Shown: positions 1-64,000 of the stretch, piece by piece
How positions within the stretch are numbered: the stretch's first letter is position 1
Layout: every line of letters begins with the position of its first letter
NCBI RefSeq assembly: GCF_000622245.1
Contig: NZ_KK211416.1
Span: forward strand, 168,296-232,295
Length of the DNA: 64,000 bases
Reading direction: 5' to 3'
Source of the DNA: Fusobacterium perfoetens ATCC 29250
GTDB taxonomy: Bacteria; Fusobacteriota; Fusobacteriia; Fusobacteriales; Fusobacteriaceae
Program-made: the position numbers and the translations under genes
Notes under the pieces: model-generated
What the model was told of the DNA's origin: nothing
What the model saw: only the letters and a program-made list of their open reading frames with translations
Database searches by the model: none

Positions 1-32
1 TTATATTAAAATCAATATCAAATAATAATAAA

Positions 33-1817
33 GTAAAATTTATATTCCAGTGAAAATAAGGATTGAAACTTGTAAGTGACTACATATTTATATCCTTTTT
101 TCTTTTGTAAAATTTATATTCCAGTGAAAATAAGGATTGAAACAATTTTTCTTTTTCTAGGTCATACACTTTTATTTTATAGTAAAAATTATATTCCAGT
201 AAAAATAAGGATTGAAACTTCTTTTAGTTCCTCTGCTTCTGTAAGGGTAATACGTAAAAATTATATTCCAGTAAAAATAAGGATTGAAACCATTTCTTTT
301 CCACATATTGGGCATTTCATATTATATAAAATTTATATTCCATTAAAAACAAGGATTGAAACACTGGTGCCACAGTAGGCATTAATCTACATACAGAACT
401 GTAAAAATTATATTCCATTAAAAACAAGGATTGAAACAAACTTGGTAAAGTTGCCTTATCATGTCTTTCTTGCAATAAAAATTATCTTCCAATAAAAATA
501 AGGATTGAAACTTAAATCTTAGTTCATCACCATATTGTTTATAGCTGTATAAAAAATAAATTCCATTAAAAATAAGGATTGAAATTTTAAAAACAAAAAA
601 TTTTGTTGTATCGTTGTAAGTAGTAAAATTTATATTCCAGCAAAAATAAGGATTGAAACAAGTAAGAAAAATTTAAAAATGGCACGTCTTCATGTAAAAA
701 TTAAATTCCATTAAAAACAAGGATTGAAACCCTCAAGACTTTCTTTAATTCTTTCTATCTCTAGGTAAAAATTAAATTCCAATGAAAATAAGGATTGAAA
801 CGTGTTGTTCTAGAGTTTGTATGATTGTACCGTCTTTAGTAAAATTTATATTCCAGTGAAAATAAGGATTGAAACTATAAATTTCTGCTTGCTCTTCTGT
901 ATAGTTTTTTCGTAAAATTTATATTCCAGTGAAAACAAGGATTGAAACATCTTAGAAATATCTATATTATTTCCCTCTGCAATAGTAAAAATTATATTCC
1001 ATTAAAAACAAGGATTGAAACTAATTTTCAGGTGTAGGATAAAAATCCTTATTAAAGTAAAAATTATCTTCTAATAAAAACAAGGATTGAAATCTTGATA
1101 AGTATTCATTATACTTTGGTCTATACTCTATAAAAATTATCTTCACTAAAAATAAGGATTGAAACATTAAAATTGGTTTCCAAGTTCTGTTAGGGATAGA
1201 AGTAAAATTTATATTCCATTAAAAACAAGGATTGAAACTTATAATAAGTTCTCCACTTACATTTATTATCAATAGTAAAAATTATATTCCAATAAAAATA
1301 AGGATTGAAACTCATCAATCACAAGGTCAATTTGAGTAATGATGTATTTTAAAAATTATCTTCCAATGAAAATAAGGATTGAAACACATATTTCTTTTCT
1401 TCATTATATTCTACTTCTGTTGCTGTAAAAATTATATTCCAGTGAAAATAAGGATTGAAACTTTTTCACCCACAATTCTATATTTATTATAATTTTCAGT
1501 AAAAATTATATTCCAATGAAAATAAGGATTGAAACTCGCCATTCCACCACATTTTCAAAGGTCTTAAACATGTAAAAATTAAATTCCAGTAAAAATAAGG
1601 ATTGAAACAAAAATTCCTCCAATTTTAATACATAATGTTTTAAGTAAAAATTAAATTCCAGTGAAAATAAGGATTGAAACTAATCATCCGTATAATAATA
1701 ATCGGTTGTTACTTTTGTAAAAATTAAATTCCAATGAAAATAAGGATTGAAACTACCATTTTATCAATTATCACTTTTTCATAGTCTTGTAAAAATTAAA
1801 TTCCATTAAAAACAAGG
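33..1817 (+). CRISPR. CRISPR array, 25 variable 37-nt repeats, type III-A associated
   Basis: Repeats of 37 nt begin at 33, 107, 182, 254, 326, 401, 475, 549, 623, 694, 765, 839, 912, 985, 1057, 1130 (36 nt), 1202, 1275, 1349, 1425, 1499, 1572, 1644, 1717 and 1789. The 24 spacers are 34-39 nt. The commonest 5' half reads GTAAAAATTATATTCCA; the 3' end AAGGATTGAAAC is nearly invariant, and its last 8 nt match the crRNA 5' handle typical of Cas6-processed type III/I-B systems, so the crRNA sense is plus. The last repeat (1789-1817) loses its 3' end, as expected of the leader-distal end. The leader is not in the window. Bases 1-32 look like the end of another spacer, so the array probably continues leftwards. 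The 24 full repeats show 19 different sequences. Confidence 0.97.
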
Positions 1818-1820
1818 TTA

Positions 1821-1864
1821 TAAAAATGTAATTAAAAAATAAAAAATGTAATTTCCATATATTA
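1821..1864. repeat. 44-nt AT-rich element, copy 1
   Basis: This stretch directly after the degenerate last CRISPR repeat matches 2137-2180 at about 40 of 44 positions. Both copies lie just upstream of a small membrane-protein gene and end in a GTAATTT(C/T)CATAT block. The beginning also resembles the 5' half of a CRISPR repeat. It may be a duplicated promoter or leader; no clear -35/-10 pair is visible. Confidence 0.6.
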
Positions 1865-1901
1865 AAATATTTTCATCAAACAAATATTTTAAGGAGGAAT
1901 T

Positions 1902-2105
1902 ATGGAAGCTATATCAGGAATTTTTTTAATACTAATTCTTATTGGAATGATTTTACTAGGTAGATTAATAGGAGCTTGGATGTTTAGAATCAATGAAATT
2001 ATCAATCTACAAAAAGAAACAAATAATATATTAAGAGAGATAAGATTTGATTTAAAAGAGAAAAAAGAATTAGAAAACAATTTAGAAGAAGAAAATTCAA
2101 AGTAG
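1902..2105 (+). CDS. Small single-pass membrane protein with coiled-coil tail
   Basis: 67 aa, unrecognised family. A strong ribosome binding site (AAGGAGG) precedes the ATG. Residues 4-28 form one hydrophobic membrane segment (SGIFLILILIGMILLGRL). Residues 31-67 are charged and read as a helix rich in Glu, Lys and Leu, probably coiled coil in the cytoplasm. The gene sits between the CRISPR array and the csm operon and has its own terminator. The position invites a CRISPR-linked role, for example as a membrane accessory, but nothing in the sequence proves it. A partnership with the 164-aa membrane protein next door is equally possible. Confidence 0.7.
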   Translation: MEAISGIFLILILIGMILLGRLIGAWMFRINEIINLQKETNNILREIRFDLKEKKELENNLEEENSK

Positions 2106-2133
2106 AACTGTAGAGATACAGTTCTATTTTTTT
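2103..2133 (+). terminator. Rho-independent terminator
   Basis: A 10-bp stem, TAGAACTGTA (2103-2112) with TACAGTTCTA (2117-2126), loop GAGA, then a T run. It closes the 67-aa gene. Confidence 0.85.
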
Positions 2134-2136
2134 ATG

Positions 2137-2180
2137 TAAAAATGTAATTAAAAAATAAAAATGGTAATTTTCATATGTTA
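2137..2180. repeat. 44-nt AT-rich element, copy 2
   Basis: Second copy of the element at 1821-1864, placed between the terminator of the 67-aa gene and the start of the 164-aa gene. The two copies differ at about four positions. Confidence 0.6.
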
Positions 2181-2219
2181 TTATAAAGAAAATTATAGAA
2201 GGGAGATTTATAAAAATAT

Positions 2220-2714
2220 ATGGAAGAAAAACTTAATTGTAAGGAAGTAATAAAATACACTATCTTAGGAGAAATATATATTTATTTTTTTATTTTAATG
2301 TTAAGTATTGCTATAACATTTTTTCAATGGCAAAGTGAATTTTCTATTTTTGTAAAAATAATTCTTTGGGTAATGGTAGAAAGTTTTTTTGGAGGGATAA
2401 TTTTTGCAGGAATAGGAACCCCATTTTATTTGATTATAGAAACAATACAATATATTTTTGAAAAACCAAAAGAATTTTTTGATAATAGCTTATACTTTTT
2501 ATTAAGTGGTATAATAATACATTTTATGGCATATCTCTATTCTTTTTGTATAGTGTTTTTATTAACTCTTTTAAAATTTGATAACCTTTGTGAAAATTTT
2601 TTAAATGTTTCTTTGGCTTTTATAGTGATTGTATCAATATTAGTAAAAATTTTATTTTTTATAGGAATTTTAAAAATTATTGTAATTATTCTAAAGAAAA
2701 TAAAATTTATATAA
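2220..2714 (+). CDS. Polytopic membrane protein, unknown function
   Basis: 164 aa, no recognised family. Four hydrophobic segments are visible at roughly residues 15-35, 45-75, 92-116 and 130-160, with little soluble sequence apart from a short loop around residues 80-90, so it is an integral inner-membrane protein. A ribosome binding site (AGGGAGA) lies about 13 nt before the ATG, a rather wide spacing. It lies between the CRISPR array and the CARF/csm operon, separated from the latter by a strong promoter. Type III systems can carry membrane effectors, but no ligand-binding domain is visible here, so any CRISPR link rests on location only. Confidence 0.65.
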   Translation: MEEKLNCKEVIKYTILGEIYIYFFILMLSIAITFFQWQSEFSIFVKIILWVMVESFFGGIIFAGIGTPFYLIIETIQYIFEKPKEFFDNSLYFLLSGIIIHFMAYLYSFCIVFLLTLLKFDNLCENFLNVSLAFIVIVSILVKILFFIGILKIIVIILKKIKFI

Positions 2715-2733
2715 CGATTTTAAATTAGAATAG

Positions 2734-2762
2734 TTGACAAATATAAATAATTGTAGTATATT
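2734..2762 (+). promoter_or_regulatory. Promoter of the CARF-csm operon
   Basis: TTGACA (2734-2739), 17-bp spacer, TATATT (2757-2762): a near-consensus housekeeping promoter about 25 nt before the first gene of the type III operon. Confidence 0.8.
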
Positions 2763-2786
2763 TTTATCAAATGAAAAGAGGGAATT

Positions 2787-4559
2787 ATGGATAGAAATAA
2801 TATTAAAAGTATTATAAAAAAACAATTTTTGGAAAATAAAATTAGTGAAAATGATTTAGAACTTTTTACTAAGTATCACTTAAATGAAAAATTAGGTGAG
2901 AATGAAAAAATCCAACTTATTGGAATATATAACAAAGTTATAAAAGAAAATGAAAACTTTATATCACAAAAAATTAATATAGACAATATAGATAAGATTA
3001 TAATGTTCCTAAGTATTTCTCCTATCAAAAGTAAAAATGATTTGGAAGATATTATTGATGAAAATCTTTTTAATAAAAATTTAAAGATTTTTAAAAATAT
3101 AAAAGAGTTTATTCTATTGTATTCTAGAGAAACAGAAGAAACATTAGAGATGTTAAAGAAAGAATATGTTGGAATTAAAATTACAGGAATACTTACAGAT
3201 TTTTCTAAGGGATATAACTGTATTGATAATGCAATGCAACAAATTATCCAAGAAAAAAATATAAATCGTGATAATACAATAATTGATTTAACTTTAGGAA
3301 TGAAGTATGTAACAGTATTTTTCTATAAATTAGCAGTTGAAAATGATATTTATGCTATAAATTGGTATACAGAACAACTTCTTAGTTATGAAAAAATCCA
3401 AGATAAAGATGAATATAGATTGATAGATAAAAAGTTTTTTAAAAGATTACCTTTTACAACAAAATTAAAAATTATGATAGAACCTAGAAAAGAAAATTCT
3501 AAAATATATTCCAAAATTAATGAAGGAATAGAAAATTATAATTTTTCTTTGGTAGAAAGTATGTATAGCAAAGTTGGAAATAGAGAAATGGAATTGTTTT
3601 TTAAGAATCTATCTAAACTATATTCCTTTGAAAATATGATTACTTTAGATGTAGATAATTTTTATGAAACTTTAGAAAAAGTTTTAGAAGATATAACAAA
3701 TAAGATTTCACGAGAAAATATAATAAGTGGAAAAATAAAAGAGTATTTAGAATATATTTATTCCTTAGTTTATTATGAAAAGGATATAGAAGATTTAGAT
3801 GAGATTGAACCAAGAAATTTTTCTTGGAAAAATAAATTCTTAAAGATATTTTCAATAGATGAAAAGAATGTAGACAATAAAGCTTCATATCTATTTTTTA
3901 AACGGAGTGAAATTTATTATTATCTAGTTATAAAATATTTAAAGATTAGACAAAAAGAAAATCTTTATTCTTATGATAGATTTTTATTACAAATATCAGG
4001 AGCAATATTGAGGGAGTTGGAAACTAATAGAAAAATTACAAAAGAAAAATTATTAGATAATCCTAAATTACTTTTTGATATTGATATAGATGAAGATTTA
4101 GAAAAATTAGACCCACAAAAAATATTGATAGAAAGTGTTAAAGGAGATTTCTATTTTAGAAATAATATATTATATATAGAAAAATTCCAATTATCAATTA
4201 ATATAAATGAATATCCAGAATTAAGTTTTATGAAAAATAAGGGATTTAAACTATTGTTAGAATTATTAGAAAATCCAGATAGAGAGATACAGGGTAAAAT
4301 CTTATATGGAAAATTAGGAAAATTATCTAATGATTCTGATGAAGTGGAAAGTGAAAAAATTCAAGGACGTTTTAGAAAAAATCTAACAGTTATGAAAGAT
4401 AGAATAAAAGATTTTAATGAAAATATAAAAGAGATAGCCAAAAGGGATAATATAATTTTACCAGATGTAATTATATATGAAAAAAATGTAAATAAAAATA
4501 TAGATGTAGATTTAAAACATTGTATAAAAATAAATCCAGAGATTTATAAAATAGTATAA
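2787..4559 (+). CDS. CARF-like CRISPR ancillary protein with putative C-terminal winged helix
   Basis: 590 aa, first gene of the csm operon, where Csm6 normally sits. Residues 65-230 read as a CARF (cyclic-oligoadenylate-binding) domain: a first strand and loop FLSISPIKS (74-82), and the glycine-containing motif IIDLTLGMKYVTV (165-177), close to the D-x-T-x-G-x-K pattern of CARF ligand loops. Residues 235-470 are helical and unassigned. Residues 486-590 look like an OmpR-type winged helix, with LLELLENPDREIQGKILYGKL followed by a basic helix. The protein has only two His and no R-x4-6-H, so the HEPN RNase of Csm6/Csx1 is absent. It could be a cOA-responsive DNA-binding regulator or an effector with another fold. 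CARF call fairly sure, winged helix tentative. Confidence 0.7.
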   Translation: MDRNNIKSIIKKQFLENKISENDLELFTKYHLNEKLGENEKIQLIGIYNKVIKENENFISQKINIDNIDKIIMFLSISPIKSKNDLEDIIDENLFNKNLKIFKNIKEFILLYSRETEETLEMLKKEYVGIKITGILTDFSKGYNCIDNAMQQIIQEKNINRDNTIIDLTLGMKYVTVFFYKLAVENDIYAINWYTEQLLSYEKIQDKDEYRLIDKKFFKRLPFTTKLKIMIEPRKENSKIYSKINEGIENYNFSLVESMYSKVGNREMELFFKNLSKLYSFENMITLDVDNFYETLEKVLEDITNKISRENIISGKIKEYLEYIYSLVYYEKDIEDLDEIEPRNFSWKNKFLKIFSIDEKNVDNKASYLFFKRSEIYYYLVIKYLKIRQKENLYSYDRFLLQISGAILRELETNRKITKEKLLDNPKLLFDIDIDEDLEKLDPQKILIESVKGDFYFRNNILYIEKFQLSININEYPELSFMKNKGFKLLLELLENPDREIQGKILYGKLGKLSNDSDEVESEKIQGRFRKNLTVMKDRIKDFNENIKEIAKRDNIILPDVIIYEKNVNKNIDVDLKHCIKINPEIYKIV

Positions 4560-4577
4560 AAATGAAAGGAGTATATT

Positions 4578-7100
4578 ATGATAAAGTTACAAGATAATGA
4601 AAAAGTTGCTTTTGCTGGACTTTTACATGATGTAGGAAAGTTACTAAATAGAAGCGATGAATATAGAAAAAATTGTACTTTGGGAACTCAACACCCTCAT
4701 CTTTCATCTTGGTTCATAGATTATTTATTTGAAAATAATATTTTAGAAAAAGATAATGAATTAAAAGAGTTAGTACAAAAACATCATGAAGGACCTTATT
4801 ATGATAAAAGTATAAATCTTAATTCTATTGAGGAAACTAGAGAAAAAAATGGATTAAAGAAATTAGGGCTTATAGTCGCTCGTTCTGATAACTATTCATC
4901 AGCAGAGAGAATAGAAGAAGAAAGTAATTTTGGAAAAAATAATTTTAAAACAAGACCTTTAGATTCTATTTTTAGTAGAATAAATCTTAGAAAAGAAAAT
5001 GAAAAAGATGAGATAAGTAGATATAAAATTTCTATGTTAAGTGAAGATAATATTTTTCCTGATACTAGAGATGAAAATCCACAGACTGCATTAAACTTTG
5101 TTATTGATGAATTTTTAAAAGAAGTTAAAAATATAAAAGTACAAGACGCAAAATCACTTTTTATAAATTTATTTGATTTATTAAAAAAATATACTTGGTC
5201 AATTCCTTCAGATACTCAAAGAAAAGTATGTGATATTTCTCTTTTTGACCATTTAAAAACTACTTCAGCCATAGCTCTTGCTTCATATAATTATCATATT
5301 GAAGAAGAAGGAAATTTAAAAGATATTACACAAGAAAGTATAAAAAGAGATAAAGATGAAAACCATTTTCTTTTAATAGGTGGAGATGTTTCAGGAATAC
5401 AAAAATATATTTATGGATTGGAAAATACTAAAAATACAGCTAAAAGACTTAGAGCACGTTCATTTTTTATAAAACTTTTATCAGATGTAGGAGCTTATAA
5501 AATTATAGATTCTCTTGATTTAACAATAGCAAATATAATTATTTCATCAGGAGGAAAATTTTATATCTTAGCTCAAAATACAGAAAATACTAGAGAGGAA
5601 CTTTTAAAAATAAAAAAAGAGATAAACGATACTTTATATAAAGAATATCAAGCTGACTTATTTTTAAATTTAGAATGGTTAGAAGTTTCTGGTAGAGATT
5701 TAGGAGAAAAGTTTTCTGAAAGATATGATGAATTAAATGATAAATTAGATGTGGGAAAAGGGAAGAAATTTATAGATAATATTTTACATGAGCCAATATT
5801 AGAAAATAAAGATTATGGAAATGGGAAAAAAGTAAGACTTTGTCCTATTTGTAATAAATTTCTTATAGGAGAAAATGAAGAAAGTTGTCCACATTGTCTA
5901 AAAGATTTAGAATTTGGTTCTTTTTTACCTAAAATGAAAAAACTAGCCTTTTATACAAAAAATATAGATGATATCAAACAAAAAGAAGGAAGCATAAATC
6001 TTTTTGGAATCTTATGTAAAATTATAAAAGATGAAGAAATAGAGGGAGAACCATATTTACTAAATTATTATAGTGATGAAATTCAAAGAAATATGGGATA
6101 TGTAAAAGATGTTTATGGTGGATATGTTCCTTTAAATGATAATGGAGCAATAAAAGAGTTTGAAGAGATAGCCAAAGAATCATCTTCAAAAAATTTAGGA
6201 ATTATTAAAGGTGATGTTGATAATTTAGGACTTATTTTTAGTGTTGGTATGAGTGGTTTGGAAGAAGAAATTAAAAATGAAAAAACAGGAAAAGAAGAAA
6301 CGAGAAAAGGGGTAATATCTATTTCAAGAATTGCTACTTTAAGTAGAATGTTAGATAATTTCTTTTCGTACTGGTTACCAAAAACTTTAGAGAAGAATAA
6401 AAAAGAACTTGGTTCAAATTATGTTGTTTATTCTGGTGGAGATGACTTTATGATAGTTTCTTCATGGGATAAAGCAGTAAAAGTTTCAAAATATATAAAT
6501 AAAGAGTTTAATAAATATGTAGCAAATAATGATGATATTACTATAACAATAGGAATAAGTATTACAAAACCATCTGACCCAATATATTTTAGTTCTAAAT
6601 GGGCAACAGAAGCAGAGGAAAAAGGAAAATCAAGTGGAAGAAATGGACTTGTACTTTTTGATACTTATATTCCTTGGGAAAACTTAGAAAAAGTTTTTGG
6701 TTTAATAGATTTCTTTGGTAAAAATTATAGAAAAGAAAAAGAAAATAATGGAATATTTAATCAAGGATTTATATATAGACTTTTACATTATACTGATATG
6801 GCAGAAAGTTATGAAACAACTAAAAATCCTAAATATTTAAAATTTATATCTGACTTTACTTATGATTTATCAAGAAATATTATTCCTAAACTAAAAGAGG
6901 AATATAAAAATAAAGGTATAACTGATGATAAACTTATAAATGAAAAGATAAAAAAAGATGACAGAATAATAAAACTTAATAAATATTTTGGAATAGAAGT
7001 TATAGAAAATCAAGAAGATATGAAATTCTTAAAAATTTATATGAGAGTTGTAATAAATTATATTGTTAGAAAAAATAGAGAGAATAGAGAAGAAAATTAA
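4578..7100 (+). CDS. csm1: Type III-A Cas10/Csm1, HD nuclease and cyclic oligoadenylate synthase
   Basis: 840 aa, large subunit of the Csm effector complex. The N-terminal HD domain is intact, with LLHDVGKLL giving H17-D18. A four-Cys zinc ribbon lies at C422, C425, C437 and C440. The second Palm domain carries YSGGDDF with the GGDD catalytic motif at 620-623. In the family the HD site degrades ssDNA when target RNA is bound, and the GGDD site makes cyclic oligoadenylates from ATP. Both look functional here. The gene follows the CARF-like gene by 18 nt with an AAGGAG ribosome binding site. The cOA product is the expected ligand of that CARF protein. Confidence 0.97.
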   Translation: MIKLQDNEKVAFAGLLHDVGKLLNRSDEYRKNCTLGTQHPHLSSWFIDYLFENNILEKDNELKELVQKHHEGPYYDKSINLNSIEETREKNGLKKLGLIVARSDNYSSAERIEEESNFGKNNFKTRPLDSIFSRINLRKENEKDEISRYKISMLSEDNIFPDTRDENPQTALNFVIDEFLKEVKNIKVQDAKSLFINLFDLLKKYTWSIPSDTQRKVCDISLFDHLKTTSAIALASYNYHIEEEGNLKDITQESIKRDKDENHFLLIGGDVSGIQKYIYGLENTKNTAKRLRARSFFIKLLSDVGAYKIIDSLDLTIANIIISSGGKFYILAQNTENTREELLKIKKEINDTLYKEYQADLFLNLEWLEVSGRDLGEKFSERYDELNDKLDVGKGKKFIDNILHEPILENKDYGNGKKVRLCPICNKFLIGENEESCPHCLKDLEFGSFLPKMKKLAFYTKNIDDIKQKEGSINLFGILCKIIKDEEIEGEPYLLNYYSDEIQRNMGYVKDVYGGYVPLNDNGAIKEFEEIAKESSSKNLGIIKGDVDNLGLIFSVGMSGLEEEIKNEKTGKEETRKGVISISRIATLSRMLDNFFSYWLPKTLEKNKKELGSNYVVYSGGDDFMIVSSWDKAVKVSKYINKEFNKYVANNDDITITIGISITKPSDPIYFSSKWATEAEEKGKSSGRNGLVLFDTYIPWENLEKVFGLIDFFGKNYRKEKENNGIFNQGFIYRLLHYTDMAESYETTKNPKYLKFISDFTYDLSRNIIPKLKEEYKNKGITDDKLINEKIKKDDRIIKLNKYFGIEVIENQEDMKFLKIYMRVVINYIVRKNRENREEN

Positions 7101-7111
7101 GGAGGGAAAAT

Positions 7112-7585
7112 ATGAGACCAAATAATATAGAAGAAGAAAAACAAAAGTTTGAAAAGAATTTAAAAGAGGCTTTTATATTTGATGAAAAGGGATATATAGA
7201 TATTGAAACAGGTTTTTTAAGAGAGAATTTACTTACAAATGAGGCAATAGCTTTAGCTGAATGTTTTAGATATGAGAATTTAACAAATTCGCAAATTAGA
7301 AACTTTTTTAATGAAGTTAAAGCTATAAGAAATATTTTAGATAACAAAGAAGAAAATTGGAATAAAGTATATCCAATGACTTTAATGTTAAAATCAAAGA
7401 TTAATTATAAATATAATAGAAATAAAGACAGTGAAAAAAAATTAAAAACTTTAAAAAAATTTATAGAAAAATCTGTAGATAAAATTATAGAAGAAAACAA
7501 AAAAAATAATGGATATGAAACATTTAAAAATTTTGTAATATATTTTGAGGTTACAATGGGATTTGCAAAACTAAAAAATAATTAG
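7112..7585 (+). CDS. csm2: Csm2, small subunit of the type III-A complex
   Basis: 157 aa, all-helical. The segment LTNSQIRNFFNEVKAI around residues 56-71 matches the conserved helix of the Csm2 family. Csm2 forms the inner small-subunit filament that supports the crRNA-target duplex. It starts 11 nt after csm1 behind a GGAGGG ribosome binding site and is followed 12 nt later by csm3, the usual III-A order. The basic Lys-rich tail is slightly longer than in many homologues. Confidence 0.95.
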   Translation: MRPNNIEEEKQKFEKNLKEAFIFDEKGYIDIETGFLRENLLTNEAIALAECFRYENLTNSQIRNFFNEVKAIRNILDNKEENWNKVYPMTLMLKSKINYKYNRNKDSEKKLKTLKKFIEKSVDKIIEENKKNNGYETFKNFVIYFEVTMGFAKLKNN

Positions 7586-7597
7586 GAGGGAAATTTT

Positions 7598-8290
7598 ATG
7601 AAAATAAATGAAATTAAAGAAATAAATGTAAAATTTAGATTAATAACAGGAACAAGAGTTGGTGGAAGTAATGATATTATAGAGATTGGTGGAAATGATA
7701 GTCCAGTAGTTAGAAATCCACTTACAAAAGAGTTATATATTCCTGGTTCTTCTCTAAAAGGAAAAATGAGAATGCTTATGGAATGGCTAAAAGATAAAAT
7801 TGATGTAAAAGGAGAAACTCATAATTGTGATGATACTGAATGTCCAATATGTAGAGTTTTTGGAAGAGGGGCAGAAAATAGTAAAAAGGCAAAATCTGGA
7901 CCTACAAGAATTTCTATAAAAGATGCTTTTTTAACAGAAGATAGTAAAAAATCTTTAGATGAATTAAAAAATAGAACTGGTTTAGATACAGAATGGAAAT
8001 ATGAAAATACAATAAATAGACTTACTTCAGAAGCAAATCCTCGTAACTCTGAAAGAATACCAGCAGGAATAGAATTTGAATTTAAAATGACTTATAAAGT
8101 TTTAGATATGGAAGATGGAGGAAAAAAGGATAAAGAATTATTTGAAGAAGTAGTTTTAAAAGGGCTAAAAGGTTTAGAAATAGAGGGAATTGGTGGAGGA
8201 GTTTCTCGTGGAAATGGACAAATAGAATTTACAGAAATATTAGTTGATGGAGTAGATTATTTAGAAAAAGTAAAAAATATAAAACTTTAA
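7598..8290 (+). CDS. csm3: Csm3, Cas7-type backbone and target-RNA endonuclease
   Basis: 230 aa RAMP protein of the Cas7 group, the repeated backbone subunit that cuts target RNA every 6 nt. The segment IGGNDSPVVRNP holds the catalytic Asp (D34), matching D33 of the well-studied streptococcal Csm3. The motif YIPGSSLKGKMR (about 47-58) and the Cys/His cluster HNCDDTECPIC (about 75-85) are family hallmarks. The glycine-rich GIGGGVSRGNGQ near the C-terminus is the RAMP G-loop. Target-RNA cleavage should be intact. Confidence 0.97.
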   Translation: MKINEIKEINVKFRLITGTRVGGSNDIIEIGGNDSPVVRNPLTKELYIPGSSLKGKMRMLMEWLKDKIDVKGETHNCDDTECPICRVFGRGAENSKKAKSGPTRISIKDAFLTEDSKKSLDELKNRTGLDTEWKYENTINRLTSEANPRNSERIPAGIEFEFKMTYKVLDMEDGGKKDKELFEEVVLKGLKGLEIEGIGGGVSRGNGQIEFTEILVDGVDYLEKVKNIKL

Positions 8291-8304
8291 AGAGGTGATA
8301 GAAT

Positions 8305-9297
8305 ATGTATAATACATATTTATGGAAAATAAAACCTCTTTCATCACAGATGACACCTTGGCAAAGCGATACTATCTATGGACATTTATTATATGGAGCT
8401 AGTTTATTATATGGAGATGAATTTGTAAAAAAATTAATAGATGAATTTTCAAATATTCCTCCATTTATAGTTTCAGATGGCTTTATAGATGGACAATTAC
8501 CAATGATAAATAAAGGAACAGTAAAAAGAAGTGATACAGAGGAATTTGCAAAAATTTATGGAAAAAATCAAATAGAAACTGTAAAAAAATTAAAAGAGAT
8601 AAATAAAATTAAATTTATTCCTATAGAAGATTTTAATAAATTAAGAGAAAAAAATTATAATAAAAAAGATTTTATAATTTCTAAATTACAGGAATTAAAT
8701 AAAGAAGAAGAGAATGCAAATAGTATAGACTTTAAATCGAAAAAATTAGATAAAAAAGATACAGCAATTCAAGAAACTTTGGTTATGCATAACACAATAA
8801 ATAGAATAATGGGTTCTACCGGAGATAATGGAGTTTTTGCTTTAAAAGAAACTTTCATAGAAGGAAATATTTTTATATTTATAAAAATTAGAAAAGATTT
8901 TGATATAAATATACTAGATACTCTTTTAAAATTTGTGGAAAAAAATGGTTATGGAAAAAAAGTAAGTTCAGGAAAAGGAGCTATAGAAAGAGTTTCATTT
9001 GAAAAATACAATGAATTTAATGAAGTAAAAAATGGAAATGGTTTTATTGTATTATCAAATTATATTCCAAAAGAATTTGATTATGAGGAAGTTATATCAG
9101 CAAATTATCTTGTGAAAAAAGGAAAGGTTTATGGAGATATAGATTTTCCGTTTAAAAAACCTTTTAGTTGTTTTACTGCTGGTTCATTGTTTAAAAAATC
9201 TAAAAACTCTATTTATGGAAAAGTTTTAAAAGATATTCATATAGATAAAAGCATTGTTCAAATAGGAATACCATTTACTTTGGAGGTGGAATTATAA
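8305..9297 (+). CDS. csm4: Csm4, Cas5-type subunit holding the crRNA 5' handle
   Basis: 330 aa. The N-terminus is typical of Csm4: a beta strand followed by SDTIYGHLLYGASLLYG at about 21-37. The segment KKVSSGKGAIE at about 222-232 corresponds to the RAMP glycine loop. Csm4 binds Csm1 and the repeat-derived 5' handle of the crRNA at the foot of the complex. It begins 14 nt after csm3 behind an AGAGGTGATAG ribosome binding site, and its stop overlaps the csm5 start by one base (TAATG), so translation is probably coupled. Confidence 0.94.
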   Translation: MYNTYLWKIKPLSSQMTPWQSDTIYGHLLYGASLLYGDEFVKKLIDEFSNIPPFIVSDGFIDGQLPMINKGTVKRSDTEEFAKIYGKNQIETVKKLKEINKIKFIPIEDFNKLREKNYNKKDFIISKLQELNKEEENANSIDFKSKKLDKKDTAIQETLVMHNTINRIMGSTGDNGVFALKETFIEGNIFIFIKIRKDFDINILDTLLKFVEKNGYGKKVSSGKGAIERVSFEKYNEFNEVKNGNGFIVLSNYIPKEFDYEEVISANYLVKKGKVYGDIDFPFKKPFSCFTAGSLFKKSKNSIYGKVLKDIHIDKSIVQIGIPFTLEVEL

Positions 9298-10502
9298 TGA
9301 AAGTAGAGAGAATACAATATAAATGTACATTAATACCTTTGACACCTATTCAAATAGGAAATGGAAATCAAATTTATCCTTATGATTATGTTGTAAAAAA
9401 TGGTACTTATTATAGAATAAATTTATCAGAAATTATTGAAAAGTTTCCTCAAAATATCAAATTTAAGTTTATAAAATTATTAGAAAATAATAATATGATT
9501 GAAATTAGAAGTTTTATATTTGAAAATTATAAAGAAGAATATGGATATATTTATAAAGCTCCTGTTGAAAGAGAATTTGAAAATAAATATTTAGAAAAAA
9601 TAAAAGGTGCTAATAAAAAAAATGATGAAAATTCTTTTATAATTGAAGAATTTATAGGAAATGTTGAAGCAAAATACATTCCTGGTAGTACAATAAAAGG
9701 GGCTATTAGGTCAGCTTTTCTTTTTAATGAATTTGATAAAAAAAGAGATAAATATGATTTTAAGAAAAATCTAAAGTACGATAAAGAATTAAATAAAAAA
9801 ATAGAAGTAACAGCTAAACCTTTTGTATTAGTGGATAGATATGGGAAAACTTTAATGGGAAGAAATAGTAAAAATGAAGCTAATAAAATAGAAGCGAAAA
9901 TGTTAGAATTAACGAGATTAGAACCTAAATTTGACCCTTTTAAAAATTTTATAGTTACAGATACTCAAGTAACTAAAGAGAATACGGTAATAAAAGAAAT
10001 TTCTAGATTAATGCCATTAGGAGTTAATAATAAATTATCTTTTGGAGCTGAAGTTTTAAAATCAGAATATAGTGATAATGAAGAGGTAAAATTAAATTTT
10101 GATATAATATTAAAATTAATACCTAGTAGTTTATTAAAGAAAGATTCTTTGGATAAAGGAATTATAAAAGAAGATGTATATTTTGAAATATCAGATATTG
10201 CATATGCTTTAAATAAAAAAGCAAAAAAAGTATTAGAAAAAGATTTAGAATTTTTTAAGAAAAATACTAAATATAGAGAATATGAAAAAATTTCAAAAGA
10301 ATTATTAGAAAAATTAGAAAAACTTGAAGAAAAAAATGAAGATAGAGTTGAATATAAAGAGGCACTAATAAGATTTGGTAGAGGTTCGGGATTTAATAAT
10401 ACAACTTTTAATTTAGTAAATACCAATGAAGAAGTTTATACAAGAGTAGTAGCTGGAGATTGTCCTATTGGTTGGGCATTGATTACCTTTGAAGAAGTAT
10501 AA
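9297..10502 (+). CDS. csm5: Csm5, Cas7-like subunit at the head of the complex
   Basis: 401 aa RAMP protein that caps the 3' end of the crRNA and is needed for crRNA maturation in the family. Visible hallmarks are the N-terminal strand with LIPLTPIQIGNG (about 12-23), YIPGSTIKGAIRSAF (about 128-142), and a C-terminal FGRGSGFNNTTF G-loop. It overlaps csm4 by one base. This is the last clearly co-transcribed subunit before a 15-bp hairpin and cas6. Confidence 0.94.
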   Translation: MKVERIQYKCTLIPLTPIQIGNGNQIYPYDYVVKNGTYYRINLSEIIEKFPQNIKFKFIKLLENNNMIEIRSFIFENYKEEYGYIYKAPVEREFENKYLEKIKGANKKNDENSFIIEEFIGNVEAKYIPGSTIKGAIRSAFLFNEFDKKRDKYDFKKNLKYDKELNKKIEVTAKPFVLVDRYGKTLMGRNSKNEANKIEAKMLELTRLEPKFDPFKNFIVTDTQVTKENTVIKEISRLMPLGVNNKLSFGAEVLKSEYSDNEEVKLNFDIILKLIPSSLLKKDSLDKGIIKEDVYFEISDIAYALNKKAKKVLEKDLEFFKKNTKYREYEKISKELLEKLEKLEEKNEDRVEYKEALIRFGRGSGFNNTTFNLVNTNEEVYTRVVAGDCPIGWALITFEEV

Positions 10503-10516
10503 AAATTTTAAATAAA

Positions 10517-10564
10517 AAAGAAGCTATTGTAGTTTATAGTTTGATGAATTATAATAGCTTCTTT
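10517..10564 (+). terminator. Long hairpin between csm5 and cas6, possible attenuator
   Basis: A 15-bp stem with one G-T pair joins 10517-10531 (AAAGAAGCTATTGTA) to 10550-10564, with an 18-nt loop. The trailing sequence is TTTATAATATT rather than a clean T run, so it may reduce rather than stop transcription into cas6. It could instead protect the 3' end of the csm mRNA. Confidence 0.5.
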
Positions 10565-10583
10565 ATAATATTAGGAGATAACT

Positions 10584-11323
10584 ATGATTTGTAGTTTCGT
10601 TATAAATTTTAAACCTTTAGAATTTGGAAATAAAATAAAAAAATATTCTTTAGATAGAGATATAGAATATTTTCTGCTAAACAATGGAATAGATAAAAAA
10701 CAATTAAAATATATAACTATATCAAATTTTCTTACAAAAGACAGAGAAATAGAAGAAGAAAAAAATTATTCTATAAGATTTTCTTCTATTGATTCTAAAA
10801 CAACTTTAGAAATTTTAAAAATATTTTTTTATAAAAGATTAACTAATGAAACATTGAAAATATCGAATACAACATTTTTAGTATCAAATATATATCATAA
10901 TAATAAATATTCAAAGCAATTAGATTTAGAAAGTTTCTTAGAAAATCCTTTAAAAGATGAGATTACCATAAAATTTTTAACTCCTACTTTTTATAAAGTT
11001 GGTAGTATTTTCATAGGAACAGAAGATTCAAGATATTTTTTTAAAAATATATTAACTAAATTTAAGAGAAGCTCTATAGGAAATCAATTTAATATAGGAA
11101 ATTTAGATTTCTCAAAAGTAGAAATAAAAGAAAAAAATATAAAAAAAGTATATATAAAAACTTTAATATAGAAGGTATACAAGGGGAAATTACATATAAA
11201 TTAGTAGATGATAAAGATACAAAATTAAAAGAGATGTTTAATATATTAGGATATTTTTCAGAATTTTCTGGAGTAGGTCATGGTTGTAATAAAGGGTATG
11301 GACAAGCAATATATATAATTTAA
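10584..11323 (+). pseudogene. cas6: Cas6 crRNA endonuclease, split by a -1 frame change at an A7 run
   Basis: Two frames together make one Cas6. Frame one (10584-11171, 195 codons) starts with a GGAGA ribosome binding site. The C-terminal part lies in the -1 frame and ends at 11323; it holds the Cas6 glycine-rich motif GVGHGCNKGYGQ. The switch point is best placed at 11141-11147, seven A bases phased as A AAA AAA followed by G, the layout of a bacterial -1 slippery heptamer. Slippage there gives about 246 aa, the normal Cas6 length, reading ...NIKKSIYKNFNIEG. Possible explanations are programmed or transcriptional slippage, a real one-base deletion, or a sequencing error. The catalytic residue is not evident to me. 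Cas6 would cut the array transcript 8 nt before each spacer. Confidence 0.85.
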
Positions 11324-11348
11324 TTATAAAAATATAAAAATAAGAAGT

Positions 11349-11385
11349 AGAACTAGAGCAAAAAAATGCAATAGTTCTTTTTTTT
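11349..11385 (+). terminator. Rho-independent terminator after cas6
   Basis: Stem AGAACTA (11349-11355) with TAGTTCT (11372-11378), a further inner GC-rich pairing, then seven T. It resembles the terminator at 2103-2133 (AGAACT/AGTTCT arms). Confidence 0.8.
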
Positions 11386-11412
11386 ATAATTTTTTATTTT
11401 GTCATTTTCATA

Positions 11413-11428
11413 TCACAAATCAATGTGA
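11413..11428. promoter_or_regulatory. Perfect inverted repeat, possible operator
   Basis: TCACA-N6-TGTGA lies about 27 nt upstream of the start of the efflux cluster. The shape suits a homodimeric regulator. No regulator is encoded next to it. Confidence 0.35.
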
Positions 11429-11454
11429 AAATAAAAAATATAAAGGAGGAACTT

Positions 11455-12703
11455 ATGAAAAAGAGAATAATTTTATTTTTATTAATTCAAGTATTAGCTT
11501 TTAGTGAAGAAATAACTTTAGATGAAATGTTAAATATTTTAGACAAGACTTCTTATCAAAATAAAATATATAATATTCAAACTCAAATTGATGATGATAT
11601 AGAAAAATATCATAAATTAGGAGATTTTAATGGAATAGTAACTACTGTTGATTCAAAATATAGTGATGTTGAAGATGAATTTCAAACTACAGGAAGATTA
11701 GAATATGGTCCATTTTATTTAGAGGGAATAAAAAATTATAATACAGATGATGAAATAATATATGGAATAGAGAAAAATATAAAAGATATTATATATTCAA
11801 GTGATAAAAATCAATTAAAAAAGTTAGAGTACACCAAAAATATAAATAATTTAGAATTATAGAAAAAATATAGAAAATCAAAAAATACAACTGATAAATT
11901 TATATGAAGAATATATAAATAATTATTTAGGAATAAAAATAAAAGAGAATGGGATAAAAACTTTAGAAAAAGAAGAGGAAAAAATGTCAAAGGCTTATTC
12001 CTTAGGAGCAGTTGCAAAAATAGAGTTAGATTCTATTAAATGTAGTATAAATAATTTAAAAATAGAAATTCAAGTCTTAAAAAATAATTTAGAGAATATT
12101 AAAAAGATTTTTAGTTATAATTTTGCAATTGAAATTGGAGAAAAAACATTAAAAGAGATAATTGCCCCTAAAATAAATATTGATGAATATATAAATAATT
12201 ATGGAGAAAAAGATATAGAGATTTTAGAGAAACAAAAATCTATTTTAGAAGAAGATATAAAATATATGAATTATACTAATAATATGCCAGATATTTCTAT
12301 AGGGTTAGAACATAGCAATAGATATGATGAAAATAGAGTAGTCTTAAAATTTTCAAAACCACTTTTTGATTTAGATTTAGACTTAGAAACAGGAAAAAAT
12401 AATTTAAGTCAACAAGAAATAGAAATTGAACAGAAAAAATCTGAAAATAATGGAGAAAAATTACAAATATACAATACTTATGATGAATATATGAAAAATT
12501 ATATTGTAAATAAGAATAATTCAGAACTAGAGTTATCAAAATATAATGTAAAAAAATTAGAATATTCTTTGGGAAAAGTTGATTATTTAGAAGTTATGGA
12601 AAGTTTTAATAATTACTTAAATTATGAAATTGAAAAGGAAAAAGCTAAGAATAATCTAAACGGATATATTTATGAGATTATGATAAGAGGAGAAAAGAAA
12701 TGA
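11455..12703 (+). pseudogene. TolC-like outer membrane efflux protein, frameshifted
   Basis: The first part starts at ATG 11455 behind AAAGGAGG, with a signal peptide (MKKRIILFLLIQVLAFS), and stops at 11862. From about 11861 a +1 frame continues without a stop to 12703. The second frame ends with a long helix (GKVDYLEVMESFNNYLNYEIE) typical of the TolC/OEP family C-terminus. An extra T near 11858 (ATTATAG) would explain the break; no long homopolymer is there. Combined length is about 415 aa, normal for OEP. The downstream periplasmic adaptor overlaps its stop (ATGA), so this should be the outer-membrane channel of a MacAB-like exporter. Either the gene is recently broken or the base is an error. 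Confidence 0.8.
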
Positions 12704-13812
12704 AAAATATAAATACAAAATTAATTTTAGGAATAGTAATTATATTTATAATTTTAGGTTATAAATTTTTAAAGACTAACGATAAAAATATAGATAATAC
12801 CATAACTTATGAAGCTATAAAAATAAATTCTAATGGTGGACGAGGATATATAGAAGTAAATGGACATGTTGAAGTAAATGATACTAAAAAAGTCTTTGTA
12901 GATAAAAAATTAAAAGTGGAAGAAGTATTTGTTCAAGAGGGAGATTATGTAGAAAAAGGACAACTTCTTATGACTTTTGACGAAACAGAAAGAAATAATA
13001 TTATGAGAAATTTAGAGAGAGAACAACTAACTCTTAGAAAATTAGAAAGAGATTATAAAATTGAAAAACAATTAAATGAAATTGGTGGAAGTCCAGATAA
13101 TACTTTATTAGAATATGAAGAAGATATTAGAAGAACTCAAATTAATATTGAAGAATATATGGAAGATTTAGAAAAAACAGCAGAAGAAATAAAAAGTCCT
13201 GTAAGTGGAACTATAACATCTTTGACAGCTCAAGAAAATTATTTAGTTGATACAGATTCTCCACTTATGGAAATAGCCGATTTATCAGATATAAAAATTG
13301 TATTAGAAGTACCAGAATATGATGTAAAAAATATATATTTAGGTCAAAGTTTAATTTTGAAACCTGAAGTTTTTGAAAAGAAAGAATCTTTTACAGGAGT
13401 AATAACAAAAATTTCTAAAATATCAGAAGTATCAGAAATAACCTCAGAAAATGTATTGACAGCTGAAGTAAAACCAGATAAAACCATTCCATATATAGTT
13501 CCTGGTTTTAAAGTTACTGCTACTATATATTTAGATAGAAAAGTATCAGAAATATTAATACCAAAAACATCTGCAATATTTGAAAATGATAATTATTATG
13601 TTTTTGTTTACAATAATGATGGAACAATTAAAAAGAAAAATATAAAAGTTGAAAGTTTAAAAGGAGATAATTTAATAGTAAAAGAGGGGCTAACTTTTGA
13701 TGAAATTATACTTACAACTCCAGATATAAGTTTAATAGATGGAGAAAAAGTTATAATAAAAGTAAAAGGTGAGAAAAATGGAAACAATGTTAGAAGTAAA
13801 CAATCTAAATAA
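12700..13812 (+). CDS. HlyD/MacA-family periplasmic adaptor
   Basis: 370 aa. One N-terminal membrane anchor (residues 8-24), then a split biotinyl-lipoyl domain: VEEVFVQEGDYVEKGQLLMTF before and EEIKSPVSGTITSL after a short coiled-coil hairpin (about 100-155), followed by beta-barrel and membrane-proximal domains. Such proteins link an inner-membrane ABC permease to a TolC channel. The ATGA overlap with the upstream TolC-like gene and the overlap with the ATPase gene downstream indicate a tight operon. The coiled coil is short, as in Gram-negative MacA relatives. Confidence 0.93.
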   Translation: MKNINTKLILGIVIIFIILGYKFLKTNDKNIDNTITYEAIKINSNGGRGYIEVNGHVEVNDTKKVFVDKKLKVEEVFVQEGDYVEKGQLLMTFDETERNNIMRNLEREQLTLRKLERDYKIEKQLNEIGGSPDNTLLEYEEDIRRTQINIEEYMEDLEKTAEEIKSPVSGTITSLTAQENYLVDTDSPLMEIADLSDIKIVLEVPEYDVKNIYLGQSLILKPEVFEKKESFTGVITKISKISEVSEITSENVLTAEVKPDKTIPYIVPGFKVTATIYLDRKVSEILIPKTSAIFENDNYYVFVYNNDGTIKKKNIKVESLKGDNLIVKEGLTFDEIILTTPDISLIDGEKVIIKVKGEKNGNNVRSKQSK

Positions 13813-14464
13813 ATTTTATATAAATGGAGATATGAAATTACATGCTTTAAAAAATATAAACTTTAATATAAAAGATGGAGAATTTATAGCTATTATGGGA
13901 AGTAGTGGAAGTGGAAAATCTACTATGATGAATATATTAGGTTGTTTAGATAGAAATTTTTCAGGTAAATATATTTTAGATAAAATAGATATTTCTAAGA
14001 TAGGAGAAAAAGATATTTCATCTATAAGAAATCAAAAAATAGGTTTTGTATTTCAATCATTTAATTTATTATCAAAATTAACAGCATTAGAAAATGTAGA
14101 ATTGCCTTTAGTTTATGCTGGAGTTAATAAAAAAGAAAGAGAAATAAGAGCAAAAGAGATATTAACGAAAGTAGGTTTAATAGATAGAATACATCATAAA
14201 CCAACAGAACTTTCTGGAGGGCAAAAACAAAGGGTGGCTATAGCAAGAGCTTTAATAAATAATCCATCAATTATATTAGCAGATGAACCAACTGGAAATT
14301 TAGATAGTATATCAGAAAAAGAAATAATGGAATTATTTACAGAACTTAATAACCAAGGAAAAACAATTATTATAGTCAGTCATGAACCAGAGGTAGCAAA
14401 CTATGTTAAACGAATAATTTTATTTAAAGATGGAGAAATAATAAAAGATGGTGAGAGGTTATGA
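13778..14464 (+). CDS. MacB/LolD-type ABC transporter ATP-binding protein
   Basis: About 228 aa. I chose ATG 13778, preceded by AAAGGTGAG, rather than the in-frame GTG at 13769 that overlaps this ribosome binding site. Walker A GSSGSGKST, Q-loop FVFQSFNLL, signature LSGGQKQR and Walker B IILADEPTGNLDS are all present, with the switch His in IIVSHEP. The subfamily (LolD/MacB/FtsE) powers transenvelope export of peptides, antibiotics or lipoproteins. It overlaps the end of the adaptor gene by 35 nt and the permease by 4 nt. Confidence 0.95.
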   Translation: METMLEVNNLNKFYINGDMKLHALKNINFNIKDGEFIAIMGSSGSGKSTMMNILGCLDRNFSGKYILDKIDISKIGEKDISSIRNQKIGFVFQSFNLLSKLTALENVELPLVYAGVNKKEREIRAKEILTKVGLIDRIHHKPTELSGGQKQRVAIARALINNPSIILADEPTGNLDSISEKEIMELFTELNNQGKTIIIVSHEPEVANYVKRIILFKDGEIIKDGERL

Positions 14465-15690
14465 ATTTTTTGGAAAGTTTAAAAACTGCTATACAAAGTA
14501 TAAAAATAAATAAAATGAGGTCATTTTTAACAATGCTTGGAATAATTATAGGAATATCTTCTGTAATAACCATGTCATCTATAGGAAAAGGTGGTCAAGA
14601 AAACATAACAGGAGATTTAAAAAAGGGAGGATATGGAAAGTTTAATATTACAGTAGATAAAACAGATGAAAATTTTAGATGGAAATATTTATTAGATGAA
14701 GATATAATAAAAAAATTAAAAGATAGTGGGAAATTTAAAGAAGTTAGTCCTAAAATTAGTACTAACTTTGGATTAAAAATAGGCAATAATCCTAGAAAAG
14801 AAATGATGATGTTTGATGTTACTACTCCTGATTATGAAAATATTAATAAAGTTGAAATTTTATATGGAAGAAATTTTTTGCCAATTGAGTATGAAGAGGG
14901 AGAAAAAATAATTACAATAGATAATATAACAGCTCAAAATTTATTTGGAAATTCTAGAAATGCTTTAGGAGAAAAGATAGATTTATCAAAAGGAAGAAAT
15001 GGAATTAATTATAGTTATAAAATAGTAGGAGTTTTTAAAAATCCCTTAGAACAGATGAGTAAAATGATGGGTGGAAAAAGAATTCCAAGATTTGGGAGAA
15101 TTCCACTTAATACATATCAAAAACTTTTTGATAGTCAAGGAACAGGATACACTTCTTTAATATTAGAAGCAAAGGACCCAGAACAATTAGCTGAAACTAT
15201 GTTAGATGCTAAAGAAATTTTAGGAAATATGATTGATGATTCAGAATTATATGATATTAATGTGGAAAATAATGGAGCTAGTTCTTTTGATAATATTTTA
15301 ACAACCTTAAATATTTTTGTTACCTTTGTAGCAGGAATTTCTCTTTTTGTTGGAGGAATAGGAGTTATGAATATTATGCTTGTAAGTGTAGTAGAAAGAA
15401 CTAAAGAGATAGGAATAAGAAAAGCTATAGGAGCTACAGATTATGATATATTATCACAGTTTCTTATGGAATCAGTTATTTTGACAGGAATAGGAGGAAT
15501 TTTAGGAGTAGTTTTTGGAATAATTTTTGGATTGGGAATAGGATATATAATAGGAATTTTTCCAATTTTTTCTATTTTCACGATTACTATTTCTATGTTA
15601 ATCTCAATGGGAATAGGAATATTATTTGGAGTTACACCAGCTAAAAAAGCAGCAAAACTTAATCCTATAGATGCTTTAAGAACAGAATAA
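14461..15690 (+). CDS. MacB-like ABC permease (FtsX family)
   Basis: 409 aa. An N-terminal membrane helix (about 20-42) precedes a periplasmic MacB-PCD-type domain (about 45-270), and three C-terminal helices (about 280-310, 330-365, 370-395) form the FtsX domain. The cytoplasmic loop VVERTKEIGIRKAIGAT is diagnostic. It pairs with the separate ATPase encoded upstream, so this is a split MacB. The substrate is unknown. A bidirectional terminator follows at once. Confidence 0.94.
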   Translation: MNFLESLKTAIQSIKINKMRSFLTMLGIIIGISSVITMSSIGKGGQENITGDLKKGGYGKFNITVDKTDENFRWKYLLDEDIIKKLKDSGKFKEVSPKISTNFGLKIGNNPRKEMMMFDVTTPDYENINKVEILYGRNFLPIEYEEGEKIITIDNITAQNLFGNSRNALGEKIDLSKGRNGINYSYKIVGVFKNPLEQMSKMMGGKRIPRFGRIPLNTYQKLFDSQGTGYTSLILEAKDPEQLAETMLDAKEILGNMIDDSELYDINVENNGASSFDNILTTLNIFVTFVAGISLFVGGIGVMNIMLVSVVERTKEIGIRKAIGATDYDILSQFLMESVILTGIGGILGVVFGIIFGLGIGYIIGIFPIFSIFTITISMLISMGIGILFGVTPAKKAAKLNPIDALRTE

Positions 15691-15696
15691 AAATTC

Positions 15697-15727
15697 AGAG
15701 GTAACAACTTGTTACCTCTATTTTTTT
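15697..15727. terminator. Bidirectional terminator
   Basis: Stem AGAGGTAAC (15697-15705) with GTTACCTCT (15711-15719), loop AACTT, then seven T on the plus strand; five T also follow on the minus strand. It separates the efflux operon from convergent corA. Confidence 0.88.
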
Positions 15728-16775
15728 ACCACCATTTTTTCTTTTTAAAAAATAAAATACTTCCAGCAAAAATAATAAACATAATAATAAGAATTATAAA
15801 ATAACCATATTTCCAAGTAAGTTCAGGCATAAATTGAAAATTCATTCCATAAACTCCTGCTAAAAAACTAAGAGGAATAAAAATTGTAGAAATCATTGCA
15901 AGAACTTTCATAATTTCATTCATATTATTGCTTAAAGTGGAATGATAAAGTTGAATTAAATCATTTTGCCTATTAAAAAGAAAATCAATATTTTCATTTA
16001 TAACAATAATATGGTCTTGTAAATCTATAAGATAAATATTTATATCATTTTTAATAAATTCTCTTACTTTAATATCAGAAAATTTTGAAACTAATTCTCT
16101 TAAAGGAAAAATAGATTTTTTTATTTTTAATAGTTCTTTTTTTTGTAGTAAGATATTTTCAAAAGCTTTTTTCGTAGGGTTACTACTAATTTCAATCTCT
16201 AAGTTTTGAATTTTTTCCTCTAAATCCTCTGTTATTAAAAAATAATTATCTACAATTCTATCAATAAGAGCATATAAAAGATAATCTTCATTTTTATCAG
16301 CTATAATACCTATATGATTCTCTATTCTTAATTTTATATTATCAAAAATATTATTAGATTTTTCTTGAAATGAAAGGAGCAAATCTTTAAAAAGGATAAA
16401 AGAAACCTGTTCACATTCATATTTATCATTAACTTTATTATGAGTTATCATTTTTAAAGTTATAAAAATAAAATTTTCTCTGACTTCTAATTTTGGCCTT
16501 TGGGAATTATTTAATAAATCTTCAAGTATTAAAGAATCTATTTTAAACTTTTCACCAATTTTTTTAATTAAATCAATGTTATGAATACCTTCTATATTTA
16601 TCCAAGTTTTAAAATCCTTTTTTAAATTTATTTTAAAGTCTTCTTTATATATAAAATGAACTTTATTAAAAGATTGATTATTATAAAAATATTGTGTAAT
16701 AGGGATGTCTATATTTTTATCTATTATACCTGTATAAATTAAACTACCAGGTTGAAGACCAACTTTTTTATTCAT
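15726..16775 (-). CDS. corA: CorA-family magnesium/divalent cation transporter
   Basis: 349 aa. The C-terminus carries two membrane helices with the selectivity-filter motif YGMNF (309-313) between them and a basic end (KKKKWW). The N-terminal 280 residues form the cytoplasmic funnel with a long coiled helix. CorA assembles as a pentameric channel for Mg2+ uptake, sometimes Co2+ or Ni2+. The ATG is preceded by TTGGAGGAAG. It stands alone on the minus strand. Confidence 0.96.
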   Translation of the reverse strand: MNKKVGLQPGSLIYTGIIDKNIDIPITQYFYNNQSFNKVHFIYKEDFKINLKKDFKTWINIEGIHNIDLIKKIGEKFKIDSLILEDLLNNSQRPKLEVRENFIFITLKMITHNKVNDKYECEQVSFILFKDLLLSFQEKSNNIFDNIKLRIENHIGIIADKNEDYLLYALIDRIVDNYFLITEDLEEKIQNLEIEISSNPTKKAFENILLQKKELLKIKKSIFPLRELVSKFSDIKVREFIKNDINIYLIDLQDHIIVINENIDFLFNRQNDLIQLYHSTLSNNMNEIMKVLAMISTIFIPLSFLAGVYGMNFQFMPELTWKYGYFIILIIMFIIFAGSILFFKKKKWW

Positions 16776-17003
16776 AAACTTCCTCCAAAAATAAATTATA
16801 TATATAATTATAACATAAAATTAAATGAAAAACTATTAGATAGTATTTTTTATTTCTTTAAATTTACTTAAATTAAAAACTATAAAAAATAATAATTAAA
16901 AATATAATTTTTTGTAAATATAGACCGATAAAATATTATATATTATTTATTTTTAATAAAAATAATATTAAATAAAAAAGTTTATTTTTTAAAAAAATAA
17001 ATG

Positions 17004-17009
17004 TATAAT
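17004..17009 (+). promoter_or_regulatory. Probable -10 box (TATAAT) before the YheO-type regulator
   Basis: TATAAT lies about 38 nt upstream of the start codon. No good -35 is visible 17 nt upstream. The rest of 16776-17003 is AT-rich and shows nothing else I recognise. Confidence 0.4.
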
Positions 17010-17046
17010 AATATATGAATAACATAAGATTGAGGGAGTATAAATT

Positions 17047-17685
17047 ATGAATAAAAAAGAAACACTTAATTTTTTAAAAAGATTAGCCGAAGGAATATCA
17101 GCTACTTTTGGACCTGATTGTGAAACAGTTATTCATGATTTGAGATCTAAAGATGAAATAATAGTTGCTATTTATAATGGACATGTAACAGGAAGAAATA
17201 TAGGAGATAAGTTAAATCTTTTAGGTGTATATGAATTAGAAGAAATGGAAAATGGAAAAGATTTCTATAATTGTCTCTGTAAAACAAATGATGGAAGACT
17301 TATAAAATCAACAACAGTCCATTTTAAATCAAAAGATTTTCATTATGCTTTTGGAATAAATTTTGATTATACAAAATTTTATGATGTAAGTAAAGTTTTA
17401 TCTGCTTTTATGAAAACAGGGGTAGATGTAACAAAAGTTGTTAATGAAAACCCTAATGAAAAAATGTTTGATGAAATTTATAGGGAAGCTGTAATGTATT
17501 TTGCAAAAGACCCAAAATTTATGAGTAAAGAAGAAAAATTAGATTTTATAATTTATATAAAAGACCATGGGGGATTTTCTTTGAAAAAAAGTGTTGTAAA
17601 TTTAGCTAAAAATATGGAAGTTACAAGATTTACTATTTATAATTATTTAAAAGAATTAGGAATTAACCCAAAAGAATGTAAATAA
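17047..17685 (+). CDS. YheO/DauR-type PAS-HTH transcriptional regulator
   Basis: 212 aa. Residues 5-120 match the PAS-like YheO domain (start LKRLAEGISATFGPDCETVI), and residues 150-208 form the associated C-terminal helix-turn-helix, with VVNLAKNMEVTRFTIYNYLKEL as the recognition region. Some relatives sense amino-acid-like ligands; DauR controls D-arginine use. The gene is monocistronic with a GAGGGAG ribosome binding site. No obvious target lies beside it. nagA follows but has its own promoter. Confidence 0.9.
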   Translation: MNKKETLNFLKRLAEGISATFGPDCETVIHDLRSKDEIIVAIYNGHVTGRNIGDKLNLLGVYELEEMENGKDFYNCLCKTNDGRLIKSTTVHFKSKDFHYAFGINFDYTKFYDVSKVLSAFMKTGVDVTKVVNENPNEKMFDEIYREAVMYFAKDPKFMSKEEKLDFIIYIKDHGGFSLKKSVVNLAKNMEVTRFTIYNYLKELGINPKECK

Positions 17686-17718
17686 AAATGAAATTTAAAA
17701 TCAAAAATAATATTCTCT

Positions 17719-17747
17719 TTGAAAAAATAATACAAATATGTTATAAT
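17719..17747 (+). promoter_or_regulatory. Promoter of nagA
   Basis: TTGAAA (17719-17724), 17-bp spacer, TATAAT (17742-17747), 39 nt before the nagA ATG. Confidence 0.75.
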
Positions 17748-17786
17748 ATATTTATAAATAAAATATAAAAAATAAGGAGGAGAAAA

Positions 17787-18941
17787 ATGGAAAGTTTAGT
17801 TTTAAAAAATGGAAAAATTCTTTTAGAAGATAGAATTATAGATGGAAGTCTTTTAGTAGTTGATGGAATAATAAAAAAAATAGTTGAAGATAAATATAGA
17901 GAAGAGTTAACTGGAGATAAAATAATTGATTTAGAAGAAAAATTAGTTGTTCCTGGGTTTGTTGATGTACATATTCATGGTTGTGATGGTGCTGATACAA
18001 TGGATTTATCTGTTGAATCTCTTAAAAAAATGTCAAAATTTGTTGCAACAAAAGGTGTTACAAACTTTTTACCTACAACACTTACAAGTCCTAAAGATGA
18101 ATTAAAAGAAGCTTTAAGATGTATTGGAGAATTACAAAATAAAGATATTGATGGAGCAAATATTTTTGGAGCTCATATGGAAGGTCCTTATTTTGATGTT
18201 GCTTTTAAAGGAGCACAAGATGATAGATTTATGCTAAAAGCAACAATAGAAGAATTACAAGAATATTTAGATGTTAAAAAAGGAGTTTTAAAATTAATGT
18301 CACTTTCAGCAAGTGACGATTCTTATTTAGAACCTATTAAGTTTTTAAGAAAAAATGGTGTAATCTCTTCTATAGGACATTCAAATGGAGATTATGAAAA
18401 TGTTGTAAAAGCTGTAAAAGCAGGTCTTTCACACTCAACTCATACTTTTAATGGAATGAAAGGATTTACACATAGAGAATTAGGAATAGCAGGTGGAGTA
18501 TTAGTAACTGATGAAATAAATGCAGAAGTTATATTTGATGGAATACATGTTCATCCAAAAGCTGTAGATTTACTTATAAGAGCAAAAGGAACAGATAAAG
18601 TTGTATTAATAACTGATGCTATGTCAGCTACAGGACTTAAAGATGGAGATTATAAACTTGGAAAATTAGATGTATATGTAAAAGATAGTCAAGCAAGATT
18701 AAAAAGTAATAATGCTTTAGCAGGAAGTGTTCTTACTATGGATAAAGCATTTAGAAATGTATTATCTTTAGGATATACAATATTTGATGCGGTAAAAATG
18801 TCAAGTACAAATGCTTGTAAAGAATTTGGAATTAATGCTGGTAAAATTGAAATTGGAAAAAGAGGAGATTTTGCAATATTAGATTCTGAAAAAAATGTAA
18901 CAATGACAATTGTTGGTGGAAAAATAAAATACCAAATTTAA
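17787..18941 (+). CDS. nagA: N-acetylglucosamine-6-phosphate deacetylase
   Basis: 384 aa amidohydrolase. It removes acetate from GlcNAc-6-phosphate, feeding glucosamine-6-phosphate to NagB. The metal motif VDVHIHG gives H62 and H64. GAHMEGPYF holds the metal-binding Glu, SHTFNGM the substrate His, and ITDAMSATG the catalytic Asp. Length is normal. It has its own promoter and terminator. nagB lies about 39 kb away behind an RpiR-type regulator, so the amino-sugar genes are dispersed here. Confidence 0.97.
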   Translation: MESLVLKNGKILLEDRIIDGSLLVVDGIIKKIVEDKYREELTGDKIIDLEEKLVVPGFVDVHIHGCDGADTMDLSVESLKKMSKFVATKGVTNFLPTTLTSPKDELKEALRCIGELQNKDIDGANIFGAHMEGPYFDVAFKGAQDDRFMLKATIEELQEYLDVKKGVLKLMSLSASDDSYLEPIKFLRKNGVISSIGHSNGDYENVVKAVKAGLSHSTHTFNGMKGFTHRELGIAGGVLVTDEINAEVIFDGIHVHPKAVDLLIRAKGTDKVVLITDAMSATGLKDGDYKLGKLDVYVKDSQARLKSNNALAGSVLTMDKAFRNVLSLGYTIFDAVKMSSTNACKEFGINAGKIEIGKRGDFAILDSEKNVTMTIVGGKIKYQI

Positions 18942-18954
18942 AAAATTAAGTATA

Positions 18955-18995
18955 AAGTTATGTTATATTTGAAAAATATAACATAACTTTTATTT
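18955..18995 (+). terminator. Terminator after nagA
   Basis: A perfect 15-bp stem, AAGTTATGTTATATT (18955-18969) with its complement at 18975-18989, then a T-rich tail. Confidence 0.8.
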
Positions 18996-19087
18996 TATAT
19001 AAAAAAGTGAAAAAAACTCTTAAAAAATAAATAGAAATATGTTAAAATCTAGGTATAAAAAGGAATAGAAAAAAATCGGGGGAAAAA

Positions 19088-19963
19088 TTGAAAAATTTAA
19101 GTTTAAAAGTCAAAATAAATGATGAATTAATGAAATTTTTGATAGAAAATTTACCTGGAAAAAATAGAAATAATATAAAGTCTCTTCTAAAAAATGGTCA
19201 AATTTTAGTAAATGGAGTTAGAACTTCTCAATTTAACTATTTATTAAAAGAAGGAGATGAAGTAATAGTATCAGCTTCAAGAATGACAGAAAATCATTTA
19301 CAAGGAATAAAAATAATTTTTGAGGATGATGATATAATAGTTATAGAAAAACCTGAAGGAATGTTGTCTATAGCTACTGATAAAGAAAGGGAAAGGACAG
19401 CTTATAATATAGTTAAAGAATATATAAAAGCTAAAAATCCTCAAGAAAAATTATTTATCGTTCATAGATTAGATAAAGGAACTTCAGGGGTAATGATATT
19501 TGCAAAAACTGAAGGAATACAACAAGTTTTACAAACTAATTGGCAAAATTTTGTAAAAGAAAGAAAGTACGTGGCAGTTGTTGAAGGAAAAGTTGAAAAA
19601 AATAGAGATACAATAATATCTTATTTAAAAGAAAATAATGCTATGGTAACTTTTTCAAGTCCTGTGGAAATAGAAGGTTCTAAAAAAGCAATAACACATT
19701 ACGAAGTATTAAAAAGAAGTAGAGCTTACTCATTAGTAGAAGCTAATATAGAAACTGGTAGAAAAAATCAAATTAGAGTTCATATGCAAGGATTAGGACA
19801 TAGTATAATAGGAGATAAAAAATATGGCGCTAAGACAAATCCTCTTAGAAGATTAGGATTACATGCAAGAACAATAGTATTTAAGCATCCTAGAACAAAT
19901 AAAATACTTTCTTTTGAAACTAAAATACCAGTAAGATTTTCATCAATGTTTAAAGTAAAATAA
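19088..19963 (+). CDS. RluA-family RNA pseudouridine synthase
   Basis: 291 aa. An S4 RNA-binding domain occupies about residues 14-70. The catalytic domain contains HRLDKGTSG with the nucleophile Asp129, the RluA/RluD signature. It converts specific uridines in rRNA or tRNA to pseudouridine; the exact site cannot be told from sequence. The start is TTG at 19088, supported by a CGGGGG ribosome binding site a few bases upstream. The next in-frame ATG (about 19130) would cut into the S4 domain. Confidence 0.92.
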   Translation: MKNLSLKVKINDELMKFLIENLPGKNRNNIKSLLKNGQILVNGVRTSQFNYLLKEGDEVIVSASRMTENHLQGIKIIFEDDDIIVIEKPEGMLSIATDKERERTAYNIVKEYIKAKNPQEKLFIVHRLDKGTSGVMIFAKTEGIQQVLQTNWQNFVKERKYVAVVEGKVEKNRDTIISYLKENNAMVTFSSPVEIEGSKKAITHYEVLKRSRAYSLVEANIETGRKNQIRVHMQGLGHSIIGDKKYGAKTNPLRRLGLHARTIVFKHPRTNKILSFETKIPVRFSSMFKVK

Positions 19964-19972
19964 GGAGTAAAA

Positions 19973-20413
19973 ATGATAGGAATTAGTAGTTGCCTTTGTG
20001 GAATAAATTGTAAATATAATGGAGAAAATAACTTAAATCCAATATTTTTAGAAATGTTAAATAAAGGTGAAGCTGTTCCGATATGTCCAGAACAATTAGG
20101 TGGACTTTCAACTCCAAGGGTTCCAGCTGAAATTCAAAAAGATAAAGAAGGAAAAATTCAAGTAATTACGAAAAATAACACAAATGTAACAAAAGAATAT
20201 TTTTTAGGAGCAGAGAGAGCTTTAAAAATTTTGAAAGCTTTAGAAATAGATACAGTAATTTTAAAAAGTAAAAGCCCTTCATGTGGATACGGAAAAATAT
20301 ATGATGGAACTTTTTCTAAAACTTTAATAGAGGGAAATGGAATAACTGTTGATTTGTTCTTAAAAAATAATATAAAAGTGATAGATAATGAAGAATACAT
20401 AAAAAATAAATAG
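19973..20413 (+). CDS. DUF523 (YbbK-like) protein
   Basis: 146 aa. The N-terminus MIGISSCLCGINCKYNG and the later SKSPSCGYGKIYDGTF are hallmarks of DUF523, a Cys-rich family of unproven biochemical role. Four conserved Cys (7, 9, 13 and about 100) suggest metal or cluster binding. An AAGGAG ribosome binding site precedes the ATG. It lies 9 nt after the pseudouridine synthase and 15 nt before glgB, so it is probably co-transcribed with the glycogen genes. Confidence 0.88.
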   Translation: MIGISSCLCGINCKYNGENNLNPIFLEMLNKGEAVPICPEQLGGLSTPRVPAEIQKDKEGKIQVITKNNTNVTKEYFLGAERALKILKALEIDTVILKSKSPSCGYGKIYDGTFSKTLIEGNGITVDLFLKNNIKVIDNEEYIKNK

Positions 20414-20428
20414 GAATAGAGGTGGGCT

Positions 20429-22462
20429 ATGATATCAAAAGAGATTAAAGAATTTGGCGAAGAAATGAGATTATTTCATTCAGCAATAAATCATAGGCTC
20501 TATTATAGCTTAGGATGTCACTTAAAAACAGAAAATGGAAAAAAAGGAGCTGAATTTAAAGTATGGGCTCCTAATGCCAAAGATGTAAAAGTTGTAGGAG
20601 CTTTCAATAATTGGAATGGCTCTAAACATAAGATGTTTTATAATGGCTATCATGGAGTATGGAGTATATTTATACCTGAAATAAAAGAGGGAGATATATA
20701 TAAATATGAAATTACATCAAAAGATGGAAGAACATTTTTAAAATCAGACCCTTTTGCTTTTTATTCAGAACTTAGACCTGGTACAGCTTCTGTAGCAAAA
20801 GATATTTTTAAGCCATTTAAGTGGGAAGATAAAGAATGGCTAGATAAAAGAGAAAAATGGAATCCTTTTGAAGGACCAATGAATATATATGAAGTACATT
20901 TAGGTTCCTGGAAAAGAAAGCCAGAATCAGAAATAAAAAAAATTGATAAACCTGATTTACAAAAAAGCCAAGATGAATTGAAGGCAGAAAGTGGATTTTT
21001 AGATTATAAAGAGATTTGTGATAAACTTTTACCATATGTATTAGAAATGGGATATACTCATATTGAAATTATGCCATTATCTGAACATCCATTAGATGCT
21101 TCATGGGGCTATCAAGCAATAGGTTATTATTCTTTAACAAGTAGATATGGAGATCCAGAAGGATTTAAATATTTTGTAAATGAATTTCATAAAGCTGGAA
21201 TTGGAATTATACTTGACTGGGTTCCAGGACATTTTTGTAAAGATTCACATGGATTATATAAATTTGATGGAAGTCCTCTTTATGAATATCCAGATGAGTA
21301 TAGGGCAGAAAATAAAGGTTGGGGAACAGCCAATTTCAATTTAGGAAGTCCAGAAGTAAGAAGCTTTTTAATATCAAATGCAGTATTTTTATTTGATATT
21401 TATCACATAGATGGAATTAGAGCTGATGCAGTTTCTAATATAATTTATTTAGAATATGGTCATCCTGAAGTTAGAGGATTAAAAAATAAATATGGAGGTA
21501 CAGAAGATTTAGAAGCTATTGAATTTTTAAGACTTTTAAATGGTACTATATTTACAGAATTTAAAAATCCTCTTATGATAGCTGAAGAAGCTACAGCTTG
21601 GCCATTAGTAACAAGGCCACCTTATGTAGGAGGACTTGGATTTAATTATAAATGGAATATGGGTTGGATGAATGATATGTTAAAATATATGGAAATGGAC
21701 CCTATATATAGACAATATCATCACAACTTAGTAACTTTTTCTTTAATGTATTGTTTCTCAGAAAATTATATACTTTCTATATCTCATGATGAAGTTGTTC
21801 ATGGAAAAAAATCTGTTCTTGATAAGATGTTTGGAAAATATGAAGATAAATTTGCAAGTCTTAGAATGTTTTTAGGATATATGTATGGACATCCTGGAAA
21901 AAAATTAAATTTCATGGGAACAGAGATTGGGCAATTTATGGAATGGAGATTCTATGAAGAATTAGAATGGAAAATGTTGAAATATCCAATGCATGATAGT
22001 ATAAAAACTTATGTAAAAGATTTAAATCATCTTTATAAAAGAGAAAAAGCTTTATGGGAACAAGATACAACTTATGATGGTTTCAAGTGGATAGACCATA
22101 GCAATTATCAAGAAAGTATAATATCTTTTGTAAGAAAAAGTAAAGATGAAAAAGATTTCTTATTGTTTGTATGTAACTTTACTCCAGTTCCACATTTTGA
22201 TTATTTAGTTGGAAGCGAAGTTTTGGTAGATTATGAAGAAATATTTAATAGTGATAGAGATATTTATGCAGGAACAAATATTTTAAATGGTAATGATATA
22301 AAAGTAATGGAAAGAAATATAAATGGTATCCCTTATGCAATAAAATTAAATATTCCACCATTATCAACAATTATATTAAAGCCAAAATTTAAAGAGAAAA
22401 AGTTATTAGAAAAAATAGATAAAGAAAAATTATTAAAAAATAATATAAATTTAAACAAATAA
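20429..22462 (+). CDS. glgB: 1,4-alpha-glucan branching enzyme
   Basis: 677 aa GH13 enzyme. A CBM48 domain (about 38-120) precedes the TIM barrel. The nucleophile is Asp333 in DGIRADAV and the general acid Glu386 in MIAEEAT; SISHDEVVHGK gives the third conserved Asp. It cuts alpha-1,4 glucan chains and rejoins them through alpha-1,6 bonds. The N-terminal extension of some proteobacterial GlgB is missing. It is followed 9 nt later by the glgC leader; with glgC, glgD and glgA it makes a complete ADP-glucose glycogen pathway. Confidence 0.96.
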   Translation: MISKEIKEFGEEMRLFHSAINHRLYYSLGCHLKTENGKKGAEFKVWAPNAKDVKVVGAFNNWNGSKHKMFYNGYHGVWSIFIPEIKEGDIYKYEITSKDGRTFLKSDPFAFYSELRPGTASVAKDIFKPFKWEDKEWLDKREKWNPFEGPMNIYEVHLGSWKRKPESEIKKIDKPDLQKSQDELKAESGFLDYKEICDKLLPYVLEMGYTHIEIMPLSEHPLDASWGYQAIGYYSLTSRYGDPEGFKYFVNEFHKAGIGIILDWVPGHFCKDSHGLYKFDGSPLYEYPDEYRAENKGWGTANFNLGSPEVRSFLISNAVFLFDIYHIDGIRADAVSNIIYLEYGHPEVRGLKNKYGGTEDLEAIEFLRLLNGTIFTEFKNPLMIAEEATAWPLVTRPPYVGGLGFNYKWNMGWMNDMLKYMEMDPIYRQYHHNLVTFSLMYCFSENYILSISHDEVVHGKKSVLDKMFGKYEDKFASLRMFLGYMYGHPGKKLNFMGTEIGQFMEWRFYEELEWKMLKYPMHDSIKTYVKDLNHLYKREKALWEQDTTYDGFKWIDHSNYQESIISFVRKSKDEKDFLLFVCNFTPVPHFDYLVGSEVLVDYEEIFNSDRDIYAGTNILNGNDIKVMERNINGIPYAIKLNIPPLSTIILKPKFKEKKLLEKIDKEKLLKNNINLNK

Positions 22463-22483
22463 AATAGGAGGGTGTGGAAAATT

Positions 22484-23620
22484 ATGAAAAAAGAAATGAT
22501 AGCTATGATATTAGCAGGAGGTCAAGGTAGTAGACTAAAACTTCTTACTAAAAATATTGCAAAGCCTGCAGTTCCATTTGGGGGAAAATATAGAATTATA
22601 GATTTCCCTTTAAGTAACTGTACAAACTCTGGTATTGATACTGTTGGAATTTTAGTTCAATACAAACCAAAAGCTTTAAATAGTTATATTGGTATTGGAG
22701 CTTCATGGGATTTAAACAGAAACTTTGGTGGAGTTAGTATTTTACCACCATATATGCAAGAAGATGGAGGATGGTGGTATAAAGGTACTGCTAACTCAAT
22801 ATATCAAAATATAGATTTTATAGATGACTATGATCCAGAATATGTTTTAATTCTATCAGGAGACCATATTTATAAAATGGATTATAACAAAATGTTAGAG
22901 TATCATAAGTCAAGAAATGCAGATGCAACAATAGCAGTTTTAAATGTTTCTTTAGAAGAAGCAAGTAGATTTGGAATTATGAATGTTAAAAATGAAGATG
23001 AAATTTATGAATTTGAAGAAAAACCAGCTCATCCAAAAAGTACATTAGCTTCTATGGGAATTTATATTTTCAATTGGAAAGTATTAAAACAAGCCTTAAT
23101 AGAAGATGAAGCAAATGAAAAATCATCTAATGACTTTGGAAAAGACATTATACCAAAATTATTAGGAGAAAATAAAAAACTTATAGCTTATCCATTTGAA
23201 GGATATTGGAAAGATGTTGGAACAGTAGAAAGCTTATGGGAAGCAAATATGGATTTATTAGGAGAAGAACCTAAATTTGATATCTTTGATAAAAACTGGA
23301 GAATTTTCTCTAAATCTACAAATAAACCAAGTCAAGTTATAGGAGATAATGCAGTTATTGCTAATTCCCTTGTTACAGAAGGTTGTGTAATTAAAGGAAC
23401 AGTAGAAAATTCTATATTATTCCAAGGAGTATTAGTAGAAGAAGGAGCAGTAATAAAAGATTCTGTTATTATGTGTGATTCTGTAATTAAGAAGAATTCA
23501 GTAGTTGAAAGAGCTATTTGTGGAAGACATGTAGTAGTAGAAGAAGATAAAAAGGTTATTGGTGGAAAAGAGATTGCTTTAATTGAAGAAGATAGAATAG
23601 TAACAGAAGATGTAAAATAA
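22484..23620 (+). CDS. glgC: Glucose-1-phosphate adenylyltransferase, catalytic subunit
   Basis: 378 aa from ATG 22484. The in-frame GTG at 22472 overlaps the AGGAGGG ribosome binding site and is unlikely. The nucleotide-binding motif [28 protein letters not shown] and the DHIYKMDY catalytic region are intact; the C-terminal third is a left-handed beta-helix. It makes ADP-glucose from ATP and glucose-1-phosphate, the committed step of glycogen synthesis. It pairs with GlgD, as in Bacillus and clostridia. Confidence 0.97.
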
Positions 23621-23641
23621 TTTAGGGGAGTGTGAAGAGGA

Positions 23642-24754
23642 ATGTTAAATAATTGTTTTGGAATACTAAGTGCTACAGAAAGTAGAGATAACTTAAGAAG
23701 ATTAACAGCTCATAGAGCAGTAGCTTCTATACCTATTGGTGGAAAATATAGAATAGTAGACTTTGGATTATCTAATATGGTTAATGCTGGAATAAAATTA
23801 GTGGGAATTTTAACACAAACTGATAGTAGATCTTTAAGAGACCATATTGGAAGTGGAGGAGCATGGGACCTAAATAGAAGAAATAAAGGAATATATATGT
23901 TCCATGATAAAAGAAACCAAGCTGTAAGTTATGATTTACAAATTTTAAGAGACAATAAAGAATTCTTAAATAAAGTAAAAGAAGAATATGTAGTATTTGC
24001 TTCTACTTATTTAATTGCTAATGTTGATATAGAAGATGCAGTTAGAAAACATCAAGAATCTGGAGCTGTTGTAACAGTAGTTTACAAACATGTAGAAGAT
24101 GCTGATAAAAAATATTTAGATTGTGGATTATTACAAATAAGTCCTACAGGAGAAGTTTTTGGAGTAGAAAAAAATAATGGAAAAGAACAAATAGCTAATG
24201 TATCTATGGAAATATTTATTATGAAAAAAGAATATTTAGAGTCATTAATAGATAAAGTAGCTTATGCTGATTATGCTAGAACATTGAAATCAGTAGTTTA
24301 TGAAAATTTAGGAAAAATCTCAGTTAGAGGATATGAACATAAAGGATATTTAGGATGTGTAAATTCACTTCTTACTTATTATACAACAAATATGGATATG
24401 TTAAATGAAGAAATAACTAAAGATTTATTCTTTAAAGAAACAAGAGCTATTTATTCTAAATCAAAAGATTCTGTTCCTACAAAATATTATAAAGATTCAA
24501 AAGTTATTGATTCATTAATTTCTAATGGATGTGTGATAAAAGGTACAGTAAAAGATAGTGTTATTTCTAGATCAGTTACTATTGAAGAGGGAGCAGAAGT
24601 TGAAAACTGTATAATTCTTCAAAATTGTACAATAAAAAGTGGATGTAAAATTAAAAATGTTATAATGGATAAAAATGTTGTTTTAGCTGAAGGTACAGAA
24701 CTTAGGGGAAGTACAATTTATCCATTAATAATAGAAAAAGAAACTTCTAAATAA
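23642..24754 (+). CDS. glgD: GlgD, regulatory partner of ADP-glucose pyrophosphorylase
   Basis: 370 aa GlgC paralogue. The Gly-rich ATP loop is degenerate (LSATESRDNLRRLTAHRAVA), while GGKYRIVDFGLSN and the beta-helix C-terminus are kept. In the family GlgD is weakly active or inactive and raises the activity of GlgC in a heterotetramer. It starts 21 nt after glgC and precedes glgA by 22 nt in the same operon. Confidence 0.95.
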   Translation: MLNNCFGILSATESRDNLRRLTAHRAVASIPIGGKYRIVDFGLSNMVNAGIKLVGILTQTDSRSLRDHIGSGGAWDLNRRNKGIYMFHDKRNQAVSYDLQILRDNKEFLNKVKEEYVVFASTYLIANVDIEDAVRKHQESGAVVTVVYKHVEDADKKYLDCGLLQISPTGEVFGVEKNNGKEQIANVSMEIFIMKKEYLESLIDKVAYADYARTLKSVVYENLGKISVRGYEHKGYLGCVNSLLTYYTTNMDMLNEEITKDLFFKETRAIYSKSKDSVPTKYYKDSKVIDSLISNGCVIKGTVKDSVISRSVTIEEGAEVENCIILQNCTIKSGCKIKNVIMDKNVVLAEGTELRGSTIYPLIIEKETSK

Positions 24755-24776
24755 CTCTACTCTATGGAGGTGTAAA

Positions 24777-26207
24777 ATGAAAGTTTTATTTGCTGCTTCT
24801 GAAGCTGCTCCTTTTTTAAAAACAGGAGGATTAGCAGATGTTGCTTATGCTTTACCTAAAGCATTAAAAAAAATAAATGTTGATGTGAGAGTAATTCTTC
24901 CAAAATATGGAAAAATAGCAGAAGAATTTAAAGAAAAAATGGAAAAAGTAACTGAATTTAAAGTTCCAGTAGGTTGGAGAAATCAATATTGTGGACTTGA
25001 AAGTTTAGAATATGATGGGGTTACTTTTTATTTTCTAGATAATGAATATTATTTTAAAAGACCAGAGCCATATGGACATTATGATGATGGTGAAATATTT
25101 ACATTCTTTTCTAGAGCAATATTAGAAACATTAAAATATTTAGATGACTTTAAACCTGATGTTATTCACTGTAATGACTGGCATACAGGAGTTCTTCCAT
25201 TATTCTTAAAAACACATTATAGTTATGATGTAAGATATCAAGGAATAAAAACAGTTTATACAATTCACAATTTAAAATACCAAGGAGTATTTTCAAAAAC
25301 TGTTTTAGGTGAATTATTAGGTTTAGATGATTCATTCTTTACAGAAAATGCAATAAAATTCTATGATGGTATTTCATTTATGAAAGCAGGAATAATGTAT
25401 TCAGACATAGTAAATACAGTAAGTAAATCTTATGCAGAAGAAATAAGAACTCCATATTTTGGTGAAAACTTAGATGGATTATTAAACGGAATAAGTTATA
25501 AATTATATGGAATTGTAAATGGTATTGATTATGATGAACATAATCCTTTAACAGACAAAAACATATATAAACAATATGATAAAGAAAATCTAAAATATAA
25601 GGTTGTAAATAAATTAGAATTACAAAAAGATTTAGGTTTACCTGTTAGAGAAGATGTTCCTATGATAGGATTAGTATCAAGATTAGTTTCTCAAAAAGGA
25701 CTTGATTTAATTAAAAGAGTAATGGATGAAATTTTAAGTCTTGATGTACAATTTGTAGTTATAGGAACAGGAGATAAATCTTATGAAGATATGTTTAGAT
25801 ACTATACTTACAAGTATAAAAATAAAATGTTTGGATTTATAGGATTTGATAATAGATTAGCTAAAAGAGTTTATGCTGGAGCTGATTTATTCTTAATGCC
25901 TTCACAATTTGAACCTTGTGGAATTGGACAATTAATAGCATTAAGATATGGAACTTTACCAATAGTTAGAGAAACTGGAGGACTAAAAGACACTGTTACA
26001 CCATATAATAAATATGATGGAACAGGTAATGGATTCTCATTTACAAATTATAATGCTCATGATATGCTTCATGTTATAGAAGGAGCAGTAGAGCTTTATA
26101 AAGATAAAAAAGTATGGAGAAAATTACAAGAAAATGCAATGTCTTCAGATATAAGTTGGAAAGAATCAGCTGAAGAATATAAAAAATTATATGAAAAATT
26201 GATATAA
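24777..26207 (+). CDS. glgA: Glycogen synthase (ADP-glucose)
   Basis: 476 aa GT5 glycosyltransferase. The N-terminal KTGGLADV (K15 onward) is the ADP-glucose-binding motif. FEPCGIGQLIALRYGTLPIVRETGGL near the C-terminus is the GT-B donor-site motif with the catalytic Glu. It extends alpha-1,4 glucan chains with ADP-glucose. The ribosome binding site is ATGGAGGTG. It is the last gene before an internal promoter for glgP. Confidence 0.97.
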   Translation: MKVLFAASEAAPFLKTGGLADVAYALPKALKKINVDVRVILPKYGKIAEEFKEKMEKVTEFKVPVGWRNQYCGLESLEYDGVTFYFLDNEYYFKRPEPYGHYDDGEIFTFFSRAILETLKYLDDFKPDVIHCNDWHTGVLPLFLKTHYSYDVRYQGIKTVYTIHNLKYQGVFSKTVLGELLGLDDSFFTENAIKFYDGISFMKAGIMYSDIVNTVSKSYAEEIRTPYFGENLDGLLNGISYKLYGIVNGIDYDEHNPLTDKNIYKQYDKENLKYKVVNKLELQKDLGLPVREDVPMIGLVSRLVSQKGLDLIKRVMDEILSLDVQFVVIGTGDKSYEDMFRYYTYKYKNKMFGFIGFDNRLAKRVYAGADLFLMPSQFEPCGIGQLIALRYGTLPIVRETGGLKDTVTPYNKYDGTGNGFSFTNYNAHDMLHVIEGAVELYKDKKVWRKLQENAMSSDISWKESAEEYKKLYEKLI

Positions 26208-26251
26208 TTTTGAACAATTTTAGTAAAAATTGGTATTTAAAAAATTTTTTA

Positions 26252-26280
26252 TTGAAATTTTCTTGACAAATGTATATAAT
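26252..26280 (+). promoter_or_regulatory. Internal promoter ahead of glgP
   Basis: TTGAAA (26252-26257), 17-bp spacer, TATAAT (26275-26280). The predicted start near 26287 places a terminator-like hairpin within the first 65 nt of the transcript. Confidence 0.65.
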
Positions 26281-26287
26281 TTACATA

Positions 26288-26352
26288 GGCAGGAAAATTG
26301 AAATTAATAACTAAATAAAAGAAAGCCCCTGTCAAAGGATGGGGGTTTTTTT
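26288..26352 (+). terminator. Leader terminator with possible antiterminator before glgP
   Basis: AAAGCCCC (26322-26329) pairs with GGGGTTTT (26342-26349) with one G-T pair, followed by a T run: an intrinsic terminator. GGCAGG (26288-26293), at the 5' end of the predicted transcript, can pair instead with CCTGTC (26328-26333), which would break the terminator stem. It ends glgA transcripts and may also attenuate glgP. Confidence 0.6.
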
Positions 26353-26402
26353 ATGAAAAAATATTGTAAGCAACATTAAATTAACATAAATAGGAGGATA
26401 GG

Positions 26403-28853
26403 ATGATACTTAACAAAACAAAAGAAGATATCAAAAGAGATTATCTTAAAAGACTTACTTTTACCTTTGCAGAAGATATAGAAACAGCTTCGTTAAGACA
26501 TAAGTATTATGCGTTAGGTAAACTAATTAAAGACTATTTAACAGAAAAATGGGCTGAAACAAACAAAGTTTATAGAGAAAATAAAGTTAAACAAACTTAC
26601 TATTTCTCAATGGAGTTTTTAATAGGAAGATTATTAGAAACTAACTTAATTAATTTAGGAATAAGAGATGTTTGTGAAGAAGCATTAAAAGAACTTGGAA
26701 TTGATTTTAATGAAATAGTTTCCTTTGAAGAAGATGCTGGATTAGGAAATGGAGGATTAGGAAGATTAGCAGCTTGTTTTATAGATTCAATGGCTTCTCT
26801 ATCTTTACCAGCTCATGGAAATGGAATTCGTTTTAAACATGGATTATTTAAGCAAAAAATTGAAAATGGTTATCAAGTTGAACAACTAGATGAATGGTTA
26901 AAGAAAGATTTTGTTTGGGAAATTAAAAGAGCAGATAAAGGTGTAGATGTATATTTTGGTGGAAATGTATACTTAAAAGAAGAAGATGGAAGAATGGTTC
27001 CTGTTTATGAAAATCCAGAAATTATTCGTGCTACTCCTTATGATGTGCCAGTTCCAGGATATCAAACAGCAAATGTAAATACTTTAAGATTATGGAACGC
27101 TGAATTACCAGATAAACCAATAAATCTATCAACTTTACAAAGAGGAGAATATTTGAGATATTTAGAGCAAAGATATTCAGCTGAAGAAATATCTCAAGTA
27201 TTGTATCCAGATGATAGAAGTGTAGAGGGAAAAAGATTAAGACTTAAACAAGAATATTTCTTTACAAGTGCTGGAATTCAAAGTATTCTAAGAACTTTCT
27301 TAAAATTAGGTGAACCAATAACAGAGTTACATAATTATGTAGCAATTCACATTAATGATACTCATCCAGCTGTAGCAGTAGCTGAACTTATGAGAATATT
27401 AATAGATGACCATAGATTAGATTGGGATACGGCTTGGAGAATTACAGTAAAAACTTTAGCCTATACAAATCATACAATAATGGCAGAAGCTTTAGAAAAA
27501 TGGGATGTAAATGTATTTAAAAAATTACTTCCAAGAATTTATATGATAATAGAAGAAATCAATAGAAGATTCTGTAATGAAGTAGCTAATAGATTCTACA
27601 ATGACTGGAGTAAAGTAAATGCTATGTCAATTATTCAAAATAATAATATAAAAATGGCAAATCTTGCTATAGTAGGTTCTCACTCTATAAACGGAGTTGC
27701 TTGGCTACATACAGAAATTTTAAAGAATAGAGAATTAAAAGATTTCTATGAAATGTATCCAGAAAGATTTAATAATAAAACAAATGGAATTACTCATAGA
27801 AGATGGCTTGTAAAAGCTAACCGTCCATTAACAGATTTATTTATTGAACTATATGGTGGTTCAGAAGCATGGATAAAAGATACAAGTTCTATGAAAAAAT
27901 TATTAGAATATAAAGATGATAAAAAAATATTACAAAGACTTGCTGATATAAAGGCAAATAAAAAATTAGAACTTGCTAAATTTGTAGAAAAAGAATATGG
28001 AATTAAAATAAATCCAAAATCTATATTTGACGTTCAAGTAAAAAGATTACATGCTTATAAAAGACAACTTCTAAATTTATTCCATATTATGTATTTATAT
28101 AATGAACTAAAAGAGAATCCTAATCTAGATATAGTTCCAAGAACATTCTTCTTTGGAGCGAAAGCAGCGCCTGGATATTCTTTAGCTAAACAAATTATAA
28201 AACTTATAAATACTGTTGCTAATAAAATTAATAATGACCCAGAAATTAAAGATAAGATAAAAGTTGTATTCTTAGAAAATTATGGAGTAAGTTTAGCAGA
28301 AAAAGTAATACCAGCTGGAGACGTTAGTGAACAAATTTCAACAGCATCTAAAGAGGCTTCAGGAACAGGAAATATGAAATTTATGATGAATGGAGCTATA
28401 ACTATAGCTACACTTGATGGAGCTAATGTTGAAATAGACCAAGCAGTAGGAAGAGATAATATAGTTGTATTTGGATTAACTTCTCAAGAAGTAATGCATT
28501 ATAATGCTCATGGTGGTTATAACATGAGAGATATATTTGACCATGACCCTAGATTACAAAAGATAGTTCATCAAATAGCTGATGGGTATTATGGAGTACC
28601 AGCATCAGAATTTTCAATGATAGCTGATGATTTATTTAATAAAAATGATGAATTCTTTGTATTTAAAGATTTTGATGCTTATGTAAAAGCTCAAGAAAAA
28701 ATAGATAAATTATATAGAGACCAAGAAAAATGGCAAAAGATGAGTTTAATAAATATAGCTCATTCAGGAATTTTCTCTTCTGATAATACAATAAGAAAAT
28801 ATGCAGATGAAATTTGGAATATAAAACCTTGCATAGTTGAAAAAGAAGATTAA
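26403..28853 (+). CDS. glgP: Glycogen/alpha-glucan phosphorylase
   Basis: 816 aa GT35 enzyme. It releases glucose-1-phosphate from glycogen using phosphate and pyridoxal phosphate. The PLP lysine is K659 within SGTGNMKFMMNG. EDAGLGNGGLGRLAACF and the FSMEFLIGR segment near residue 77 are family signatures. The ribosome binding site is TAGGAGG. It is separated from the biosynthetic operon by its own promoter and leader terminator, so breakdown can be controlled apart from synthesis. Confidence 0.97.
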   Translation: MILNKTKEDIKRDYLKRLTFTFAEDIETASLRHKYYALGKLIKDYLTEKWAETNKVYRENKVKQTYYFSMEFLIGRLLETNLINLGIRDVCEEALKELGIDFNEIVSFEEDAGLGNGGLGRLAACFIDSMASLSLPAHGNGIRFKHGLFKQKIENGYQVEQLDEWLKKDFVWEIKRADKGVDVYFGGNVYLKEEDGRMVPVYENPEIIRATPYDVPVPGYQTANVNTLRLWNAELPDKPINLSTLQRGEYLRYLEQRYSAEEISQVLYPDDRSVEGKRLRLKQEYFFTSAGIQSILRTFLKLGEPITELHNYVAIHINDTHPAVAVAELMRILIDDHRLDWDTAWRITVKTLAYTNHTIMAEALEKWDVNVFKKLLPRIYMIIEEINRRFCNEVANRFYNDWSKVNAMSIIQNNNIKMANLAIVGSHSINGVAWLHTEILKNRELKDFYEMYPERFNNKTNGITHRRWLVKANRPLTDLFIELYGGSEAWIKDTSSMKKLLEYKDDKKILQRLADIKANKKLELAKFVEKEYGIKINPKSIFDVQVKRLHAYKRQLLNLFHIMYLYNELKENPNLDIVPRTFFFGAKAAPGYSLAKQIIKLINTVANKINNDPEIKDKIKVVFLENYGVSLAEKVIPAGDVSEQISTASKEASGTGNMKFMMNGAITIATLDGANVEIDQAVGRDNIVVFGLTSQEVMHYNAHGGYNMRDIFDHDPRLQKIVHQIADGYYGVPASEFSMIADDLFNKNDEFFVFKDFDAYVKAQEKIDKLYRDQEKWQKMSLINIAHSGIFSSDNTIRKYADEIWNIKPCIVEKED

Positions 28854-28857
28854 AAAA

Positions 28858-28889
28858 AGCCCCTTATCATTTGATAAGGGACTTTTTTT
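28858..28889 (+). terminator. Terminator after glgP
   Basis: Stem CCCTTATC (28861-28868) with GATAAGGG (28873-28880), loop ATTT, then seven T. Confidence 0.88.
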
Positions 28890-28979
28890 ATAATTGAAAA
28901 ATTTAAAAAATTAAAATAATTTTTTAAAGAAATTTTTTAAATTTTAACAAAATAGTAGTCATTTATTATTTTGCTTATT

Positions 28980-30293
28980 TTATGATGCAATAATTCTTTT
29001 GTAAAAAAATATACTAGCAACAAAAGTCATAATATCGGCAGCAGGAAATGAAAGCCAAATTCCTGTTTCACCGAAAATTCTAGGAAGAATAATAATAGCA
29101 ATAGTAATAAATATAATACTTCTTAAAATTGATAGAATATTAGAAATTTTTTTATCACCTTTAGCTTGTAAATAAGATATATTTATAAAATTTGCAGCTA
29201 AAAACATAATACCTACAGAATATAATATAAGACCATTACTAGCTACTTCAATTAATTCTTTATCATCATTAAATAGTTTAACAATAGAACTTCCATATTT
29301 TATCATTATAAATAATAATAAACATGCAGTAACAAAAGAATACAAATGAGCAATTTTAAATATTTTTTTAACTCTATCATGAAGTTTTATTCCATAATTA
29401 AAACTTGCTATTGGTTGTAAAGCTTGACCAAATCCAGAGAATACCATTCTAAAAATATAACAAATATAGGCAACTATAGAAAAAGCAGCAACTCCTAATC
29501 CACCAAGATATTCCATGAAAGTTTTATTAAGTAAAGTATTTGTAACAGCAGCAGCAAATTCAATAGTAAATGATGGAAAACCTATATAAACTATATTAAT
29601 TAAGAAAACTAATTTTATTTTTTCAAATTTGTATTTAATAGTTGTTTTAGAATGAATAAAATACCAAATTAAAATTAAAAATGAAAGAAATTGACCTATT
29701 CCAGTAGCTAGGGCACCACCAAATAATCCCCAACCCAATTTTATAATAAATACCCAGTCTAAAACAATATTTGTGATAGCTCCGACTATCATAGAAATAA
29801 AAGCATAAAGAGGAGCTTTATCGTTTCTAACAACAGCATTAAGGCTATTTGATAACATTAAAAATATCATAGCTACAACACAAGTATAGAGATATTCTTT
29901 AACCATAGGTAATAATCTTTCGTTAGAACCCATAAGTAACATTAATTTATCATTAAAAATAAAAGTAATAGCCACTAAAATTAAATAGGAAATAATATTT
30001 AATGTTACTAAATGAGAAAAACAGGTATTTCTAAATTTAATATTTTTAGGATGCAAAGACATAAGAGTAGCTCCACCCATTCCAAAAAGAAAACTTAAAG
30101 CCACACCTAAGTTAATAATAGGATATGCTAAAGTAATGGCAGCTAAACCATCTGCTCCTACTCCTCTTCCTATAAATATTCCATCAACAATAGCATAGAG
30201 AGCAGATATAACCATTCCTGTAACAGAAGGGACAGAAAAATTAACAAATAATTTTGACACAGAATCTTCACTAAGATTAATTTTTGAAAACAT
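28980..30293 (-). CDS. MATE-family multidrug/metabolite exporter
   Basis: About 437 aa from the ATG at 30293, chosen because AAGGAG lies just upstream; longer in-frame starts have none. Around twelve hydrophobic helices are visible. The N-terminus LFVNFSVPSVTGMVISALYAIVDGIFIG matches the start of MATE transporters, which use Na+ or H+ gradients to expel cationic compounds. It is monocistronic on the minus strand, convergent with glgP. The substrate cannot be told. Confidence 0.93.
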   Translation of the reverse strand: MFSKINLSEDSVSKLFVNFSVPSVTGMVISALYAIVDGIFIGRGVGADGLAAITLAYPIINLGVALSFLFGMGGATLMSLHPKNIKFRNTCFSHLVTLNIISYLILVAITFIFNDKLMLLMGSNERLLPMVKEYLYTCVVAMIFLMLSNSLNAVVRNDKAPLYAFISMIVGAITNIVLDWVFIIKLGWGLFGGALATGIGQFLSFLILIWYFIHSKTTIKYKFEKIKLVFLINIVYIGFPSFTIEFAAAVTNTLLNKTFMEYLGGLGVAAFSIVAYICYIFRMVFSGFGQALQPIASFNYGIKLHDRVKKIFKIAHLYSFVTACLLLFIMIKYGSSIVKLFNDDKELIEVASNGLILYSVGIMFLAANFINISYLQAKGDKKISNILSILRSIIFITIAIIILPRIFGETGIWLSFPAADIMTFVASIFFYKRIIAS

Positions 30294-30397
30294 AATTCTC
30301 CTTATAAAATAATAAATTATTAATGTCCGTAAAGAGAAGTATATCATGTTTTTCTTTAAATATCAATGGAAAAATGAAAAATTATCAAAGAAAAATA

Positions 30398-30426
30398 TTG
30401 ACAAAATTTAAATTTAAAATTACAAT
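30398..30426 (+). promoter_or_regulatory. Promoter of the small lipoprotein gene
   Basis: TTGACA (30398-30403), 17-bp spacer, TACAAT (30421-30426), about 36 nt before the ATG. Confidence 0.75.
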
Positions 30427-30462
30427 AATATACTAGAAAAAGATAAAAAAAGGAAGTGATTT

Positions 30463-30789
30463 ATGAAAAAAATAATAATTTCATTGGGAATAATTTTATG
30501 TTTAATAGGATGTAGTAATACTAATACAAACAATGAAAAACAACGAGAAATATCTAAGAATAAAACTGTAGCTGAAAAAACTGGTTTTATATTAAATGTT
30601 CTTATAGCTTCTGGATTATATAATACTTATGGAATAGATTATGGAGAGGGGATAGTAAAAACAAAATCAACTACAGATACAAAACTTAATTCTAATACTC
30701 AAATAAATAAGAATGGAGATATTATAACTCATACTGAAACAACTTCTATTACCAAATCTAAAAGTAAAGGATTAGAAGTGGGGTTATAA
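30463..30789 (+). CDS. Small lipoprotein, unknown function
   Basis: 108 aa. A lipoprotein signal peptide (residues 1-16, LCLIGC lipobox with Cys17) is followed by a polar Asn/Lys/Thr-rich linker, a short hydrophobic stretch ILNVLIASGLYNTYG, and a Ser/Thr/Lys-rich tail. No domain is recognised. It probably sits on the periplasmic face of a membrane. It has its own promoter and lies 73 nt before another exported protein. Confidence 0.75.
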   Translation: MKKIIISLGIILCLIGCSNTNTNNEKQREISKNKTVAEKTGFILNVLIASGLYNTYGIDYGEGIVKTKSTTDTKLNSNTQINKNGDIITHTETTSITKSKSKGLEVGL

Positions 30790-30862
30790 AAAATATTTTT
30801 AGAAAAATCTATTAAAAATAAGTCTAAAATATATAAAATATTATTTCTTAAGGAGGCAGGAT

Positions 30863-31354
30863 ATGAAAAAGATAATATTTGGATTATTTTTAATAACTAT
30901 AATATCTTTTGGAGCAAATAATGAATTTACTGATACAGTTTCTAGTATAGTTTCAACAGCAGTAGAAGGAAGTAAAGAAGTTGCAACAGGAATTAAACAA
31001 GGAATAGATCAAGGAATTGAAAAGGGTAAAAAAATGATTGTCACAATAGATAATCCAAAAACTTTTAAAGAATATGTGGATATAGAAATAACAGCTATAA
31101 AAAATACTAAAAATTCTACTGTAGTAACAATTAATTATAAAAATAAAAGTAATAAAATTTTGCGAGTAATAAATTTAGATAAATCAGAAAACCTTTTTGC
31201 TATTGATAAAAATAGGAATAAAGTATTTTCAAGTAAGAGAATTAGTGATGTAAATTTATTAAAAAATAGTGAAATAGAAGTAGATTATACATTTGATAGC
31301 ACTAATTTGAAAAAAATTAATATATATAATAAACAATTAAATATAAGATTATAA
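30863..31354 (+). CDS. Secreted protein, unknown function
   Basis: 163 aa. Signal peptide MKKIIFGLFLITIISFGA, then an amphipathic Gly/Lys segment (about 25-60, with repeated GI-Q/E-G spacing) and a beta-rich domain (about 65-163) reading like an immunoglobulin-like fold (VDIEITAIKNTKNSTVVTIN). No family recognised. Ribosome binding site AAGGAGG. Probably periplasmic. Confidence 0.72.
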   Translation: MKKIIFGLFLITIISFGANNEFTDTVSSIVSTAVEGSKEVATGIKQGIDQGIEKGKKMIVTIDNPKTFKEYVDIEITAIKNTKNSTVVTINYKNKSNKILRVINLDKSENLFAIDKNRNKVFSSKRISDVNLLKNSEIEVDYTFDSTNLKKINIYNKQLNIRL

Positions 31355-31363
31355 AATATAAAG

Positions 31364-31416
31364 AGCTGTTACATTTTATTATAATTAATAATTTAATAAA
31401 TGTAACAGCTTAAATT
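31364..31416. terminator. Terminator between convergent genes
   Basis: A 13-bp perfect stem, AGCTGTTACATTT (31364-31376) with AAATGTAACAGCT (31398-31410), AT-rich flanks. It can serve the exported-protein gene and the minus-strand gene. Confidence 0.7.
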
Positions 31417-31434
31417 TTATTAGATCTTTTACTG

Positions 31435-31935
31435 TTAATAGTAATTAATTATAGAAGCCATAGTTCCAAAATATAATATTAAAGAAAGTAATAAAGAAGA
31501 TAGTAAGGTTATTTGAAAAATAATTCCTAAATTTCTTGCTGTTTTGTTAACTCCGCCTAAATCTCTAGCCATTTCAATTCTTAAATTAGGATTACTCTCA
31601 ACTTCTTGGATTTGCTTTACAACTCTTTTATATCTTTTAAAAACCAACATTGGAGCTATTCCAGCTAAAATTATTGAAAGAATAACTCCGGTGAATCCAT
31701 AATAGATATTTGTGAAAAATTGAAGAATCCAAAAAATAATTCCTGCTATATAACATTTTCTATAAAGTAGATAAATAGGAGTGGAGAAAAAAGCATACCA
31801 AGACCAATTCCAAGCTATTTTTTCTATGCCATTAACATCATATTTATCAAAAGCTTTCTCATACCATTGAAATTTTTCAGGTGTTCCTATATAAGCTTCT
31901 AATATATCTAAATTTCTATATAATTTTTCATCCAT
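31435..31935 (-). CDS. DUF2628-like membrane protein
   Basis: About 166 aa from the ATG at 31935, which has AAGGAGAG upstream; an ATG at 31950 lies inside that site. The N-terminal part ends in FQWYEKAFDKYD and WNWSWYAFFSTPIYLLYRK, the typical DUF2628 start where a soluble segment leads into two or three membrane helices. Residues 105-130 form a basic cytoplasmic loop before a last helix. Function unknown. Confidence 0.75.
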   Translation of the reverse strand: MDEKLYRNLDILEAYIGTPEKFQWYEKAFDKYDVNGIEKIAWNWSWYAFFSTPIYLLYRKCYIAGIIFWILQFFTNIYYGFTGVILSIILAGIAPMLVFKRYKRVVKQIQEVESNPNLRIEMARDLGGVNKTARNLGIIFQITLLSSLLLSLILYFGTMASIINYY

Positions 31936-32040
31936 AAATCTCTCCTTCAAATGTAAAATTTTTCCTTAAAATGATTATATATTAAATTTGACTATAAAAA
32001 AATAAAATTTTTCTAAAAATAAAAAAAATTATGAAAAGCC

Positions 32041-32069
32041 TTGACAAATAATATTAAATGTGATATTTT
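32041..32069 (+). promoter_or_regulatory. Promoter of htpG
   Basis: TTGACA (32041-32046), 17-bp spacer, TATTTT (32064-32069). The predicted start is near 32076, just before the CIRCE-like operator. Confidence 0.7.
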
Positions 32070-32082
32070 TAATATTAGAGAA

Positions 32083-32109
32083 TTAGCAACCTATATAAAC
32101 GAGTGCTAA
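32083..32109. promoter_or_regulatory. CIRCE-like operator (HrcA binding site)
   Basis: TTAGCAACC-N9-GAGTGCTAA. The right arm is perfect and the left arm differs from the TTAGCACTC consensus at two positions. The nine-base spacing is exact. It lies between the promoter and the htpG start codon, where HrcA would block transcription. Confidence 0.8.
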
Positions 32110-32128
32110 TATTATTAGGAGGCATAAA

Positions 32129-33961
32129 ATGAGAAAACAAACAGAAAATTTTCAAGCAGAGACAAAAGAATTACTAAATCTTATGATACATTCTATATAT
32201 ACAAATAAAGAAATCTTTTTAAGAGAATTAATATCAAATGCTAGTGATGCTATAGATAAATTAAAATTTAAATCTTTAACAGATACAGAACTTTTAAAAG
32301 ATTCTAAAGATTTTAAAATAGAGATAAAGGTTGATAAAGATAAAAATCAATTAATAATAGAAGACACAGGAATAGGAATGACTTTTAATGAAGTTAATGA
32401 AAATATAGGAACAATAGCAAAATCTGGCTCAAAAGCATTTATAGAAAAATTTAAAGAAGCAAAAGAAAATGAACAATTAGATATAATTGGACAATTTGGA
32501 GTTGGATTTTATTCAGCTTTTATGGTATCTAGTGATATAACTTTATATACAAAATCTCCTTATAGTGATGTAACTATTAAGTGGTCTTCTAAAGGAGATG
32601 GAACTTATGAAATAGAAGAAATAGAAAACTTAGAAGATTTAAAAAGAGGAACTAGAATTGTTTTAACTATTAATGAAGAATCAAAAGAATTTTTAGAAGA
32701 TTATAAAATAAGAACAGTAGTTAGAAAACATTCAAATTCTATAAAATATCCAATTTATTTTGGTGAAGAGAAGTTAAATGATGAAACACCTCTATGGAAA
32801 AAAGATAAAAAAGATATTACAGAAGAACAATATAATGAATTCTATAAAAATACTTTCTATGACCATGAAGACCCTTTATTACATTTTCATTTAAAAGTTC
32901 AAGGGTCATTAGAATACACAGCACTTATTTATATTCCAAAAAGAACACCTATGGATTTCTATACAAGAGATTATAAAAGAGGATTACAATTATACACAAA
33001 AAATGTATTTATAATGGAAAATGCTGAAAGCTTAATTCCTGAATATTTTAGTTTTATGAAAGGAATAGTTGATACAGATAACCTTTCTTTAAATATTTCA
33101 AGAGAGATATTACAACAAGATAATGAACTTATAAAAATTTCTAAAAATATAGAGAAAAAAATAGAAACTGAATTGAAAAAATTGATAAAAGATGATAGAG
33201 AAAAATATATAACTTTATGGGAAACATTTGGTCGTACAATAAAATTTGGTGTACAAGATATGTTTGGAATAAATAAAGAAAAATTACAAGATTTACTAAT
33301 TTTTAAATCATCTTTTGAAGATAAATATACTACATTGAAAGAATATGTTGAAAGAATGAAAGAAGAACAAAAAGAAATCTATTATGTAACAGGAGAAAAT
33401 GAAGAATTCTTAAAAGTTTTACCAAAAGTAAAAGTGTTTAAGGATAAAGGATTTGAAGTATTATATCTAACAGATAGAATAGATGAATTTACTTTAAAAA
33501 CTCTTATGAAATATAATGAAAAAATATTTAAATCTATAAATGATTCAGATTTATCTAATTTAGAAGATGAAAAAGAAAAAGAAACAAGAGAAAATTTAGA
33601 AAAAGAAAATAAAACTTTATTAGAAAAAATTAAAAACTTATTAGGAGAAAAAATAGAAGAGGTAAGACTTAATAATAATTTAGGAAGTGGAGCTGTTGGT
33701 CTTGCGTCTAAAGGAGAGATTTCTCTTGAAATGGAAAAAACATTATCAGAAATTCCTGGAAATGAAAATATTAAAGCTCAAAAAATATTAGAATTTAATC
33801 CAACACATCCTTTATTTGAAAAAATTAAAAATATTAGTGATGAAGATGAATTAAAAGATTTATTGTATGTATTATATAATCAATCACTATTAATAGAGGG
33901 ATTACAAATAGAAAATCCAGTAGAATTTGCTGAAAAATTAAATAAAATAATATCTAAATAA
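32129..33961 (+). CDS. htpG: Chaperone HtpG (Hsp90)
   Basis: 610 aa, normal for bacterial Hsp90. The N-terminal GHKL ATPase shows ELISNASDAIDKLKF, IEDTGIGM and GQFGVGFYSAFMV (about 105-117). The middle domain has NISREILQQD, and a C-terminal dimerisation domain follows. It is an ATP-driven chaperone acting late in client folding. The ribosome binding site is TAGGAGG. The CIRCE-like operator upstream suggests heat-shock control by HrcA. Confidence 0.98.
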   Translation: MRKQTENFQAETKELLNLMIHSIYTNKEIFLRELISNASDAIDKLKFKSLTDTELLKDSKDFKIEIKVDKDKNQLIIEDTGIGMTFNEVNENIGTIAKSGSKAFIEKFKEAKENEQLDIIGQFGVGFYSAFMVSSDITLYTKSPYSDVTIKWSSKGDGTYEIEEIENLEDLKRGTRIVLTINEESKEFLEDYKIRTVVRKHSNSIKYPIYFGEEKLNDETPLWKKDKKDITEEQYNEFYKNTFYDHEDPLLHFHLKVQGSLEYTALIYIPKRTPMDFYTRDYKRGLQLYTKNVFIMENAESLIPEYFSFMKGIVDTDNLSLNISREILQQDNELIKISKNIEKKIETELKKLIKDDREKYITLWETFGRTIKFGVQDMFGINKEKLQDLLIFKSSFEDKYTTLKEYVERMKEEQKEIYYVTGENEEFLKVLPKVKVFKDKGFEVLYLTDRIDEFTLKTLMKYNEKIFKSINDSDLSNLEDEKEKETRENLEKENKTLLEKIKNLLGEKIEEVRLNNNLGSGAVGLASKGEISLEMEKTLSEIPGNENIKAQKILEFNPTHPLFEKIKNISDEDELKDLLYVLYNQSLLIEGLQIENPVEFAEKLNKIISK

Positions 33962-33969
33962 AATTTTTT

Positions 33970-34004
33970 GGAGCTGTTGTATAGTTTATAACAGTTCCTT
34001 TTTT
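33970..34004 (+). terminator. Terminator after htpG
   Basis: A 12-bp stem with G-T pairs between 33970-33981 and 33987-33998, followed by a T run. Confidence 0.8.
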
Positions 34005-34243
34005 ATTTTAAAAAAATATATTTATCTAAAAGTTTCATAATTTTTAGTTATAAAATATTTTTTGTTGTGTTATTTTTGAAAAAATTACCACTATATATAG
34101 TTATTAAAAAAAATATATAAAAATATTTAAAATTGCTTAACATTAAAGAGAAAAGTCGTCAAATATATTTTTTGATTAGATTTCTATATAAAAAAAGAAT
34201 GATTATTAAATCCATTGAAAATAAAGGAATAATTGTTAAAAAA
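34005..34243. other. Intergenic stretch without recognised feature
   Basis: Very AT-rich, with no open reading frame with a ribosome binding site and no clear hairpin. It separates the htpG terminator from the NrdR-controlled nrdD promoter. Confidence 0.5.
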
Positions 34244-34295
34244 TCACAATATCTAGTGAAAAAACATTGATAAAAAACACAATATATGCTATTAT
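34244..34295 (+). promoter_or_regulatory. nrdD promoter with tandem NrdR boxes
   Basis: Box 1 (34244-34259, core CACAATATCTAGTG) and box 2 (34277-34292, ACACAATATATGCTAT) fit the 16-bp NrdR palindrome and are offset by 33 bp, about three helical turns. The promoter is TTGATA (34267-34272), 17-bp spacer, TATTAT (34290-34295), so box 2 covers the spacer. NrdR with dATP would repress. Confidence 0.8.
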
Positions 34296-34360
34296 ATTAG
34301 AGCGGAAAAATAAAAAATCTTATTATATAAATTGAATAGAAATATGATATGGGGGTTAAT

Positions 34361-36556
34361 ATGAAAGTTATTAAACGTAATGGCGATGTAGTAGCATTTA
34401 ATAAAGATAAAATATTTATAGTTTTACAAAAAGTTCACAAAGAGATGCCTTTCAAAAATGAAGCTGTTCTTGTAGAAATGTTAGACCATATATTAAATAA
34501 AATAAAATTAATGAAGAAAGAAAAAATAGATATTGAAGAAATACAAGATATTGTATTTAAAACTTTATGTGATTTTGGATATTTTTGTCAAGCTCAAAAA
34601 TTTGAAAGATATAGAACAAAAAGAAGTGAAGCTAGGTTAAAAGAAACTGATAGTTTATTCCAAAGAATAGAAGGAATATTAGAAAATGGAGATAGAGAAA
34701 ATTCAAATAAAAATTCTACATTGCCATCAGTTGCTAGAGACCTAATATCAGGAGAATATTTTAGATTTAATGTAGAAAAATCTATTGGTAAAGAGTTATA
34801 TGAAGCTCACAGAAAAAAAACTATTCATTGGCATGATTCAGATGTAGAAAAGGAATTAACAAACTGTTGTTTAATTAATGTTGAGGATATGTTAGACCAT
34901 GGAACTAGAATAACAAATACTGATGTAGAAACTCCTAAATCAGTTGGAACTGCTATGAATATCGCAATGCAAATAATGGCTAGTGTTAGTTCGCAACAAT
35001 ATGGAGGAAATTCTATACCTAACTTTAATGAAGTTTTTGCAAAATATGCAAAGAAAAATTTTGTTAAAAACTTTAATGATTATTTTGAGTTTTTATATGA
35101 AAAAGAGTATGATGATACATTAGAACTAGATTCAGCTAATGAAGAATTGAAAACAAAATATCCTAAAGTATTTGAAAAAGTTATCAAAAAGACAGCAAAA
35201 GAAATTTATGATGCTTGTCAATTATTTGAGTATCAAACAAATAGTATTTTAGGGTCAGCTTCTCAAACTCCATTTTCTACAATAACTTTTAATATTCCTA
35301 CTTCTTGGGAATCTGAGCAAATAATACTAGCTTACTTAAAAGTTAGACAAACAGGATTAGGAGCTCTAAAAATACCAGCAATTTTCCCTAAACTATCTTA
35401 TATAGTTGTAGATGGATACAATTTAAAAGAGGGAGACCCATATTATTATATAACTAAAGAAGTTTCTAAATGTATAGCACATACATATTATCCAGATTTA
35501 TTATTCTATTCTAAAGAAGACTATGATGCAGGAAAATATTATGCAAGAATGGGTTGTCGTTCAAGAGTAAACCATGAATTTCAAGAAAATGGAAAATATC
35601 AACAATATGGAAGATTTAATTTTGGTGTTATAACATTAAATTTACCTCAAATAGCTTTAGAATCTTTAAGACATAAGGGAACAGATGTAGTAGAAACATT
35701 TATGAAACTATTAGAAGAAAAGAAATCACTTATGAAATTAGGTATTTTAAAAAGATATGAAAATGTTAGAAAATTAAAGGCTAAACAAGCACCTATTTTA
35801 TTTCAATATGGAGCTATTGCTAGATTAGAACCAAATGAAACAGTAGAAAAATTATTAAAATCAGATAGAGCATCTGTATCATATGGTTTCTTAGGAATAG
35901 ATGATTGTGTAAGAATACTTACAGATGATAAGCAAAATATATCAAAACCAGCTGGAAGAGAGTTAGGGCTTAGAATAATGAAAGAAATAAGAAAACAAGC
36001 TGATGAAATAAAAGAAGAAACAGGATTACCTGTATCAGTTTATGGAACACCAGCAGAGGCTAGTATAGCAACATTCTTTAATATAGATAAGAAAAATTAT
36101 AGTGATGTAATGCCTGAATGGTTACTAAAAAGAGAATATTATACAAATTCTTTCCATTTTTCATCAGAATTACCAATAGATGCATTTGACAAAATAGATG
36201 TAGAAGCTCCATTTATTAAATATTGTAATGGTGGAAATATTATGTATGTTGAAAATGGAGGAAAAACTTATAATTCTGATGCAATATTAGAACTTATGAG
36301 ATATGCTCATGATAAAGGAATAGAATACTTTGCAGTAAATACAGTATCAGATGTATGTTTTGAATGTGGATATACAGGAGAAATATCTTATGATGAACAT
36401 ACAACAAAATATAAATGTCCACAATGTGGTAATGAAGAGGGAATGAAAATGAAAATTCAAAGAAGATGTTGTGGATATATTTCAAATTATAATATAACTC
36501 ATGCTTTAGAAGGAAGAATGAAAGAAATAAAAAATAGAGCTATTCATGTAAAATAA
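34361..36556 (+). CDS. nrdD: Anaerobic ribonucleoside-triphosphate reductase
   Basis: 731 aa from ATG 34361, with GGGGG upstream; the earlier ATG at 34349 lies next to that site. The N-terminal ATP-cone (about 1-90) senses ATP/dATP. The catalytic barrel follows. A four-Cys zinc site (CFECG...CPQCG) precedes the C-terminal glycyl-radical loop RRCCGYISNYN with Gly705. It makes dNTPs without oxygen and needs activation by NrdG. nrdG is not adjacent; it lies at 39692 behind two unrelated genes. Confidence 0.97.
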   Translation: MKVIKRNGDVVAFNKDKIFIVLQKVHKEMPFKNEAVLVEMLDHILNKIKLMKKEKIDIEEIQDIVFKTLCDFGYFCQAQKFERYRTKRSEARLKETDSLFQRIEGILENGDRENSNKNSTLPSVARDLISGEYFRFNVEKSIGKELYEAHRKKTIHWHDSDVEKELTNCCLINVEDMLDHGTRITNTDVETPKSVGTAMNIAMQIMASVSSQQYGGNSIPNFNEVFAKYAKKNFVKNFNDYFEFLYEKEYDDTLELDSANEELKTKYPKVFEKVIKKTAKEIYDACQLFEYQTNSILGSASQTPFSTITFNIPTSWESEQIILAYLKVRQTGLGALKIPAIFPKLSYIVVDGYNLKEGDPYYYITKEVSKCIAHTYYPDLLFYSKEDYDAGKYYARMGCRSRVNHEFQENGKYQQYGRFNFGVITLNLPQIALESLRHKGTDVVETFMKLLEEKKSLMKLGILKRYENVRKLKAKQAPILFQYGAIARLEPNETVEKLLKSDRASVSYGFLGIDDCVRILTDDKQNISKPAGRELGLRIMKEIRKQADEIKEETGLPVSVYGTPAEASIATFFNIDKKNYSDVMPEWLLKREYYTNSFHFSSELPIDAFDKIDVEAPFIKYCNGGNIMYVENGGKTYNSDAILELMRYAHDKGIEYFAVNTVSDVCFECGYTGEISYDEHTTKYKCPQCGNEEGMKMKIQRRCCGYISNYNITHALEGRMKEIKNRAIHVK

Positions 36557-36635
36557 TAAAAAAAATATATATCAGATATATATAATTTATATTATACAAA
36601 TTAATAAATTTTAGATATACTTTTATTTAAAAGAA

Positions 36636-36806
36636 TTTAAGATAGAGGAGCAAATGATAAGAGTAAAATTATTTTAGTCTGACAAACGGAGAATAATTTG
36701 AAAGGAGATTTTGCCGAAATAGAAGTGAAGGTCAAAACATTTTTATTGGTAAATTAGATAATATCTATTTTACTGTCATTGAGTTTTCAATGGAGGGCTA
36801 TCAAGT
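36636..36806 (+). ncRNA. Lysine riboswitch (L box)
   Basis: The lysine-aptamer landmarks appear in order: GATAGAGGAGC (36641 on), AAGAGTA, GAAAGGAGATTTTGCCGAAA, a TACTGTCATT segment, and TGGAGGGCTATC (36791-36802), whose CTATC closes P1 with GATAG (36641-36645). A terminator follows at 36848-36883 and lysA begins at 36907, so lysine should switch lysA off by termination. Confidence 0.93.
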
Positions 36807-36847
36807 AAGTTATCTAAAATATAATTATTATTTTTATATAGGTTACT

Positions 36848-36883
36848 AAAGACAGTCTAAAATTGAGGAGACTGTCTTTTTTT
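36848..36883 (+). terminator. Riboswitch-controlled terminator before lysA
   Basis: Perfect 11-bp stem AAAGACAGTCT (36848-36858) with AGACTGTCTTT (36869-36879), then a T run. Confidence 0.9.
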
Positions 36884-36906
36884 ATAAAAATTTTGGAGGA
36901 AGTTTT

Positions 36907-38211
36907 ATGAGATATTTTGGAACAATGAAAAATAATAATGGAATTCTTGAAATAGGAGGAGTATCAGTAGAAAAACTTGCAAAAGAATATAAGACTCCGT
37001 TATATATTATGGACCAAGAATTAATAGAAAGTAATATAAAAAAATATATAGAAAATTTTAAGTCAAATAAATTTGAAACTGAAGTAGTTTATGCTTCAAA
37101 AGCATTTTTATCTAAAGCTATGTGCCAAATAATTGATAAATATGGATTAAGTATAGATGCAGTTTCTGGAGGAGAATTGTATTCTATAAAAGTTTCAAAA
37201 TTTCCTATGAATAGAGTACATATGCATGGAAATAATAAAAGTATAGAAGAACTTGAAATGTGTCTTGATTGGAATATAGGAATAGTAATATTGGATAATA
37301 TAAGTGAAATAGATAAACTTGGAACACTTGCAGAAGAAAAGAATAAAAAAATAAAGGTTATGTTAAGAATAAATATAGGAATTGATGCTCATACTCATGA
37401 ATATATAAGAACATCAAAACATAGTTCTAAGTTTGGAGAATCTATATTTGATGAAAATATTTACAGTATAATAGAAAAAATTATTTCTTATAAAAATTTA
37501 GAATTTTTAGGATTTCATTGTCATATAGGTTCACAAATCTTTGACACTAAAGCATTTCATGAAGGAATAGAAACAATGATAATGTTTACTAAGAAAATTT
37601 CAGAAAGATTTAATATAGAAATTCCTGAAATGAATTTAGGTGGGGGATTTGGAGTTTATTATGTAGATGGAGATGTAGAAGTAGATATTGAAAAATTTAT
37701 GAAATCTATGATAGAACATATTGAAAAAACTTTAGAAAAAGAAAAGATGACTTTAAAAAAAGTTTCAATTGAACCTGGAAGAAGCATTGTAGGTAATGCA
37801 GGTGGAACTTTATATACAGTTGGTGGAATAAAAAATACATATGGAGGAGTTAAATATGTATTCATTGACGGAGGAATGACTGATAATATAAGGCCAGCTT
37901 TATATCAAGCAAAATATGAGGCTGTAATAGCTAATAGACTTAATGAAAAAGCTGATGATATAGTTACTATTGCTGGAAAATGTTGTGAGTCTGGAGACTT
38001 AATAGGAAAAGATATGAAACTTGCTAAAGCTCAAGAGGGAGATTATATATTTGTATCTACAACAGGAGCTTATGGATATTCAATGTCTAGTAATTACAAT
38101 AAAGCTACAAGACCAGCAGTTGTATTTGTTAAAGATGGAAAATCTTATCTTTCAATAAAAAGAGAATCTTTTGAAGATTTAGTAGCTAATGATGTATTTA
38201 TAGAATTATAA
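36907..38211 (+). CDS. lysA: Diaminopimelate decarboxylase
   Basis: 434 aa PLP enzyme of fold type III, last step of lysine synthesis (meso-diaminopimelate to lysine and CO2). The PLP lysine is K65 in VVYASKAFLSKAM. HCHIGSQIFD and the GGGFGVYY phosphate-binding loop are present; CCESGD and GAYGYSMSSNYN near the C-terminus complete the active site at the dimer interface. Ribosome binding site TTGGAGG. Controlled by the lysine riboswitch directly upstream. Confidence 0.97.
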   Translation: MRYFGTMKNNNGILEIGGVSVEKLAKEYKTPLYIMDQELIESNIKKYIENFKSNKFETEVVYASKAFLSKAMCQIIDKYGLSIDAVSGGELYSIKVSKFPMNRVHMHGNNKSIEELEMCLDWNIGIVILDNISEIDKLGTLAEEKNKKIKVMLRINIGIDAHTHEYIRTSKHSSKFGESIFDENIYSIIEKIISYKNLEFLGFHCHIGSQIFDTKAFHEGIETMIMFTKKISERFNIEIPEMNLGGGFGVYYVDGDVEVDIEKFMKSMIEHIEKTLEKEKMTLKKVSIEPGRSIVGNAGGTLYTVGGIKNTYGGVKYVFIDGGMTDNIRPALYQAKYEAVIANRLNEKADDIVTIAGKCCESGDLIGKDMKLAKAQEGDYIFVSTTGAYGYSMSSNYNKATRPAVVFVKDGKSYLSIKRESFEDLVANDVFIEL

Positions 38212-38246
38212 TATCTAAAAAACAATATGCGGAAATTATTAAAATA

Positions 38247-38255
38247 TGATATAAT
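38247..38255 (+). promoter_or_regulatory. Extended -10 promoter before the D-aminoacylase-like gene
   Basis: TGATATAAT matches an extended -10; no good -35. It would start transcription about 80 nt before the start codon. Confidence 0.45.
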
Positions 38256-38293
38256 TATTTTATAACACAACTTAGATATACAAACAAATAAAG

Positions 38294-38341
38294 AAGGGAG
38301 GAAAGTTACAATATAAAAAATGTAACTTAAATTAGGATATG
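38294..38341 (+). promoter_or_regulatory. Ribosome binding site set apart from its start codon by a hairpin
   Basis: The only strong Shine-Dalgarno sequence (AAGGGAGGAAAG, 38294-38305) is about 35 nt before the ATG at 38339. Between them AGTTAC (38304-38309) can pair with GTAACT (38322-38327). The closer AGGA (38334-38337) touches the start codon. Folding would bring the strong site nearer. An ATG at 38320 is followed at once by TAA. Confidence 0.45.
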
Positions 38342-39682
38342 AGAACAGTAATAAATCACGGATTAGTTATAGACCCAAAAAATAGTTTATATGAGCCATT
38401 AAATATTGCAATAGAAAATGGAAAAATTGTAGAAATATCTCATCAGATATTAACTGGAGATCATGAAATAGATGCAGTAGGTATGTGTGTTTGTCCTGGA
38501 TTTATAGATATTGATATGCATGAAGTTTTAACTGATGGAACAACACCAGATAGAGAAATATTTAAAAGAATGTTATCTATGGGAGTTACTACAGGAATAG
38601 GGGGAAATTCTGGAATAGGAGTTTCTAATCCAAAGGAATTTTTAGATGGAGTAGATGAAGGACATCCTATTAACTTTGGAATGTTATTACCACATGGAAT
38701 ATTAAGAGAAAAAATAGGTGTTGATAGATATGTAAGTCTTGAAAATGACCAAGTAGAAAAAATGTATGAAATAGGGAAGAAAATTATGAGAGAATCAGGG
38801 CTATTAGGAATTAGTTTTGGTCTTAGATATGTTCCTGGAATAGATTTTAATGAGATGACAACTCTTGGGAAGCTTGGACAACATAAAATCATTGCAGCAC
38901 ATTTAAGAGAAGATGCTAAAAATATATTTAATGCAATAGATGAATTTTTAGATTTAGGAAATTATGTAAAAGCTAATTATTTAGTATCACATATTGGAAG
39001 TATGGCTGGTTTTGGTCAAATGGATAAAGCTTTAGAAATGTTAGATAAAAAAAGAGAAGAAGGAATAAATGTATATTGTGATTGTTATCCTTATACAGCT
39101 TTTAGTGCTAAAATAGGTTCTATCACATTTGATGAAGGATTTTTAGAAAGATATAATATTACTTATGATAAATTAGAGGTTATGGAAGGAAAATATAGAG
39201 GAAAAAGATGTACCGAAGAATTCTTTAATACTTTAAGAGAAGAAGCACCAGATACAATGATAATAGCTTATACAATTAATGAAAAAGATATGGAAAAGGC
39301 TCTATCATATCCTTATACAGTTATAGGTAGTGATGGAATACTTAATGCAAAAAATATAGGTCATCCTAGGGCAACAGGAACTTTCCCTAGAGTTTTAGGA
39401 AAATATTCAAGAGATGCTAAAGTTCTTGATTTATATGAAGCAGTAGAGAAAATGACATCAAAACCTGCAGAAATTTTAGGAATCAATAAAGGAAATTTAT
39501 CTATAGGTTCTGATGCAGATATTACAATTTTCTCTTTAGAAGATATTCGTGATTATGCAACTTTTGAAAATACAGAATTATTATCAGATGGAATAGTATA
39601 TGTATTAATTAATGGAGAAGTTGCTTTAGAAAATGGAAAAATAATGAATTCTAATTTAGGAAAATCTATAAGAAAGTTCTAG
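38339..39682 (+). CDS. N-acyl-D-amino-acid deacylase-like amidohydrolase
   Basis: 447 aa. The D-aminoacylase subgroup is shown by MGVTTGIGGNSGIGV (about 81-95), AAHLRED, the Cys/Asp-containing CDCYPYT, and HPRATGTFPRVLG (about 341-353). The usual first metal pair H-x-H appears as DIDMHEV, with Asp in place of the first His, so the metal site may be altered. Relatives hydrolyse N-acyl-D-amino acids or dipeptide-like substrates. It is followed 9 nt later by nrdG, an unrelated function. Substrate uncertain. Confidence 0.85.
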   Translation: MRTVINHGLVIDPKNSLYEPLNIAIENGKIVEISHQILTGDHEIDAVGMCVCPGFIDIDMHEVLTDGTTPDREIFKRMLSMGVTTGIGGNSGIGVSNPKEFLDGVDEGHPINFGMLLPHGILREKIGVDRYVSLENDQVEKMYEIGKKIMRESGLLGISFGLRYVPGIDFNEMTTLGKLGQHKIIAAHLREDAKNIFNAIDEFLDLGNYVKANYLVSHIGSMAGFGQMDKALEMLDKKREEGINVYCDCYPYTAFSAKIGSITFDEGFLERYNITYDKLEVMEGKYRGKRCTEEFFNTLREEAPDTMIIAYTINEKDMEKALSYPYTVIGSDGILNAKNIGHPRATGTFPRVLGKYSRDAKVLDLYEAVEKMTSKPAEILGINKGNLSIGSDADITIFSLEDIRDYATFENTELLSDGIVYVLINGEVALENGKIMNSNLGKSIRKF

Positions 39683-39691
39683 TGAGGAAAA

Positions 39692-40165
39692 ATGAAAATA
39701 ATATCAATAGTAGAAAATGACCCAATAAATAGTATGACAGGTTTCACTTTAACATTTTATTTTGCAGGGTGTGACCATTATTGTAAAGGGTGTTTTTCGC
39801 AAAATACTTGGGATTATGAAAGTGGTCAAGAATATGAGATAGAAGACATAAAAGAACTTATTCTTAATTCTCGTTGGAAAAATGTAACTTTTTTAGGTGG
39901 GGATCCATTTTATTTTAAAAATAGAGAAGAAGTCATAGAGCTTATCTATTTCATTAAAAAAAATACGAGTAAAAATATTTATTTATGGACAGGATATACT
40001 ATAGAAGAAATTCAAGAATGGATTGACCCAAGTATCATTGATTATCTTATAGAAGGAAGATTTGAAATTGATAGAAAAGATTTAAGGCTAAAACTTCGTG
40101 GAAGCTCTAACCAGAGAGTATTTCATAAGGGAATTGAGATGAAAGATATAGATAAAATAAATTAA
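39692..40165 (+). CDS. nrdG: Anaerobic RNR-activating radical-SAM protein
   Basis: 157 aa. The motif CDHYCKGC (C27, C31, C34) is the C-x3-C-x2-C cluster ligand of radical-SAM activases, followed by FSQNTWD, as in NrdG. It uses SAM and a [4Fe-4S] cluster to place the glycyl radical on NrdD. FLGGDPF is the SAM-binding GGE-like motif. It is about 3.1 kb from nrdD, behind lysA and the amidohydrolase, and shares a transcript with the latter. Ribosome binding site GTGAGGA. Confidence 0.93.
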   Translation: MKIISIVENDPINSMTGFTLTFYFAGCDHYCKGCFSQNTWDYESGQEYEIEDIKELILNSRWKNVTFLGGDPFYFKNREEVIELIYFIKKNTSKNIYLWTGYTIEEIQEWIDPSIIDYLIEGRFEIDRKDLRLKLRGSSNQRVFHKGIEMKDIDKIN

Positions 40166-40171
40166 AAAAAG

Positions 40172-40197
40172 GCTCGAGAAAATTTTCTCGAGCTTTT
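40172..40197 (+). terminator. Terminator after nrdG
   Basis: Perfect inverted repeat of 2 x 11 bp: GCTCGAGAAAA (40172-40182) and TTTTCTCGAGC (40183-40193), then TTTT. Confidence 0.85.
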
Positions 40198-40303
40198 ATT
40201 AATAGTTAATAAATTTTTATAAAAAGTTTTATATGGATTTTTAAATTTAATTGAATATTTTTACAGAATCTTAATAATTTATTTTTTAACATAATTTATC
40301 AAT

Positions 40304-40345
40304 AAAAAAATCTTTTACGAAAAAATATTCATAAAAGATTTTTTT
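40304..40345 (-). terminator. Terminator of the riboflavin operon
   Basis: A 14-bp AT-rich stem between AAAAAAATCTTTTA (40304-40317) and TAAAAGATTTTTTT (40332-40345). The minus-strand T run follows; it may work in both directions. Confidence 0.7.
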
Positions 40346-40365
40346 GGGATAGATAGAATTTGTTT

Positions 40366-41580
40366 TTATTTATTTTCTTTGCAACAATCAAAATGAAGTT
40401 TATGTCCCATTTTTTCAAACTTAGTTCTTAAGTATTTTTCATTAACATTATTAGGAGCAATCTCTATTTCGGCTCTTTTTTCAACTTTAACTCCATAACT
40501 TTCAAGTCCAGAAATTTTAGCAGGATTATTTGTCATAAGAGTTACAGATTTTACGCCTAGAGCTTTTAACATTTGAGCTGCTACTGCATAATCTCTTTCA
40601 TCTTCACCAAATCCAAGAGCAAGGTTAGCTTCAACAGTATCATAACCATTGTCTTGTAATTTATAAGCTTTTATTTTATTAATAAGCCCAATCCCTCTTC
40701 CCTCTTGTCTAAGATATAAAATAATTCCTTCACCTTTAGCATCAATCTCTTTCATAGCTCTTTTTAATTGAGAACCACAATCACATCTATAAGAACCTAA
40801 AATATCTCCTGTGAAACATTCAGAGTGGATTCTTACTAATACATTTTCTTTTCCAGAAACCTCACCTTTAACTAATGCAATATGTTCTTTACCATCTAGT
40901 TGATTATCAAATCCAACTAATTCGAAAGTTCCAGAATCAGTAGGAAGTTTTGCTGAACACTCTACTTTTACTAATTCATCATGAACTTTTCTATAATGAA
41001 TTAAATCTTCGATAGAAATTATTTTTAAATTATGGACTTTAGCAAATTCTAATAAATCATCTAATCTAGACATCATTCCATCTTCTTTCATAATTTCACA
41101 ACAAAGTCCAACTTCTTTTAGTCCAGCAAGTCTCATTAAATCAACAGTAGCTTCTGTATGTCCATCTCTTTCAAGTACCCCTTTTGGAAGAGCTCTTAAT
41201 GGAAACATATGTCCAGGTCTTCTAAAATCACTTGGTTTTGAATTTTCATCAACAACTTTCATAGCTGTAACAGAACGTTCATAAGCAGAAATTCCTGTTG
41301 TAGTATCTATATGGTCTATAGATACAGTAAAAGCTGTACAGTGATTATCAGTATTATTAGTTACCATTTGAGGTAAATCTAATTTTTTTACATAATAATC
41401 AGACATAGGCATACAAATAAGCCCTTTTGCATGAGTAGCCATAAAGTTTACATTTTCCAATGTAGCGAACTCAGCAGCACAAATAACATCTCCCTCATTT
41501 TCTCTATTTTCATCATCAACAACAATAATTGATTTTCCTGCTCTTAAATCTTGAAGAGCTTCTTCTATTGTATTAAACAT
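40366..41580 (-). CDS. ribBA: Bifunctional GTP cyclohydrolase II / DHBP synthase
   Basis: 404 aa fusion. The RibB half (1-200) makes 3,4-dihydroxy-2-butanone-4-phosphate from ribulose-5-phosphate: [10 protein letters not shown] and the [11 protein letters not shown] loop with HTEATVDL are intact. The RibA half (205-404) opens [21 protein letters not shown] gives the zinc Cys, and RQEGRGIGL the catalytic Arg. These are the two entry steps of riboflavin synthesis. Last gene of the rib operon. Confidence 0.97.
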
Positions 41581-41598
41581 TTGTTCCTCCTTAAAATT

Positions 41599-42258
41599 TT
41601 AGAAAAATCCATGTTTAGCTAAAAAATTCAAGTCTAATTTTGATTTTTCTTCTTTTTCTTCTTTAAAATTTAGAAGTCTTTCAATATGTTTTCCTATTAA
41701 ATCAGTTTCGATATTTACATAATCTCCAACTTTCTTTTTTCCTAAAGTAATCATCTCTTGAGTATGTGGAATTAAAGAAACTGATAAAGTATTATCTTTA
41801 TGCCCAACGATAGAAAGACTAGCACCATCTATACTTACTCTTCCTTTTTCTACAACATATTTCATAAATCTATTTTCTATTTCAAAAGTATAAATTTTTG
41901 CAATACCATCTTGTTCTATAGATGAGATTCTTCCCTCACAGTCTACATCTCCTGTAACCAAATGTCCTCCAAGTGGAGTAGAAAGAGTTATAGATTTTTC
42001 AAGATTTACCATATTTCCTGGTTTTAATCTTTTTAGATTAGTTCTTTTTATAGTTTCGTGCATACAATCAGCTATAAAATAATCTTTTCCTATTTCAATA
42101 GCAGTAAGACAAGTACCATTAGTAGCAATACTATCTCCTAATTTTGCTCCTTCTAATACTTTATTACATTTAATTTTTAATTGAACAGATTTATCTCCAT
42201 TTGTTATAGATAAAACTTGTCCCATTTCTTCAATTAATCCAGTAAAAATATTAATCAC
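41599..42258 (-). CDS. ribE: Riboflavin synthase alpha chain
   Basis: About 219 aa, two similar lumazine-binding barrels (1-97 and 98-200), each with a G-x-x-x-SI-T/DG-x-S/CL-type core (LGDSIATNGTCLT; GRVSIDGASLS). It dismutates dimethyl-ribityl-lumazine to riboflavin. The start is unclear: GTG at 42258 overlaps ribD, with AAGG three bases before it. The family start (M-F-T-G) falls on an ATT codon at 42249, which has AGGTGA at better spacing. Confidence 0.94.
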   Translation of the reverse strand: MINIFTGLIEEMGQVLSITNGDKSVQLKIKCNKVLEGAKLGDSIATNGTCLTAIEIGKDYFIADCMHETIKRTNLKRLKPGNMVNLEKSITLSTPLGGHLVTGDVDCEGRISSIEQDGIAKIYTFEIENRFMKYVVEKGRVSIDGASLSIVGHKDNTLSVSLIPHTQEMITLGKKKVGDYVNIETDLIGKHIERLLNFKEEKEEKSKLDLNFLAKHGFF

Positions 42259-43369
42259 CTACCTTAAGGCTATTATTTATATTTTTATGAAATTCAATAG
42301 ATACATTATCATCTATAATATTATATTTTACATTTTCTAAATGAAAACAATCCTTTATTTCTCTAAAACTAAATCCATCTATAAAAGAAAGTCCACCACC
42401 TAAAATTTTAGGTGCAATAAATATCTCTCCACCATCTATTCTATCTTCTTTAAAAGCTCTAGAAATTAGATGAGAACCACCTTCTAATAAAACAGAATCT
42501 ATTTTCATTTCTCCAAGTTTATCTAATACTTCATCTACAGAAAAATCATACCCATCTAATAAAATAAATTTTATTCCTCTATCTAAAAGTCTTTGATAAC
42601 TTAAAACATTTTTATTATTACTTTTTGTATTTTCAATAGAGGTAACTATTATACTTTTTGAATCTTCATATTCTATAAAATGACAATCGTCTAAAGGTGT
42701 TCTTAAATGTGGGTCAATAACTATTCTATATGGATTTCTTCCATTTTCAATTCTAGAATTTAATCTAGGATTATCTTTTATAAGAGTATTAACTCCAACC
42801 ATTATACCTGTATATTCATTTCTTAAATATTGTACTTTTTCTCTTGACTTTTCATTTGTAATCCATTTTGAATCTCCAAAAGATGTAGCAATTTTTCCAT
42901 CTAAAGTTATGGCACATTTTAAGAAAAGATAAGGTTTACCTGTTTGAATATATTTGAAAAAAACTTTATTTATTTCTAATGCTTTTTCTTGTAAGACACC
43001 TACAACAACTTCTATTCCAGCTTCTTCAAGAATTTTTTTTCCTCTACCTGCTACTAGAGGGTTTGGGTCAAGAACAGCAATTACACATCTTTTTATTTTC
43101 ATTTTTTTTATCTTATCAACACAAGGTGGAGTTTTACCATGATGAGAACAAGGCTCTAAAGTTACATATAAAGTAGCTCCATTAGCCTTTTCTCCAGCCT
43201 CATCTAAGGCATAAACTTCAGCGTGAGGACCACCATAATATTTATGATACCCCTTACCTACTATTTCTCCATCTTTTACAACTACTGCTCCTACTAATGG
43301 ATTTGGATTAACTTGACCTTTTCCTTTTACAGCAAGTTCAAGAGCTAATTCCATATATTTAGTATCCAT
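42251..43369 (-). CDS. ribD: Bifunctional riboflavin deaminase/reductase
   Basis: 372 aa. The N-terminal cytidine-deaminase-type domain holds HAEVYAL and TLEPCSHHGKTPPC as the zinc site. The C-terminal reductase domain (about 150-365) has ITLDGKIA and LLEGGSHL for NADPH and substrate binding. It performs the second and third steps after GTP ring opening. It follows ribH closely and overlaps ribE. Confidence 0.97.
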   Translation of the reverse strand: MDTKYMELALELAVKGKGQVNPNPLVGAVVVKDGEIVGKGYHKYYGGPHAEVYALDEAGEKANGATLYVTLEPCSHHGKTPPCVDKIKKMKIKRCVIAVLDPNPLVAGRGKKILEEAGIEVVVGVLQEKALEINKVFFKYIQTGKPYLFLKCAITLDGKIATSFGDSKWITNEKSREKVQYLRNEYTGIMVGVNTLIKDNPRLNSRIENGRNPYRIVIDPHLRTPLDDCHFIEYEDSKSIIVTSIENTKSNNKNVLSYQRLLDRGIKFILLDGYDFSVDEVLDKLGEMKIDSVLLEGGSHLISRAFKEDRIDGGEIFIAPKILGGGLSFIDGFSFREIKDCFHLENVKYNIIDDNVSIEFHKNINNSLKVGD

Positions 43370-43371
43370 TA

Positions 43372-43833
43372 TTACATCCCCTTTAATAAGTTACACATTT
43401 CTATAGCACCATTTGCTACATCAAATCCTTTATTTCCAGCCTTAGTTCCAGCTCTTTCAATAGCTTCTTCAATACTGTTAGTAGTAAGAATTCCAAACAT
43501 AACAGGGATATTTGTTTTTAAAGATATAGTAGCACATCCTTTAGAAACTTCAGCACACACATAATCAAAATGAGGAGTAGCTCCTTTTATTACAGCTCCT
43601 AAAGCAAGGACAGCATCATATTTTCCTGATTCAGCCATTTTTTGAACTACTACAGGAATTTCAAAAGCTCCTGGAACCCAAGCAAGAGTAATATCATCAT
43701 CATTAACTCCATGTCTTCTTAAAGCATCATTAGCTCCACTAACTAATTTTGAAGTGATAAACTCATTAAATCTTCCAGCAACTATTCCTATTTTTAATCC
43801 TTTTCCATCAAAATTTCCTTCTAAAACTCTCAT
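43372..43833 (-). CDS. ribH: 6,7-dimethyl-8-ribityllumazine synthase
   Basis: 153 aa, normal length. [10 protein letters not shown] (start of the substrate site), WVPGAFEIP and [14 protein letters not shown] with the conserved His are all present. It joins the pyrimidine and the four-carbon unit to form the lumazine precursor. It is the first gene of the rib operon, preceded by an FMN riboswitch and terminator. Ribosome binding site AGGAGG. Confidence 0.97.
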
Positions 43834-43871
43834 TATTTCCTCCTGTTTTTTTGAAACTTACAGGGAAAAAG

Positions 43872-43895
43872 AAAAACCCGAAATCAACTTTCGGG
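43872..43895 (-). terminator. Riboswitch-controlled terminator before ribH
   Basis: Stem CCCGAAA (43877-43883) with TTTCGGG (43889-43895); on the minus strand it is followed by five T. Confidence 0.88.
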
Positions 43896-43980
43896 CATTT
43901 ATAACAAAGTATACAAATAAATAAAGAATATAATAAATATAAAATTTATTTAATGATTTATAAATTATGTACTTTGTAAT

Positions 43981-44082
43981 CTTCTTCCATCCAGACTATA
44001 CTGTCGGTCTTGGAATTTCACCAAGTCAGTGATAACACTCGCGGACTTTACCGCCGATCGGGAATTTCACCCTGCCCTGAAG
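43981..44082 (-). ncRNA. FMN riboswitch (RFN element)
   Basis: On the minus strand the hallmark blocks appear in order: CTTCAGGGCAGGGTGAAATT, CCCGATCGGCGGTAAAGTCC, GCGAG, GGTGAAATTCC, ACCGACAGTATAGTC and GGATGGAAGAAG. The outer CTTC/GAAG pair closes P1. FMN binding should favour the terminator at 43872-43895 and shut off ribH-ribD-ribE-ribBA. Confidence 0.97.
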
Positions 44083-44117
44083 TTTTACAATTTTAATTTA
44101 GTTTTATATCTAACTAA

Positions 44118-44146
44118 ATTATATAGCACTTTAATTCCTTTGTCAA
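44118..44146 (-). promoter_or_regulatory. Promoter of the riboflavin operon
   Basis: On the minus strand: TTGACA (44146-44141), 17-bp spacer, TATAAT (44123-44118), a perfect consensus promoter upstream of the FMN aptamer. Confidence 0.88.
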
Positions 44147-44157
44147 GCTAAATAAAT

Positions 44158-44640
44158 TTAATTTTTATTTTCTAAAAATTTTTCAATTTTATTCTTTAAT
44201 AGCAAGGATTTTTTAGGGTCACCATTGGCAGAAATTCCAATTTTATAATTTTGATTTTCAATTACACTACAAAATCTCACAGTCATATTATCACTAGAAG
44301 AAACATTGTTTATTAAAATATTTTTATCTTTACAATAATTTGTAATTTGTTCATTTAACTCTTTATCATCAGTAGCAGCTATAACCATAAAAGCATCTTT
44401 TGTAATAAACTCTTCAAAATTTTCTTCTTTTATCTCTTTCATAATTAATTGAATATTTTTTTTATCAAATAAAAAAGATGTTATAGATTTATCTTTTATT
44501 TGTTTTGTGTAGATTAGAATATGAGCTCCTAAAGAAAGAAGTGTTGTGATTTTTCGAGCAGCCACTTTTCCAGCTCCTATTACTAAAATATTTTTTCCTG
44601 TTAAATCAATGAAAAATGGGAAAAAATTATTTTTAGCCAT
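44158..44640 (-). CDS. Precorrin-2 dehydrogenase / siroheme synthase N-terminal type protein
   Basis: 160 aa from the ATG at 44640, preceded by AAAAGGAG; an upstream in-frame ATG lacks such a site. The Rossmann motif VIGAGKVAARKITTLL (about 20-35) and VIAATDDKELNEQI are typical of the CysG N-terminal/Met8 family, which oxidises precorrin-2 to sirohydrochlorin with NAD+. NVSSSDNMTVRFCS supports the family. No tetrapyrrole genes lie beside it. Confidence 0.9.
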   Translation of the reverse strand: MAKNNFFPFFIDLTGKNILVIGAGKVAARKITTLLSLGAHILIYTKQIKDKSITSFLFDKKNIQLIMKEIKEENFEEFITKDAFMVIAATDDKELNEQITNYCKDKNILINNVSSSDNMTVRFCSVIENQNYKIGISANGDPKKSLLLKNKIEKFLENKN

Positions 44641-44888
44641 TATTATATCAGCTCCTTTTAAATAAATGATATTTTTTATTTTATCATACAAAATATTAAT
44701 TGTAAATAAAAATAAAATAACACTTTTTATTAGTCCGATAAAAATTACTATATATTAATTTTTGATTGATATAAAAAAATAAAAAATTAATTTATAATTT
44801 TTTGTATATAAAAAGATTGTTATAAATTATTTTTTATTAATAATTTTACAACAATCTTTCCAAATATTTTTAAAAGAATTTTTCAATT

Positions 44889-45071
44889 TTAAACAAAAAC
44901 ATTTACCTCTTTACCATTTATTAATGTTATAACAAACCAATTAAGATTAGGATACATAGGAGCACTTCCATTATCTTGAACATTATCAACTAAATCACAA
45001 TTTTTAAGTTCTTCTAATTGTTCTTCTGTAATTGGTTTAGCATTAAATTCTTCTAATTCTTCTAAAGTCAT
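44889..45071 (-). CDS. Small acidic protein, unknown function
   Basis: 60 aa. A strong ribosome binding site (ATGGAGGAAAATT) supports a real gene. The first half is Glu/Leu-rich and helical (TLEELEEFNAKPITEEQLEEL), the second half reads as two beta strands ending in NWFVITLINGKEVNVFV. No signal peptide or membrane segment. Family not recognised. Confidence 0.65.
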   Translation of the reverse strand: MTLEELEEFNAKPITEEQLEELKNCDLVDNVQDNGSAPMYPNLNWFVITLINGKEVNVFV

Positions 45072-45133
45072 AATTTTCCTCCATAAATAAATATTTATAT
45101 AGATATTTTATCACTTTAAATTTATATTACAAG

Positions 45134-46183
45134 TTAAATTTTAAAAGAAAGCTGTCTTGAAGAAAATTCTATAAGATTTTTAAAAGAAACTCCCAAAAGC
45201 CTTATATCAGTTTTTTCTTCTAAAGAACTGAATAAATCATTAACAATAATTTTTAATTGCTCTTTATCATTAGTTATTAAAGAAAGAGTTTTAGATTTGC
45301 TAATTACTCTCATATTACTATATTTCACTTTTATAGTAACAGTTTTTGTCAAAAAATTTTTTTCTTTTAATCTTTCATAAGATATTTCAAATACTTCATC
45401 TATTTTCATATTAAATTCTTCTTCTGTATTCAAGGGATAAGAATAGGTATTTTCAGTTCCAACAGAATGAGTCGGCCTATCAAATTCCACTTCACTATAA
45501 TCTATCCCTCTACTAGAAAGATACAATAATTCTCCTCTTGATTTTCCATATTTTGTTGTTAGTTCTTTTAAAGATAGATGAAAAATATCTTTTACATAAA
45601 AATATCCATCTTTGTTTAAAATTTTTTCAAATTTTTCTCCTATTCCTTGTAATCTCCTAATTTTTTTATCTTTTATATACTCTATAAATTCTGATTGAGA
45701 ATTAAAAATAAATTGTCCATTTGGTTTATTGATATCACTGGCTGTTTTAGCCGAAAGTTTATTATAACCAATTCCAATAGAACAAGTTAGTTTTGTATGT
45801 TTAAAAATTCTTTCTCTAAATAATTTTGCAAATTTTTCTTTGGAAGTATATTTATCTATAATTTCAGTTACATCTATATAGCCTTCATCAAGAGCTATGA
45901 ATTCTATTTTATGTGTGAGTTTTAATACTAAATTATGAATTTTTTCAGATTCTTTTATATATTTTTCTTTATCAGGAGGAACTACTATTAGATGAGAACA
46001 AAGTTTTTTTGCTTCAAATAAACTCATTGCTGAATGAATACCAAATTTTCTAGCTTCATAACTAGCTGTTGTAACTACTCCCCCAGCAACAACTAAAGGT
46101 TTTCCACGATATTTTTTATTATCTCTAATTTCTATAGAAGCATAAAAACAATCCATATCATAGTGGAGAATAACCCTATCCAA
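45134..46183 (-). CDS. dinB: DNA polymerase IV (Y family)
   Basis: About 349 aa. I prefer the TTG start at 46183 (AAAGGTGG at good spacing, giving MDRVILHYDMDCFYASIE) over the GTG at 46192 that overlaps the ribosome binding site. The catalytic acids sit in YDMDCFYASIE and LDEGYIDVTE; SIGIGYNKLSAKTASDINKPNG is the Y-family finger/palm signature. The little-finger domain follows. It copies past damaged bases with low fidelity. Confidence 0.94.
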   Translation of the reverse strand: MDRVILHYDMDCFYASIEIRDNKKYRGKPLVVAGGVVTTASYEARKFGIHSAMSLFEAKKLCSHLIVVPPDKEKYIKESEKIHNLVLKLTHKIEFIALDEGYIDVTEIIDKYTSKEKFAKLFRERIFKHTKLTCSIGIGYNKLSAKTASDINKPNGQFIFNSQSEFIEYIKDKKIRRLQGIGEKFEKILNKDGYFYVKDIFHLSLKELTTKYGKSRGELLYLSSRGIDYSEVEFDRPTHSVGTENTYSYPLNTEEEFNMKIDEVFEISYERLKEKNFLTKTVTIKVKYSNMRVISKSKTLSLITNDKEQLKIIVNDLFSSLEEKTDIRLLGVSFKNLIEFSSRQLSFKI

Positions 46184-46192
46184 TTTAACCAC

Positions 46193-46375
46193 CTTTCATA
46201 AAAATAAAATTATAGATAAAAATATATACATATATAGATATTATAATATACCTATATAAAAAAGTCAAAATTAAAAATTATTAAATAAAATTAAATATTT
46301 AAAAGATATTTTATTATCGAAAAACTTAATATAATTATTATAAATAAAACAAAAAATAATATTTAGTAAAAAATA
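46193..46375. other. Intergenic stretch without recognised feature
   Basis: AT-rich DNA between dinB and the first accessory cluster. I see no gene, hairpin or conserved site before the extended -10 at 46376. Confidence 0.5.
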
Positions 46376-46384
46376 TGGTATAAT
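46376..46384 (+). promoter_or_regulatory. Extended -10 promoter of the first accessory cluster
   Basis: TGGTATAAT, an extended -10. The second cluster has TGGTACAAT at the matching place (59346-59354). No clear -35 here. Confidence 0.6.
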
Positions 46385-46437
46385 ATTAATAGAATGTTAT
46401 ATTTATTTTCTTTTATTATTACTTACTTAATAAAAAT

Positions 46438-46504
46438 GAGGTGATGCTTATGAGAAATTATTTTTTAGAAATTAAAAGATAATTTTGTCATGAGCATTTT
46501 TTTT
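46438..46504 (+). promoter_or_regulatory. Shared leader element, copy A: mini-ORF inside a terminator hairpin
   Basis: GAGGTGATGCTTATG is a ribosome binding site with a start codon. Its ATGCTTATGA (46444-46453) pairs with TCATGAGCAT (46488-46497); inner AAATTAT and ATAATTT extend the stem, and eight T follow, so it is an intrinsic terminator. The enclosed ORF (46450-46482) reads MRNYFLEIKR. Copy B at 59392-59455 is nearly identical outside the loop. A ribosome on this site would prevent the hairpin, so it may be a translation-dependent attenuator. Confidence 0.75.
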
Positions 46505-46536
46505 ATTAAAATTTTTAAGAAAAGAGAGGGATATTT

Positions 46537-47010
46537 ATGTTAAAGATAGTCGGAATAATACTTATAATTGTAGGAACTTTTAACCTTTTTCAATATAAAA
46601 AAGCTACAGAGAGAAATTTTTATGTAAATGGAACTCTTATTGATTATAGTTATTCTCCATCTGTAAATAGATATTTTCCTGTATTTAGATATACAGTGGA
46701 TGGAGTAATTTATGAGGAAGAATATAGAGGAGTTTACAAAAGTGAAGAAAAAATAGAAAAATTAAAAAATATAAATATTGATGAAATGCCAAAAGCAACT
46801 AAAAAAATTATAAAAAAATTAAAAGATGTTAATTATATAGAATATGAAATTGGAAAAGAATATAAATTATTAGTGAATAAAAATAACCCTAAAGAATATT
46901 GGATAGCAGAAGATGGGACTAATAAAGGAAGAGAATATATTTGGATAGGGATAGGAATTATGTTTTTAATGGCATCTTTTATTTTAAAACTTATTAAATT
47001 AAAATTTTAG
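46537..47010 (+). CDS. DUF3592-like membrane protein
   Basis: 157 aa. Membrane helices at 1-18 and about 134-155 flank a beta-rich extracytoplasmic domain with YSPSVNRYFPVFRYTVDGVIYEEEYRG and a later YKLLVNKNNPKEYWI, the pattern of DUF3592, where the protein usually has an exposed beta domain between two helices. Function unknown. First gene after leader element A; GAGAGGG ribosome binding site. It opens a cluster with a YwqK-like protein. Confidence 0.72.
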   Translation: MLKIVGIILIIVGTFNLFQYKKATERNFYVNGTLIDYSYSPSVNRYFPVFRYTVDGVIYEEEYRGVYKSEEKIEKLKNINIDEMPKATKKIIKKLKDVNYIEYEIGKEYKLLVNKNNPKEYWIAEDGTNKGREYIWIGIGIMFLMASFILKLIKLKF

Positions 47011-47036
47011 AAAGATAGAAAAAAGGTTAATATATT

Positions 47037-47258
47037 TTGATAAAGATATATCAATTATATACAATAGATAATTTAAGAATAATAATAGAAATACAAAAGA
47101 CGGATTTATATGATACAGTAACAAAATATAATGAAAATATTAAAATGTTTCCAGGAAATATAATAGCTAACTTTTTTAATTTTAGTGAAGAAAAGTTTTT
47201 TAAAGCTGATGAAAAAGCAAGTAATAATATAAATATTGATTTTTATGGAGGTAAATAA
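47037..47258 (+). CDS. Small hypothetical protein
   Basis: 73 aa from a TTG start with AAAAAGG about 10 nt upstream; the start is weak and a later one is possible. No membrane segment or known motif: mixed polar sequence with GNIIANFFNFSEEKFFKADEKAS. Its stop overlaps the next ATG by one base (TAATG), which supports it as a real, translationally coupled gene. Confidence 0.5.
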   Translation: MIKIYQLYTIDNLRIIIEIQKTDLYDTVTKYNENIKMFPGNIIANFFNFSEEKFFKADEKASNNINIDFYGGK

Positions 47259-48703
47259 TGAAAGTAAAAATAGTTTTAAGTGTGATAACTATATTAGGAA
47301 TAGCAGTTGGAACATATATTTATCAAAATAAATATTCTTTTTATAGATATTTACCTGCTGAAGATGAGTCTAAACTTCAAAGTATCAATTTTAAATGGTG
47401 TGATGAAGATGGTAAAGCATTTAGTGGAAGAATTAAAAATGGAAGTGATTCTTACTTAAATATCTACTCTTACAAAGATGGAGAATTGGATGGATTAAAT
47501 GTAATATATTATAAAAATAAAATAAAAGAGATAGGTCATTGGAAAGAAGGAAAACAAAATGGACTTTTTCAAATGTATACAGAAGATGGAATCTTAGTTG
47601 ATAATGCTAATTTTAAAAATGGAGAAAGAGATGGTCTTACAGAACAATATTATAGTGCTACAGGAAAATTAAGGATAGCAGCAAACTTTAAAAATGGAGT
47701 ACTTGATGGAAAATATAAGGCTTATTATCCTAGTGGAGCTTTACAAGGAGAAGTATTTTATACAAATGGAGAGATGAATGGAGAAATTAAAGAGTATTAT
47801 GAAAATGGAAATTTAAGGCTTGTTGGGAATTATAAAAAAAGTTTAGAAAATGGAGAGTGGAAATTTTATTTGGAAAAAGGTAATTTACAATCAATAGTAA
47901 ATTATAAAGATGGAGAAATGAATGGATTAAAAGAAGATTATTATGATAATGGAAAAGTTTGGACAAGAAGTGAATTTAAAAATAATATTCAAGAAGGAAT
48001 TTATGAAGTTTATTATAAAGATGGAACTCCTCAATTAAAAGCTAAAATAAAAGGAGGGAAAATTATAGAGGAACAAAGATTTAATAGAGATGGAACAATT
48101 TATGATGAAAATGATGATAAGGTATTTGTAAGTGAAACTGTTGTTGGTGCTTTTGAGGAAAGTAATATCACAGAGAATGAGGAAGAAATAACTATAAAGG
48201 AAGTTGATGATAAGGGAAATATAATATCAGAATCTCAAAATAATAAAAAAGAAACAGAAAAATTAGAAGAGGGAAATGATGAGATAGAACTTTTAGGGGA
48301 AACAATAGGAAATGCTTTTAATTCTATGGTTGAAACTTTAATAATTTCTAATCTTGTCTATATAGACCTTATGAGTTTTGAAAAAATAGAAATATCTGAA
48401 GAAAAATTAAAAATAAATGATAAGGATGAAATTCCTTATAAAAGAAATTATAAAAATGGAGTATATGGAGTTAATATTCCTATTGAAAATAATAATTATT
48501 TGTGGGTTCAGTTAAAAGAAAATAAAAGTGGGGAACATAAATTATTTTTTGAAGAATATAAAAAATTTAGAGAAAATAATGAAAAGGAAATTAGAAAGTA
48601 TCTTGAAGAATTAGTTTATCCTATAATAGATGATTTTTATAAAGTGGAAGGAAAGGAGGCTAAATTTTTTGATATAACTATTTCTATAAAAAATTACTCT
48701 TAA
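47258..48703 (+). CDS. YwqK-like MORN-repeat protein
   Basis: 481 aa. An N-terminal signal anchor (residues 4-22) is followed by about nine MORN_2 repeats (residues 60-275; for example EYYENGNLRLVGNYKK and VYYKDGTPQLKAKIK) of roughly 22 aa. The C-terminal 200 residues are acidic and unassigned. YwqK-family proteins are annotated near polymorphic toxins as immunity or antitoxin-like partners, but no toxin is visible here. Ribosome binding site GGAGGT. Probably exposed outside the inner membrane. Confidence 0.8.
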   Translation: MKVKIVLSVITILGIAVGTYIYQNKYSFYRYLPAEDESKLQSINFKWCDEDGKAFSGRIKNGSDSYLNIYSYKDGELDGLNVIYYKNKIKEIGHWKEGKQNGLFQMYTEDGILVDNANFKNGERDGLTEQYYSATGKLRIAANFKNGVLDGKYKAYYPSGALQGEVFYTNGEMNGEIKEYYENGNLRLVGNYKKSLENGEWKFYLEKGNLQSIVNYKDGEMNGLKEDYYDNGKVWTRSEFKNNIQEGIYEVYYKDGTPQLKAKIKGGKIIEEQRFNRDGTIYDENDDKVFVSETVVGAFEESNITENEEEITIKEVDDKGNIISESQNNKKETEKLEEGNDEIELLGETIGNAFNSMVETLIISNLVYIDLMSFEKIEISEEKLKINDKDEIPYKRNYKNGVYGVNIPIENNNYLWVQLKENKSGEHKLFFEEYKKFRENNEKEIRKYLEELVYPIIDDFYKVEGKEAKFFDITISIKNYS

Positions 48704-48725
48704 AATAATTTTGGAGGGGATATTG

Positions 48726-49409
48726 ATGAAAAAAATATTAATATTTGTAGGCTATTTATTACTAATTATTTCTTTGAATTTATATGGGAAAGATATGGAG
48801 GTAGAAAATAAAATGGAAAAAGATATTGATTTTGGATTAACTATTAATAACAAATATTTTCCTGTTCCAATTACTTTAGAGAAACTTATTAAAGATGGTT
48901 GGAAAATAAGTGATGAAACACCATATTTTTTAAATCCATTAGTTGGGGAAGATTATTATGAAGTAAGAAAAGATTGGTCATTATCAGAAGATAAAAAAAG
49001 CATTATTAAAGGAGGAAAAATTATTAGACTTCTAGAAAAAGATGGAATATTTTTAGAAGTAACTATAACAAATCAGAATATTTCTGAAAATGATGAGCAA
49101 TATCAAAAAATTGAAGAAGGGGTAGTTAATTCTATTTTAGTTTTTTACAATAAAATGATTAATAGTATAAAATTGAATAATAGAGAATTAAGAGATTTAA
49201 CACCAGATATTTTAATAAAAGATTATTCTTTAAATGATGGTTGGCAACATATTCCAACAAATTATAGAAATCACCCAGAATTTGGAATTTCAACAGAATA
49301 TACTATAGATAATAATAAAAGAAGTGTTAGTATATATTTTGATTTAGAAAATAAACCATTTAAAGTAGAAATATTAAATGAAACACCTCTAAAAAATATA
49401 GAAAACTAA
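48726..49409 (+). CDS. Secreted protein, unknown function
   Basis: About 227 aa from ATG 48726, behind GGAGGGG. Signal peptide MKKILIFVGYLLLIISLNLYG. The mature part contains FGLTINNKYFPVPITLEKLIKDGWKI and GGKIIRLLEKDGIFLEVTI, a mixed alpha/beta pattern seen in exported hypothetical proteins of Firmicutes and Fusobacteria. Last gene of the first accessory cluster; a strong terminator follows. Confidence 0.7.
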   Translation: MKKILIFVGYLLLIISLNLYGKDMEVENKMEKDIDFGLTINNKYFPVPITLEKLIKDGWKISDETPYFLNPLVGEDYYEVRKDWSLSEDKKSIIKGGKIIRLLEKDGIFLEVTITNQNISENDEQYQKIEEGVVNSILVFYNKMINSIKLNNRELRDLTPDILIKDYSLNDGWQHIPTNYRNHPEFGISTEYTIDNNKRSVSIYFDLENKPFKVEILNETPLKNIEN

Positions 49410-49431
49410 ATAATTAAAAAATAAGAAAATA

Positions 49432-49461
49432 TAGGTAGAAAATTTTCTACCTAATTTTTTA
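49432..49461 (+). terminator. Terminator of the first accessory cluster
   Basis: Perfect 11-bp inverted repeat TAGGTAGAAAA (49432-49442) and TTTTCTACCTA (49443-49453), then a T-rich tail. Confidence 0.85.
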
Positions 49462-49579
49462 TTTAATAATTTTATATATTAGAGGTGAAAAATAACATAG
49501 AATAAAACTTATTAAAAAGTCTATAATAACTTTTAATTTAAAATTCATTTTTTATTTATAAAAAAATTTAAAAAACATA

Positions 49580-49608
49580 TTGACTAATAAAAAACAATAT
49601 GATAAAAT
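49580..49608 (+). promoter_or_regulatory. Promoter of the purine operon
   Basis: TTGACT (49580-49585), 17-bp spacer, TAAAAT (49603-49608), upstream of the structured leader. The stretch 49462-49579 shows nothing else. Confidence 0.7.
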
Positions 49609-49648
49609 GCTCACATAATTTTAAACAACTAAATAAAAATTCCATTTG

Positions 49649-49704
49649 AAACACTAGACGCAGGACGGGAAACCTGATTTGCACATGCCGTATGGTGTTT
49701 TTTT
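49649..49704 (+). ncRNA. Unidentified structured leader RNA before purine genes, candidate riboswitch
   Basis: AAACACTA (49649-49656) pairs with TGGTGTTT (49693-49700, one G-T), followed by T: a terminator-like outer stem. Inside, CAGG (49661-49664) pairs with CCTG (49673-49676) with loop ACGGGAAA, and ACGG of that loop can pair with CCGT (49688-49691), an H-type pseudoknot. Promoter, compact pseudoknot and terminator before adenine-deaminase and permease genes suggest ligand control. It does not match the purine, PreQ1, ZTP or fluoride aptamers as I know them. Confidence 0.6.
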
Positions 49705-49742
49705 ATTTTTAATATTACTTTTTAAATAAAAATGGAGGAAAA

Positions 49743-51524
49743 ATGAAACAAGTAACAGTAGAAAGTTTAAAAGAATTAGTAAGAGCTGGTAGAGGATTAA
49801 TCCCAGCAACAATGGTAATTAAAAATGGAACTCTTGTAAATGTTATGTCAAGTGAGATTTATAAAGCTGATGTGGCTGTTTACAAAGATACAATAGTTGC
49901 CATAGGAAATGTAGAAGATTATATTGGAAAAGATACCGAAATAGTAGATGCTACAGGAAAATATATAACTCCTGGACTTATTGATGGACATATCCATAGT
50001 GAGTGTAGTAAATTAAGTATCACAAGTTATGCTAAAGCAGTAGTACCTTGTGGAACTACTAGTATGATATCTGGATTAGATGAATATATTTCTGTTGCAG
50101 GATTAGAAGGATTAAAAGAAATTTTTGACGAAATTGAAAAAAGTCCATTAAAAGTATTTTGGGGAGCTCCACATCAAACTCCATATACAATTCCTCAATC
50201 AACAATAGCATGTAATTTCACAAAAGAAACTCATGAAAAAGTTCAAAAATGGAGTCAATGTTTTGGTGTTTGGGAAACAGTTAGAGAATTTATTCAAGAG
50301 GAAGATGAAAATACTTTAGGAGCTATTGTAGAAGCAAATAAAAATCGTTTACCAGTATTTGGTTGTGCACCAATGGCTAGAGGAAAAGAATTAAACGGTT
50401 ACTTGTGTGGTGGAGTTCGTTTAGACCATGAAAGTTATGACCATGAAGAAGTAGTAGAAAAAATGAGAAATGGAATGCATATGCTTATAAGAGAATCTTC
50501 TGTTACTCATTTCTTAAAAGAAAATATGAGAGCTGTAACAGAAGTTAACCCAGCTTTTGCTAGAAGAGTAAGTTTCTGTACTGATGACGTTACAGCAAGT
50601 GATGTATTAGAAAAAGGACATTTAGATAATGTTGTAAGACTTACAATAGAACAAGGAATCGACCCTATGACAGCTATTCAAATGGCTACTATAAATAGTG
50701 CTGAAGCTTATAGAATAGACCACTTAATAGGGTCTGTAACTCCTGGAAAAATTGCTGATATATTATTAGTAGATAATTTAGAAAACTTTAAAGTAGATAC
50801 AGTTATTACTAATGGAAAAATCGTAGCTAAAAATAAAAAACTTACATATGAATTAAAAGCACCAAAAAGAAGTTCAGTATTAACAAGTAAATTAAAATGT
50901 GACAAGGTAACAGGAGAAGACTTTAAATTTAAAGTTGCTCAAAAAGATGGAAAAGTTAAAGTTTTATCTATGAATGTTATTGGACCTTTTGTAAGAAAAA
51001 GAAGAGATGCTATTCTTAATGTAGAAAATCATTTTGTTCAACCAGATGTTGAAAATGATGTTTTAATGGTATCAGTTATAGAGAGATTTGGAAGAAATGG
51101 AAATAAATCTTTAGGATTCTGTTCTGGATGGAAATTGAAAAAAGGAGCTATGGCTTCTTCAGCAGCTCCAGATGATAATAATATAGTTGTATTAGGAGCA
51201 AATCCAGAGGACATGGCTGTGGCTGTAAATCATTTAATTGAAAATGGTGGAGGACAAGTTGTAGTATGTGATGGAAAAGTTATAGAATTTTTACCATTAC
51301 CTGTTGGTGGAATTTGTAGTGATGATGAACCAGAAGAAATAGCAAGAATTGAAAAACTTTTATCTAAAGCAGCTAATGAATTAGGATGTGATTTACCAGA
51401 ACCTTTAATGTATATGTTCTTCTTACCAATTACAGCAATTCCTGATTATGCAATTACAGATGTTGGACCTGTAGATTGTATAGCTTTAAAAACATTTAAC
51501 CCTATACTAGAAGAAAATTTATAA
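49743..51524 (+). CDS. Divergent adenine-deaminase-family amidohydrolase
   Basis: 593 aa, full-length member of the adenine deaminase family including the C-terminal domain. H83 and H85 (DGHIHSE), E178, H229 (LDHE) and the FCTDD Asp are kept. The metal His of canonical D-G-H-x-P is replaced by Cys208 (FGCAPMA), and the DPHEI motif reads GLDEY (111-115). The active site is therefore altered; it may act on another purine or related compound. It lies 29 nt before a canonical paralogue and is first in the operon. Confidence 0.85.
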   Translation: MKQVTVESLKELVRAGRGLIPATMVIKNGTLVNVMSSEIYKADVAVYKDTIVAIGNVEDYIGKDTEIVDATGKYITPGLIDGHIHSECSKLSITSYAKAVVPCGTTSMISGLDEYISVAGLEGLKEIFDEIEKSPLKVFWGAPHQTPYTIPQSTIACNFTKETHEKVQKWSQCFGVWETVREFIQEEDENTLGAIVEANKNRLPVFGCAPMARGKELNGYLCGGVRLDHESYDHEEVVEKMRNGMHMLIRESSVTHFLKENMRAVTEVNPAFARRVSFCTDDVTASDVLEKGHLDNVVRLTIEQGIDPMTAIQMATINSAEAYRIDHLIGSVTPGKIADILLVDNLENFKVDTVITNGKIVAKNKKLTYELKAPKRSSVLTSKLKCDKVTGEDFKFKVAQKDGKVKVLSMNVIGPFVRKRRDAILNVENHFVQPDVENDVLMVSVIERFGRNGNKSLGFCSGWKLKKGAMASSAAPDDNNIVVLGANPEDMAVAVNHLIENGGGQVVVCDGKVIEFLPLPVGGICSDDEPEEIARIEKLLSKAANELGCDLPEPLMYMFFLPITAIPDYAITDVGPVDCIALKTFNPILEENL

Positions 51525-51553
51525 TAATTTATAATATTTTTTAGGAGGATAAA

Positions 51554-53287
51554 ATGACTAAAGAAATTTTAAAGAAACTTGTTGATGTTGCTGCTGGAAG
51601 AGTACCAGCCGATTTAGTTATAAAAAATTGTAAAGTTGTAGATGTATATTCTTCAAAAATTATTGAAGGAGATATAGCTGTTGTAGAGGGATTAATTGCT
51701 GGAATAGGAAGTTATCAAGGAAAAGAAACTATAGATGGGTGTGGAAAATATGCTACACCTGGTTTTATAGATAGTCATATTCATATAGAATCATCTTATG
51801 TTTCTCCAGAAGAAATTGGAAGACTTTTGGTGCCTCATGGGGGAACTTGTATAATAGCTGACCCACATGAAATAGTAAATGTTTGTGGAATAAATGGTTT
51901 AGATTATATGATGGAAGCTGCCAAAAATACAGTATTAGATATAAAATATATGATACCATCTTGTGTTCCATGTACTCCATTTGAAAATGCTGGAGCCATT
52001 ATAAATGCTAAGGAAATGAAAGAGCCAATTTTAAGAGATAATGTTTTAGGACTTGGAGAACTTATGAATTTCCCAGGAGTAGTAGCAGCTGACAGTGATA
52101 TTTTAGATAAAGTTATGGTGGCTAAAGAATCTAATAAATTAATAGATGGACATAGTCCAAGTCTTTTTGGAAATAATCTAAATGCTTATGCTTCTGTTGG
52201 AGTGAGAACAGACCATGAGTGTGCAACAGTTGAAGATTTAGAGGATAGAATTTCAAGAGGAATTTATGTTTTATTAAGACAAGGTTCAGCTTGTCATGAT
52301 TTAAGAAATTTATTAAAAGGTGTTACTAAAGAAAATAGTAGAAGATGTTTACTATGTTCTGATGATAGACAACCAAAAACAATATTAGAATTAGGACATT
52401 TAGATAATCATTTACAAATTTGTGTAGAAGAGGGAATTGACCCAATAACAGCTATTCAAATGGCCACAATAAATGCTGCTGAATGTTTTAGATTAAATGA
52501 TAGAGGAGCTATTGCTCCAGGTCTTCGTGCTGATATAGTATTATTAGAAGATTTAAAAGATTTCAAAGTTACAAATGTTTTTATAGAAGGAAAAGAAGTT
52601 GCAAGAGATGGAAAATATCTTTTAGAAACTAAAAAATATGATACTAGCTCTGTTAGAGGAAGTATGCATGTTAAAGATTTCTCTATTGAAAAATTAAAAC
52701 TTAATTTAAAATCAAATAAAGTACATATAATTGATATTTTACCAGGAGGAGTTGTTACAAAGAAAAGTGTAGCTGAAATTACTCTTGATGAAAATAATGA
52801 TTTTGTATTTGAAGAAGAAAAAGATATAGTAAAAGTTGCTGTGATAGAAAGACATAAAAATACAGGAAATGTAGCAGTAGGATTTTTAAGAGGATATGGA
52901 ATTAAAAAAGGAGCTGTAGCTTTATCAGTAGCTCATGATTCTCATAATATAATTGTTGTAGGAACAAGTAATGAAGAGATGACTCTTGCTGTTGAAAAGT
53001 TAATAGAACAAGAGGGAGGAGTTATTTTAGTAAAAGGTAATGAAGTAATAGAGAGTATGCCTATGCCAATAGCTGGTCTTATGAGTGACCAAACTGGAGA
53101 ATGGGTAGATAAAAAACTTACTTCACTTCATGAAAAAGCTTATAAAGAATTAGGAATTCATGGAAATGTTGAACCTGTAATGACTTTATGTTTTATGTCT
53201 TTAATAGTTATCCCAGAAATAAAAATAACTGATAGAGGACTTTTTGATGTTTTAAAATTTGATTTTATTAGTTTAGAGGCAGAATAA
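51554..53287 (+). CDS. ade: Adenine deaminase
   Basis: 577 aa, canonical family member. DSHIHIESS (H75, H77), ADPHEIVNVCG (H105), GLGELMNFP (E169), DGHSPSL (H200), TDHE (H221) and LCSDD are all intact. It converts adenine to hypoxanthine and ammonia with a binuclear metal centre. Ribosome binding site TAGGAGG. Second gene of the purine operon, followed by a permease, which fits salvage of imported adenine or use of it as a nitrogen source. Confidence 0.95.
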   Translation: MTKEILKKLVDVAAGRVPADLVIKNCKVVDVYSSKIIEGDIAVVEGLIAGIGSYQGKETIDGCGKYATPGFIDSHIHIESSYVSPEEIGRLLVPHGGTCIIADPHEIVNVCGINGLDYMMEAAKNTVLDIKYMIPSCVPCTPFENAGAIINAKEMKEPILRDNVLGLGELMNFPGVVAADSDILDKVMVAKESNKLIDGHSPSLFGNNLNAYASVGVRTDHECATVEDLEDRISRGIYVLLRQGSACHDLRNLLKGVTKENSRRCLLCSDDRQPKTILELGHLDNHLQICVEEGIDPITAIQMATINAAECFRLNDRGAIAPGLRADIVLLEDLKDFKVTNVFIEGKEVARDGKYLLETKKYDTSSVRGSMHVKDFSIEKLKLNLKSNKVHIIDILPGGVVTKKSVAEITLDENNDFVFEEEKDIVKVAVIERHKNTGNVAVGFLRGYGIKKGAVALSVAHDSHNIIVVGTSNEEMTLAVEKLIEQEGGVILVKGNEVIESMPMPIAGLMSDQTGEWVDKKLTSLHEKAYKELGIHGNVEPVMTLCFMSLIVIPEIKITDRGLFDVLKFDFISLEAE

Positions 53288-53312
53288 ATTTAGATTTTCA
53301 TAAGGAGAAATA

Positions 53313-54875
53313 ATGATAGATAATTATAAAATACCATGGTTTAAAAAGGGAGATATAGGAGCTCTTACATATGTTGTAACAAACAACATTATAAATTATC
53401 TTATAGTAATTGCTACTTTATCAGGAGTTTTGGGATGGCCAAATGAAATAGTTTATGGAGAAGTTATCCCTGGAATGTCAATAGGATTAGCTTTAAGTTG
53501 TATCTATTATGTTTATATGGCTATGAAACTAGCTAAAAAAGAGGGAAGAAATGATGTAACAGCTCTTCCATCAGGAGTATCAACTCCAGCAATGTTTGTT
53601 ATTTTATATGGAGTTATAATGCCACTTCATTATGCTTTAGGTGACCCTCAACTTACATGGTCAGCAGCTGTGGCAGCTTGTTTTATAGGTGGAGTAGTTG
53701 AATTTTCAGGTGGATTTATAGGTCCTTGGATGAAAAATAATATTCCTCGTGCGGCTCTTTTAGGAACAGTTGCTGGAATAGGGTTTATTTGGATGGCTAC
53801 TCAAGGATTATTTGATATATTTAGTGACCCTGTTGTAGGATTCCCAATTTTTATAGTTGCTATGGTAGGATTATTTGGTGGATATTTATTTCCTAAAAAA
53901 CTTCCACCTTTAGTAGTAGCTGTTGTTGGAGGGGTAATTTATGCTTTTTGTTTAGGAAGAACTCAAATTGACTTTACAGGAGTTGGTATTTATTTTCCTA
54001 ATCCAGTAAATACTATTCAAAATTTAATAAATGGATTTACTGTGGTTGCTCCTTATTTAACAATTATAATTCCAATTGAAATTTATAATTTTGTTGAAAC
54101 AATGGATAATGTTGAGGCAGCTAATGCAGCTGGAGACAATTATAGTGTAAGAGAAGCTCAATTCGCTGATGGAATTTGTACTATGGTTTCAGCTTTATTT
54201 GGAGGGGTTGTCCCTAATACAGTTTGGCTAGGTCATGCTGGACTTAAAAAAGCTGATGCTGGAATAGGATTCTCATTAGTATCAGGATTAATCTTTTTTG
54301 TAGCTGGAGTATTTGGATTATTTACTTTCTTTAGCGAGTTAGTTCCACCAGCTATATGTGGAATAACTTATTTATGGTGTGCTGTTATAATGGTTTCACA
54401 AGCATTTAGAGTATGTGAAGGAAAATATTTTGCAGCTATTACAGTATCAATGGTTCCACCAGTAGCAGACTTTTTATTTACCCAGATAACTGGTTCTATA
54501 GGACTTGCAAATATTTGGACTGAAGTTACAGCTTCTGGAGTAAATGGATATAATCCAGAAGTAACTACTATGATAATGAATGCTGGAGTTATGTGGAGAG
54601 GAATTCCAGAGGTAAAAGCTGGAGCAATTATTGTAGGAATTTTAGCTGGAGCTATGACAGCTTTTATAATAGAAAGAAAATTAAATAAAGCAGCAATGAC
54701 AATGTTAGTGGCAGCTATATTATCTTTATTTGGATTTGTTCATAGTGCTTCTTTAGGATTTTATCCAACATCTCAATTTGTTTTAGGATATATAATATCA
54801 GCAGTATTATTATTTGTTTTACATATAGGAAGTAAAAGTTGGTTAGAATCTCAAGATAATTTTGATTATGTATAA
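53313..54875 (+). CDS. NCS2-type purine/xanthine/uracil permease
   Basis: 520 aa with 12-14 hydrophobic segments. The start IPWFKKGDIGALTYVVTNNIINYLIV, the VTALPSGVSTP segment (about 80-90, in place of the half-helix motif), and ETMDNVEAANAAGDNY (Glu/Asp substrate-site region, about 262-277) point to nucleobase transporters of the NCS2 superfamily. Substrate is inferred as a purine from the two deaminases upstream. Ribosome binding site AAGGAGA. Last gene of the operon. Confidence 0.88.
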   Translation: MIDNYKIPWFKKGDIGALTYVVTNNIINYLIVIATLSGVLGWPNEIVYGEVIPGMSIGLALSCIYYVYMAMKLAKKEGRNDVTALPSGVSTPAMFVILYGVIMPLHYALGDPQLTWSAAVAACFIGGVVEFSGGFIGPWMKNNIPRAALLGTVAGIGFIWMATQGLFDIFSDPVVGFPIFIVAMVGLFGGYLFPKKLPPLVVAVVGGVIYAFCLGRTQIDFTGVGIYFPNPVNTIQNLINGFTVVAPYLTIIIPIEIYNFVETMDNVEAANAAGDNYSVREAQFADGICTMVSALFGGVVPNTVWLGHAGLKKADAGIGFSLVSGLIFFVAGVFGLFTFFSELVPPAICGITYLWCAVIMVSQAFRVCEGKYFAAITVSMVPPVADFLFTQITGSIGLANIWTEVTASGVNGYNPEVTTMIMNAGVMWRGIPEVKAGAIIVGILAGAMTAFIIERKLNKAAMTMLVAAILSLFGFVHSASLGFYPTSQFVLGYIISAVLLFVLHIGSKSWLESQDNFDYV

Positions 54876-54913
54876 ACATTAGTAATAATTTTTGGGGAAT
54901 GATGTAAATATTG

Positions 54914-54948
54914 AGGATTGATTTCTTAATTTAGAAATCAATCCTTTT
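54914..54948 (+). terminator. Terminator of the purine operon
   Basis: Perfect 13-bp stem AGGATTGATTTCT (54914-54926) with its complement at 54933-54945, then a T-rich tail. Confidence 0.88.
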
Positions 54949-55145
54949 ATTTTATAAAAGAAAATTATTAATCCTTTTTTTTATAAGTATTAGAAAAATA
55001 AAAAATAATTTTAAATTTTTATGTAAAAAAAGTATAATATAAAAAATTTTATAAATAAAAAATGTGTTAAATTTTTAGAAAAAATATTTATGAAAAAATT
55101 ATGATTTAAAAATTCAAAAATATATATTTTTTGTAAAAATAATAC
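54949..55145. other. Intergenic stretch without recognised feature
   Basis: Extremely AT-rich, with several A and T runs. No gene, terminator or operator is visible before the queH promoter. Confidence 0.5.
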
Positions 55146-55174
55146 TTGATATTAAAAAGATAATGTATTACAAT
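55146..55174 (+). promoter_or_regulatory. Promoter of the queH operon
   Basis: TTGATA (55146-55151), 17-bp spacer, TACAAT (55169-55174), 18 nt before the queH start codon. Confidence 0.7.
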
Positions 55175-55192
55175 ATAAGCAAGAGGTAGAAA

Positions 55193-55852
55193 ATGGTAAA
55201 AATAAATTATGATTTAAAAATGATGGAACAATTAAAAAAAATAGAAATTCTTGAAAATAAACCAAAACTTTTACTTCATACTTGTTGTGCTCCTTGTAGC
55301 ACAATGGTAATAGAAACTTTAAAAAATTATTTTGATATTTCAATATTTTTCTATAATCCTAATATAACTGAGAAAGATGAATATATTTTAAGACTTGAAG
55401 AGATGAAAAAATATGTTAGTGATATAGGAGAGGATATTAAAGTAATAGAAGGAAGATATAATGTTGTAGAAGATTTTTTTGCTAAAGTAAAAGGTTTTGA
55501 AAATTGTAAAGAGGGTGGAGAAAGATGTTATAAATGTTACTCTCTTAGAATGGAAGAAACAGCAAAGTTTGCATTTGAAAATAATTTTGATTATTTTACA
55601 ACAGTATTATCAATCAGTCCTCTAAAAAAAGCAAATTGGATAAATGAAATTGGAGAAGATTTAGGAAAAAAATATTCTATAAACTTTTTGTATGGAGATT
55701 TTAAAAAGAAAGGAAGATATCAAGAAGGGATAAAAATCTCTCATAAATATAATTTATATAGGCAAGATTATTGTGGATGTATTTTTTCAAAAATTGAAGC
55801 TGAAAATTATAGAAAATCTAAACTAGAGGAAAAAAATAAAGAAAATGAATAA
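55193..55852 (+). CDS. queH: Epoxyqueuosine reductase QueH
   Basis: 219 aa, DUF208 family. HTCCAPCS (C31, C32, C35), CKEGGERCYKCYSLRM and DYCGCIFS contain the conserved Cys of the Fe-S cluster and metal site. It performs the last step of queuosine synthesis on tRNA and is unrelated in sequence to the cobalamin-dependent QueG. The downstream radical-SAM gene overlaps it by 8 nt. Ribosome binding site AGAGGT. Confidence 0.93.
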   Translation: MVKINYDLKMMEQLKKIEILENKPKLLLHTCCAPCSTMVIETLKNYFDISIFFYNPNITEKDEYILRLEEMKKYVSDIGEDIKVIEGRYNVVEDFFAKVKGFENCKEGGERCYKCYSLRMEETAKFAFENNFDYFTTVLSISPLKKANWINEIGEDLGKKYSINFLYGDFKKKGRYQEGIKISHKYNLYRQDYCGCIFSKIEAENYRKSKLEEKNKENE

Positions 55853-56780
55853 TGATAGATTTTATAAACTTAATTCTTTTTTTAGAAAAAATTTTAAAGA
55901 AAAAATATATAAAGTTTCTTTAGATGGTGGCTTTACTTGCCCAAATAGAGATGGAAAAATTTCAAGAGAAGGATGTTTATTTTGTAGTGATTCTGGAAGT
56001 GGAGAATTTGCTGGAAGTAGATGTAAAAGTATAAGAGAACAAATAGATGAGCAATTAAACTTTATGAAAAATAAAATAAAAGATGAAAAAGTAATTGCTT
56101 ATTTTCAAAATTTTACCAATACCTATGATAGTGTTGAAAATTTGAGAAAAAAATATTATGAAGCTTTAGAGCATCCGAAAGTGATAGGGATAGCAATAGC
56201 AACAAGACCTGATTGTCTTTCTTTGGAAATTATAGAACTTTTGAATGAAATTAATAAAAAAACATTTCTTTGGATAGAATTAGGACTTCAAACTGCCAAT
56301 GATGAAATAGCTAAAATTATCAATAGGGGATATAAATTAGATTGTTATTTAGAGGCTACAAAAAATTTAAGAGAAAAAAATATAAAGTTTGTTACTCATA
56401 TGATAGTTGGATTACCTAATGAAACAAAAGAAGATTTATATAAAACTATTGAAATTATAAATTTTGTTAAGTCTTGGGGAATAAAAATTCATTTATTATA
56501 TATTTTGAAAAATAGTAAATTATTAAAATATTATGAAAAATCTCCTTTCAAAATTTATACTCAAAATGAATATACAGATATAGTGGTAGAATTATTGGAA
56601 AGGTTAGATTCAAATATAGTTGTACATAGACTTACAGGAGATGCTAAAAAAGAAGATTTATTTGAACCAAAATGGAGTTCAAATAAAAGAGGAATTCTTA
56701 ATGAAATTGAAAAAAAATTAAAAATAAAAGATACATTCCAAAGCAAAGAAGTAGGAGGCAAAAATGAGTATAATATTTAG
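55845..56780 (+). CDS. TIGR01212/YhcC-family radical-SAM protein
   Basis: 311 aa. GGFTCPNRDGKISREGCLFC near residues 28-47 holds the Cys cluster of the YhcC family, where C-x(n)-C-x2-C replaces the classic spacing. GLQTANDEIAKIINRG and HMIVGLPNET are radical-SAM barrel motifs. The reaction is unknown. It overlaps queH by 8 nt and the RpiR-type regulator by 17 nt, so the three are co-transcribed. Confidence 0.9.
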   Translation: MNNDRFYKLNSFFRKNFKEKIYKVSLDGGFTCPNRDGKISREGCLFCSDSGSGEFAGSRCKSIREQIDEQLNFMKNKIKDEKVIAYFQNFTNTYDSVENLRKKYYEALEHPKVIGIAIATRPDCLSLEIIELLNEINKKTFLWIELGLQTANDEIAKIINRGYKLDCYLEATKNLREKNIKFVTHMIVGLPNETKEDLYKTIEIINFVKSWGIKIHLLYILKNSKLLKYYEKSPFKIYTQNEYTDIVVELLERLDSNIVVHRLTGDAKKEDLFEPKWSSNKRGILNEIEKKLKIKDTFQSKEVGGKNEYNI

Positions 56781-57618
56781 AATGAATTCTCTAAAAGATA
56801 AATTTACATCTAAAGAGAAAGATATTTATAAATTTATTATAGAAAATACAGATAAAATAATGTATATGAATACTTATGAAATAGCAGAAGAATGTAATAC
56901 AAGTCAAGCATCTGTAGTAAGATTTGCAAAAAAATTAGGTTATTCTGGATTTCCAGAGTTAAAAGTAGATTTTAGTAAAGAACTTGGAAGAAGAGAAGCA
57001 AAAGAAAAAGTAACTTTTACTTATGAAAACTTTTCTGAAAATGGAGAAATTCATGATGTTATAAAAAATGTTATAAGAATTAATACAAATATAATAGAAG
57101 ATACTTATTCAATGATAGATATAGCTACTATTCAAGAAACAGTTTTATCTTTAAAAAAAGCAAGAAAAATAATGATTATAGGTGCTGGATATTCAGGAGT
57201 TGTAGCAAAAGATTTACATTATAAACTTTTAGAATTAGGAATGAACTCAATATGTGAAAAAGATTATCATACACAGTTAACTATTATTCCTACTTTAGAA
57301 GAAAATGATGTATTATTTGTAATTTCTCAAAGTGGTAAAACTTTAGAAATTTATCATCTTGTGGAATTAGCAAAAAAAAGAAAAATAAAAATAATTTCAG
57401 TTACTCAAAAAAGTGATAATCCTATAAAAAAATTAGCAGATATTCAACTTAATACAGTTATAGAAAAAAATAATTTTAGGTCAACATCTTTATATTCTAG
57501 AATTTCTCAGCTTACAATAATAGATGTAATATATGTATCTCTAATTGCTGGTGATAAAAAATTAGCAGAAAGATATATTGGAGATGCCATAGAAATAGTT
57601 AGTAAATTTAAATTATAA
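56764..57618 (+). CDS. MurR/RpiR-family sugar-phosphate regulator
   Basis: 284 aa. An N-terminal HTH_6 domain (1-77; NTSQASVVRFAKKLGYSGFPELK as the recognition region) is joined to a SIS sugar-phosphate-binding domain (about 115-255; IIGAGYSGVVAKDL and VISQSGKTLEI). Members sense phosphosugars such as GlcNAc-6-P or MurNAc-6-P. nagB follows 28 nt later, so it probably controls amino-sugar use. Ribosome binding site AGGAGG lies inside the upstream gene. Confidence 0.93.
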   Translation: MSIIFRMNSLKDKFTSKEKDIYKFIIENTDKIMYMNTYEIAEECNTSQASVVRFAKKLGYSGFPELKVDFSKELGRREAKEKVTFTYENFSENGEIHDVIKNVIRINTNIIEDTYSMIDIATIQETVLSLKKARKIMIIGAGYSGVVAKDLHYKLLELGMNSICEKDYHTQLTIIPTLEENDVLFVISQSGKTLEIYHLVELAKKRKIKIISVTQKSDNPIKKLADIQLNTVIEKNNFRSTSLYSRISQLTIIDVIYVSLIAGDKKLAERYIGDAIEIVSKFKL

Positions 57619-57646
57619 ATAAACAAATCTAGATAGGAGGATAATA

Positions 57647-58486
57647 ATGAGATTAATAATCACAGAAAAAAATATTGGAGACTGGGCTGCTGTGCATGTA
57701 GCAAAAAGAATAATAGAGGCTAATCCTACACCAGAAAAACCTTTTGTTTTAGGTCTACCTACAGGAGGAACACCAGTTGGAATGTACAAAAGATTAGTTC
57801 AATTCTATAAAGATGGAATTTTATCTTTTGAAAATGTAGTAACATTTAATATGGACGAATATGTTGGACTAGATAAAGATAATCCTCAAAGTTATTGGAG
57901 ATATATGCATGATAATTTATTTGACCATGTAAATATTAAACCTGAAAATGTAAATATGTTAAATGGAATGGTTAAAAACGAAGAAGAAGAAATCGAAGAG
58001 TGTAGAAGATATGAAGAAAAAATAGCTTCTTATGGAGGAATAGATTTATTTGTTGGAGGAATTGGACCAGATGGACATATTGCTTTCAATGAACCAGGTT
58101 CTTCTCTATCTTCAAGAACAAGAAGTAAAGAATTAACAAAAGATACTATAATAGCAAACTCTAGATTCTTTGGTGGAGATTTAACAAAAGTACCAAAAGT
58201 ATCTTTAACTGTTGGAGTAGGAACTGTTATGGATGCTAAAGAAGTATTAATACTAGTAAATGGAGCTTCAAAAGCTAGAGCTTTACACTATGCAGTAGAA
58301 GAGGGAGTAAATCATATGTGGACAATATCAGCTCTTCAATTACATAGAAGTGGAATAATAGTTTCTGACGAAGATGCAACATTAGAATTAAAAGTTGGAA
58401 CATATAGATACTTTAAAGATATAGAAGCTAACAATCTAGATACAGATAAATTAATAGAAGAATTTTATGCAAAATATAAAAAATAA
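57647..58486 (+). CDS. nagB: Glucosamine-6-phosphate deaminase
   Basis: 279 aa. [15 protein letters not shown] (phosphate binding), [10 protein letters not shown] with the catalytic Asp, and [17 protein letters not shown] with the catalytic His are all intact. It converts glucosamine-6-phosphate to fructose-6-phosphate and ammonia. It is slightly longer than E. coli NagB at the C-terminus. It follows the RpiR-type regulator; its partner nagA is at 17787. Confidence 0.97.
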
Positions 58487-58513
58487 TAGAATTTCCTAAA
58501 AAACTTTTATGAA

Positions 58514-58548
58514 GAAGATATTGTAAAAATGTACAGTATCTTCTTTTT
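58514..58548 (+). terminator. Terminator after nagB
   Basis: GAAGATA (58514-58520) pairs with TATCTTC (58537-58543), with further pairing inside, followed by a T run. Confidence 0.75.
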
Positions 58549-58816
58549 TATTATAAAAAATTATATAAAAATAAAATTAATATAAAAAATTAAAAAAATT
58601 TGCATAAAAAAATAATAAAACTAACACCTGATTTTTTTAAATTATGTGGTATAATTAAAATAAATGGAAAAATGAAATAAAATTGAAATAAGTAATAAAA
58701 AAAATAAAAGATAAAAATAATAAAATGTAAATTTAAAGTTGCCAAAAAGTATGTATATAGTTGGTTGCATTTTATAAAAAAAGAGGTTATAACTAGAATG
58801 AAGAAAGGAGGTATCT
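58549..58816. other. Intergenic region before the second accessory cluster
   Basis: AT-rich. An extended -10 (TGGTATAAT) lies at 58647-58655. The part 58737-58775 contains AGTTGCC and TAGTTGGTTGC, loosely repeated, possibly operator half-sites for the HTH protein encoded next. No gene seen. Confidence 0.4.
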
Positions 58817-59317
58817 ATGAACTTTGGAAATAAAATACAAATTCAACGAAAAAGAAAAGGAATAACTCAGGAAGAATTGGGAGAAAAATTAAATGTTTCT
58901 AGACAAACAATTACAAAATGGGAATCTAATAAATCTTTTCCTGAGATAGAAAAGATAATAAAACTTAGTTATTATTTTAATGTAACAATAGACTATTTAT
59001 TAAAAGATGAGATAGAAAATTATGAAGAGAATTTTTGTGAAATAGTAGAAAAAATAGAAGATAGAAAAATAATACCTAAAACAATCAAAGTTTTTTTATT
59101 TTTATTAGTTATTAGCTTCATAGGAATAATGTATTTTTATGTCGATTCATTTATTCATCCAGTTACAATAACTGATTGGGATGGAACTTATTATAAAGGT
59201 TTTTATGGATATCTTCATATTCATAATATAGAATATATTTTATATAGTTTGATTATATTATTTATCATTAGTTTAGGATATATTATAATTTATTCTCTAA
59301 AAACACAACAAAAATAA
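58817..59317 (+). CDS. XRE-family HTH membrane-anchored regulator
   Basis: 166 aa. Residues 1-60 are a Cro/CI-type HTH (RKRKGITQEELGEKLNVSRQTITKWE). A linker leads to two membrane helices (about 94-114 and 139-160) around a short extracytoplasmic loop rich in His, Tyr and Asp (TDWDGTYYKGFYGYLHIHN). HTH proteins with short membrane tails are common near small accessory clusters. It starts the second accessory region with a strong AAAGGAGG. It may sense an envelope signal or bind a membrane partner. Confidence 0.82.
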   Translation: MNFGNKIQIQRKRKGITQEELGEKLNVSRQTITKWESNKSFPEIEKIIKLSYYFNVTIDYLLKDEIENYEENFCEIVEKIEDRKIIPKTIKVFLFLLVISFIGIMYFYVDSFIHPVTITDWDGTYYKGFYGYLHIHNIEYILYSLIILFIISLGYIIIYSLKTQQK

Positions 59318-59323
59318 AACATC

Positions 59324-59354
59324 TTGTCAAAAAAAAAAAAAAAAGTGGTACAAT
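59324..59354 (+). promoter_or_regulatory. Promoter with a poly-A spacer, likely phase variable
   Basis: TTGTCA (59324-59329) and TACAAT (59349-59354, extended by TGG at 59346) are 19 bp apart. A run of 16 A (59329-59344) fills the spacer. Length changes in this run would alter the -35/-10 distance and thus transcription of the Imm17-like cluster. Confidence 0.65.
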
Positions 59355-59391
59355 TTTAAACAAAAAGACAAATATTTTTTAACTTGAAAGA

Positions 59392-59455
59392 GAGGTGATG
59401 CTTATGAAAATTATTTTTTGTAAACAAAGGATAATTTTGTCATGAGCATTTTTTT
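59392..59455 (+). promoter_or_regulatory. Shared leader element, copy B: mini-ORF inside a terminator hairpin
   Basis: Same design as copy A (46438-46504). The ribosome binding site GAGGTGATG and ATGCTTATGA (59398-59407) pair with TCATGAGCAT (59440-59449); inner AAAATTAT pairs with ATAATTTT, and seven T follow. The mini-ORF 59404-59445 reads MKIIFCKQRIILS, different from copy A because of a 2-nt indel, so the RNA structure rather than the peptide is conserved. Confidence 0.75.
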
Positions 59456-59484
59456 ATTAGATAAATCTGAGAAAGGAGAAAAAT

Positions 59485-59757
59485 ATGAATAATCCTATTA
59501 GTGATTTATATGTAAAATTTATGGAAACCATAGAACCCTATATAAAGAAATATCCCTATCTTTTTGGAATAATTATCGGAGGAATATTTTTCTTCGGAGC
59601 TATTTTTAAATGGAGCTGGATTTGTGACCCTACAGGCTCAAAAAGATTTATGAGAACTGTTTATGAAATCTTTGGAGAAGGTGGATTTAGATTTTTTACA
59701 GGACTATTTGGGGCAATAATAATTATTATTTGTATATTTGAATGGATAAAAAAATAA
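59485..59757 (+). CDS. Imm17-like small membrane protein
   Basis: 90 aa. Two hydrophobic helices (about 23-43 and 70-88) surround a loop with FKWSWICDPTGSKRFMRTVYEIFGEGGFRFFTG. The W-D-P-x-G and F-G-x-x-G-x-R pattern resembles the immunity protein 17 family, small inner-membrane proteins annotated as immunity to polymorphic toxins. First gene after leader element B; ribosome binding site AAAGGAG. No cognate toxin is visible upstream. Confidence 0.65.
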   Translation: MNNPISDLYVKFMETIEPYIKKYPYLFGIIIGGIFFFGAIFKWSWICDPTGSKRFMRTVYEIFGEGGFRFFTGLFGAIIIIICIFEWIKK

Positions 59758-59776
59758 TTTATAGAGAGGTAAATAT

Positions 59777-61234
59777 ATGGAAGTTAAAGTTGGGGATATT
59801 TATACTACTTATCATAAAAAATTAGGTTGTTATATAGCTTGTCAAATTACTGATATTTCTGAAAAAACTATTACTAAGCTAGAATTAAATTGGACAGGAA
59901 CAGAACCTTTAAATAAAAATCAATTAAAAAATCTTCAACCATTGTACAAAGATTTTATGTATTGGGAAAAATCTCTTTGCTTGATTAATGTAGAAAAAGA
60001 AATACCAGAGGAATTACAATATGTAGGAAATATTTCTCCAATTATTACTAAAAAAAGTAATACATATGGAACTTGGAATAATAGTGATGATATTTATTAT
60101 CAATTAAAATGGCAAAAAATACCAGAAGAAAAAAGAATAGCCTTTAAAAAAGCTATGGAAAGTGAAGATGAAATAGATATAGATGGATATTCTATAAAAT
60201 TAGGTAGTCATAGAATAATGGATAAATATACTCCTTTTGATTCTACATTAGAATTATTAAAGTTACCATGTCTTTCTGAGATTATTTGTGAGAAATGGCA
60301 TAATGATTTATTAGAATTTTTAAAAGAATCTCCTTTTATATATGAACTTACTTTAATTAATCATAATCAAAAAAAACTAGATTTTAGAGGAACAAGTATT
60401 AGTAAGTTAATGCTTGATATGAAAGGATTAGAAGAATTATGGTTAGGAGAAGAGGTAGAACAACTGTTATTTCAAAATGAAGAATTGGATAATTGTGTAA
60501 TTCATGCTCCTAATAATGGAGAAGAGTTGATGATACAATTTATTGGCAATTATCAATCACATAAAGAATTATCAAATCTTAAAACTCTTCATGGAATTAA
60601 TATAAAAAGTTTTGATATGATTGAACTTCCTGATATTCATTCTCATCTAAAAGAACTAAGATTGTGGGGAAAGCCAGGAAATATTAAAAATTTTTCTTCT
60701 TTAAAAGAATTTAAGGAATTAGAAATATTTTCTACATATGATTTATTTGGATTTACTAAAGAAGATATTCCAACTCCAGAAGAATTACCTAAGCTTAATT
60801 GGCTTTGGCTAACTAGTTTTCCAGAAGAAGTAGCTAAAACAGTAAAAAACCTTTGGAAAAAAAATCCTAGAATAAGTTTACGAATTACAAAACCTCGTAA
60901 ATCAGAATGGTTAGCACAAAATTTAGATAATCCTTTTAGAGCTTGGGACGGAGCAGAACATATTCCTGTATCTTCAGCTAAAAAAGCAGTAGAGCAATAT
61001 CGTAAAACACGTTCAGCATTATTAAAAATAGCTAATGATACAGAAGAAGAAAGAGAGAAAAAAGCTTTAGAAATAGTAACTAATTATACTCAAACATTTA
61101 ATAAGATGAGATTTATAGAAACAGAAGAAAGAGATGAAATTTATACAGCTTTATGTAATATTTTAGATATTTTACCAGATAATATTAATAAAGATAAATT
61201 ATTAGATAGATTTGAGGAATTAAGAGATTTTTAG
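59777..61234 (+). CDS. Large protein with leucine-rich-like middle, accessory cluster
   Basis: 485 aa, family not recognised. Residues 1-90 form a beta-rich module starting VKVGDIYTTYHKKLGCYIACQI. Residues 160-360 show irregular leucine-rich spacing (LKELRLWGKPGNIKNFSSLKEFKELEIF). Residues 385-485 are helical and charged. No signal peptide, so probably cytoplasmic. It sits between an Imm17-like gene and a zinc-ribbon protein and may be an immunity or accessory protein. Ribosome binding site AGAGAGG. Confidence 0.7.
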   Translation: MEVKVGDIYTTYHKKLGCYIACQITDISEKTITKLELNWTGTEPLNKNQLKNLQPLYKDFMYWEKSLCLINVEKEIPEELQYVGNISPIITKKSNTYGTWNNSDDIYYQLKWQKIPEEKRIAFKKAMESEDEIDIDGYSIKLGSHRIMDKYTPFDSTLELLKLPCLSEIICEKWHNDLLEFLKESPFIYELTLINHNQKKLDFRGTSISKLMLDMKGLEELWLGEEVEQLLFQNEELDNCVIHAPNNGEELMIQFIGNYQSHKELSNLKTLHGINIKSFDMIELPDIHSHLKELRLWGKPGNIKNFSSLKEFKELEIFSTYDLFGFTKEDIPTPEELPKLNWLWLTSFPEEVAKTVKNLWKKNPRISLRITKPRKSEWLAQNLDNPFRAWDGAEHIPVSSAKKAVEQYRKTRSALLKIANDTEEEREKKALEIVTNYTQTFNKMRFIETEERDEIYTALCNILDILPDNINKDKLLDRFEELRDF

Positions 61235-61250
61235 TCTATAGGAGGTAGTT

Positions 61251-62354
61251 ATGAGTTTAAAATATAAATGCCCAGAATGTGGAACACCTTTAGGATTTGA
61301 AGGACTTTGTTGGAGATGTAGAAAAAGAAAGCACAGAGAGGAAGTCAATAGTTGGACAGAAGATGAGATACAGAAAAAAATAAATCAAGTAATAGAAAGA
61401 TTAAAAACTTCAACAGAAGATGAGTTTTATCAAACAGATGAATGTGATATATTTCAAGATTTAATGACTAGAGGAGCAGATATAAAAGAGATTTCTAAAG
61501 TAGCTTGTGAAAGAGAGATTTACTATCCAAGTGAACTATATTATAAAGCTAGTGAAGAGGTTAGAGATATAATAATAGAAAAAATTATGAGTACAAAATC
61601 TGCTGATGATGGTGGAAGATTTTTACAATGTCTTGCCATGATTGGAGATAAAAAATCTCAAGATACTCTATATGAACTCAAAATAAACCCTAGACCTTGG
61701 AGAAAAAAATTATATGTAGATTCAGATATATATGCTGAAGAGGGTGGTTGGACTTTTGATAGTAAAAATAACTATATAAAGCTTAACTATGATAGATGTT
61801 TCTCTTTTGATATAGGAGAGAAAAAAGATGAAAATGGAACTTTTATAGCTAGAAAAAGAGGAGAAAAATGTCCTCATTGTGGTGGAGAGATGATAGATAT
61901 TCTAGTAATAGATGGAAGAGATGAGAGATTTTCATTTTTAGGATTAGATGGAATAATTACAGTAAGTTGTTGTCCTAATTGTGTAACTTTAACTGAAGGA
62001 ATATCTACTAAATTTAATCTTGATGGAACAAGTGAAGTTTTAGATTATGAGGGAGAAGAAGAGAATTATTTTAGTGAAAATATAATAGATGAAATGGTAA
62101 ATAATAAATTTGTTGTTTCAGTTAAAGAAAAACCTTTATTTTATGGTGCTTTTGGAGATGATGTAAGCACTATAGGTGGATTTGCTAGTTGGGTACAAGA
62201 TTGGGAATATAGGGAGTGTCCAGAGTGTGGAAAGAAAATGAAATACCTTGCTCAAATTCATTGGGACACTATAATGGATTCAGCAGAGGGAACTTTGTAT
62301 ATAGAAATTTGTCCAGATTGTAAAATTGTAACAGCTTTTCATCAACAAACTTAA
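61251..62354 (+). CDS. Zinc-ribbon protein, accessory cluster
   Basis: 367 aa. Three Cys clusters: CPECGTPLGFEGLCWRC (about 6-22), CPHCGGEM with a distant CCPNC, and near the C-terminus CPECGKKMKYLAQIHWD with CPDC. The last part (FASWVQDWEYRECPECGKKM, then an acidic C-terminus) resembles the end of DUF1963/YwqG-like proteins. Residues 25-140 read as HEAT-like helices. Cytoplasmic. Function unknown; its company suggests immunity or toxin-neutralising roles. Ribosome binding site AGGAGGT. Confidence 0.72.
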   Translation: MSLKYKCPECGTPLGFEGLCWRCRKRKHREEVNSWTEDEIQKKINQVIERLKTSTEDEFYQTDECDIFQDLMTRGADIKEISKVACEREIYYPSELYYKASEEVRDIIIEKIMSTKSADDGGRFLQCLAMIGDKKSQDTLYELKINPRPWRKKLYVDSDIYAEEGGWTFDSKNNYIKLNYDRCFSFDIGEKKDENGTFIARKRGEKCPHCGGEMIDILVIDGRDERFSFLGLDGIITVSCCPNCVTLTEGISTKFNLDGTSEVLDYEGEEENYFSENIIDEMVNNKFVVSVKEKPLFYGAFGDDVSTIGGFASWVQDWEYRECPECGKKMKYLAQIHWDTIMDSAEGTLYIEICPDCKIVTAFHQQT

Positions 62355-62373
62355 TTAAAAGTAAGTGATAAAA

Positions 62374-62556
62374 ATGAAAAATTTTGATATAGTTGCCTTT
62401 ATATGTGTTGTAATTGTTGTTTATATGATAATAGGTTCTACAATATTTATCTTAAAACAACTTAAATATAATTTAAAATTTACAATAGTAATATTTATTT
62501 CTGTGATAATAGGATTGGGATTAATTTGTCTTTATAATTACTTTAAAAATTTTTAA
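62374..62556 (+). CDS. Small membrane protein
   Basis: About 60 aa from ATG 62374 (a GTG nine bases upstream is in frame; the ribosome binding site AAGTGA is weak). Two membrane helices (about 5-27 and 36-55) and little else. Family unknown. It lies between the zinc-ribbon gene and the DUF1266 gene in one transcript. Confidence 0.6.
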   Translation: MKNFDIVAFICVVIVVYMIIGSTIFILKQLKYNLKFTIVIFISVIIGLGLICLYNYFKNF

Positions 62557-62571
62557 ACAGGAGGAATTTAT

Positions 62572-63783
62572 ATGTCAAATGAAATGAAAAAAGCTCAAGA
62601 AGAAATGGAAAAATTAATGAAGGAACATATGAAAGATGTCTATGGAGAAAATTTTGAAAATATGGGAGATTTAATGAAACAAGCTTTTGAAAATTCTTTA
62701 TCTAATTTAGAAAAAGAAATAGATATAGAAGCTATTCAAAATGTAGCTCCTGGTGTTGATATGGCAACTATATTACAAAAAACTCAAGAAGCTAAAGAAG
62801 AAGCTCTTAAAAGAGGAAATGATGCAATAGCCTCTCAATCTGAAGCTATAACAAAAGCTATGAATGAAATGTTTTCCTCAGGAAATACAGGACTTCAAGA
62901 TATGATATCAGAGCAAATGAAACAATTTCAAGCAATGACAGGAATAGAAGATTTTACAAAAATGACTCCAGAAGATATGCAAAATTATTATGAAAGTCAA
63001 ATGAATATGTGGAATGGATTGGAAAATGGAGAAGAGGAAGATGTATCTTTAGAGGGTGTTGGAAGTTTAATTGAAAATATGTATAATTCATTACCTGATG
63101 GAAATAAAATAAAAGTAAAAAATGGAGATGAATATATAGAAAAATTTGAAATTTTACTTTCTGGAATTTTATCTTATATAAATGGACATGAGAATGATAC
63201 TTTAGATGTAGAAGAACATGATGATTTCTTTAATGAAAAGATAAATTATATTCTTACAGAATTTTGGGGAATAGAAAGTAAAGAAGATGTATATGATACA
63301 ATAGGTTGGTTATTAAATGAAGGACATACAGATGAATATTTAAGTTATGTAAATGCTAATACTATTGACGAGTTAATAACAGAAGATATGGATGAAGAAG
63401 AAGTTGAAATTACAAAAAATGGATTTGAATTTGCAAAATATTTTAAAGATAAATTACCAGAAAATATTATGCTTGGTTGGGACTACGGAAGAGCTAGTGC
63501 AATAGTTCGTTGGGCATATTTTATGAATTATATTAACGAAGAGGAAGCTTGGGAAATTTTAGATAAAATAGCAGGAGTTATGATAGGTACATTTAATTCT
63601 TGGAAAGAGTTTGGAATATCTTACATTGTAGGTGGATTATTCTGGACTTATAGAAAAGACCCATCAGAAACATATAATCGTTATTATGAAACAGTAGAAG
63701 CTTTAGAGGGACTTTTAACTGAAACAGATGATGAGGATGATGGAGAGTGGTTGAGAAATCCTTGGATTGAAGAGGTGTTATAA
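62572..63783 (+). CDS. DUF1266-domain protein
   Basis: 403 aa. Residues 1-165 are a Met/Glu/Lys-rich helical region (EEMEKLMKEHMKD; repeated EAI/EAL heptads), and a middle part follows. Residues 300-370 are the DUF1266 domain, with LGWDYGRASAIVRWAYFMNY, NEEEAWEIL and FNSWKEFGISYIVGGLFW. DUF1266 proteins occur in toxin-immunity neighbourhoods but have no proven activity. Ribosome binding site AGGAGG; the stop overlaps the next ATG by one base. Confidence 0.85.
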   Translation: MSNEMKKAQEEMEKLMKEHMKDVYGENFENMGDLMKQAFENSLSNLEKEIDIEAIQNVAPGVDMATILQKTQEAKEEALKRGNDAIASQSEAITKAMNEMFSSGNTGLQDMISEQMKQFQAMTGIEDFTKMTPEDMQNYYESQMNMWNGLENGEEEDVSLEGVGSLIENMYNSLPDGNKIKVKNGDEYIEKFEILLSGILSYINGHENDTLDVEEHDDFFNEKINYILTEFWGIESKEDVYDTIGWLLNEGHTDEYLSYVNANTIDELITEDMDEEEVEITKNGFEFAKYFKDKLPENIMLGWDYGRASAIVRWAYFMNYINEEEAWEILDKIAGVMIGTFNSWKEFGISYIVGGLFWTYRKDPSETYNRYYETVEALEGLLTETDDEDDGEWLRNPWIEEVL

Positions 63784-64000
63784 TGGAAATTGATGTATAT
63801 TCTTTAGAAGAACTTTATAGAAAAAATTTATCCTTTGAAGAAAGAAAAAAAGAGTATGAAAAATATCAAATAGATGATGAAGATTCTTATGGAAATACAG
63901 TTTTTCATATTACAACAAAGTTTGCAGATAGTGAGATTTTTGAATACTTTTTTATGATGGGTAAACTTCAAGGAAAAACAAGGCTTTTTAAGACTAATAA
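63783..64000 (+). CDS. Ankyrin-like protein, cut off by the window end
   Basis: First 72 codons only; no stop before 64000. After an acidic helix (SLEELYRKNLSFEERKKEYEKY), DSYGNTVFHITTKFADSEIFEYFF reads like an ankyrin repeat (D-x-x-G-N-T-x-x-H). It overlaps the DUF1266 gene by one base (TAATG) and belongs to the same operon. Ankyrin proteins are frequent in such accessory clusters. Confidence 0.65.
   Translation, partial: MEIDVYSLEELYRKNLSFEERKKEYEKYQIDDEDSYGNTVFHITTKFADSEIFEYFFMMGKLQGKTRLFKTN

What the first reader, a model, noticed from the sequence alone, without database searches (positions are those of the whole stretch)
46438..46504. Leader element A: start codon and ribosome binding site inside a terminator arm
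The same unit (GAGGTGATGCTTATGA, about 34-nt middle, TCATGAGCAT plus T run) occurs at 46438 and 59392, upstream of two unrelated accessory clusters and behind similar extended -10 sites. The peptides differ, but the arms and the ribosome binding site are conserved. Ribosome binding or stalling would melt the terminator, so downstream genes would be expressed only under certain translation states. To my knowledge no described attenuator class has this form.
Basis: partly seen in the sequence, partly recalled or inferred. Interest (0 to 1): 0.72.

Follow-up and report, generated by a model that had tools for sequence, protein, structure and literature searches.

The report
Ribosome-gated terminator before immunity genes
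In some Fusobacteria, clusters of genes thought to protect against rival bacteria's toxins begin with a short conserved RNA hairpin that looks able to stop transcription unless a ribosome settles on the tiny start signal built into it; this is a new family of a regulatory trick known from a few other bacterial genes.

Summary
At 46438 and 59392 a Shine-Dalgarno site (GAGGTGAT) and an ATG lie in the 5' arm of a 24-25 bp hairpin that ends in a U run, 30-40 nt before the next gene. I found 24 copies: 4 in this genome and 20 in 8 related genomes, in two genera of the family and nowhere else among 98 Fusobacteriota genomes. The helix covaries (10 pairs with changes on both sides). The unpaired Shine-Dalgarno block is the best conserved part; its 5' flank is not conserved. 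Nineteen of 23 distinct copies keep the ATG. The peptides (mostly 2-15 codons) are not conserved. No conserved antiterminator exists.

The copies open, or lie inside, operons of immunity-type genes (Imm17, DUF3592-like, DUF4241 and others).

Best reading: an attenuator in which a ribosome on the mini-ORF melts the terminator directly. Whether transcription really terminates, and what the signal is, was not tested. The claim that no described attenuator has this form is too strong: E. coli ampC (AUG-UAA just before the terminator; growth-rate-dependent readthrough) and B. subtilis vmlR (variable 3-codon ORF, arrest at initiation) use the same principle. New variant of a known kind.

The parts
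46376..46384 (+). extended -10 promoter-like site TGG-TATAAT, copy 1
   Evidence: read from the sequence; the consensus scan did not list it, so weak evidence
46438..46445 (+). Shine-Dalgarno GAGGTGAT at the foot of the hairpin, copy 1
   Evidence: most conserved block of the family, 2.24 bits per column
46450..46482 (+). mini-ORF MRNYFLEIKR, start codon in the 5' arm, copy 1
   Evidence: peptide not conserved between copies; translation not shown
46443..46504 (+). hairpin with U run (terminator-like), copy 1
   Evidence: fold z -7.0; covariation across 23 copies
46537..47010 (+). first gene of cluster 1, DUF3592-like membrane protein
   Evidence: DUF3592 below Pfam cut-off; preceded by the element in G002, G003, G005 and G029 too
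47258..49409 (+). cluster 1 genes: MORN_2-repeat protein and an unknown protein
   Evidence: co-transcription inferred
59346..59354 (+). extended -10 promoter-like site TGG-TACAAT, copy 2 (TTGTCA at 59324-59329, 19 nt spacer)
   Evidence: read from the sequence
59392..59399 (+). Shine-Dalgarno GAGGTGAT, copy 2
59404..59445 (+). mini-ORF MKIIFCKQRIILS, copy 2
   Evidence: translation not shown
59397..59455 (+). hairpin with U run (terminator-like), copy 2
   Evidence: fold z -6.6; covariation
59485..59757 (+). Imm17 immunity protein, first gene of cluster 2
   Evidence: Pfam PF15562 above cut-off; element also precedes Imm17 in G002, G005, G006, G029, G030 and G035
59777..63783 (+). further cluster 2 genes: unknown, zinc-ribbon-like, DUF1266; the array goes on beyond the window

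Best explanation
A family of cis-acting transcription attenuators gated by ribosome occupancy. RNA polymerase makes a short unstructured leader, then a long hairpin with a U run that is expected to release it before the operon. A strong Shine-Dalgarno at the foot of the hairpin and a start codon in its 5' arm let a ribosome load on the nascent RNA; an initiating, translating or stalled ribosome covers the 5' arm, the hairpin cannot form, and transcription reads into the immunity-type genes. The peptide is irrelevant: occupancy is sensed, not a peptide or a codon. Shown here: anatomy, conservation, covariation, genomic placement, lack of a conserved alternative hairpin. Inferred: that termination occurs, that the mini-ORF is translated, that occupancy turns the operon on, and the physiological signal (many free ribosomes in fast growth, or ribosomes arrested by translation damage).
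For: 24 copies in 9 genomes; 95.4% of cells paired, 10 of 21 pairs with changes on both sides, 0 of 500 shuffles as good, slid controls 45-58% paired; every copy folds with z -4.9 to -9.2. The Shine-Dalgarno block, mostly outside the helix, is the most conserved part (2.24 bits/column against 0.37 in the 5' flank) and 19 of 23 keep the ATG. Peptides vary from MT to 15 residues. No upstream segment pairs with the 5' arm better than shuffles. The next start codon follows within about 15-40 nt, too close for another promoter. Three orthologous leaders of sister genomes: 1 of 172 positions changed against 23 of 302 upstream, p 3e-4. Strong hairpins with Shine-Dalgarno plus ATG in the 5' arm were all family members in a 217 kb survey. 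Principle established for pyrBI (PMC5021804) and reported for ampC (PMC6045580).
Against: No expression data. Four of 23 copies (three independent cases) lack ATG at the usual position while keeping the Shine-Dalgarno and helix; an in-frame ATG or GTG six bases upstream remains in all but is very close to the Shine-Dalgarno. One mini-ORF has no stop and runs into Imm17. The simple terminator scan did not list the hairpins, because their loops or A+T-rich upper stems fall outside its rules. The organism's own 16S 3' end was not found, so the anti-Shine-Dalgarno match rests on general knowledge.
Confidence: 0.5

Rival explanations
1. Stall-induced sensor proper: in normal translation the ribosome clears the tiny ORF fast and the terminator forms; only ribosomes arrested at or near initiation (antibiotics, toxins that damage tRNA or rRNA) keep it open, so immunity genes are induced by translation damage.
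For: vmlR precedent: a 3-codon uORF with variable codons, arrest at initiation, induction by translation defects. The ORFs are mostly 2 to 6 codons. Downstream genes are immunity-type, for which such induction would make sense.
Against: No conserved stall motif or codon; nothing shows that damage is the signal; shares all anatomy with the best explanation.
Confidence: 0.2
2. A terminator of fixed efficiency that sets polar expression of the array, with the Shine-Dalgarno and ATG serving only to insulate or re-recruit ribosomes.
For: Helix and U run are the constant parts; internal copies sit 8-43 nt after an upstream stop codon, where a partial terminator is plausible; some copies lack the ATG.
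Against: Does not explain why an unpaired Shine-Dalgarno block is the most conserved segment.
Confidence: 0.15
3. A trans-acting protein or small RNA binds GAGGUGAU at the hairpin foot and decides between termination and readthrough.
For: The block is kept in copies without ATG; regulon-like spread over unrelated operons.
Against: The block matches the general anti-Shine-Dalgarno complement and is followed at normal spacing by ATG in 19 of 23; the same string starts ordinary genes of this genome (L005, L006). No candidate factor found.
Confidence: 0.09
4. The hairpin is an RNA processing or stability element (for example an RNase III site) rather than a terminator.
For: Long near-perfect duplex of 25-30 pairs.
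Against: A U run of 5-8 directly after the stem in every copy, and a position just before the first gene.
Confidence: 0.06
5. A recombination or insertion site for immunity gene cassettes, or a mobile palindromic repeat.
For: Between sister genomes two of about a dozen gene-sized indels break exactly at an element edge.
Against: The other breakpoints are not at elements, so no clear enrichment; copies always point towards the downstream gene; absent from viral contigs.
Confidence: 0.03

Closest known systems
E. coli ampC attenuator (Jaurin et al. 1981, Nature 290:221; cited in PMC6045580)
   Same: Promoter, short leader, minimal ORF (AUG-UAA) at the terminator, gene just behind it (sequence read); readthrough reported to depend on growth rate; also doubles as terminator of the upstream operon, as copy 2 may for the gene ending at 59317
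   Different: AUG-UAA lies just before the stem, not inside the arm; Shine-Dalgarno weak to the eye; known to me as a single gene, not a multi-copy family; stem G+C-rich
B. subtilis vmlR leader (PMC9226507)
   Same: Single-stranded Shine-Dalgarno before a hairpin that holds a tiny ORF; codons may vary; arrest at initiation induces
   Different: The ORF sits in an anti-antiterminator; a separate antiterminator and terminator do the switching; induced by specific antibiotics
E. coli pyrBI attenuator (discussed in PMC5021804)
   Same: A ribosome close to RNA polymerase blocks the terminator hairpin directly
   Different: Long leader peptide; signal is nucleotide-dependent RNA polymerase speed (from memory)
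E. coli topAI uORF (PMC12121999)
   Same: A uORF that senses translation stress upstream of a conflict-type locus
   Different: A single locus in another phylum; passages read describe no terminator hairpin holding the start codon; Rho dependence is from memory

Membership tests
Intrinsic terminator | Stable hairpin followed directly by a U run | tested here: met
Intrinsic terminator | Transcription ends in the U run | not testable with these tools
   needs term-seq or in vitro transcription
ampC-type ribosome-occupancy attenuator | Minimal ORF with ribosome binding site overlapping or touching the terminator, between promoter and gene | tested here: met
   ampC itself read
ampC-type ribosome-occupancy attenuator | No alternative antiterminator needed | tested here: met
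   upstream pairing no better than shuffles in the 11 leaders tested
ampC-type ribosome-occupancy attenuator | Readthrough rises with growth rate or ribosome loading | not testable with these tools
   experiment needed
Stall-peptide or codon-specific leader attenuator (trp, erm type) | Conserved leader peptide or regulatory codons | tested here: not met
   peptides vary from MT to 15 residues
Stall-peptide or codon-specific leader attenuator (trp, erm type) | Mutually exclusive antiterminator hairpin | tested here: not met
   (only weak, unconserved pairings)
Known Rfam family (riboswitch, T-box, others) | Match at the family's gathering score | tested here: not met
Polyimmunity locus (for the downstream genes of cluster 2) | Array of diverse immunity-type genes with known Imm families | tested here: met
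   Imm17 over cut-off plus DUF5713, DUF4241, DUF1266; Imm17 listed for such loci
Polyimmunity locus (for cluster 1) | Array of diverse immunity-type genes with known Imm families | tested here: inconclusive
   only DUF3592-like and MORN_2; no named Imm family

The most novel reading that the evidence does not exclude
The element is a dedicated translation-damage alarm: when an incoming toxin cripples translation, ribosomes frozen on the mini-ORF hold the terminator open and switch on whole arrays of immunity genes, a common cis code shared by unrelated operons across species.
Probability: 0.17. Interest if true: 0.8.

Novelty: new variant of a known kind. Interest (0 to 1): 0.52.

Why it matters
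To my knowledge little is known about how immunity gene arrays are regulated. A shared, compact leader that reads ribosome occupancy would tie their expression to the state of translation, and would be a one-hairpin attenuator that can be tested in simple reporters. It also extends the ampC principle, known to me from a single gene, to a multi-copy covarying family that acts like a regulon.

Tried and rejected
Exact two-arm pattern in all genome contigs and viral contigs: nothing; a looser pattern in viral contigs: nothing. The genome-contig scan leaves out the window's own and near records, and its exact pattern would also miss diverged copies, so absence outside Fusobacteriota is only weakly shown. 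Imm17 alignment in genome contigs: only the Fusobacterium MAG already seen as G030; in viral contigs none. Weak model hits L054, L055, L056 and L063 lack the element on reading and do not recur with model R2; L098 (E 0.005) was not followed. L083 (G005:C19) looks like a decayed copy or an ordinary terminator after a gene and was left out. Antiterminator between upstream leader and 5' arm: rejected. Recombination-site idea: no clear enrichment. A first terminator survey timed out; a reduced one ran. The 16S 3' end was not found in the assembly.

Full report
What is there. Both units exist exactly as reported. Each has GAGGTGAT, four bases, ATG in the ascending arm, a 24-25 bp hairpin and a T run, 30-40 nt before the next gene. 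Folding gives -22.9 and -23.4 kcal/mol, z about -7. The combined pattern has a shuffle expectation of zero in the window.

More copies. A third exact copy and a fourth, diverged copy lie further along the same contig, at 242757 and 269453. A covariance model from three copies found the element in five of seven genomes of the genus and in a second genus of the family. A second model, from 23 distinct copies, found it in 9 of 98 Fusobacteriota genomes, all in those two genera. In total I count 24 copies in 9 genomes. One carrier is named: a Fusobacterium MAG whose 3,575-base contig corresponds to G030:C125 here. Rfam has no matching family.

Structure is selected. In the alignment of 23 copies, 95.4% of cells pair. 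Ten of 21 pairs show changes on both sides. None of 500 shuffles reaches these values, and sliding the partner by one to three columns drops pairing to 45-58%. The tool warns that relatedness can inflate such counts, but the upper stem differs strongly between families and stays paired in every copy. Between two sister genomes, three orthologous leaders differ at 1 of 172 positions, against 23 of 302 aligned positions just upstream.

The ribosome binding site is selected beyond the structure. The GAGGTG block lies mostly outside the helix. It carries 2.24 bits per column, more than any other part, while the 12 columns before it carry 0.37. ATG at the usual spacing is kept in 19 of 23. The exceptions are two orthologous copies with CCCAAAG and two with ATA. 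In all 23 an ATG or GTG six bases upstream stays in the same frame, though very close to the Shine-Dalgarno. Peptides range from MT (four copies) through six-residue forms such as MTLIVF to 15 residues; one ORF runs open into Imm17. A conserved peptide or codon is therefore unlikely to be what is sensed. In a survey of 217 kb, 179 terminator-like hairpins were found. Those more stable than -20 kcal/mol with a Shine-Dalgarno plus ATG in the 5' arm were all members of this family.

Placement. The distance from the U run to the next start codon is about 15-40 nt, too little for a promoter, so the next gene must be read through the element. The element stands at operon heads, with -10-like sites upstream, or at an internal junction, usually after a DUF5713 gene. 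It follows the transcription unit rather than a particular gene: in G035 it precedes a DUF2207-like gene and not the DUF3592-like gene deeper in the same contig, and in G024 the Imm17 and DUF3592-like genes sit directly behind other genes without it. The downstream genes are Imm17, DUF3592-like, DUF2207-like, DIP1984-like, SMI1-like/DUF4241-containing and unknown proteins (DUF2207, DIP1984 and SMI1 are my reading of the sequences, not profile matches). Imm17 is described as a member of heterogeneous polyimmunity loci (PMC3482391). The two genomes of the window's genus that lack the element also lack Imm17, the DUF3592-like gene and DUF5713.

Mechanism. The simplest account is direct competition. 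A ribosome that loads on the nascent Shine-Dalgarno covers the 5' arm, and the terminator cannot form. No upstream segment pairs with the arm better than chance, so the usual antiterminator scheme is not supported. What is not known is the signal in the cell: abundant free ribosomes, or ribosomes arrested near initiation. Both would open the gate. A fixed-efficiency terminator and a trans-acting factor remain possible, and the four copies without the usual ATG keep them alive.

Known relatives. The E. coli ampC leader carries AUG-UAA directly before its terminator, and antitermination is reported to depend on growth rate (PMC6045580, citing Jaurin et al. 1981; the original was not read, and the ribosome-binding explanation of it is from memory). 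In vmlR a three-codon ORF with variable codons senses arrest at initiation through alternative hairpins (PMC9226507). In pyrBI a coupled ribosome blocks the terminator (PMC5021804). The present element works most like ampC, with the start codon moved into the arm and the device multiplied over many operons. It is a new variant of a known kind. It is filed by anatomy only; the functional defining feature, readthrough that depends on ribosome loading, could not be tested.

Noticed in passing
L034, L042, L050, L060, L061, L062 and L073, upstream of the element: Head copies outside the window's genome share a -10 region with a near-palindrome, AGTATACTTATACT, across unrelated operons; it could be an operator or just promoter similarity.
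   Followed up: no
G000:C24:226000-278000 against G002:C1:180000-240000 (L064-L070): Two sister genomes about 96% identical differ by about a dozen gene-sized indels in the polyimmunity island; a 0.6 kb gene is inserted just 5' of one element and about 6 kb just 3' of another.
   Followed up: partly
window 58817-59317: An XRE-type HTH regulator gene ends 75 nt before copy 2, so the hairpin may also end its transcript, as the ampC attenuator does for frd.
   Followed up: no
L071:13996-14364 (-): In G005 the mini-ORF has no stop and is fused in frame to Imm17, giving a possible N-terminal extension.
   Followed up: no
window 43975-44088 (-) and 36635-36808 (+): FMN and lysine riboswitches, well above the Rfam thresholds; ordinary.
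   Followed up: no
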